Of a stretch of DNA of 27,328 nucleotides, positions 1-27,328 are shown piece after piece. The stretch lies in NCBI GenBank assembly GCA_937871985.1, contig CALMPB010000371.1:1-27328 (forward strand), read 5' to 3'. The notes below the pieces were generated by a model that made no database searches, had not been told where the DNA came from, and saw nothing but the letters and a program-made list of their open reading frames with translations. This stretch comes from an uncultured Burkholderiaceae bacterium (GTDB lineage Bacteria > Pseudomonadota > Gammaproteobacteria > Burkholderiales > Burkholderiaceae). The stretch's first letter is position 1, and each line of letters opens with the position of its first letter. The translations under genes were made by a program, and so were the position numbers.

Positions 1-45
1 GATCCTCCTTAAATCACAACCTCAAATCTGTGCCATTGGTGCTGA
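1..45 (-). promoter_or_regulatory. Possible ribosome binding site at the left window edge
   Basis: The minus strand ends TTAAGGAGGATC at positions 12-1. This is a strong Shine-Dalgarno-like sequence that would serve a gene starting just outside the window and running leftward. The adjacent bases to about 45 do not continue the trbF frame. This may be the edge of an element inserted in trbF; nothing more can be told here. Confidence 0.3.
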
Positions 46-372
46 CGGCGGACACAAGTTACCAGCGTCGTGCGCGCGTCCGACAAGACCTACCAGGTGA
101 AGTGGGTTGAGACCGCCTATGAACGAGGCGCGCAGGCTGGGAGCACGCACTGGACGGCGATGCTCACGGTCGTGCTCGCGCCGCCGTCCAGCGCCGACCA
201 GCTCCGGCGCAACCCGCTCGGTCTCTACGTCGATGCGGTCGACTGGAGCCGCGAACTTGAACCCGGCGAACAATCGCAACCTCAGCCACGCCCGACTCCA
301 CCGGCGGCAAACCTGCCGCTCGGCTCACCGCTCGATCCCAACCTCGTGCAACCACAGGAGGCCCGTCCATGA
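46..372 (+). pseudogene. trbF: TrbF (VirB8-like) C-terminal remnant, 5' truncated
   Basis: The frame ending at 372 encodes the C-terminal half of the conjugal transfer protein TrbF, the VirB8-like inner-membrane component of a P-type type IV secretion system. Recognisable stretches are VTSVVRASDKTYQVKW from about position 61, WTAMLTVVLAPP, and NPLGLYVDAVDWSREL, followed by a Pro/Gln-rich tail. An in-frame TGA lies at 43-45, before the recognisable TrbF sequence starts near 58. The N-terminal membrane anchor and half the periplasmic domain are therefore not contiguous with this piece. Either the gene was cut by an insertion or deletion whose edge is near 45-58, or there is a frameshift there. 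The stop overlaps the trbG start (ATGA). A GTG at 70 could start a fragment, but it would lack the anchor. Confidence 0.7.
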
Positions 373-1313
373 ACCTTGCACTTCTCGCCGGATTGCTCAC
401 CGGCGCATCCGCCACCGCGACACCACCTGCGGTTTCGCCAACGCCATCTTCTTCGACCACAGTGCCGACTGATGCACCGACTGCGATCGCCATGCCGCCC
501 GTGGTCGTGTCGCCCCCTGTCGTTCCTCATCGGCGGGTACCTCCGTCGGCGGCCGAACTCCGTGTCCAGGCCGCCAACCACGCCGCCACGCTCGAACCGC
601 AGGCGGCCGGCTATATCGACGCCGTCCAGGTCTACCCGTTCAGCGACGGCGCCATCTTCCACGTCTTCACCGCGCCCGGGCAGGTCACCGATATCGCGCT
701 GCAGCCGGGCGAGACTCTCGGGGCTGTTGCGGCCGGCGACACCGTTCGCTGGGTAATCGGCGACACGACCAGCGGCAGCGGCGATGGCAGGCGCACCCAT
801 GTCCTGGTGAAGCCCTTCGCGGCCGGACTGGCCACCAACATCATCATCACGACCGATAAGCGGACCTACTACCTGTCGCTGACCAGCGTGGGCCGCTCCG
901 CGATGGTGGGCTTGTCGTGGACCTATCCACAGGACCAGCTCATTGCGTTTCGGGCGGCCGCCGAGCAGGCTCGCGCAGCCCAGCCGGTCGCGAGCGGGCT
1001 GCAGGTCGACCAGCTTCATTTCGACTATACCATCACCGGCGACCAGCCGGCATGGCGTCCGCTCCGCGCCTTCGACGACGGGCAAAAGACGTTCATCGAG
1101 TTCCCGGCGAGCCTTGGCACCGGCGAGGCGCCGCCGCTGTTCCTTGTCGACGCCAAGGGCACCGCCAGCTTGGTCAATTACCGGCTGCAGGGCCGATATT
1201 ATGTGGTCGACCGGCTGTTCGACGTCGCCGAGTTGCGGCTTGGCCTCAAACACCAGGACATCGTGCGGATCAGTCGCACCCGCGCTGCCGATACGCGACG
1301 GAGGGCATCATGA
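369..1313 (+). CDS. trbG: P-type conjugative transfer protein TrbG (VirB9-like)
   Basis: This 314-aa protein is TrbG, the VirB9-like periplasmic/outer-membrane core subunit of the conjugation machine. The N-terminus (MNLALLAGLLTGASATA) is a short signal peptide, followed by a Pro/Ser/Thr-rich linker. The VirB9 domain starts at about residue 80 with YIDAVQVYPFSDGAIFHVFTA and QVTDIALQPGETL. The C-terminal beta domain carries FIEFPASLGTGEAPPLFLVDAKG and YYVVDRLFDVAELRLG, typical of the family. It overlaps trbF upstream and trbI downstream by ATGA junctions, so translation is probably coupled. The length is normal and no defect is seen. Confidence 0.93.
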   Translation: MNLALLAGLLTGASATATPPAVSPTPSSSTTVPTDAPTAIAMPPVVVSPPVVPHRRVPPSAAELRVQAANHAATLEPQAAGYIDAVQVYPFSDGAIFHVFTAPGQVTDIALQPGETLGAVAAGDTVRWVIGDTTSGSGDGRRTHVLVKPFAAGLATNIIITTDKRTYYLSLTSVGRSAMVGLSWTYPQDQLIAFRAAAEQARAAQPVASGLQVDQLHFDYTITGDQPAWRPLRAFDDGQKTFIEFPASLGTGEAPPLFLVDAKGTASLVNYRLQGRYYVVDRLFDVAELRLGLKHQDIVRISRTRAADTRRRAS

Positions 1314-2512
1314 GTGAGGCGGCGGCACCTTCGAGCCCCAAGCTCGATCCCGAGACGCTGGCGATCCGGGCACGGCCGCCGCGTGCGATCCGGTTCAAGC
1401 GTGGCGCGATCATCGCGATCGCGGCGACCGGCTCGATCAGTCTGGTCGCGGTGACATGGATGACGCTCAGCCCCCACATGCTTCGACATGGCGAGGCACC
1501 ATCGGAGCTGTCGCAGCCCGATACCCGCGCGACCAGCGATGCGCTGAACGGGGCGCCCGCCACCTACGGCGATGTGCCCCGCCTGGGGCCGCCCCTGCCG
1601 GGTGACCTCGGCAAGCCCATCCTCGAGCATCAGCAGGCGCTGGCCGCCGCCGTGAACCCCGCCGACCAGCAGGCACAACAGGCCGAGGCGGCCGAGCGCG
1701 AGCGGCAGCTCGCCGAGCTGAAGGCGGCCCGCGAATCCGGACTGCTCGTGCAGGGACGCCAGTCGCAGTCGGCGACCGAAGGCACGGTGCAGGTGGCGGC
1801 ACCGGCACCCAACGCCCCGACGGCTGCCGAAAAGGTCGCGCTCGATCCGGATCACGATCCCAATGCCCAAGGTCGGAAGACCGCGTTCGTAAGCACCCTC
1901 GACCCACAGGGCGACGTCAACCCGCACGCGCTCACGCCGCTGCCGTCACCCTACACGCTGTCTGCCGGCAGCGTGATCAGCGCGAGTTTGATCACCGGGC
2001 TCCGATCGGACTTGCCGGGGCTCGTCACTGCGCAGGTCACCGAGAACGTCTACGACAGCGCGACGGGTCGCCTGCTGCTGGTGCCGCAGGGTGCGCGGCT
2101 GGTCGGCGCGTACGATAGCGTTGTGGCGTTTGGGCAGAGCCGCGCGCTGATCGTCTGGCAGCGGATCATCATGCCCGATGGAAGCCCGCTGCGGATTGAC
2201 AATGTGCCGGCGACCGATCCGTCCGGCTATGCCGGGCTCTCGGACAAGGTCGTTTTCCACACGTGGCAGCTGCTCAAGGGCGTCGCGTTGTCGACCTTGC
2301 TCGGCGTCAGCTCCGAACTTGCGTTGTCCGGCCAGAGCGATCTCGTGCAGGCGTTGCGGATGTCGACGCAGGATAACGTGTCGCGCGCAGGCGATCAGAT
2401 CACGCAGCGCAATCTGGGTATCCAGCCAACGATCACTATCCGGCCTGGCGCTCCGGTTCGGCTGGTTGTGCACAAGGATTTGGTGCTCGCTCCTGCCGGG
2501 AAGGAGGGCTGA
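1310..2512 (+). CDS. trbI: Conjugal transfer protein TrbI (VirB10-like)
   Basis: TrbI is the VirB10-like protein spanning the envelope in type IV secretion. The 400-aa product has a cytoplasmic N-terminus rich in basic residues, one membrane segment at about residues 29-50 (GAIIAIAATGSISLVAV), then a long Ala/Gln/Glu-rich periplasmic region with likely coiled coil (QQAQQAEAAERERQLAELKAA). The conserved C-terminal domain includes SAGSVISASLITGLRSDLPG, VTENVYDSATGRLLLVPQGARLVGAYDS and GSPLRIDNVPATDPSGYAGL. The ATG at 1310 overlaps the trbG stop. A longer frame extends upstream but lies wholly inside trbG. Confidence 0.94.
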   Translation: MSEAAAPSSPKLDPETLAIRARPPRAIRFKRGAIIAIAATGSISLVAVTWMTLSPHMLRHGEAPSELSQPDTRATSDALNGAPATYGDVPRLGPPLPGDLGKPILEHQQALAAAVNPADQQAQQAEAAERERQLAELKAARESGLLVQGRQSQSATEGTVQVAAPAPNAPTAAEKVALDPDHDPNAQGRKTAFVSTLDPQGDVNPHALTPLPSPYTLSAGSVISASLITGLRSDLPGLVTAQVTENVYDSATGRLLLVPQGARLVGAYDSVVAFGQSRALIVWQRIIMPDGSPLRIDNVPATDPSGYAGLSDKVVFHTWQLLKGVALSTLLGVSSELALSGQSDLVQALRMSTQDNVSRAGDQITQRNLGIQPTITIRPGAPVRLVVHKDLVLAPAGKEG

Positions 2513-2513
2513 G

Positions 2514-2729
2514 ATGGCCGATCTCAAGTTGCCACAGCTTCCCGATCGTACGCCGGTCAAGCTGAGCATCGCGGTCTTGCCGGACCTGCATCAGGCGCTG
2601 ATCGATTATGCCGCGCTTTATGCCCAGACCTATGATCGCGACGAACCGGTCGCCGAACTGATCCCGGCAATGCTTGCCGCCTTTCTCGAAAGCGACAAGG
2701 GCTTCGCTCGGTCGCGGATACGGTCATGA
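2514..2729 (+). CDS. DUF2274 family small protein of trb operons
   Basis: This 71-aa protein (MADLKLPQLPDRTPVKLSIAV...) matches the DUF2274 family, which commonly follows trbI in alphaproteobacterial conjugative elements. Its molecular role is not known. The sequence has a short beta stretch (VKLSIAV) followed by helices (LHQALIDYAALYAQTY and VAELIPAMLAAFLESD), which resembles a small ribbon-helix-helix-like fold; that resemblance is an inference. The start at 2514 is one base after the trbI stop, and the GGAGG in the end of trbI (2504-2508) is well placed as its ribosome binding site. Its stop overlaps the next gene (ATGA). Confidence 0.85.
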   Translation: MADLKLPQLPDRTPVKLSIAVLPDLHQALIDYAALYAQTYDRDEPVAELIPAMLAAFLESDKGFARSRIRS

Positions 2730-2962
2730 CGCGGATCGAGGATTTCGAGAAACGGCGAGGGCAGGCGCGGGACGCGGCGGCGGAACTCGAGGATTTGCCG
2801 GTCGAACCGATCAGTGTGAGGATCGCTGCCGCCGTGAGGCTCACCGGCATCCCGCGCTCAACCCTTTATGAGCTCATCAATTCGGGCGAGATCGAGACGA
2901 TCAAGATCGGGCGCTCGACCTACATTCCCTATCGTTGTCTGAAGCGGCTGATCGGCGGCTGA
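2726..2962 (+). CDS. Excisionase-type HTH DNA-binding protein
   Basis: A 78-aa protein with a MerR/excisionase-like winged helix in its C-terminal half: SVRIAAAVRLTGIPRSTLYELINSGEIETIKIGRSTYIPYRCLKRLIGG. This is the canonical AxxTGIPRSTLYxLIxxGEIxxxKIGR(R)xxI layout of the helix_turn_helix excisionase family. The N-terminal 28 residues are charged. Its start overlaps the stop of the DUF2274 gene, so it belongs to the trb transcription unit. It may be a recombination directionality factor or regulator of the mobile element. No integrase is seen in this window, so which recombinase it serves is unknown. Confidence 0.85.
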   Translation: MTRIEDFEKRRGQARDAAAELEDLPVEPISVRIAAAVRLTGIPRSTLYELINSGEIETIKIGRSTYIPYRCLKRLIGG

Positions 2963-3002
2963 GCGCACAGACAAGCACCGGCCGCGCTGCTATTCCTTCG
3001 TC

Positions 3003-3788
3003 ATGCGCCTCTGGATCCTCAGCGACCTTCACGTCGAACAGTCCATTTGGGATCTGCCGCGCCCATTTCCCGACTTCGATGTTCTGATCGCCGCCGGCGA
3101 CATCCACGATCCGGCGAGCGACGGGGTCCGATGGTTGGCGGAGCGCATAGATCGGCCCGTCGTGTATGTGATGGGTAATCACGAATGGTATACCCATCGC
3201 GAGAAGTTCACCGTCGCCGACGAAGCTGCGCGCGCACGGGCTCTTGCGGAAGAGGCTGGCATCCATCTGCTGATGGACGAGGCGATCGTGATCGACGGCG
3301 TCCGCTTTCTCGGCGCCAGTCTGTGGACCGACTATGATCTGTACGGCACGCGCGCTGCTTCGATGGCCGAGGCCTCGCAGATGATGAACGATCATCGTCT
3401 GATCTACCCGGATACCGAGTCGGGACGGCTGTCGCCGCGCCGGGCGCTCGAATGGCACGAAGCCTCGACCCGATGGCTGGCCGAGCAGCTCACGCCGGAT
3501 GCTTTCGACGGACCGACAGTGGTCGTGACGCACCACCTGCCGCACCCGAATTCGATCGCGGCTCAGTATGCCCATGACAGTCTCAACCCGGCGTTCTGCT
3601 CCGATCTCTCGTGGCTGGTCGAGGGATCAGGCGCAGCCCTTTGGGTGCATGGCCACACGCATTCGAGCTTCGACTATGTGGCGGGCGGCACCCGGGTCGT
3701 CTGCAACCCTAAAGGGTATGGACCGGTTCGTTTTGGCGGGCGGATCGAGAATCTTGAATTCGATCCGATGAAGGTCGTCGAAATTTAG
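3003..3788 (+). CDS. Calcineurin-like metallophosphoesterase
   Basis: This 261-aa protein has all five metallophosphoesterase motifs in order: DLH (SDLHVE, residues 7-12), GD (AAGDIHD), GNHE (MGNHEWY, about residue 58), the HH motif (VVVTHHLPH), and GHxH (WVHGHTHSSFD). The domain binds two metal ions and hydrolyses phosphoesters; the substrate cannot be told from sequence. There is no signal peptide, so it should be cytosolic. It lies 40 bases after the HTH gene in the same direction, with no strong ribosome binding site ahead of the ATG. This places it as cargo of the mobile element. Confidence 0.88.
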   Translation: MRLWILSDLHVEQSIWDLPRPFPDFDVLIAAGDIHDPASDGVRWLAERIDRPVVYVMGNHEWYTHREKFTVADEAARARALAEEAGIHLLMDEAIVIDGVRFLGASLWTDYDLYGTRAASMAEASQMMNDHRLIYPDTESGRLSPRRALEWHEASTRWLAEQLTPDAFDGPTVVVTHHLPHPNSIAAQYAHDSLNPAFCSDLSWLVEGSGAALWVHGHTHSSFDYVAGGTRVVCNPKGYGPVRFGGRIENLEFDPMKVVEI

Positions 3789-3818
3789 CGCGGCCGAACA
3801 CCGCGAACCGGCTAAATT
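3782..3818. terminator. Candidate hairpin terminator after the phosphoesterase gene
   Basis: The arms AATTTAGC (3782-3789) and GCTAAATT (3811-3818) are complementary. Inside them CGCGG pairs with CCGCG, with a small bulge on the 3' side. The structure spans the stop codon of the phosphoesterase gene and lies between convergent genes. A classical uninterrupted T-tract is absent, so the termination role is inferred. Confidence 0.4.
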
Positions 3819-3914
3819 CTCTAAAATTCAGATAGTCACTGCCCTAGTCGCGAGAAATTATCCTTTACCAGATCCAAGTCACAGGTTTGTGAAACCACGT
3901 AGATTTAGAGACAG

Positions 3915-5228
3915 TTATTTCCTCCAGTCATCTCCGTCGCCTTTCCAATGACCGTCGTGATCGGCATCATCAGCTTCATTTTCATCAGGACCATCAATCC
4001 AGCCGCACTCCTCCATAAACTCCCAAGCCCTAAACCAGCTGGAAATCGCATCGACGCGCAAAGTTGGCGCATCGAGATCAGCGCCATCCGCGATTACACG
4101 GTAAAGTTCATCGAGATAGGCGACATAAGCTTCGCGAAAGAGCCCAGTTGGCCTGAAGCCGATATTATGCGTGTAAACGACTTCGCCAGGTGTGCTTACA
4201 ATTCCTTCCCAGGTCGGGAACTCCATCTCGCTCTCGATGGGGTTTGAGATCGCCTGGCGCAGGCCGCGTCTTCCAACGTCGCTCAGCCGCCCATCGAACC
4301 CCATCTGCGGTAACTCGAGAAACGCGCTGCGCTTATCCTCAGGGAGCTGGCCGAGGAGGGTTGCTACCCGGTTGGGCTCAGCGAAGATGAAGGGGTTGAG
4401 CGCGCAGACGAACAGCGTGTTGGCGTAGTAGAGTTCCATTTCCACCCAACGCTTACGCATGAAGCAAAAGCCATGGAGCCCTTCGGCTTCCATCAGTTGC
4501 GCGACATAGCTACTGATTGCCGACAGGTTTTCAACGGTGGTATCGGACGGGTTCTCACCCATCGAGGGGCTGTCGATCCAGCCGGGGACATTGTGAAAAG
4601 AGATTGCCGCGCAGGCCATTGCTCGGTGCGACAGCAGATGGTTGGCGATTGTCTGGAAAGTCTCATCGCTTGGAAGGAACAGTTCGAGTGACAGCGTCGC
4701 AATGTCGTCGCCGTCGAACTTCGGCTGATAGACGATGATGTCGCGCTCGTTGATCAACAGGTCATAGAGATAGGCTTGGGTCGTAATCTTCACAGCCAGT
4801 GGGGCAACAAGCACGTTGACGATGTCCTTACGGCCCGAAAGTTGAAAAGCCCCGGCGACATAGTTGGAATAGGCGAGTAGCTCGGAGAAGGCGTTGCGTT
4901 CGGCCGGCCCCTTTACCTTCAGCTCGAGGATGAACAGGCCGTCCTCGTGCGTGCCGATGAGATCCAGCTCCATCGGCGTGGTGTGATCCGTCGGCAGTTT
5001 CACCTTGCTGCCAACGAACTCGCCGTAGCGAATGAGATTGTGCATTCGCTGAATCCGCCGCAGTGCCTTTGCCTTGAGCACCCGCCAAAATTCGAACGGT
5101 ACGCCTTCATGCGTGAGCGGGGCGCCGGATTGCGCAGTTTCGAATACGGCCGGGTCCGGGTCGACGATTACCGTCTCCAACCCGACCTCGTATAGCAGCT
5201 CGTGGACGGCATCTTCGTCGAACAGCAT
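3915..5228 (-). CDS. Unknown protein with PD-(D/E)XK nuclease-like core
   Basis: The family of this 437-aa protein is not recognised. Residues 86-106 read MELDLIGTHEDGLFILELKVK: an acidic residue at 89, a hydrophobic beta hairpin, then E102-L-K104. This is the D-x(n)-ExK arrangement of PD-(D/E)XK nucleases, with EFVGSKVKLP before it and a helix (RNAFSELLAYSNYVAGAF) after it, as in NucS-like or Card1/RecB-like folds. The rest (residues 180-437) has no motif I can name. The tail is strongly acidic (ENEADDADHDGHWKGDGDD). The start is supported by GGAGAAGGA just upstream of the ATG. The gene is divergent from the restriction-modification operon, which suggests defence or DNA processing, but that is inference. 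Confidence 0.8.
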   Translation of the reverse strand: MLFDEDAVHELLYEVGLETVIVDPDPAVFETAQSGAPLTHEGVPFEFWRVLKAKALRRIQRMHNLIRYGEFVGSKVKLPTDHTTPMELDLIGTHEDGLFILELKVKGPAERNAFSELLAYSNYVAGAFQLSGRKDIVNVLVAPLAVKITTQAYLYDLLINERDIIVYQPKFDGDDIATLSLELFLPSDETFQTIANHLLSHRAMACAAISFHNVPGWIDSPSMGENPSDTTVENLSAISSYVAQLMEAEGLHGFCFMRKRWVEMELYYANTLFVCALNPFIFAEPNRVATLLGQLPEDKRSAFLELPQMGFDGRLSDVGRRGLRQAISNPIESEMEFPTWEGIVSTPGEVVYTHNIGFRPTGLFREAYVAYLDELYRVIADGADLDAPTLRVDAISSWFRAWEFMEECGWIDGPDENEADDADHDGHWKGDGDDWRK

Positions 5229-5321
5229 TGGCGTCCTTCTCCGACTGCCCAGCAGGCAGCACCGCCCTATCTTGGCGCTGAAATGCCTGCGGCACGCCCG
5301 AACGCCTAGCGCTTACACTAA

Positions 5322-5342
5322 TTTATGACAGGACGACATAAA
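5322..5342. promoter_or_regulatory. Inverted repeat, candidate operator of the HTH/R-M operon
   Basis: TTTATG (5322-5327) and CATAAA (5337-5342) form a perfect 6-bp inverted repeat with a 9-base spacer. It lies in the short intergenic region between the divergent nuclease-like gene and the HTH-led R-M operon. Controller-type HTH proteins bind such dyads next to R-M genes. Binding of this site by the adjacent HTH protein is inferred from position only. Confidence 0.35.
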
Positions 5343-5397
5343 GAGCTTGCGCAGGGCAGGGCTGACGTTAGGTATCGGCAACCGCGCGGAACACGCC

Positions 5398-5706
5398 ATG
5401 ACTTATGACGAATTTCAACGGCAAATCGGTAAAGCGGGGCTCACCGTGACCGAGTTTGCCGGTCTCATCCGCATGAACCGCGCCTCGATCTCAAACCTCG
5501 CCAGCAAGGGCGAAGTCCCTGCGCATCTCGCGATCATCGCCTGTTTGATGGGAGAGATGGCCGAGCATCGAGTCGATTTTCGCGCCCCTCTCGCGGCTAT
5601 CGACATCGCGGCGAAAAAGCCCCGGGGCGGGGCAGTCAAAGGCCGGTTTGGCGGCAGCCGGCAGACCGACATGTTCCTTGAAAGCGCTCGGGGGACTGGT
5701 CAGTGA
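5398..5706 (+). CDS. Small Cro/C1-type HTH protein, possible R-M controller
   Basis: A 102-aa protein with a helix-turn-helix at residues 4-45: EFQRQIGKAGLTVTEFAGLIRMNRASISNLASKGEVP. The pattern (two helices, then a recognition helix NRASISNLA) is that of lambda-repressor-like DNA-binding proteins. The C-terminal third is basic and glycine-rich (KKPRGGAVKGRFGGSRQ). I chose the ATG at 5398; a TTG at 5347 would add 17 residues of no clear character. It stands 48 bases before the methyltransferase in the same direction. This is where C (controller) proteins of R-M systems are found, though this protein is longer than most C proteins. Confidence 0.75.
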   Translation: MTYDEFQRQIGKAGLTVTEFAGLIRMNRASISNLASKGEVPAHLAIIACLMGEMAEHRVDFRAPLAAIDIAAKKPRGGAVKGRFGGSRQTDMFLESARGTGQ

Positions 5707-5754
5707 CGAGAGAACATAGTAAGAACATCATCGAGAACCGCAGGGGAGCGTGCG

Positions 5755-7131
5755 ATGACAACGGGTAGAGCAAGGGTCACGCCGTTGCGGCGTCGGCGCA
5801 AGCCGGGCGGCGACACGAACGCACCCGGACTGACTGTCGTCGACCTGTTCAGCGGTGCAGGTGGGCTCTCCGAGGGCTTCCGTCAGGCTGGGTTCACCGT
5901 GATCGCCGGATCGGACAATGATCCGGATGCTCTGGCGACCTATGCCGCCAATTTTCCCGAAGCCGAGGCCATTCTCGGTGACATCCGCCTGCCCGAAGTG
6001 CGCGCGCGGATCAGAGAGGCGGCGCGCTCCGCAACCGTGTTGGTTGGCGGGCCACCCTGCCAGGCGTTCTCGCAGGTCCGCAATCACAGCCGTGTGATCG
6101 ATGACCCGCGAAATTCGCTATACCGCGAGTTCGTCGAAACTCTTCGAGAAGCCGAGCCGCTTGCCTTCGTCATGGAAAATGTGACGGGTATGGATCAGAT
6201 GGGCATCCGCGAGCAGATCCTCGCCGACCTGTCATTGGCCGGCCGCTACGACGTGATCGCGCAGGTGGTCGATGCCGCCGACTTCGGCGTGCCGCAGACG
6301 CGCAAGCGGCTGCTGTTCATCGGTGTTCGGGCCGGAGAAGGAATGACGCCGCCGGTGCTTGCCGGCACGAGTGCCGTCGGTTCCGTCACCCTGGCGCGCT
6401 TCACTGGCAGCCGCCGCCCGCGCTATCAGCTTGTCGTTCAGCAGAATCTGGCAAGCATGCAGCTTGGTGAAGCACTTGCGGACCCGGAGAATTTAAGCGC
6501 CGTCACCGCGCTCCAGGCGTTGTCGGATTTAGCCTCGCTGGCCATCGGCAATCGCGACGACGCTTTGGATTGGTCGGCGCTGCCGGCGCCGGCCAGCGCT
6601 TATCAGCGGATGATGCGCGAAGGTGCCGGCCAGCGCGTGACCAATGTCCAGGTGCCTCGCATCAATCCCGACACGCGGCTGAGACTCGAGGGCATCCCGC
6701 AGGGCGGCAACCACCGCGATCTCGACGAACGCCTACTCGATCGCTTCCTGACCGGACAGCGCTGGGGGCAGGACAATGGATCGGGCAAGCTCTCGCGCAA
6801 GCATTTCTACGCCTATCGCCGGCTGCATCCGGGGATGTGGGCTTGGACGCTCAACACCAAAGCGGATTCGGTTTATCATTATGAGGCTGCGCGCGCGCTG
6901 TCAGTGCGCGAGTTTGCCCGGCTTCAATCCTTTCCCGATCGGTTCGTCTTCACCAGCGATCCGCGCCGCGGCATGATTCCAGGGCGCCATGACGGCGGAC
7001 CGGCGCATTCGCGCTATCGTCAGGTCGGCAATGCCGTCCCGCCCTTGCTTGCGAAAAATGTCGCCCAGAGCCTGATGGCCGAGCTAAACGCTTGCACGCA
7101 GCGCGAAAAGATTCGTGCCGATGCGGGGTGA
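5755..7131 (+). CDS. DNA (cytosine-5) methyltransferase
   Basis: This 458-aa enzyme transfers a methyl group from AdoMet to C5 of cytosine in a specific DNA site. The conserved motifs are in order: I DLFSGAGGLSEGF (30-42), IV GGPPCQAFS with catalytic Cys102, VI FVMENVTGM, VIII QTRKRLLFIGVR, a variable target-recognition region at about residues 220-380, IX LSVREFARLQSFPDRF, and X YRQVGNAVPPLLAKN. A basic N-terminal extension of about 25 residues precedes motif I. GGGGAG upstream of the ATG is a good ribosome binding site. The restriction endonuclease gene follows after 3 bases. Protecting the host against that enzyme is its expected role. Confidence 0.95.
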   Translation: MTTGRARVTPLRRRRKPGGDTNAPGLTVVDLFSGAGGLSEGFRQAGFTVIAGSDNDPDALATYAANFPEAEAILGDIRLPEVRARIREAARSATVLVGGPPCQAFSQVRNHSRVIDDPRNSLYREFVETLREAEPLAFVMENVTGMDQMGIREQILADLSLAGRYDVIAQVVDAADFGVPQTRKRLLFIGVRAGEGMTPPVLAGTSAVGSVTLARFTGSRRPRYQLVVQQNLASMQLGEALADPENLSAVTALQALSDLASLAIGNRDDALDWSALPAPASAYQRMMREGAGQRVTNVQVPRINPDTRLRLEGIPQGGNHRDLDERLLDRFLTGQRWGQDNGSGKLSRKHFYAYRRLHPGMWAWTLNTKADSVYHYEAARALSVREFARLQSFPDRFVFTSDPRRGMIPGRHDGGPAHSRYRQVGNAVPPLLAKNVAQSLMAELNACTQREKIRADAG

Positions 7132-7134
7132 TTG

Positions 7135-8223
7135 ATGGCGGAACCGGAAGTCGTCGCGAAAGAGGAAGAAGCGGTTGAGCGCGCGTTCGGCGCCGACAAT
7201 CGTAACAGGCTGATCGACCTCTATTTCGAGCAACACGGCGACATCGCCCCCGGCACGGCGTGGGCGCATGTCTATCGGTTGCTTCTCTGGCTCGACCCGA
7301 CGACAGGTCTGGCGCATTGCTATGAGAGCGACAAGTCGCAGCCGGGCAAACCCTGGTATGCGCGCTCCCTCGCTTTTCACGACTGGTTGGCCACGGCGCT
7401 CAACGTCGAACCGAACGCGCTGGTTGAGACGATCGACTGGCTGTTCATCAAGGCATGCGCCGATCTGTCGGCGGTGATGCTGCGGCGGGAAGCCAAGCTC
7501 GCCGAAGTGGCAGCGCGGCAACGCGCGCCTTATGCTGATCGCGCTTTCCCCGAACCGGGCAGTGATCCCGAGCTGGTGTCGATCATCCGGCACATCATAG
7601 AGCCCTATCTCAAGAGCGAACCGGCCGAGACAACTTGGCATGGGCTCACCCAGCGCGTGCGGGCGTATCTTTCCGTCCAGAACAAGCGCAAGAATCTGGT
7701 CGGCGAAGGTTTCGAGGATGTGCTCGCCCAAGCCGTCCGGCGTGCATGCAAGCTCCCCGACGATCAGATCTTCACGCGTAGCCTGCTCTACGACATTCCC
7801 GGTTTCAACCGGGCCAAGGTCGGGAGCAAGGAGAACAAGGTCGATCTCGCCATAATCCGCCCGTCGATGCGTACACTGGTCACTGCAAAGTGGAGCGTGC
7901 GCGCCGATCGCGAGAAGCAGTTCCCGACCGAATATGCCGAATATATCAGCGCACAGTCGGAGAACCGGAAGTTCGAATATGTCTTCGTGACCAACGAGTT
8001 CGATCCTGCCCGGCTGATGCGTGCCTGCGAAAATCTTCACAACAACCACCCGATGTTCGACTGCGTCGTCCACATCAACACCGACGGGCTCAAGGCCTGC
8101 TATGGCAGCGCCGTCGGCGGCGACGCGCGCTCGACCGAGACCCAGCGCCGCGTGCTCCAGCATATCGAAGAGGGCCGGCTGATCAGCCTCGAGCGATGGT
8201 TCGACCGGCTAATCGCGCAGTAA
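7135..8223 (+). CDS. Type II restriction endonuclease, CCGG-family signature
   Basis: This 362-aa protein sits directly after the methyltransferase (3-base gap) and is its expected partner nuclease. The C-terminal half contains NLVGEGFEDVLAQA (Glu194), then KVDLAIIRP (Asp237), then TAKWSVRADREKQ. The last motif has Lys252, Arg256, Asp258 and Arg259, so the spacing is K-x3-R-x-D-R. This matches, as I recall it, the catalytic lysine plus CCGG-reading residues of NgoMIV and Cfr10I/Bse634I-type enzymes. A BsaWI-like family is likely. The ATG at 7135 is preferred; the TTG one codon earlier is an alternative. The predicted site therefore contains CCGG with unknown flanks. No defect is seen. Confidence 0.8.
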   Translation: MAEPEVVAKEEEAVERAFGADNRNRLIDLYFEQHGDIAPGTAWAHVYRLLLWLDPTTGLAHCYESDKSQPGKPWYARSLAFHDWLATALNVEPNALVETIDWLFIKACADLSAVMLRREAKLAEVAARQRAPYADRAFPEPGSDPELVSIIRHIIEPYLKSEPAETTWHGLTQRVRAYLSVQNKRKNLVGEGFEDVLAQAVRRACKLPDDQIFTRSLLYDIPGFNRAKVGSKENKVDLAIIRPSMRTLVTAKWSVRADREKQFPTEYAEYISAQSENRKFEYVFVTNEFDPARLMRACENLHNNHPMFDCVVHINTDGLKACYGSAVGGDARSTETQRRVLQHIEEGRLISLERWFDRLIAQ

Positions 8224-8260
8224 TAGCCAGGCGCACCGCCGGTTCCTATCTTCCGGCCTG

Positions 8261-8686
8261 ATGGACAAGTTATCGCCCTCCCGCCGCAGTTCCAACATGC
8301 GCGCGATCCGTTCGAAGGATACCAAACCAGAATTGGCCGTGCGAACTGCGCTGCGCGGGGAGGGGCTGACGGGTTACAGGCTGCACAGGAAGGATTTGCC
8401 TGGCCGGCCCGACATAGCCTTCATAGGCCGGCGTAAGGCGATCTTCGTGCATGGCTGTTTTTGGCATGGCCACGATTGCCGGGAGGGGGTGAGGCAACCA
8501 CGCTCCAAGCAAGATTATTGGCTTCCAAAGATTGCCGGCAACCGGGCGCGTGACGAACGGCATGTTGCGGCGCTCGCCGCTCTTGGCTGGGATGTTCTGG
8601 TGCTCTGGGACTGCGAGATCAAAGACGGTCAGCTAGCGCAACGCCTCTGGTCCTTCATGTTCGCCGAGCCAGGTCATAGGAGCTGA
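8261..8686 (+). CDS. vsr: Very short patch repair endonuclease Vsr
   Basis: This 141-aa enzyme nicks DNA 5' of the T in T:G mismatches that arise when 5-methylcytosine deaminates, so it limits the mutational cost of the adjacent C5 methyltransferase. Family hallmarks: SPSRRSSNMRAIRSKDTKPELAVR at the N-terminus, LPGRPDIAFIGRRKAIFVHGCFWHGHDC in the centre (catalytic Asp51 and His69/His71, zinc-binding Cys residues), then KIAGNRARDERHVAALAALGWDVLVLWDCEI. The length is close to that of E. coli Vsr. It follows the restriction gene by 37 bases in the same direction and so closes the R-M operon. Confidence 0.96.
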   Translation: MDKLSPSRRSSNMRAIRSKDTKPELAVRTALRGEGLTGYRLHRKDLPGRPDIAFIGRRKAIFVHGCFWHGHDCREGVRQPRSKQDYWLPKIAGNRARDERHVAALAALGWDVLVLWDCEIKDGQLAQRLWSFMFAEPGHRS

Positions 8687-9031
8687 CGCTCCTTACGGTA
8701 CGGCATCTCGAATCGGTGGTTTCAAGCTGGCGATCGGCAGTCTTTGGGACTCGAACTTTCCCTGCAAAAAACCTAGAGGGTATCGGTGGAGGTATCGAAT
8801 TAGAAACATCAAAGATAATAGCGTAAATACAACTACTTGCCGGTGATTTCGAGTCCTCTTCTGTCCATAGACGTCTACCAACGTCCGCGATCGTCTAGCT
8901 GGTTTACGCATCGTCGCTCTACAAACGAGGATCAATCCCACGTTGCCTCGTAGGGCCCGTGCATTTGCGCAGCTCGAACCGCGGCAATCAGATTTCGTTT
9001 CGCCGCCTCGGGCCAATGGTTATCAAAACGC
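8687..9031. other. 345-base gene-free stretch with a possible attachment-site scar
   Basis: No convincing gene is visible. The stretch is less GC-rich than its surroundings in parts (for example 8765-8835). It contains TTCGAGTCC at 8849-8857, resembling a tRNA T-arm end, followed by GTCCATAGACGTCTACC and an ACGTCY-N4-RCGTCC block. Such blocks often flank integration sites of P4-type integrases next to tRNA 3' ends. No complete tRNA or integrase is present. Confidence 0.3.
8871..8905 (+). repeat. ACGTCY-N4-RCGTCC...GCTGGTTT block, left copy
   Basis: ACGTCT, four bases, ACGTCC, eleven bases, then GCTGGTTT. A similar block with the same order and orientation is at 18357-18388. The two bracket the HNH, RNA-repair and AbiE genes. 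The match was found by eye and is imperfect, so common origin is uncertain. Confidence 0.25.
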
Positions 9032-9931
9032 ATGGCTTTCGGCGTCTTCATCCACCGATCTGATTCGATCTACGACGACACACCGGCCGAACGATATCAG
9101 TTTCCCCGACAGTATCTGGAGCGAGCGCGCGCCTGCGTGGGAGACTGGATCGTCTACTACGAACCCCGCAAGGTGCTTGGCACGAAGGGCTACTACGCTG
9201 TCGCCAAGGTCGAGCGCGTTGTTCCCGATCCATCAGCCTCCGATATGTACCTCGCGCTGATCCAGCCCGGCAGTTATCTGGACTTCGCGAACCCGGTCCC
9301 ATTTGCTGATGAGAGCGGCCCGATTGAACGCGGGGTCCTGAACGATGCGGGACGTATATCCGGGCGCGCACAAGCCGCCGTGCGAGGGTTGTCGCCAAGT
9401 GACTTCAACCGGATCGTCGAGGCGGGCTTGGCCGACGACAATCCACTGCTGCCGCGAACTGGCACCGTGATCACTGACTACACTTTGCACGAAGAGCGCG
9501 CACCCTTCGTCTTTGAAGAGACGCGGGAGCGGGTTGCTGCGCTCGTGTCGCGGGTTGTTCGCGACCGCGTCTTCCGCAGGATCGTCCTACGGGCTTATGA
9601 CGAACGCTGTGCCGTCACAGGGCTGAAGCTCATCAACGGTGGCGGGAGAGCCGAAGTCGAGGCGGCACACATTCGTCCGGTCGAGGCAAATGGCCCCGAC
9701 ATTGTCAGCAATGGCCTTGCACTGTCCGGAACCGCCCATTGGATGTTCGATCGCGGGCTGATCGGACTTGACGACGACCTCCAGATCCTAGTGTCGCGAC
9801 AGGCGAACGATCAGGACGGTATCCGCGGCGTCATCAACAAGGGCGGTCGCCTACTGATACCGCCGCGAGAGGCCGATCGCCCTCACCCGCAATTCGTCAG
9901 GTGGCACCGGGAGAACTGCTTCAAACATTGA
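9032..9931 (+). CDS. HNH endonuclease with N-terminal recognition-like domain
   Basis: A 299-aa protein. The C-terminal half is an HNH nuclease of the HNH_2 type: YDERCAVTG (Cys193), EVEAAHIRPVEANGPDIVSNGLALSGTAHWMFDRGLIGL, with His213 and His236 in the metal-binding and catalytic positions. The N-terminal 115 residues (GDWIVYYEPRKVLGTKGYYAVAKVERVVPDP) look like a compact beta domain reminiscent of PUA/EVE-like folds that read modified bases. That part is inference. Similar two-domain proteins act as modification-dependent nucleases. It stands alone between the R-M operon and the convergent rtcA, and there is no clear ribosome binding site ahead of the ATG. Confidence 0.85.
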   Translation: MAFGVFIHRSDSIYDDTPAERYQFPRQYLERARACVGDWIVYYEPRKVLGTKGYYAVAKVERVVPDPSASDMYLALIQPGSYLDFANPVPFADESGPIERGVLNDAGRISGRAQAAVRGLSPSDFNRIVEAGLADDNPLLPRTGTVITDYTLHEERAPFVFEETRERVAALVSRVVRDRVFRRIVLRAYDERCAVTGLKLINGGGRAEVEAAHIRPVEANGPDIVSNGLALSGTAHWMFDRGLIGLDDDLQILVSRQANDQDGIRGVINKGGRLLIPPREADRPHPQFVRWHRENCFKH

Positions 9932-9952
9932 AGCTGTGCTCCCGGTGCGCCA
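9901..9952. terminator. Long hairpin between convergent HNH gene and rtcA
   Basis: GTGGCACCGGGAG (9901-9913) pairs with CTCCCGGTGCGCCAC (9938-9952) except for a 2-base bulge. Inside it GCTTCAA (9918-9924) pairs with TTGAAGC (9928-9934). It covers the last codons of the HNH gene and lies just beyond the rtcA stop, so it could end both convergent transcripts. There is no T-tract on either side, so this is not a textbook intrinsic terminator. Confidence 0.5.
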
Positions 9953-9958
9953 CGCGAA

Positions 9959-10984
9959 TTACCGTGCGCCCGTTTTGCGGACGAGATGGCAGCCGTTCGT
10001 CTGCTGCTCGAACACCCAGCGCTGGCCGGTGAATCGCTCGATCACATCGCGCGCGGTCAGCGAATGCTGGCTCGGCTTCACCGTCGTGAAGCTGCCGCCA
10101 CCGGCGATGGCGAAAGGCAGCAACAACTGATCGGCCAGATAGGGGCCGGCAAAGGCATCGCTCGCCAGATAGCCGGCCATCCGGTGCGCCGAGGTCTTGG
10201 CGAGTGACTCCGCCGAGACGCCGAGCTTGCCGAAGCCACTGACCACTTCGGTGACGTGCTCGAACGCGGCCTCCAGTAGAAGGATCGTTCCCGGGCCCTG
10301 CTCGGCCGGCAGCTCGCGCACGGCGAACGCTTCCTCCGGCCACTCGGCCAGGAATTTTCGCGCCGTCTTGATCTCACGATCGGCGATATCGAACGGCAGG
10401 CCTGCAAACACCGCAGTCGCAGACCGCGAGAGCAGGGCACCACGCTCGAGGCGATCGATCTGTGCGAGGGGAGCCGGAGTGATATCCACCTCGATCCGAC
10501 CACCGCCGCGCGGGTAGAATCCGTGGCGTACGAGCCGCGCGGACACGCGCGGGCCCATCCGCTCGATGATCGGCACGAAGCTCTTCGCGATGAAGTCGAA
10601 CGGCGGCGCAAGCATGTTATGCGTGCCGCCCTCGAGCACCAGGCGCGACGGGGCACTTGCCAGTACGAGCGGCATAAGCACGGTCTGGAATACGAGACCC
10701 GTGCTCCCCGCGGTGCCGACGGCAAAATGATACTCGCCGGCCTCCACGCGGCCGGGTGCAAAGCTGATCTCCGACGACCCGACGGTCAGCCCTTCGCAGT
10801 GGGCGCCGCCAAGCCGGCACGCAGCTTCGATCGCGGTCACATGCTGGCGCATCAACCCCGGCTTGGAGCGTTTGCCGCGCACATTGGTGATGCGGAACGG
10901 CTGGCCGGTGACGAGCGACAGTGCGCACGCATTGCGTACAACCTGCCCGCCACCTTCACCTTCCGAACCGTCGATCTCAATCAT
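9959..10984 (-). CDS. rtcA: RNA 3'-terminal phosphate cyclase RtcA
   Basis: RtcA uses ATP to convert RNA 3'-phosphates to 2',3'-cyclic phosphates, through an adenylylated histidine. The 341-aa product matches E. coli RtcA in length. Signatures are IEIDGSEGEGGGQVVRNACALS at the N-terminus, RGKRSKPGLMRQHVTAIEAACRLGGA, EGGTHNMLAPPFDF, and the C-terminal SFTTVKPSQHSLTAR, whose His is the likely nucleotidylated residue. The start at 10984 matches the family N-terminus; the open frame continues upstream into rtcB without family similarity. It lies 38 bases after rtcB in the same direction and is the last gene of the RNA-repair operon. Confidence 0.96.
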   Translation of the reverse strand: MIEIDGSEGEGGGQVVRNACALSLVTGQPFRITNVRGKRSKPGLMRQHVTAIEAACRLGGAHCEGLTVGSSEISFAPGRVEAGEYHFAVGTAGSTGLVFQTVLMPLVLASAPSRLVLEGGTHNMLAPPFDFIAKSFVPIIERMGPRVSARLVRHGFYPRGGGRIEVDITPAPLAQIDRLERGALLSRSATAVFAGLPFDIADREIKTARKFLAEWPEEAFAVRELPAEQGPGTILLLEAAFEHVTEVVSGFGKLGVSAESLAKTSAHRMAGYLASDAFAGPYLADQLLLPFAIAGGGSFTTVKPSQHSLTARDVIERFTGQRWVFEQQTNGCHLVRKTGAR

Positions 10985-11022
10985 GGCATTTCTCTTTTGG
11001 GTGGCGGTGCGCGCCAAGAGCG

Positions 11023-12249
11023 CTAGCCCTTGACGCACACCACCTGCTTCAACGTGTGGACGATCTCGACCAGATCCGACTGCGCGGCCATCACGGCCTC
11101 GATCGGCTTGTAGGCCTTCGGCGTCTCGTCGATCACACCCTCGTCCTTGCGGCACTCGACGCCCGCCGTGTCGGCGATGTGCTCGTCGAGCGTCACCAGC
11201 TTCTTGGCGGCCGTCCGGCTCATCACCCGACCGGCACCGTGCGAGCAGCTGTCGAACGATTCCGGGTTGCCCAGCCCGCGCACGATGAACGATTTCGCGC
11301 CCATTGAGCCCGGGATGATGCCCATCACACCTTTGGCGGCGCGTACGGCGCCCTTGCGGGTGACCAAGACATTCTGGCCGAAATGGTTCTCGCGCTGGAC
11401 GTAGTTATGGTGGCAGTTGACCGCCTGCATCTCCGCGTCGAACGGCTTAGCAATGTGGCCCCGGAGCGCGCGGATGACGTTGGTCATCATCATGCGCCGG
11501 TTCAGCGCGGCAAAGTCCTGTGCCCAGCCGACCGCCTCGACATAGTCGTCGAAATGGTCGGTCCCTTCCGGGAAGTACGCCAGATCCTCATCGGGGAGGT
11601 TGATGTACCACTTGCGCATATCCTGCTTGGCCAGTTCGATGAAGAAGGTGCCGATCGCATTGCCCACGCCACGCGAACCGGAGTGCAGCATCACCCACAC
11701 CCGCTGCTCCTCATCGAGGCACAGCTCGATGAAATGGTTGCCGGTGCCAAGCGTGCCCAGGTGCACGAGATTGTTCGTGTTCTTGAGCCGCGGGTGCTTG
11801 TCGGTCAGTCGCTCGAAGCGCTCGGCGAGCGTCGCCCACGCCTCGACGATCGCCGGCGGCGGGCTGCCCCACGAACCGTGATCTCGCTGACCGCGACCGA
11901 CCGAACGGCCGTGCGGCACAGCCTGCTCGATCGCCGAACGAATGGCTTCCAGGTTATCCGGAAGATCGCTGGCCACGAGCGAGGTACGCGCCGCCATCAT
12001 GCCGCAGCCGATATCGACACCGACCGCCGCCGGAATCACCGCACCCTTGGTCGGGATCACCGAACCCACGGTTGCGCCGATGCCGACATGAACGTCGGGC
12101 ATCGCAGCCACATGCTTGAACACGAACGGCATCTGCGCAGCCCGCATGAGCTGGGCGCGCGCGCCATCCTCGACCGACACGCCGCGGGTCCACATCTTGA
12201 TCGGCACGCCGCCCTCGACGTGCTGGTAGTCGAACATTGCTTCGGTCAT
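11023..12249 (-). CDS. rtcB: tRNA-splicing/RNA-repair ligase RtcB
   Basis: RtcB is a Mn2+/GTP-dependent ligase joining RNA 2',3'-cyclic phosphate or 3'-phosphate ends to 5'-OH ends. The 408-aa product has the same length as E. coli RtcB. Visible active-site elements: GVDIGCGM with Cys82, NNLVHLGTLGTGNHFIEL, LHSGSRGVGN, HNYVQRENH and SHGAGRVMSR, whose His is the guanylylated residue in the family. The ATG at 12249 follows GGGAGG at a good distance; an upstream frame extension crosses the Y-RNA array and has no family similarity. It lies 26 bases after the last Y-RNA-like element, so its mRNA leader begins at or within that RNA. Confidence 0.97.
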   Translation of the reverse strand: MTEAMFDYQHVEGGVPIKMWTRGVSVEDGARAQLMRAAQMPFVFKHVAAMPDVHVGIGATVGSVIPTKGAVIPAAVGVDIGCGMMAARTSLVASDLPDNLEAIRSAIEQAVPHGRSVGRGQRDHGSWGSPPPAIVEAWATLAERFERLTDKHPRLKNTNNLVHLGTLGTGNHFIELCLDEEQRVWVMLHSGSRGVGNAIGTFFIELAKQDMRKWYINLPDEDLAYFPEGTDHFDDYVEAVGWAQDFAALNRRMMMTNVIRALRGHIAKPFDAEMQAVNCHHNYVQRENHFGQNVLVTRKGAVRAAKGVMGIIPGSMGAKSFIVRGLGNPESFDSCSHGAGRVMSRTAAKKLVTLDEHIADTAGVECRKDEGVIDETPKAYKPIEAVMAAQSDLVEIVHTLKQVVCVKG

Positions 12250-12275
12250 CGCGACCTCCCTTGCTTCATCATGGT

Positions 12276-12400
12276 GCCGGCGACGAGACGTGGCGAGACA
12301 TTTCCCTGAGCTATCCGGTTTCCCGGAGGCGGAGTTGGACCGCCGACCTCCTGCCTTGCGGCAGGCGCTCTGACCTGTAGTCCCGCCGGCATTCGCCGGC
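12276..12400 (-). ncRNA. Y-RNA-like element 5 (D-loop-permuted tRNA module)
   Basis: The ends GCCGGCGA and TCGCCGGC are perfectly complementary. After the shared AAUGCC comes GGCGGGAC, pairing with GUCUCGCC to make the second helix. The enclosed module reads as a tRNA opened in its D loop. In order it has GAGC (D stem 3' strand), CCUGCC-GCAA-GGCAGG (anticodon-like arm with a GNRA cap), AGGUC, a T arm GGCGG-UCCAACU-CCGCC, a capped acceptor UCCGG-GAAA-CCGGA, UA, and GCUC (D stem 5' strand). The T loop departs from the usual UUCRANY. This is the element nearest rtcB. Confidence 0.8.
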
Positions 12401-12412
12401 TTTCGGTGCGGT

Positions 12413-12516
12413 GCTGGCGACGAGGTTAGGTGAGACATCCCGGATCACTCCGGGGCGGATTCGAACCGCTCGGCCTTTCGGCCTTTCCCGATGTAGTCTC
12501 ACCGGCATTCGCCAGC
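12413..12516 (-). ncRNA. Y-RNA-like element 4 (minimal, no D arm)
   Basis: The shortest unit, 104 nt. The ends GCUGGCGA and UCGCCAGC pair perfectly, and GGUGAGAC pairs perfectly with GUCUCACC in the second helix. The module contains GGCC-GAAA-GGCC, a T-arm-like GCGG-UUCGAAU-CCGC, and an acceptor-like CCCGGA-GUGA-UCCGGG capped by a GNRA tetraloop. It then returns directly to the second helix with no D arm, so a full tRNA-like elbow seems impossible. Confidence 0.78.
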
Positions 12517-12527
12517 TTCAATTCGGT

Positions 12528-12660
12528 TCGTGACGACCAGGTGTTTGACAGACGTTCCTGCTCTACCAACTGAGCTACGGGTCCATGGCAGACCCGGCGG
12601 GGCTCGAACCCGCGACACGGCGATTATAAGTCGATGTAGTCCATCAGGCATTCGTCACGA
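12528..12660 (-). ncRNA. Y-RNA-like element 3 (permuted tRNA with internal CCA)
   Basis: The ends UCGUGACGA and UCGUCACGA pair perfectly. GAUGGAC pairs with GUCUGUC through wobbles. Inside are a 7-base-loop hairpin CGA-CUUAUAA-UCG like an anticodon arm (UAU), a T arm GCGGG-UUCGAGC-CCCGC, an acceptor stem CGGGUCU/GGACCCG whose strands are joined by GCCAU, and a complete D arm GCUC-AGUUGGUA-GAGC. The joining bases read as a discriminator G plus CCA plus one base. It looks like a tRNA circularly permuted through its 3' CCA end. Confidence 0.82.
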
Positions 12661-12670
12661 TAATCTCGGC

Positions 12671-12793
12671 CACGGCGACGAGGTGGTCGTGAAACAGCTT
12701 CATGCTCTATCCAACTGAGCTACGAACTTGCGCCCGGGCGGAGTCGAACCGCCGACCCTGAAGTCCGATGTAGTTCCACTGGCATTCGCCGTG
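12671..12793 (-). ncRNA. Y-RNA-like element 2 (anticodon-permuted tRNA module)
   Basis: The ends CACGGCGA and UCGCCGUG pair perfectly, and GUGGAAC pairs with GUUUCAC. The module is a near-complete tRNA opened at the anticodon loop. It has CUUCA (anticodon stem 3' strand), GGGUC, a T arm GGCGG-UUCGACU-CCGCC, an acceptor CGGGC-GCAA-GUUCG with GNRA cap, UA, a D arm GCUC-AGUUGGAUA-GAGC, A, and UGAAG, which pairs with CUUCA. The D loop keeps the GG and the T loop keeps UUC, as needed for a tRNA-like elbow. The D and T arms are close to alphaproteobacterial tRNA-Arg. Confidence 0.85.
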
Positions 12794-12803
12794 ATGAGGT
12801 TGG

Positions 12804-12960
12804 GTCGTGGCGACAAGGAGCGGCGAGACGGCGGTCCTTAAGCTACGTTCCGGCGGCGGGATTCGAACCCGCATCTCCCGTTCGGCCTTGCGGCTTTCCG
12901 AGCGCTTTACTCGTCGGACCTGTCTGTGGAGGATGTAGTCCCACCAGCATTCGCCACGAC
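12804..12960 (-). ncRNA. Y-RNA-like element 1 (first of the array)
   Basis: It starts 7 nt after the rsr stop and is the longest unit (157 nt). The ends GUCGUGGCGA and UCGCCACGAC form 10 perfect pairs, and GGUGGGAC pairs with GUCUCGCC. The module has an outer helix GGUCC/GGACC, then AAGC/GCUU as a D-like stem, a larger arm with a CC-GCAA-GG tip where the anticodon arm would be, a T arm GCGGG-UUCGAAU-CCCGC, and a much reduced acceptor-like turn. It therefore seems opened in the D loop, as in element 5. Confidence 0.8.
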
Positions 12961-12967
12961 CCAATTC

Positions 12968-14515
12968 CTATACTTCAATCTCCTTGATGATCTCGACCCA
13001 GTCCCGCGTCTCGCCAGTGGCGAAGCGCGCGATTGTGTCGAATACGGCGTCGGAAAAACCCCCGACATTCAGGATGTCCGCCCGGCTCTGCGCCTGCGTG
13101 GTCCCGTACGGCTGGATGTCGACGCAGACGAGCTTCGCCCCCGGATTGCGGGTTTTCAGCTTGTTCCACTCCTGCATCGTGGCCGTCGAGCCGCGCCGGC
13201 TGGCATCGACCCAGGACTCGTTGTCCGAGACGATGACGACCAGATCGACCTTGGCACGTTCCGCGTTCAGCATCGCCAGCGGTGCCGAGACATTGGTCCC
13301 GCCACCCCCGACCGCCGCCAGCTTCGCCGCATTCACGGCGACCCGGGCATTGGCCTCGAGCTTCAGCTTCACGACCGCCTGTTCGAACGGCAGCACGCGC
13401 GCCTCACGGTTGGTCCGCAACATTGCCGCCGCGACCAAAGCCGCAACATCGATGCAGCGTACCTTCGACGAAGCACCCTTGCGGTACCCCGTCGCCGGCG
13501 AGCTCATCGACCCCGATACGTCAGGGCAGACGACGATCCGGCCCGGCACCGAAGGCACTCGCGCGACCGACTGCTCGAGCGCATCCTCCAGCGCCGCCTG
13601 GACCTTGAGCGGCACGCCGTCGCCGGCCTGACCCAATGCTACCATCAACTGGTAGGGCATCGGCCGGACCTTCGCGATCGCGTTCGCATCGGCCAGCCGT
13701 GCGGCCACTGCCTCGGTAACTCCCGCCACGTCGAACGCGCCCTTACGGGCCAACGTGTTGAGGTTCATCCGCAGCGCCTGCCACCCGATCCGCGTCGACA
13801 GCCCCGCCCAATCCTCCGCGGTCAGCGGAAAGGCGGTGAGCCACTCGAACGGCACCGGCGGCAGCGGCAGCGACCGATCGGCCTTCCACGCCTCGAAAGC
13901 GGCGATCTCGGCGGGCAGCTCAGCGACGTCGTAAGGACGTCCGATCAGCCAGCCATAGAAAGCCTTGCGCGCCGCATCGGCGGGCCTGGGGTGAACCATA
14001 CGGACCACGTCCGCCAGGCTCGGATCCTTGCCCGTCGCCGCTGCCATCAGCTGCGGCATCGACGCCTGCTCCAGCCAGCGCTGGACCAGCCGCTTCGGCC
14101 GCGAGCCAAGCGACGTCCGCCCGACCTGGCCCGAGCGCATGATCTGCACGAAATTGCGCAGCATGCGGCCGTTATCGATCACACGGTTGAACACCGGGAC
14201 CGCAACGTCAGGGTCGGCGACCGTGAGATATGCGGCGAGCAACGCCGGCATATCCTTCATCGCGCCCGAGCGCCGAGCGTAGATCGCGGCTTGCGCCACG
14301 AAATACGGATCGACCGCCTTGGCTGCTTCGAGCACGCCGGCAAGCTGCGTCTCCGCAACGCCATAGAAATTATCGGCCAGCGTGCCGGTCGCCGCGAGCT
14401 GGGCGAGCTTCGCCTCCGGCCCATAGGCATAGGCCGGCGCGCCTTCGCAGTTCACGGTGTCGGTACGCGGCAGCAACTTGGCCACGGCCGAAGCAAAAAG
14501 TCCCTTGTTGGCCAT
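12968..14515 (-). CDS. rsr: Rsr, bacterial Ro60 orthologue (TROVE + vWA domains)
   Basis: This 515-aa protein is the Ro60-related RNA-binding protein Rsr. The TROVE domain (about residues 20-320) is the HEAT-repeat ring that binds Y RNAs and single-stranded RNA ends; it shows NFYGVAETQLAGVLEAAKAVDPYFVAQAAIYARR and MLRNFVQIMRSGQVGRTSLGSRPKRLV. The C-terminal vWA-like domain carries a MIDAS: D332-V-S-G-S336 in VVCPDVSGSMSS, a later GGGGTNVSAPL, and VIVSDNESW. Length agrees with Ro60 proteins. GGAGG lies 8 to 12 bases before the ATG, only a few bases after the CCA of the tRNA-like element. Five Y-RNA-like elements follow directly, as expected for its ligands. Confidence 0.95.
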   Translation of the reverse strand: MANKGLFASAVAKLLPRTDTVNCEGAPAYAYGPEAKLAQLAATGTLADNFYGVAETQLAGVLEAAKAVDPYFVAQAAIYARRSGAMKDMPALLAAYLTVADPDVAVPVFNRVIDNGRMLRNFVQIMRSGQVGRTSLGSRPKRLVQRWLEQASMPQLMAAATGKDPSLADVVRMVHPRPADAARKAFYGWLIGRPYDVAELPAEIAAFEAWKADRSLPLPPVPFEWLTAFPLTAEDWAGLSTRIGWQALRMNLNTLARKGAFDVAGVTEAVAARLADANAIAKVRPMPYQLMVALGQAGDGVPLKVQAALEDALEQSVARVPSVPGRIVVCPDVSGSMSSPATGYRKGASSKVRCIDVAALVAAAMLRTNREARVLPFEQAVVKLKLEANARVAVNAAKLAAVGGGGTNVSAPLAMLNAERAKVDLVVIVSDNESWVDASRRGSTATMQEWNKLKTRNPGAKLVCVDIQPYGTTQAQSRADILNVGGFSDAVFDTIARFATGETRDWVEIIKEIEV

Positions 14516-14530
14516 CGTCCAACCTCCAAC

Positions 14531-14609
14531 TGGTCAGGGCGGCAGGATTTGAACCTGCGGCCTCCCGCTCCCAAGGCAGGCGCTCTCACGCAGACTGAGC
14601 TACGCCCTG
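14531..14609 (-). tRNA. tRNA-Pro(UGG)-like element with encoded CCA in the rsr leader
   Basis: A cloverleaf can be drawn fully. Acceptor CAGGGCG/CGCCCUG is perfect, with C1-G72 as in bacterial tRNA-Pro. D stem is GCUC/GAGC, anticodon arm CCUGC-CUUGGGA-GCGGG (anticodon UGG), variable AGGCC, T arm GCAGG-UUCAAAU-CCUGC, discriminator A, and encoded CCA at 14533-14531. The D loop (AGUCUGCGUGA) has C where G19 should be, which would break the usual G19-C56 elbow pair. It lies between the sigma-54 promoter and rsr, so it is probably cotranscribed. It could be a tRNA mimic or decoy, a decayed tRNA gene, or less likely a working tRNA. Confidence 0.7.
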
Positions 14610-14619
14610 TGAATTCCTT

Positions 14620-14647
14620 GGGGCGGCCGGCCCATTCCGACCGCCCC
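14620..14647 (-). other. GC-rich hairpin in the rsr operon leader
   Basis: GGGGCGG and CCGCCCC form a 7-bp stem around a 14-base loop. It is located between the predicted sigma-54 start (about 14687) and the tRNA-Pro-like element. It could be an RNA stability or processing element, or simply part of the leader; no T-tract follows, so an ordinary terminator is unlikely. Confidence 0.4.
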
Positions 14648-14698
14648 GGCTCCGCTGTGTCGGAAGAGTAATCCGCCTCGACCGACGTCAGAACTAGA

Positions 14699-14713
14699 GC
14701 AGGAGGCGTGCCA
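14699..14713 (-). promoter_or_regulatory. Sigma-54 promoter of the rsr-Y RNA-rtcBA operon
   Basis: The minus strand reads TGGCACGCCTCCTGC. It has the -24 element TGGCACG, exactly 10 bases between the GG and GC pairs, and CTGC as the -12 element, all matching sigma-54 consensus. Transcription would start near 14687 and run leftward through the tRNA-like element into rsr. The divergent neighbour is rtcR, a sigma-54 activator. An AT-rich tract (14745-14785) lies between this site and rtcR, where bending or enhancer binding would be expected. Confidence 0.88.
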
Positions 14714-14820
14714 ACTCGCCGCATGGCGGATCGCAAAATTTCAACTCACTGATTTTACGATAATATTTTTGCTCTTTGTATGTTTGCCGCAGTTCGCGTG
14801 AAGGGACGATTTATATCGAT

Positions 14821-14830
14821 CCTGATCAGG
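14821..14830. promoter_or_regulatory. Palindrome CCTGATCAGG upstream of rtcR
   Basis: A perfect 10-bp palindrome 20 bases before the rtcR start and about 110 bases from the -24 box of the opposing sigma-54 promoter. This is a plausible distance for an enhancer site bound by the C-terminal DNA-binding region of RtcR, which would also allow autoregulation. The role is inferred from position; a 10-bp palindrome can occur by chance. Confidence 0.3.
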
Positions 14831-14850
14831 TTTTATTCTAATGTATAAGG

Positions 14851-16443
14851 ATGAAGCCGCTCACCGTTATCGGATTCCTGGGCTCGACGCTGGATGCGAG
14901 CAAGTTCGGCCCGTCCCGCTGGAACAAGTGGCGCCCGACCGTCGGGCTGACGATGCACGAGGATTTGCGGGTCGATCGGCTGGTAATGCTTCATGGCACG
15001 CCGCACCGCCGTCTTGCCGAATATGTCGCCGAAGACATCGCTTCGGTGTCGCCCGAAACCAGTGTGGAAATGCGCCTGCTCGATTTCCGCGATCCATGGG
15101 ACTTCGAGGAAGTGTACGGCAAGCTGCTCGATTTCGCCCGGGCCGAACCGTTCGATCCCGAGGCCGAGGATTATCTGATCCACATCACCACCGGCACGCA
15201 CGTCGCGCAGATCTGCCTCTTCCTGCTGACCGAGGCGCGTTATCTGCCGGGCAAACTGCTCCAGACCCAACCCGAACGCGGGACCGCCAATCCGGCTGGC
15301 ATTTGGAACACGATCGACCTCGACCTGTCGCGCTACGACAGCATTGCCACGCGTTTTGCGGCGGCGAGCGCCGAGAGCACCTCGTTTCTCAAATCCGGCA
15401 TCGATACGCGCAATGCCGCCTTCAACCGGATGATCGACGAGATCGAGCGCGTCGCTCTTCGATCCAAGGCACCCATTCTGCTCATGGGACCGACGGGCGC
15501 GGGCAAGAGCCTGCTCGCGCGCCGCATCTATGAGCTCAAGAAGCTCAAGCACCAGGTCGTCGGGCCTTTCGTCGAGGTAAATTGCGCGACGCTCAAGGGC
15601 GACAGCGCGATGTCGGCGCTATTCGGCCATCGCAAGGGCGCGTTCACCGGCGCGGTCGCCGATCGGCCGGGATTGCTGCGCTCGGCCGACAAGGGAATGC
15701 TGTTCCTCGACGAGATCGGCGAGCTTGGCCTCGACGAGCAGGCGATGATCCTGCGCGCGATCGAGGACAAGCGCTTCCTGCCCGTCGGCGCAGACAAGGA
15801 GGCTGCGAGCGATTTCCAGCTGATCGCCGGCACCAACCGTGACCTGGGCGAGGCGGTCGCCGCAGGCGCGTTCCGGGATGACCTTTATGCGCGACTCAAC
15901 CTCTGGACGTTCCGCCTGCCGGGGCTTGCTGATCGGCGGGAAGATGTCGAGCCCAATCTCGATTATGAGCTGGACCGCTTCGCCGAGCGCGAAGGGGATC
16001 GGGCCAGCTTCAACAAGGAAGCCCGCTTGCGCTACCTCGCCTTCGCCACATCGGCTGAGGCAACATGGCCGGGTAATTTCCGCGACCTCGCCGCCAGTAT
16101 CACCCGTATGGCGACGCTCAGTCCCAAGGGCCGCATCGATCTCGAGTGTGTCGATGCGGAAATCGGGCGCTTGCGCCGACTCTGGTCGGGCCAGGTGGAC
16201 AATGGTGCCGGTATTCTCACGGATGTGCTCGACGAGCAGGCGATCGTCGAGATGGACTTGTTCGATCGCGTCCAGCTTGCCGAAGCGCTTCGGGTCTGCC
16301 GCGCCAGCCGGTCGTTGTCAGAGGCTGGGCGAACCCTGTTTAATGCATCACGCGCCCGACGCAGCAGTTCCAACGATGCCGATCGTCTGCGCAAATATCT
16401 CGCGCGCTTTGGACTGGACTGGGGAGCGGTAAAGGTAGGCTGA
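14851..16443 (+). CDS. rtcR: RtcR, CARF-domain sigma-54-dependent activator
   Basis: This 530-aa protein activates rtc operons with sigma-54 polymerase. Residues 1-185 form the RtcR/CARF-like sensor (TVIGFLGSTLDASKFGPSRW, LHITTGTH-like segment IHITTGTHVAQICLFLL), a Rossmann-type nucleotide-sensing fold. In enterobacteria it is thought to respond to products of RNA damage. The AAA+ domain has Walker A GPTGAGKS (213-220), the sigma-54 contact loop GAFTGA (263-268) and Walker B LFLDEIGEL (284-292). The C-terminal 90 residues end in a helical region for DNA binding (LAEALRVCRASRSLSEAGRTLF). It is divergent from the operon it should control. Its own ribosome binding site is weak (AAGG adjoining the ATG). 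Confidence 0.95.
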   Translation: MKPLTVIGFLGSTLDASKFGPSRWNKWRPTVGLTMHEDLRVDRLVMLHGTPHRRLAEYVAEDIASVSPETSVEMRLLDFRDPWDFEEVYGKLLDFARAEPFDPEAEDYLIHITTGTHVAQICLFLLTEARYLPGKLLQTQPERGTANPAGIWNTIDLDLSRYDSIATRFAAASAESTSFLKSGIDTRNAAFNRMIDEIERVALRSKAPILLMGPTGAGKSLLARRIYELKKLKHQVVGPFVEVNCATLKGDSAMSALFGHRKGAFTGAVADRPGLLRSADKGMLFLDEIGELGLDEQAMILRAIEDKRFLPVGADKEAASDFQLIAGTNRDLGEAVAAGAFRDDLYARLNLWTFRLPGLADRREDVEPNLDYELDRFAEREGDRASFNKEARLRYLAFATSAEATWPGNFRDLAASITRMATLSPKGRIDLECVDAEIGRLRRLWSGQVDNGAGILTDVLDEQAIVEMDLFDRVQLAEALRVCRASRSLSEAGRTLFNASRARRSSSNDADRLRKYLARFGLDWGAVKVG

Positions 16444-16590
16444 GGAGGCATTCTTGCCTTGGCGCGTGATCGATAACCCGGCTACTTATCGATCAAAATA
16501 TCCCGCAATTTGATCTATAGAAGGCTTTCCGTAGTCAAATGGGCGCCTCGGCTCCATGGCGGTAGGGTCAAGTCGGCCTGCGAAAGTTGA

Positions 16591-17460
16591 TCAGGCAGTC
16601 TTTGCCGTCAGCCGTTTGCACGACGGCCCTACAAGATTCCACACCGCATCAATGATGGAATTCAGACCAACGCCTTCGAGTTCGACGGAAGCGGCATAAG
16701 CACGCCATTGGCGCTGCTTCGTTTCGTCCTCCATCATCTCGGCTGAAAGCCCGGGCGGCCGTTCGGTCGGGATAGGTGTTCCGCGCCGCTCGAAAGTCGC
16801 GCGGATGGCCACATCCAGATCCTCGGAGGCAATCTCCAGACTCCTGGGGATGGCCCATAGGTCATAATAGTCCTTCATCCGGCCATTGAGCACACCGAGC
16901 GCCACCATCGCCTGGAACTTCTCGGCAATGACCGTCGCCGGCGGGTAGGACCTAATGTGCGGAACAGGGAGATCGAGCAGCGTCGGGTAGTCGAGTTGTT
17001 GAGCGGCATCCGCCAGCGCATCGCCGAAGGCGATGTCGATCGTCACGGGTATTCGTGTGCGCTCGAGATAGGCCGCCGTCTTGAGTCTGACGCCGCCGTA
17101 TTCCATTTCCTCGCGGATCGCTGTGGCAACCAATCCATCGGCGTCGAACACAAGGCCGTCGTCTCCTTCAATTTGCATGATTGCTCGGAAGTCGGCGACC
17201 AGCTTGTCGGGATTGGCGTCGCCATAGCCCAGGAAGTCGGCATCTCGCGTGACTCGATTGTCGTCGTCGATCCACGCCGTGACCAGCATTCCGCCCTTGA
17301 GCACGAATCGCTCGCGATATTCCGAGACCGACAGCCGATAGAGGAGGCGTTCAAGCGCGAAGCGGACCAGCAGAACGTCGAAAGCGCGGCCTTCTTTTCG
17401 CGAAATGTTGAGCAGGCGATCCTTGACCGACTTGGCGAGATTGACGGGCGATCTAGCCAT
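16591..17460 (-). CDS. abiEii: AbiEii-type nucleotidyltransferase toxin
   Basis: The 289-aa protein is an AbiEii/AbiGii family toxin, the second gene of type IV AbiE abortive-infection/toxin-antitoxin systems. The nucleotidyltransferase core is visible: FVLKGGMLV (residues 52-60, the hG-G motif) followed by TRDADFLGYGD with Asp73 and Asp75 as metal ligands. Farther on come VTIDIAFGDA and the family feature YPPATVIAEKFQAMVALG...RMKDYYDLW. The start at 17460 (MARSPVNLAKSVKDRLL) overlaps the antitoxin stop by 8 bases; upstream codons of the same frame lie inside abiEi and are not family-like. Some family members modify tRNA acceptor ends, but the target of this one is unknown. Confidence 0.92.
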   Translation of the reverse strand: MARSPVNLAKSVKDRLLNISRKEGRAFDVLLVRFALERLLYRLSVSEYRERFVLKGGMLVTAWIDDDNRVTRDADFLGYGDANPDKLVADFRAIMQIEGDDGLVFDADGLVATAIREEMEYGGVRLKTAAYLERTRIPVTIDIAFGDALADAAQQLDYPTLLDLPVPHIRSYPPATVIAEKFQAMVALGVLNGRMKDYYDLWAIPRSLEIASEDLDVAIRATFERRGTPIPTERPPGLSAEMMEDETKQRQWRAYAASVELEGVGLNSIIDAVWNLVGPSCKRLTAKTA

Positions 17461-18073
17461 TGGCGGTGAGGGCCTCGAGATAAGGGCGCATGGTCTTCCA
17501 GGCACCGCCGGCCTTGGCTCCTTCGGCGATTGCGTTCGGTGTCGCCTTGCGTTGCTCGATTGCCGCACGAAGTCCTTCGACTGCGACCGAACGATCGACC
17601 AGCTTAGGATTGCGGAACGCATCGGCGAGGGTCTTCGAAATCGAATAGATAGGTACGTTTACGCCGGCGATCGTATGATGCTCGACGCCTTGGCGAAGAT
17701 AGGGGTCGGTGAAGCGTACGATCCGCAGTGGCGGATAGGATTGCACTGGCGACCAATCGCTCGTGCCGATCGCCATCCATATCCGTCTCGGCATTTGATC
17801 AGTCAGGCCGTGAAAGGCTAGGGCCGAGGTCAGGGCAATGACGCCCTTGGGAACTCGGATCGCAGCTTCAGCCAGTATTTGGTGCTCCTCAATCTCTGAG
17901 TCGCGCCGCTGATACAGGCCACGCGAGATGCGCTCGAGTTCACCTTCCTCGACGGCCCGCGCTATCGTTTGCGGACCGATACCGGCGGCACGCAGCTCTC
18001 CCGCGCGCCTCATTGTATGGGCGGTAAATAGACTGCGAAGCTTTGTCCGTTGCGAGATGGGCCTCGAGGCCAT
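17453..18073 (-). CDS. abiEi: AbiEi-type antitoxin / transcriptional autorepressor
   Basis: A 206-aa AbiEi antitoxin with an N-terminal winged helix (AHTMRRAGELRAAGIGPQTIARAVEEGELERISRGLYQRRD) and the AbiEi C-terminal region (VIALTSALAFHGLTDQMPRRIWMAIG, IYSISKTLADAFRNPKL). In characterised AbiE systems this protein represses its own promoter by binding inverted repeats and prevents toxicity of AbiEii. The ATG at 18073 is preferred because it has AGAGG about 9 bases upstream. A start at 18127 would add 18 residues but place the palindromic operator inside the gene. It overlaps abiEii by 8 bases. Confidence 0.9.
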   Translation of the reverse strand: MASRPISQRTKLRSLFTAHTMRRAGELRAAGIGPQTIARAVEEGELERISRGLYQRRDSEIEEHQILAEAAIRVPKGVIALTSALAFHGLTDQMPRRIWMAIGTSDWSPVQSYPPLRIVRFTDPYLRQGVEHHTIAGVNVPIYSISKTLADAFRNPKLVDRSVAVEGLRAAIEQRKATPNAIAEGAKAGGAWKTMRPYLEALTANG

Positions 18074-18120
18074 GTGACGAATCCTCTGATGGATTGCATC
18101 TTTATCAGAGGTTTTGTCAC
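18074..18120. promoter_or_regulatory. Composite 47-bp palindrome at the abiEi start (operator)
   Basis: Outer arms GTGAC (18074-18078) and GTCAC (18116-18120), and inner arms CCTCTGAT (18083-18090) and ATCAGAGG (18104-18111), share the same centre. The dyad adjoins the abiEi ATG and its inner arm includes the ribosome binding site. This matches the inverted-repeat operators known for AbiEi autorepression; the match of function is inferred. Confidence 0.65.
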
Positions 18121-18127
18121 ATGTCAT

Positions 18128-18482
18128 CCGGTTGCAGCGAGGGCATCGCGGCGCACTGCCCGCTCAGCTTGAACCCTCCTAAACAAGCGCAATCAGGACT
18201 CGAACCATCGTATCCGAGGACGTCCATCCTTTTCCACGAATCCAGATCGTGCTATTAGTGCCCCTGGCGAGTTCGCAAGTCTATGATTTGACTGCGAAAT
18301 CAACCGCTTAGTCGCCCAGCGATCAAGCTCTTCTGGCACCAATACTGGCTCTGGATACGTCCAGAAGCGTCCAGTAAGCGGCTGGTTTCACAGCATTTTC
18401 AGACCGAGAATCGCCAGACACCGTCCGGCGAAATCCGGCTAAGAGCACCAGCGGCGACCACAAAATGCTGCCCACATTTGAC
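18128..18482. other. Gene-free junction between the accessory region and the chromosome-like region
   Basis: No gene is convincing. GGACTCGAA at 18197-18205 resembles the reverse complement of a tRNA T-arm end, but its flanks do not form the stem. The ACGTCC-N4-GCGTCC...GCTGGTTT block lies at 18357-18388. Gene content changes from defence genes to chromosomal metabolism across this stretch, so it may contain an old integration boundary. Confidence 0.35.
18357..18388 (+). repeat. ACGTCY-N4-RCGTCC...GCTGGTTT block, right copy
   Basis: ACGTCC, four bases, GCGTCC, eight bases, then GCTGGTTT. It resembles the left copy at 8871-8905 in order, orientation and spacing apart from a 3-base difference. 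It may be the second arm of an integration site; the similarity is short and imperfect. Confidence 0.25.
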
Positions 18483-18526
18483 GGGATAACGCATCCACGC
18501 TCGCTTCGGCGTGGACGCGTTATCCC
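18483..18526 (-). terminator. Strong hairpin downstream of the amidohydrolase gene
   Basis: GGGATAACGC-A-TCCACGC (18483-18500) pairs with GCGTGGA-C-GCGTTATCCC (18509-18526): 17 of 18 positions pair around an 8-base loop. It starts 22 bases beyond the amidohydrolase stop on the minus strand. No T-tract follows, so it may act as an RNA 3'-end stabiliser, a factor-dependent terminator, or a recombination-related palindrome at the region boundary. Confidence 0.5.
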
Positions 18527-18548
18527 GCGAACCGGTCAGCCAGCTCGC

Positions 18549-19889
18549 TCAGCGCTCCTTCCCCGCGACCGTCAGCACCGCCAACGCCAGCGTTTCCGCG
18601 CCGCGCCTGATCGTCGGTTCCGGCACCGGCGCGAAGAATGGCGAGTGGTTGACCGGCAGCGGCTTCCCCTCCGCCTTGTAGCGCGCGATCATCGCCGGAT
18701 CGTAGCCGCCGACCGCGAAGAACACCGAGGGCACGCCCGCGTCGACGAAGACCGAGAAGTCCTCGCTCGCATTGCCGCCGGGGGCGGAGGCGGGGACGAA
18801 GGTCGCGTCCTTGCCGAACGCCGCCGCCATCACCGGGGCGGTGCGCGCCGACAGCGCGGCATCGTTATGCACCGCGTTGGTGCCTTGCGGATGGGTGATC
18901 GTCGGCTCCGGCGCGCGCGCCATCTGCGCGACGGCGCGGGCGGTGCGCTCCACGCCGTCGATCAGCAGCTTGCGGGTGGCGTCGTCGTGCGAGCGCAGCG
19001 TCAGCAGCAGGTCGGCATGATCGGGGATGATGTTGTCCACCGTGCCGCCGACGAAGCTGCCGACCGTCACCACGCCGAACGCATTGGGGTCCTTCTCGCG
19101 GCTGATGACCGTCTGCACGTCGGTGACGAAATGGCTGCCCATCACGATCGGATCGATGCTCTTGTCGGGCATCGAGCCGTGCGCGCCGACGCCGTTGAAG
19201 GTGATGTTGATCTCGTCGGAGGCGGAACTGACCGTCCCGTCCTTGATGATCACCGTGCCCACCGGCATCGGCCCGACGTGCGCGGCGAAGCCGTAATCGG
19301 GCTTCGGCCAGCGCTTGAACAGCCCGTCCTCGACCATCGCCTTGGCGCCGCCGACCGTCTCCTCGGAAGGCTGACCGATGAACATCAGGGTGCCGTGCCA
19401 CTGATCCTTCATCGCCACCAGCGCCGATGCCGCGCCGACCCACCACGCCATGTGGCTGTCATGCCCGCAGGCGTGATCGACGAAGAAGGTCTTGCCGTTC
19501 ACCACCTGCTGCGCGCGGCTGGCATAGGGGAGACCGGTCTTCTCCTCCAGCGGCAGCGCGTCCATCTCGGTGCGCACCAGCACGGTCGGCCCTTCGCCGT
19601 TCTTCAGGATCGCGACGATCCCCGTCTTGCCGACCTTCTCGGTGACGGTGAAGCCCAGCTTGCGCATCTCGGCGGCGAGGATGCCGGCGGTGCGCACTTC
19701 CTGGAAACCGACCTCCGGGTGCTGGTGGATATCCTTGTAGAGCGCGTCGAGATGCGGATATTGCTTGTCCAATGTCGCATCGATCCGCGCCTTCGCGGCG
19801 GCGACGTCGAAGCCCGGCGCGGCGTTGGTCTGCGCGGCCGCCGGCAGGGCGGCGAGGGCGGTGGCGAGCATCAGCACGGTCTTGCGCAT
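18549..19889 (-). CDS. Secreted M20-family metal-dependent amidohydrolase
   Basis: The 446-aa product starts with a signal peptide (MRKTVLMLATALAALPAAAQ) and is an M20D-type amidohydrolase, related to enzymes that hydrolyse N-acyl amino acids or aminoacyl conjugates. Metal-site motifs: IHQHPEVGFQE, VLVRTEMDALPLEEKTGLPYAS, FVDHACGHDSHMAWWVGAA (the Cys-Gly-His-Asp motif), FIGQPSEETVGGAKAMVEDGLF with the catalytic Glu, and a C-terminal NHSPFF. I start it at 19889 because AAGGAA precedes that ATG and it begins the signal peptide; a start 14 codons earlier is less likely. It follows the TetR gene by 38 bases in the same direction. Confidence 0.93.
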   Translation of the reverse strand: MRKTVLMLATALAALPAAAQTNAAPGFDVAAAKARIDATLDKQYPHLDALYKDIHQHPEVGFQEVRTAGILAAEMRKLGFTVTEKVGKTGIVAILKNGEGPTVLVRTEMDALPLEEKTGLPYASRAQQVVNGKTFFVDHACGHDSHMAWWVGAASALVAMKDQWHGTLMFIGQPSEETVGGAKAMVEDGLFKRWPKPDYGFAAHVGPMPVGTVIIKDGTVSSASDEINITFNGVGAHGSMPDKSIDPIVMGSHFVTDVQTVISREKDPNAFGVVTVGSFVGGTVDNIIPDHADLLLTLRSHDDATRKLLIDGVERTARAVAQMARAPEPTITHPQGTNAVHNDAALSARTAPVMAAAFGKDATFVPASAPGGNASEDFSVFVDAGVPSVFFAVGGYDPAMIARYKAEGKPLPVNHSPFFAPVPEPTIRRGAETLALAVLTVAGKER

Positions 19890-19927
19890 CGGATGATTCC
19901 TTCGGGTCTGGAGCATGGAAAGCACGG

Positions 19928-20521
19928 TCATCGCAGCAGCGCGTCCACCAGCCGCGCGATGAAATCGTCAGTGACGGGGCGATCGACGAGGTAGCCCTGA
20001 TCGATCGCGGCGGTCAGCGTGAAGATGATGTCATAGGGGCCGAGCACCGGATGCAGCCCCTGTTCGTTCAGCGCGCTGGCGAGCGTGCCGATGTTGGTCT
20101 TGCGCCGGTCGCGCTGCGCCTCGCCGATCGGACGGACCAGCTCCGGCGTGACGCGCCGCGCCTCGTAGATCGCGGGCAGGCAGATGCTGACCACCGGATC
20201 GGCATAACGGTTCCTGACGCTGAGGGAGAAGGCGATCAGGTCGGCCTTCACGTCGCCGGTGTCGCCCAGCAGCGCATCCTCGAACCGGTCGTTGAACGCC
20301 TCGATCAGCGCGGCGACGCCGGACGGCCAGCGGCGATAGAAAGTGGGGCGCGGCACGCCGGCGTGCTGGCAGATGCGGTTGACCGACAGGCCGGCGAAGC
20401 CCTGCTCGCCGAGCAAGGCCACCGCGCTCTCCTTGATCCGCGCATCGAGCGCGGACTGCCTGGGACGGCCGGCGCCGATCGCCCGTTCGTCAGTCAATCG
20501 CCTGTCTCCCCCTGTCGCCAT
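19928..20521 (-). CDS. TetR/AcrR family transcriptional regulator
   Basis: A 197-aa one-domain repressor. The N-terminal HTH is clear: ALDARIKESAVALLGEQGFAGLSVNRICQHAGVPRPTFYRRWPS, with the TetR recognition-helix pattern PRPTFYRRWPS. The ligand domain (about residues 70-197) includes DVKADLIAFSLSVRNRYADP and TLASALNEQGLHPVLGPYDIIFTLTAAIDQGYLV. The start at 20521 (MATGGDRRLTDERAIGAGRPRQ) gives a normal length; the open frame extends 59 codons upstream, through the intergenic region and the receptor promoter. It is divergent from the TonB-dependent receptor and upstream of the amidohydrolase, so it probably controls both; the ligand is unknown. Confidence 0.9.
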   Translation of the reverse strand: MATGGDRRLTDERAIGAGRPRQSALDARIKESAVALLGEQGFAGLSVNRICQHAGVPRPTFYRRWPSGVAALIEAFNDRFEDALLGDTGDVKADLIAFSLSVRNRYADPVVSICLPAIYEARRVTPELVRPIGEAQRDRRKTNIGTLASALNEQGLHPVLGPYDIIFTLTAAIDQGYLVDRPVTDDFIARLVDALLR

Positions 20522-20564
20522 TCCTATCCGGCAATGCCGACATGATCGACTGTGAAAATTATTA

Positions 20565-20603
20565 TTGACGCAAGTTTGTATCGATATCATCCTGCATTGC
20601 AAT
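20565..20603 (+). promoter_or_regulatory. Weak promoter-like sequence and palindrome upstream of the receptor gene
   Basis: TTGACG at 20565-20570 resembles a -35 element; the nearest -10-like TATCAT at 20585 gives a short spacer of 14. The palindrome ATTGCAAT (20596-20603) lies just downstream and could be part of a TetR operator. Both are suggestive only. Confidence 0.25.
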
Positions 20604-20679
20604 ACGACAGTGACACGAAATTCACTGCGGTCCGGGAACCGGCTGAAGCCGTGCCCAGATGCTTCAAGGGAGGTCCAGA

Positions 20680-23580
20680 ATGATACGTTTGTTCGCAACG
20701 CGTGTGTCGACGATGGCGCTGGCGGTGGCGGCGCTGCCGTTAGCGGCGCAGGCGCAGGAGGCGCCAGCCGTCGCGCCGGCTGGGGATGCCGCCCAGCCCG
20801 ACATCGTCGTCACCGGATCGCGCGTCGCGCGCCGCGACTATCAGGCGACCAGCCCGATCGTCACCGTCAGCAGCGACGCGATCGCCGCGACGGGCAACAC
20901 CACGCTGGAAGGCGCGCTGAACCAGTTGCCGCAATTCGCGCCGGGCTCGACCGCCTTTTCGAACGGCCTCAACGACAACGGGCAGGCGACGCTGAACCTG
21001 CGCGGGCTGGGCGCGCAGCGCAACCTCGTGCTGCTCGACGGCAAAAGGCTCCAGCCGTCCAGCTCGACGCAGGTGATCGACATCAACACCATCCCGACGA
21101 TCCTCGTCGGCGGGACGGAGATCATCAGCGGCGGCGCCTCGGCGGTCTATGGCTCGGATGCGATCTCGGGCGTGGTGAACTTCAAGCTGCGCAAGATCGA
21201 CGGGATCGAGATCACCGCGCAGAACACGATCACCGAACATGGCGACGGCGGCATCCGCGATCTCGGCCTGGGCGCGGGCACCAGCTTCGCCGGCGATCGC
21301 GGCCGCGTGACCTTCGGCATCTCCTATACCGATCGCGACGCGGTGAACATCAACGCGCGCGAATTCTTCCGCCGCAGCACCGGCGTGTCGAGCTCGATCG
21401 GCGCGGGTCTCTACACCCCCAGCACCAACCCGCCGTCGCAGGCGGCGATGAACGCAGCCTTCGCGCAATATGGCATCGATCCGGGCAAGGTATCCTATTC
21501 CTCGTCGATCGGGTTGAACCCGGACGGCACGCTGTTCTCGACCGGCAAGGGCGTCTTCAACTATCGCGACACCACGCCCTATATCTACAATACCGGGCAG
21601 GCGCTGCTCCAGCTTCCGGAGAACACCTACACACAGATCCCGCTGGAGCGCGTGTCGACCTTCGGCAAGGTCAGCTACGATCTGTCGCCCAACATCACCT
21701 TCTACGCGCAGGGCCTCTACACCGATTATAATTCCACGACGATCGCCGACGCCGCGCCCAATGCCGGCCTGTGGATGCTCAGCGTTCCGCTCAGCAATCC
21801 GTTCGTCCCGGCGGCGTTGCAGCCGATCCTCGCCTCGCGCGCCAATGCCGCCGCGCCGTTCCTCATCACCAAACGCTATCTGGAGGCCGGGCCGCGCCTG
21901 ACGCTCCACGATTCGACGACGTGGCAGGCGATGGCCGGCTTCTCCGGCAGGCTCGGCCAGCTCACCTGGGAGCTGTACGGATCGCACGGCGAGAGCAAGC
22001 TGGCGGACAAGACCTCCGGCTCGGTCTTCGCCAGCAAGGTGCAGCAGCTCGTCTCCGCGCCCGACGGGGGAGCGGCGCTATGCGGCGACGGCATCGGGTA
22101 CAATCCGTTCGCGGTCACCGGCTCCGCGCAATGCGCCGCCTATTTCAGCGGCACGACGGTCAACCGCACGAAGACGACGCAGGACGTCGTGGAATTCACC
22201 GTCCAGGGCGGGTTGTTCAACCTGCCGGCGGGCGAGGTGCGCTTCGCGGCCGGCGCGGATTATCGCCGCAACAGCTTCACCTTCACGCCCGATCCGCAGC
22301 AGGTGATCGGCAATGTCGTCGGCATCACCCGCACCTCCGCGACCGGCGGCTCGACCCGCGCGATCGAAGGCTATGCCGAGCTGGTCGTGCCGTTGCTGCG
22401 CGATCTGCCGCTGATCCAGTCGCTCGAGCTGGATGCGGCCTATCGCTATTCGGATTACGACCGCAGCGGCGGCGTCTCCACCTACAAGGCCGATCTGGAC
22501 TGGAAGGTGGTGAACTGGCTCCGGCTGCGCGGCGGCTATCAGCGCGCGATCCGCGCGCCCAATGTCGGCGAATTGTTCACCGCAAGCACCGGCGTCTTCC
22601 CGACGATCGGCTCGGCGGCGCAGGGCGCGGGCGATCCGTGCGACACGCGCAGCGTCTATCGCACCGGGCCGAACGCGGCGGCGGCGCGCGCGCTGTGTCT
22701 AGCGCAGGGTGTGCCGACGGCGGTGATCGACACGTTCCAGACCAACGTCACCCAGGTGGCGGCCTATATGTCGGGCAACACCAACCTGACCCCGGAAAAG
22801 GCCGATACCTATACGGTCGGCGCGGTGTTCACCCCGCGCGCCGCCTCGCCGTGGCTGTCCGGGCTGAGCGCCTCGATCGATTATTACAACATCTCGATCA
22901 GGAACGCGATCTCGACCATCCCGGTCACGCTGTCGCTCAGCAAGTGCTTCAACGGCGACGGCAGCAACCCGACCTACGCCCAGTCGAACTATTATTGCTC
23001 GCTGATCGGGCGCGATCCCAACACCGGCGGCATCACCAACGCGCTGATGCCGTATCTCAACATCGGCGGCTATCGCACCGCGGGCATCGACGTGCAGGTC
23101 GACTGGAACCTGCGGCTCGCGGATGTCGGCGTCGGCGACGGGGGCGCGAAGTTCGGCATCTCCTCGGTGGTCAACTATCTCGACACCTACAAGGTGCAGA
23201 ACCAGCCCGGCTCGCCGTTCCAGGAGTTCGGCGATACGATCGCCGGGGTCGCGACGCTGCCGCGCTGGCGCTCGACCACCTCGGTCACGCTGGGCGACAG
23301 CCGGATCGGCGCCCTGTTGCGCTGGCGGCATATCGGCGGAATGACCGACGCCTCGCACGTCACCAACCCGTCGAGCACGATCCCCGGCGTTCCGGCCTAT
23401 GACTATTTCGACCTGTCGCTGCATATCGAGGCGACCAAGCGGTTCGGTTTCCGCTTCGGCGTCAACAACCTCGGCAACCGCGAGCCGCCGGTGGTGAGCG
23501 GCGTGCTGGGGCAGACCGATACCGGCACCTATGACGTGCTCGGCCGGACCTATTATCTGTCCGCCACCGCGCGCTTCTGA
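20680..23580 (+). CDS. TonB-dependent outer-membrane receptor
   Basis: The 966-aa protein has a signal peptide (MIRLFATRVSTMALAVAALPLAAQAQ), a TonB box (DIVVTGSR), a plug domain (NTTLEGALNQLPQF, GLGAQRNLVLLDGKRLQ, IISGGASAVYGSDAISGVVNFKLR) and a long beta-barrel. It ends in FGFRFGVNNLGNREPPVVSG and YYLSATARF with a terminal Phe, as for outer-membrane barrels. It belongs to the large sphingomonad-type receptors that import oligomers or hydrophobic nutrients rather than classical siderophores; the substrate is unknown. GGGAGG precedes the ATG at 20680, so it is preferred over an ATG seven codons upstream. The lipase-like gene follows by 23 bases. Confidence 0.95.
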   Translation: MIRLFATRVSTMALAVAALPLAAQAQEAPAVAPAGDAAQPDIVVTGSRVARRDYQATSPIVTVSSDAIAATGNTTLEGALNQLPQFAPGSTAFSNGLNDNGQATLNLRGLGAQRNLVLLDGKRLQPSSSTQVIDINTIPTILVGGTEIISGGASAVYGSDAISGVVNFKLRKIDGIEITAQNTITEHGDGGIRDLGLGAGTSFAGDRGRVTFGISYTDRDAVNINAREFFRRSTGVSSSIGAGLYTPSTNPPSQAAMNAAFAQYGIDPGKVSYSSSIGLNPDGTLFSTGKGVFNYRDTTPYIYNTGQALLQLPENTYTQIPLERVSTFGKVSYDLSPNITFYAQGLYTDYNSTTIADAAPNAGLWMLSVPLSNPFVPAALQPILASRANAAAPFLITKRYLEAGPRLTLHDSTTWQAMAGFSGRLGQLTWELYGSHGESKLADKTSGSVFASKVQQLVSAPDGGAALCGDGIGYNPFAVTGSAQCAAYFSGTTVNRTKTTQDVVEFTVQGGLFNLPAGEVRFAAGADYRRNSFTFTPDPQQVIGNVVGITRTSATGGSTRAIEGYAELVVPLLRDLPLIQSLELDAAYRYSDYDRSGGVSTYKADLDWKVVNWLRLRGGYQRAIRAPNVGELFTASTGVFPTIGSAAQGAGDPCDTRSVYRTGPNAAAARALCLAQGVPTAVIDTFQTNVTQVAAYMSGNTNLTPEKADTYTVGAVFTPRAASPWLSGLSASIDYYNISIRNAISTIPVTLSLSKCFNGDGSNPTYAQSNYYCSLIGRDPNTGGITNALMPYLNIGGYRTAGIDVQVDWNLRLADVGVGDGGAKFGISSVVNYLDTYKVQNQPGSPFQEFGDTIAGVATLPRWRSTTSVTLGDSRIGALLRWRHIGGMTDASHVTNPSSTIPGVPAYDYFDLSLHIEATKRFGFRFGVNNLGNREPPVVSGVLGQTDTGTYDVLGRTYYLSATARF

Positions 23581-23603
23581 ACGACAACGAAGGAGAGGAT
23601 GCC

Positions 23604-24746
23604 ATGAAAGCCGCCCTGATCGGAATCGCCGCCCTGGCGCTCCCGCTGCCCGCGCTCGCGCAGACCACGCCGGCGGCGGGAACGATGATGCGCACCGCGC
23701 CGCTCGCTGCCGATCACGGGCTGGCGGACGCGGGCAAGGCGCTGAGCATCCTTTATTCCTCCACCGACGGCGTGAAGGGGCAGGGGACCGTTCCCGTATC
23801 GGGCGCACTGTTCCTGCCGAAGGGCACGCCGCCGAAGGGCGGCTGGCCGGTGGTGGCGTGGGCGCACGGCACGGTGGGGATCGGCGACGATTGCGCGCCC
23901 TCCCGCAACGCCCGCTCGCAGCGCGATTCCACCTATCTCAATAGCTGGCTGCGCGAGGGCTATGCCGTCGTCGCCACCGACTATCAGGGGCTGGGGACGC
24001 CGGGGCCGCACCCCTATCTCAACACGCGGGCCGAGGCTTATTCGGTGCTCGATTCGGTCCGCGCGGCGCTTGGCGCGAAGCTCGGCCTCGCCAACAAGGT
24101 GCTGATCGTCGGCCAGTCGCAGGGCGCGGGCGCTGCCTTCGCCACCGCCGGCTATGCGCAGGCCTATGCGCCGAAGGTCAACCTGCTCGGCACCATCGCG
24201 ACCGGCGTTCCCTATCTCAACGGCACCCTACCCCAGCCCAGCGACGTGGATCATGTCGACCGCACCATCGCCTATCTGATGTATATCGCCTCCGCCGCAC
24301 AGGAGGTCGATCCGGCGCTCAAGGCGGACGCGGCATTCACGCCCGAGGCGCAACCGCTGGTCGCGGAATCGGAGAAGCGCTGCGTCGGCGACATGATGGG
24401 CGCGGTGGTGCACGCCGGTCTCACCCGCCGCAAGGCGCTGACGGGCGATTTCTCCGCGCTATATGCGCCCTATCTGCGCGGCACTGGCTATGCGACCGTC
24501 CATATCTCCACGCCGGTGTTCATCGGCACCGGAGAGAAGGATATCGACGTGCCGCCACCGATGCAGAAGGCGCTGGTGCGCGATGCGTGCAAGGCGGGCA
24601 CGCGCATCCAGTTCCATCTCTACAAGGGCCTTGACCATTCGGGCGCGCTCAACCCGTCCTTCGCGGATTCGCGGGTGTTCGCGCGCGACCTGCTGGAAGG
24701 GAAGCCGGTCGCGTCGAACTGCGGGACGCCTGACGCGGCGGAATGA
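23604..24746 (+). CDS. Secreted alpha/beta hydrolase, secretory lipase family
   Basis: A 380-aa exported hydrolase. The signal peptide is MKAALIGIAALALPLPALAQ. The nucleophile elbow is GQSQG with Ser172; before it WPVVAWAHGTVG gives the oxyanion loop and VVATDYQGLGTPGPHPY a second family motif. Likely catalytic Asp is in PVFIGTGEKDIDVPP and His in YKGLDHSGALNP. This layout is that of the secretory lipase/esterase family; triacylglycerol, ester and polyketide substrates all occur among relatives. AAGGAGAGG before the ATG and the 23-base gap from the receptor make it the second gene of that operon. It is convergent with the transpeptidase gene. Confidence 0.9.
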   Translation: MKAALIGIAALALPLPALAQTTPAAGTMMRTAPLAADHGLADAGKALSILYSSTDGVKGQGTVPVSGALFLPKGTPPKGGWPVVAWAHGTVGIGDDCAPSRNARSQRDSTYLNSWLREGYAVVATDYQGLGTPGPHPYLNTRAEAYSVLDSVRAALGAKLGLANKVLIVGQSQGAGAAFATAGYAQAYAPKVNLLGTIATGVPYLNGTLPQPSDVDHVDRTIAYLMYIASAAQEVDPALKADAAFTPEAQPLVAESEKRCVGDMMGAVVHAGLTRRKALTGDFSALYAPYLRGTGYATVHISTPVFIGTGEKDIDVPPPMQKALVRDACKAGTRIQFHLYKGLDHSGALNPSFADSRVFARDLLEGKPVASNCGTPDAAE

Positions 24747-24753
24747 CCGCGCG

Positions 24754-25464
24754 CTATCGGGCGGCGGCGTTCATCACGGCCTGAAGCCGCAAGCGGGGAA
24801 ACACATCCTCGAGCGGCTTCGTGTCGGGCAGCACATAGACGTAGCCGCCCTTCTTGCGGAACAGCGGGCTGAGCAGCTTGCCGTAGAACGCCTTGGGCAC
24901 GTTGATGCACCCGAAGGTGATGCGATTGTCGTCCGGCGTGGGGGACAGCATCCGCTCTCGGCGCTTTTCCCTGGCGCCGGCGTCCCTCGGGATCGGGTGG
25001 AGCGCCACCGACGTCGCATAGTCCACCCACAACACTCGCTCACCGCCCACCGGCACGCCGAATTTCGCGAGGAAGCGCCCTGCCGGCGTCGTCTTCTCGG
25101 CCGGGCCGAGATCGGCCAGCTTCTTGCTGCCGACGCCGGGACTGGCCTCGTCACCCGTGGCGATGCCGATCAGCACCGGAGCCGAGCCGAGCGGTTTTCC
25201 CTGCGGATCGAACAGGAACACGGCGGCATTGGTCTTGTCGACGACGGCCCAGGGCAGCGAATGATTGTCGTTCGACGCGGCCACCCATGCCACGACACGC
25301 GTCGCGGCTTCCGAAGGGACGATCGCCGGGGTAGTCGCCGGCGCGGCTTTGCCGCCCGCCGGCCGCGCTTTCGCCGGCTTGTTCACGGGCTTCGCGGGAT
25401 GCGCGCCGGCGGCGGCAGGAACGATCAGCGCAAGCCCGGCCAGCGCCCGCAAGACTTGGATCAT
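24754..25464 (-). CDS. L,D-transpeptidase-like (YkuD) exported protein
   Basis: A 236-aa protein with a signal peptide (MIQVLRALAGLALIVPAAAGAHP) and an Ala/Pro/Lys-rich linker to about residue 48. The YkuD-type domain shows WAVVDKTNAAVFLFDPQGKPLGSAPVLIG, TTPAGRFLAKFG, ALHPIPR with His156, and RITFGCINVPKAFY with Cys186. The family joins meso-diaminopimelate residues of peptidoglycan or attaches proteins to it. The usual S-H-G-C motif here reads T-F-G-C, so one otherwise conserved histidine is replaced by phenylalanine, while the Cys and the upstream His remain. It may be an unusual active variant or have altered activity. Confidence 0.85.
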   Translation of the reverse strand: MIQVLRALAGLALIVPAAAGAHPAKPVNKPAKARPAGGKAAPATTPAIVPSEAATRVVAWVAASNDNHSLPWAVVDKTNAAVFLFDPQGKPLGSAPVLIGIATGDEASPGVGSKKLADLGPAEKTTPAGRFLAKFGVPVGGERVLWVDYATSVALHPIPRDAGAREKRRERMLSPTPDDNRITFGCINVPKAFYGKLLSPLFRKKGGYVYVLPDTKPLEDVFPRLRLQAVMNAAAR

Positions 25465-25555
25465 CAGGTCGAGGCACTCGAAAAGAATCGGCCGCCCCGC
25501 TGGGGGACGACCGACAGGGAAAGACAGTCTGATTTATATGCGTCGCGGTGTGCGA

Positions 25556-25867
25556 TCAATGGCGCGGCCGCTTGGCGCGCTTCTGCTCCTGCACCGTCAG
25601 CCGCTGCTCGACGCCGTCCACCCGGCTGCCGAGCTGATCGAGCCGCTGGCCGTTGTTCTGCGCCTGGCCGGCCGCCGCCTGCGCCGCCGCGAGCGCCGAT
25701 TTGGCGGTGCCGTCGGTCTCCTGCAATCTCGTTTCGAGCACGCCGACGCGCTGGCTCACGGGTTCGATCTGCTCGCGCACATAGGATTTGGTGGCGCAGC
25801 CACCGAGGCCAAGGGCGCCGGCCAGAGTCACCACGGCGAGCATGGATTTCGACGCAAAAGCGGACAT
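25556..25867 (-). CDS. Small coiled-coil lipoprotein
   Basis: A 103-aa lipoprotein: type II signal peptide MSAFASKSMLAVVTLAGALGLGGC with the lipobox LGGC, then ATKSYVREQIEPVSQRVGVLETRLQE and a long heptad-like helix rich in Ala and Gln, ending in a basic tail (VQEQKRAKRPRH). The design resembles small Lpp-like or OmpA-associated lipoproteins with trimeric coiled coils. The function is not known. It lies 90 bases downstream of no clear partner and upstream of the transpeptidase-like gene on the same strand, which fits a cell-envelope role; that is inference. Confidence 0.8.
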   Translation of the reverse strand: MSAFASKSMLAVVTLAGALGLGGCATKSYVREQIEPVSQRVGVLETRLQETDGTAKSALAAAQAAAGQAQNNGQRLDQLGSRVDGVEQRLTVQEQKRAKRPRH

Positions 25868-26036
25868 CGGGTTTCTTCCAATCGTTAACTAACGGAAGCC
25901 AGCAAGCCGCGCGGCGGCTCTCCCGACAATCCGGATTCTGTCCGACTGTGCATCTTCTCCGTTCAACCGATCGCCCCCGTGGGCGCGGCGCGGTTTTGGG
26001 GCGCTTCGCCGCAGCGACGGACTCGCTTCCTTGCGG

Positions 26037-26690
26037 CTATTTCCTCTTCGGCTTCCGCGGAGGGGCCGCGAACGGATCATCCGGGATATCGTCGGACCGC
26101 GCCTTGCGGCCCGTCGTGGCGACCGGATTTTCGCGCTGGGCGCCGACGCATTTCCGCAGTGCCGCGACCGCCGCTTTGCCGCCATCGAGGCTCAGCCGCT
26201 CCACCGGCACGTCCCCGCGCGAGATGTGCAGGATTTTCGATGCCGCGAAATAGGACGGGAATTGCGCGCCGAAGCTGGTGACGAATCCCTGTTGCCCGTC
26301 CGACGCGATGCCGACGGCGAAATGCGCGGGATAGCTGCTGTTCGAAAGGCGGAAATTCAGCTTCAGCTGGTCCTTGGGCTTGATCGACCAGTTCGCGTTG
26401 AGAACCGAAAGCCGGTTCGTGCCATCGATGTCGAGGCCGAGGAGCAGCCTCGTCCCCCCGTTCCGCTCATATTCCCGCGTCAGGAAACAGCCCTTGCCAT
26501 CCGCGCTCGCCGCCACCGTCCAGTCGCCGACATCGCGCGACGCATGATCGCGGGCGGAGGCGCGATCGCCGGCAAGAAGGCCGGCGGCGCCGGCGAGGGC
26601 GAGGAGCACCGGCCGCGCGAATGCCCGAAGCCGGGGCCGAACGAGGGGGAAGGCAGGGTCGATCGGTCGTCGCGGCGTCGGCATGGGCAT
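26037..26690 (-). CDS. Secreted protein of unknown function
   Basis: I do not recognise a family with certainty. The 217-aa product has a basic N-terminus, a hydrophobic signal segment (FARPVLLALAGAAGLLAGDRASA), then a beta-rich domain (VGDWTVAASADGKGCFLTREYERNGGTRLLLGLD, LSVLNANWSIKPKDQLKLNFRLSN, FAVGIASDGQQGFVTSFGAQF). It contains two Cys, one at the start of the domain and one near its end (ALRKCVG), perhaps disulfide-bonded. The tail is Pro/Lys/Arg-rich. GGAG precedes the ATG at 26690; the ATG at 26684 is equally possible. The pattern is reminiscent of invasion-associated-locus-B-like proteins, but that is a weak guess. Confidence 0.7.
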   Translation of the reverse strand: MPMPTPRRPIDPAFPLVRPRLRAFARPVLLALAGAAGLLAGDRASARDHASRDVGDWTVAASADGKGCFLTREYERNGGTRLLLGLDIDGTNRLSVLNANWSIKPKDQLKLNFRLSNSSYPAHFAVGIASDGQQGFVTSFGAQFPSYFAASKILHISRGDVPVERLSLDGGKAAVAALRKCVGAQRENPVATTGRKARSDDIPDDPFAAPPRKPKRK

Positions 26691-26816
26691 GTTTCTCCAC
26701 GCCGACCTTAGCCGCCGCCGCCGGCCTTGGCCACGATCGCGAGATTGCGGCCCGGCCGCCATCGCGCCTACACTCCCCGGAAAGAGCCGCGCCGCGGCGG
26801 GAGAGGAGGATCGGGC

Positions 26817-26837
26817 ATGGGGATTTTACGATGGTGA
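26817..26837 (+). CDS. Possible 6-codon leader peptide (MGILRW) at the sulfatase start
   Basis: ATG at 26817 has the best ribosome binding site in the region (GAGGAGGAT 5 to 13 bases upstream) and codes MGILRW before a TGA at 26835-26837. The stop overlaps the sulfatase start codon region (26831) in another frame, so translation could be coupled by short re-initiation. The alternative is that this ATG is not used. Confidence 0.3.
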   Translation: MGILRW

Positions 26838-27328
26838 GCACGCGCGATCCGCTGGCGACGCCTCATGCGGCGCACTGGCCCAGCCCGCCGCGCGCGCCGG
26901 AGGGGGCGCCGAACATCGTAGTCATCCTGTTCGACGACGTCGGCTTCGCGGACTTCGGCTGCTACGGCTCGTCGATCCGCACCCCGGCGATCGACGCGAT
27001 CGCGGCGCGGGGGGTGCGCTATTCCGGCTTCCACACCACCGCGATGTGCTCCACCACCCGCGCCGCGCTGATGACGGGGCGCAACCACCATTCGGTCGGC
27101 ATGGGCTGCCTCGCCAATTTCGACAGCGGTTATCCCGGCTATCGCGGCAAGATCCGGCGCGAGGCGGGCACGCTGGCGGAGATGCTGCGCCCGCATGGCT
27201 ACAACAGCTACATGGTCGGCAAATGGCACGTCACGCCGCTCGGCGAGACCGGGCCGGCGGGGCCGGTCGACGGCTGGCCGCTGGGGCGCGGGTTCGATCG
27301 CTTCTATGGCTTCATGGATGCCGAGACC
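26831..27328 (+). CDS. Arylsulfatase-type sulfatase, 5' part (cut by window end)
   Basis: 166 codons are present and remain open at the window edge. The sulfatase N-terminal domain is clear: PNIVVILFDDVGFADFGCYGSSIRTPAIDAIAARGVRYSGFHTTAMCSTTRAALMTGRNHHSVGMG, with metal-binding Asp35-Asp36 and Cys73, which would be converted to formylglycine. The maturation motif is C-S-T-T-R: the position normally Pro or Ala (C-x-P/A-x-R) is Thr. Downstream, GKWHVTP carries conserved Lys and His. No signal peptide is seen, so it may be cytosolic. The start is the first ATG in frame; a shorter upstream ATG with the stronger ribosome site is out of frame. Confidence 0.88.
   Translation, partial: MVSTRDPLATPHAAHWPSPPRAPEGAPNIVVILFDDVGFADFGCYGSSIRTPAIDAIAARGVRYSGFHTTAMCSTTRAALMTGRNHHSVGMGCLANFDSGYPGYRGKIRREAGTLAEMLRPHGYNSYMVGKWHVTPLGETGPAGPVDGWPLGRGFDRFYGFMDAET

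Follow-up and report, generated by a model that had tools for sequence, protein, structure and literature searches.

The 27,328-nt stretch of DNA from an uncultured Burkholderiaceae bacterium that we analysed (the window) carries on its minus strand a leader, rsr, five small-RNA units, rtcB and rtcA, in this order, with rtcR divergent on the plus strand (Table 1). The locus thus contains what is expected of an RtcR-regulated RNA-repair operon, namely a divergent rtcR, a sigma-54 site, rtcB and rtcA. A sigma-54-like site conforming to a looser pattern was found 5' of rsr in all of the 81 rsr loci compared (that of the window and the best 80 of 516 relatives), a set in which distant rsr loci are under-represented because the best 80 were used. 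The closest rsr found is that of Sphingomonas immobilis (94% identity), from which we infer that the window most likely derives from a sphingomonad.

Table 1. Features of the rsr-rtc locus of the window
Feature	Positions	Strand	Evidence
rtcA, RNA 3'-terminal phosphate cyclase	9959-10984	-	profile match
rtcB, RNA ligase	11023-12249	-	PF01139, 432 bits
Y RNA unit 5, class D5: D-loop-permuted tRNA-like module, anticodon arm capped by GCAA	12276-12400	-	
Y RNA unit 4, class M4: hairpin, T-arm and closed acceptor-like hairpin, no D-arm	12413-12516	-	
Y RNA unit 3, class A: T-arm, closed acceptor stem, full D-arm, mini anticodon stem-loop	12528-12660	-	
Mini anticodon stem-loop of unit 3, CGA-CUUAUAA-UCG, triplet UAU	12621-12633	-	
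Y RNA unit 2, class A, classical YrlA order; module nearest permuted tRNA-Phe	12670-12794	-	
Y RNA unit 1, class D1: Y stem and D-loop-permuted tRNA-like module with pseudoknotted acceptor-like helix	12800-12964	-	
rsr (divergent Ro60/Rsr protein)	12968-14515	-	profile searches and structure match
tRNA-Pro(UGG)-like element with encoded CCA, between promoter and rsr	14531-14609	-	ARAGORN, Rfam
Leader hairpin, loop AAUGGG	14620-14647	-	predicted fold
Sigma-54-type promoter site TGGCACGCCTCCTGC	14699-14713	-	pattern match, 0.09 expected by chance
rtcR, sigma-54 activator, divergent	14851-16443	+	NF038308, 823.7 bits vs. cut-off 650

The product of rsr matches the structure of Deinococcus Rsr (2nvo) over its full length (residues 22 to 503, E 5.6e-15) and passes the cut-off for the Ro60 vWA domain, while it scores under the curated cut-offs of the TROVE (18.9 bits, < 23) and NCBIfam Rsr (71.2 bits, < 900) models. 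Near full-length matches to it are also given by two solved TROVE domain-containing proteins (PDB 9l5y and 9kop), for neither of which a describing publication was found in our literature search. The leader hairpin, a strong one located downstream of the sigma-54 site, has a comparable counterpart in 75 of the 81 loci and is possibly a further structured RNA. The D-loop of the tRNA-Pro(UGG)-like element is, as judged by eye, devoid of the usual GG; ARAGORN predicts a tRNA-like element at the same place in 21 of the 81 loci, with an apparent anticodon that differs in some of them, and an ordinary tRNA-Pro(UGG) is encoded separately in Sphingobium SYK-6. The operon is flanked (5755-9931 and 16591-18127) by genes of a DNA cytosine methyltransferase, an HNH restriction-type nuclease and an AbiEi/AbiEii pair, which are likely defence genes.

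The five units that fill the space between rsr and rtcB, described as Y-RNA-like in the first-pass annotation, are almost certainly Y RNAs of YrlA type. They are adjacent to an Rsr (Ro60) gene, all five have long-range pairing of their 5' and 3' ends with a conserved core, and four of them contain a permuted T-arm/acceptor/D-arm module, the exception being unit 4, which has no D-arm. In a permissive search each unit gives a full-length match to the Rfam YrlA model (RF02553), with E values from 3.1e-14 to 0.31 (66 bits for unit 3, 61.9 for unit 2, 41.7 for unit 4, 32.6 for unit 5, and 21.0 for the remaining match). Since none reaches the gathering score of 69 bits, the default Rfam scan of the window reports none of the five, and we file them as YrlA-type Y RNAs and not as formal RF02553 members. 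Linear tRNA genes were considered and rejected, as ARAGORN and Rfam recognise none within the units. Also present are the helices quoted in the first-pass annotation, including the common GACUACA strand, except in unit 2, where it reads AACUACA. The paired ends, given there as 8-10 bp, are real yet span 8 to 14 positions (14 in unit 1), and the units are 104-165 nt long instead of about 104-157 nt. That annotation made no mention of tRNA-like modules, of an anticodon-like hairpin in unit 3 or of the tRNA-Pro-like element 5' of rsr. Single sequences of units 4 and 5 fold better than their shuffles (z -4.43 and -4.32), and those of units 2 and 3 do not (z -1.05 and -1.33).

A search of the 81 loci for paired units yielded 343 candidates, of which 339 were kept and four, under the score limit, were dropped. 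Two to seven units are present in 80 of the 81 loci (window and best 80 of 516); the sole locus without any is L076, where the contig ends inside rsr. Five copies, thought at first to be unusual, turned out to be the commonest number (33 of the 81 loci, range 0-7), followed by four (27 loci) and three (13 loci), while two, six and seven units occur in four, two and one loci, respectively. The covariation of the two helices in homologous loci, on which the first-pass annotation had made its proposal depend, was found when the 3' strands were exchanged among the units of one locus in 200 rounds. In the 339 units the outer nine positions are paired in 93.3% of cases, as compared to a mean of 75.0% in the swaps (maximum 76.4%), and helix 2 in 96.9%, as compared to 80.9% (maximum 81.8%), although in the latter test the best register was picked for each unit, which biases the observed value upward. 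Chance helices can thus be rejected, because pairing with the unit's own partner exceeds that of same-locus swaps for both helices.

Model R1, built from 27 class A units with unit 3 of the window in the training set, recovers all five window units, as well as units in other Pseudomonadota and in phage contigs. Full-length R1 matches with E < 1e-10 were obtained in 10 of 246 Sphingomonadales genomes and in 11 of 398 genomes of a phylum sample; only full-length matches were counted, because those confined to model positions 28-105 resemble neighbouring tRNA genes. The Rfam YrlA model scores above its cut-off in four of the same 246 genomes. Its weak matches are unspecific, being present in 6 of 14 control genomes, with none above the cut-off. 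Most of these genes are therefore missed by standard annotation: the Rfam cut-off is passed by 11 of the 64 units in 14 loci (L001-L014).

Results of the comparison of inner modules point firmly to tRNA mimicry in several topologies. We assigned the 339 units to classes A (120), D1 (65), D5 (42), S (33) and M4 (30), the labels being rough and 49 units remaining as 'other'. Class A, to which units 2 and 3 belong, has the classical YrlA order of 3' anticodon strand, T-arm, acceptor hairpin, D-arm and 5' anticodon strand, with the permutation point at the anticodon stem. In class D5 the order is Y stem, D 3' strand, capped anticodon arm, T-arm, acceptor hairpin and D 5' strand, and this arrangement is reproduced by the predicted fold of unit 5 alone. 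The whole D5 structure is paired in 97.6% of cells vs. 93.5% in shuffles, with 15 pairs changed on both sides, a result reached by none of 500 shuffles. The D stem is invariant among the 32 aligned units and therefore uninformative as to covariation; by eye, its GAGC/GCUC is replaced by GAAC/GUUC in Labrys and by GCGC/GCGC in L310 and L317. On the same visual inspection, units of the latter two loci resemble mimics permuted in the D-loop; their D-arms are Pro-like and Leu-like, and a variable arm accompanies the Leu-like one.

Class D1, represented by unit 1, has an added acceptor-like helix, one strand of which lies at the module start, so that it crosses the D helix and forms a pseudoknot. 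Both this X/X' helix (4.00 vs. 3.32 unmatched) and the D-extension helix (4.47 vs. 3.77) exceed all 1000 partner swaps, with the caveat that kinship of sequences alone can beat such swaps without any structure. Several compensating pairs are nevertheless present in this class (UGUC/GACA, UCCC/GGGA and UGGC/GCCA, and GGUCC/GGACC, GGCCC/GGGCC and GACC/GGUC); in unit 1 itself X/X' is just 3 bp long. Class M4 (unit 4) retains a hairpin, the T-arm and a closed acceptor-like hairpin, and class S units are short, with the T-arm missing in most but not all members.

When the window units were compared with tRNAs in linear and permuted orders, with 40 mononucleotide shuffles per unit, the best permuted scores of units 2 and 3 were 66 (tRNA-Phe; shuffle maximum 24) and 52 (tRNA-Arg; 27). 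Unit 1 scored 39 in both orders (28), unit 5 scored 35 permuted and 42 linear (25), and unit 4 scored 30 in both orders, which is unconvincing against a maximum of 29. In linear order, what unit 5 matches is the tRNA-Pro-like element adjoining rsr. A single tRNA identity common to all units is rejected by these scores.

Within the window only unit 3 bears the mini anticodon stem-loop. It sits in a 15-nt segment that has no counterpart in the Rfam YrlA consensus, and the minimum-energy fold predicted for unit 3 alone does not contain this 3-bp hairpin. The comparison with relatives, where in many units the hairpin lies immediately 3' of GACUAC, indicates that it is very probably real. A hairpin with a 7-nt loop of any sequence occurs in 138 of the 339 units, the shuffles giving 84.6 (maximum 101); if U33 and a purine 37 are required, the count is 86 vs. 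8.0 (maximum 16). Adjacent loop lengths show slight or zero excess. Canonical loops on a stem of at least 3 bp were found in 71 of the 339 units (shuffle mean 1.9, maximum 6 in 100 rounds), and on a stem of at least 2 bp in 88 (mean 6.1, maximum 14), the latter in only 60 of the 81 loci (window and best 80 of 516). The whole structure of the class bearing this stem-loop is paired in 99.0% of cells vs. 88.9% in shuffles, with 19 pairs changed on both sides, which none of 500 shuffles reached. In 27 related units the hairpin stem itself has compensating changes, one pair being C-G in 17 and G-C in 10, and another A-U in 21, C-G in three and U-A in three. Phage rsr loci contain the loop in 11 of 44 units (47 before removal of repeated ones) vs. 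0.97 in shuffles (maximum 4). In further loci it is present in 12 of 56 units vs. 0.66 (maximum 3), these 56 including L314 (from the genome of L018, the four-unit locus of Sphingobium sp. SYK-6), L315 (with sphingomonad-like units) and one spurious L289 hit.

Among the 88 loops there are 26 triplets, the commonest being GUC (19), GGU (8) and GAU (8). In a set of 27 units with CATC-N7-GATG, irrespective of loop sequence, variation is confined to position 32 and the triplet; U33, A37 and C38 are invariant while the triplet changes. Position 38 is associated with position 36 in a manner that partly resembles tRNA: U36 occurs with A38 in 33 of 33 units (22 of 22 real tRNAs with A37) and C36 with C38 in 35 of 38 (10 of 19 real tRNAs with A37), while units with A36 do not follow the rule of real tRNAs for position 38. 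Over all seven letters, 40 of the 88 loops are identical to an anticodon loop from the tRNAs of two sphingomonads (17.7 with column-shuffled triplets, maximum 34); when each distinct loop is counted once, a weak excess is left (9 of 38, with 73 of 2000 shuffles as high).

The triplet also changes fast between near relatives. In five groups of units at least 75% identical (22, 8, 18, 14 and 13 units, 75 in all), the triplet mismatch of 0.53, 0.56, 0.45, 0.27 and 0.52 exceeds that of the other columns (0.17, 0.14, 0.17, 0.18 and 0.09) in each group, yet other fast columns exist as well, the triplet columns ranking 0-41 of 77-150. For instance, at 91% identity the units of L042 and L054 disagree at every triplet position, and two tandem near-copies in Xanthomonas sacchari have the loops CUCCGAA (CCG) and CUCUUAA (CUU). 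In the 83 loop units that remain after exclusion of five D1 units from the 88, triplets that are not bacterial anticodons are not avoided (7 vs. 6.5 expected), and there is no excess of triplet diversity per locus: in all 22 loci with at least two loops these differ, vs. 20.1 by chance (601 of 5000 as high). As for unit 3, its triplet UAU does not occur as an anticodon in two sphingomonad tRNA sets, both incomplete. As the three key letters of the loop change fast, these RNAs may be bait for tRNA-cutting enzymes.

The presence of Y RNAs beside rsr and the mimicry of tRNA in permuted form are already documented in the literature available to us in part. YrlA of the Salmonella rsr-yrlBA-rtcBA operon (RF02553) likewise adjoins rsr and rtcB, has paired GGCGAAUGC...ACUAC ends and comprises a circularly permuted module of T-arm, closed acceptor and D-arm, as do units 2 and 3. 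The window differs from it in having five units, with scores under the Rfam cut-off, of which unit 3 has the inserted 15-nt mini anticodon hairpin and units 1, 4 and 5 have other architectures. A pseudoknotted acceptor, such as that of unit 1, is a feature of viral tRNA-like structures of TYMV type. Unit 1 shares with these structures, the permutation type of which is outlined in the available part of PMC11472068, a tRNA-like fold attained via non-standard strand order and a pseudoknot, but it has no free 3' end and is attached to a bacterial Y stem, and no sequence kinship is claimed. The Deinococcus complex of Y RNA, Rsr and PNPase (RYPER), as presented in the accessible text of PMC8394870, has in common with the window an Rsr homologue and Y stems, whereas the window array lies in an RtcR-controlled repair operon and contains tRNA mimics. 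In the literature searched, partly available and with the primary YrlA papers outside its scope, we found neither the mini anticodon loop with its variable triplet nor the D-loop permutation nor the pseudoknotted module, and we consider them new, a judgement that could be wrong. The latter two extend the range of routes by which RNA imitates tRNA.

While the Y RNA structure of the units is well supported, we infer their function and the binding of the five RNAs by Rsr. By analogy to Salmonella and Deinococcus, broken tRNAs would activate RtcR, the sigma-54 polymerase would transcribe the operon, and Rsr would bind the conserved Y stems of the five RNAs. Their variable modules display tRNA parts, namely T-arm, acceptor and D-arm, in a permuted order that leaves no acceptor end free, and many units of the family additionally offer a 7-nt anticodon-like loop on a short stem. 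Such a set of mimics might engage enzymes that attack or process tRNAs, anticodon nucleases foremost, as bait or competitive inhibitor, and RtcA and RtcB would meanwhile repair the genuine tRNAs. In the available text of PMC7790460, tRNA fragments activate the Salmonella operon and the tRNA-like domain of YrlA is suggested as a competitive inhibitor of an anticodon nuclease, the role of Y RNA in the RNA-repair operon being outside the scope of the studies presented there. The explanation as a whole, an RtcR-controlled array of five Y RNAs acting as Rsr-bound decoys, is the likeliest of those considered, though offered tentatively, and a decoy or bait function as such, with which the structure is compatible as far as sequence can tell, is to be viewed with similar reserve. 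A changing triplet in a conserved loop would make the role of these Y RNAs directly testable, as each unit predicts its tRNA or nuclease.

The main rival, itself possible if rather doubtful, is that the units are ordinary gate or tether RNAs of Rsr, whose tRNA-like ends would either obstruct the Rsr ring or bring in PNPase or other proteins; the copies would then provide dosage or different adaptors, and the hairpin would be a structural cap with drifting loop letters. The hairpin is indeed missing from many units, non-anticodon triplets are not avoided and other columns change equally fast, and a role with Rsr and PNPase is already known for YrlA, whose stem binds the former and whose tRNA-like end binds the latter (PMC8394870, the part available). 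Against this rival speak the invariance of U33, A37 and C38 around a changing triplet, the association of positions 36 and 38 and the recurrence in phages and distant bacteria. Another reading, that of functionless, decaying tRNA duplicates, would suit those units in which T- or D-arms are missing, but it is hardly credible: it is already contradicted by covariation, with its compensatory changes, and the array is retained in 80 of the 81 loci (window and best 80 of 516).

Two further roles appear improbable to us. The units may act as sponges or substrates of enzymes that modify or process tRNA after recognising its T-, D- or anticodon arm, and several of the triplets are GUN, the anticodon form used by queuosine insertion. 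Modification of YrlA by DusA and TruB, noted in the available part of PMC8394870, agrees with this, but 26 different triplets suit no single anticodon-modifying enzyme. An equally low probability is given to a sensor or amplifier, in which the same nucleases would cut the anticodon-like loops and fragments with cyclic-phosphate ends would feed RtcR. The loops resemble nuclease sites and RtcR responds to tRNA fragments, while YrlA fragments were not detected in Salmonella under the inducing condition tested (both from the available text of PMC7790460), and the array lies downstream of the very promoter that it would have to trigger.

The bait reading can be widened to Rtc operons and some large phages, which would maintain an evolving repertoire of Y RNA baits against tRNA-cutting toxins, with interchangeable anticodons on a constant tRNA-like scaffold retargeted by three letters; in this general form we regard it as rather unlikely. 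For jumbo phages, the available part of PMC7824862 mentions an Rsr-like protein together with a tRNA-like partner. The Y-like RNAs of large phages, known from sequence, share with the window the Rsr homologue and Y units, some with anticodon-like loops, but are phage-borne and more divergent. A loose DNA pattern tried on viral contigs was unproductive; among the matches listed, the unit finder fired in 21 strand scans over 120 loci, several of them spurious. Some phage contigs may carry Y-RNA arrays larger than the bacterial ones. One stretch of a viral contig (L266) contains seven full-length R1 matches in about 2.3 kb.
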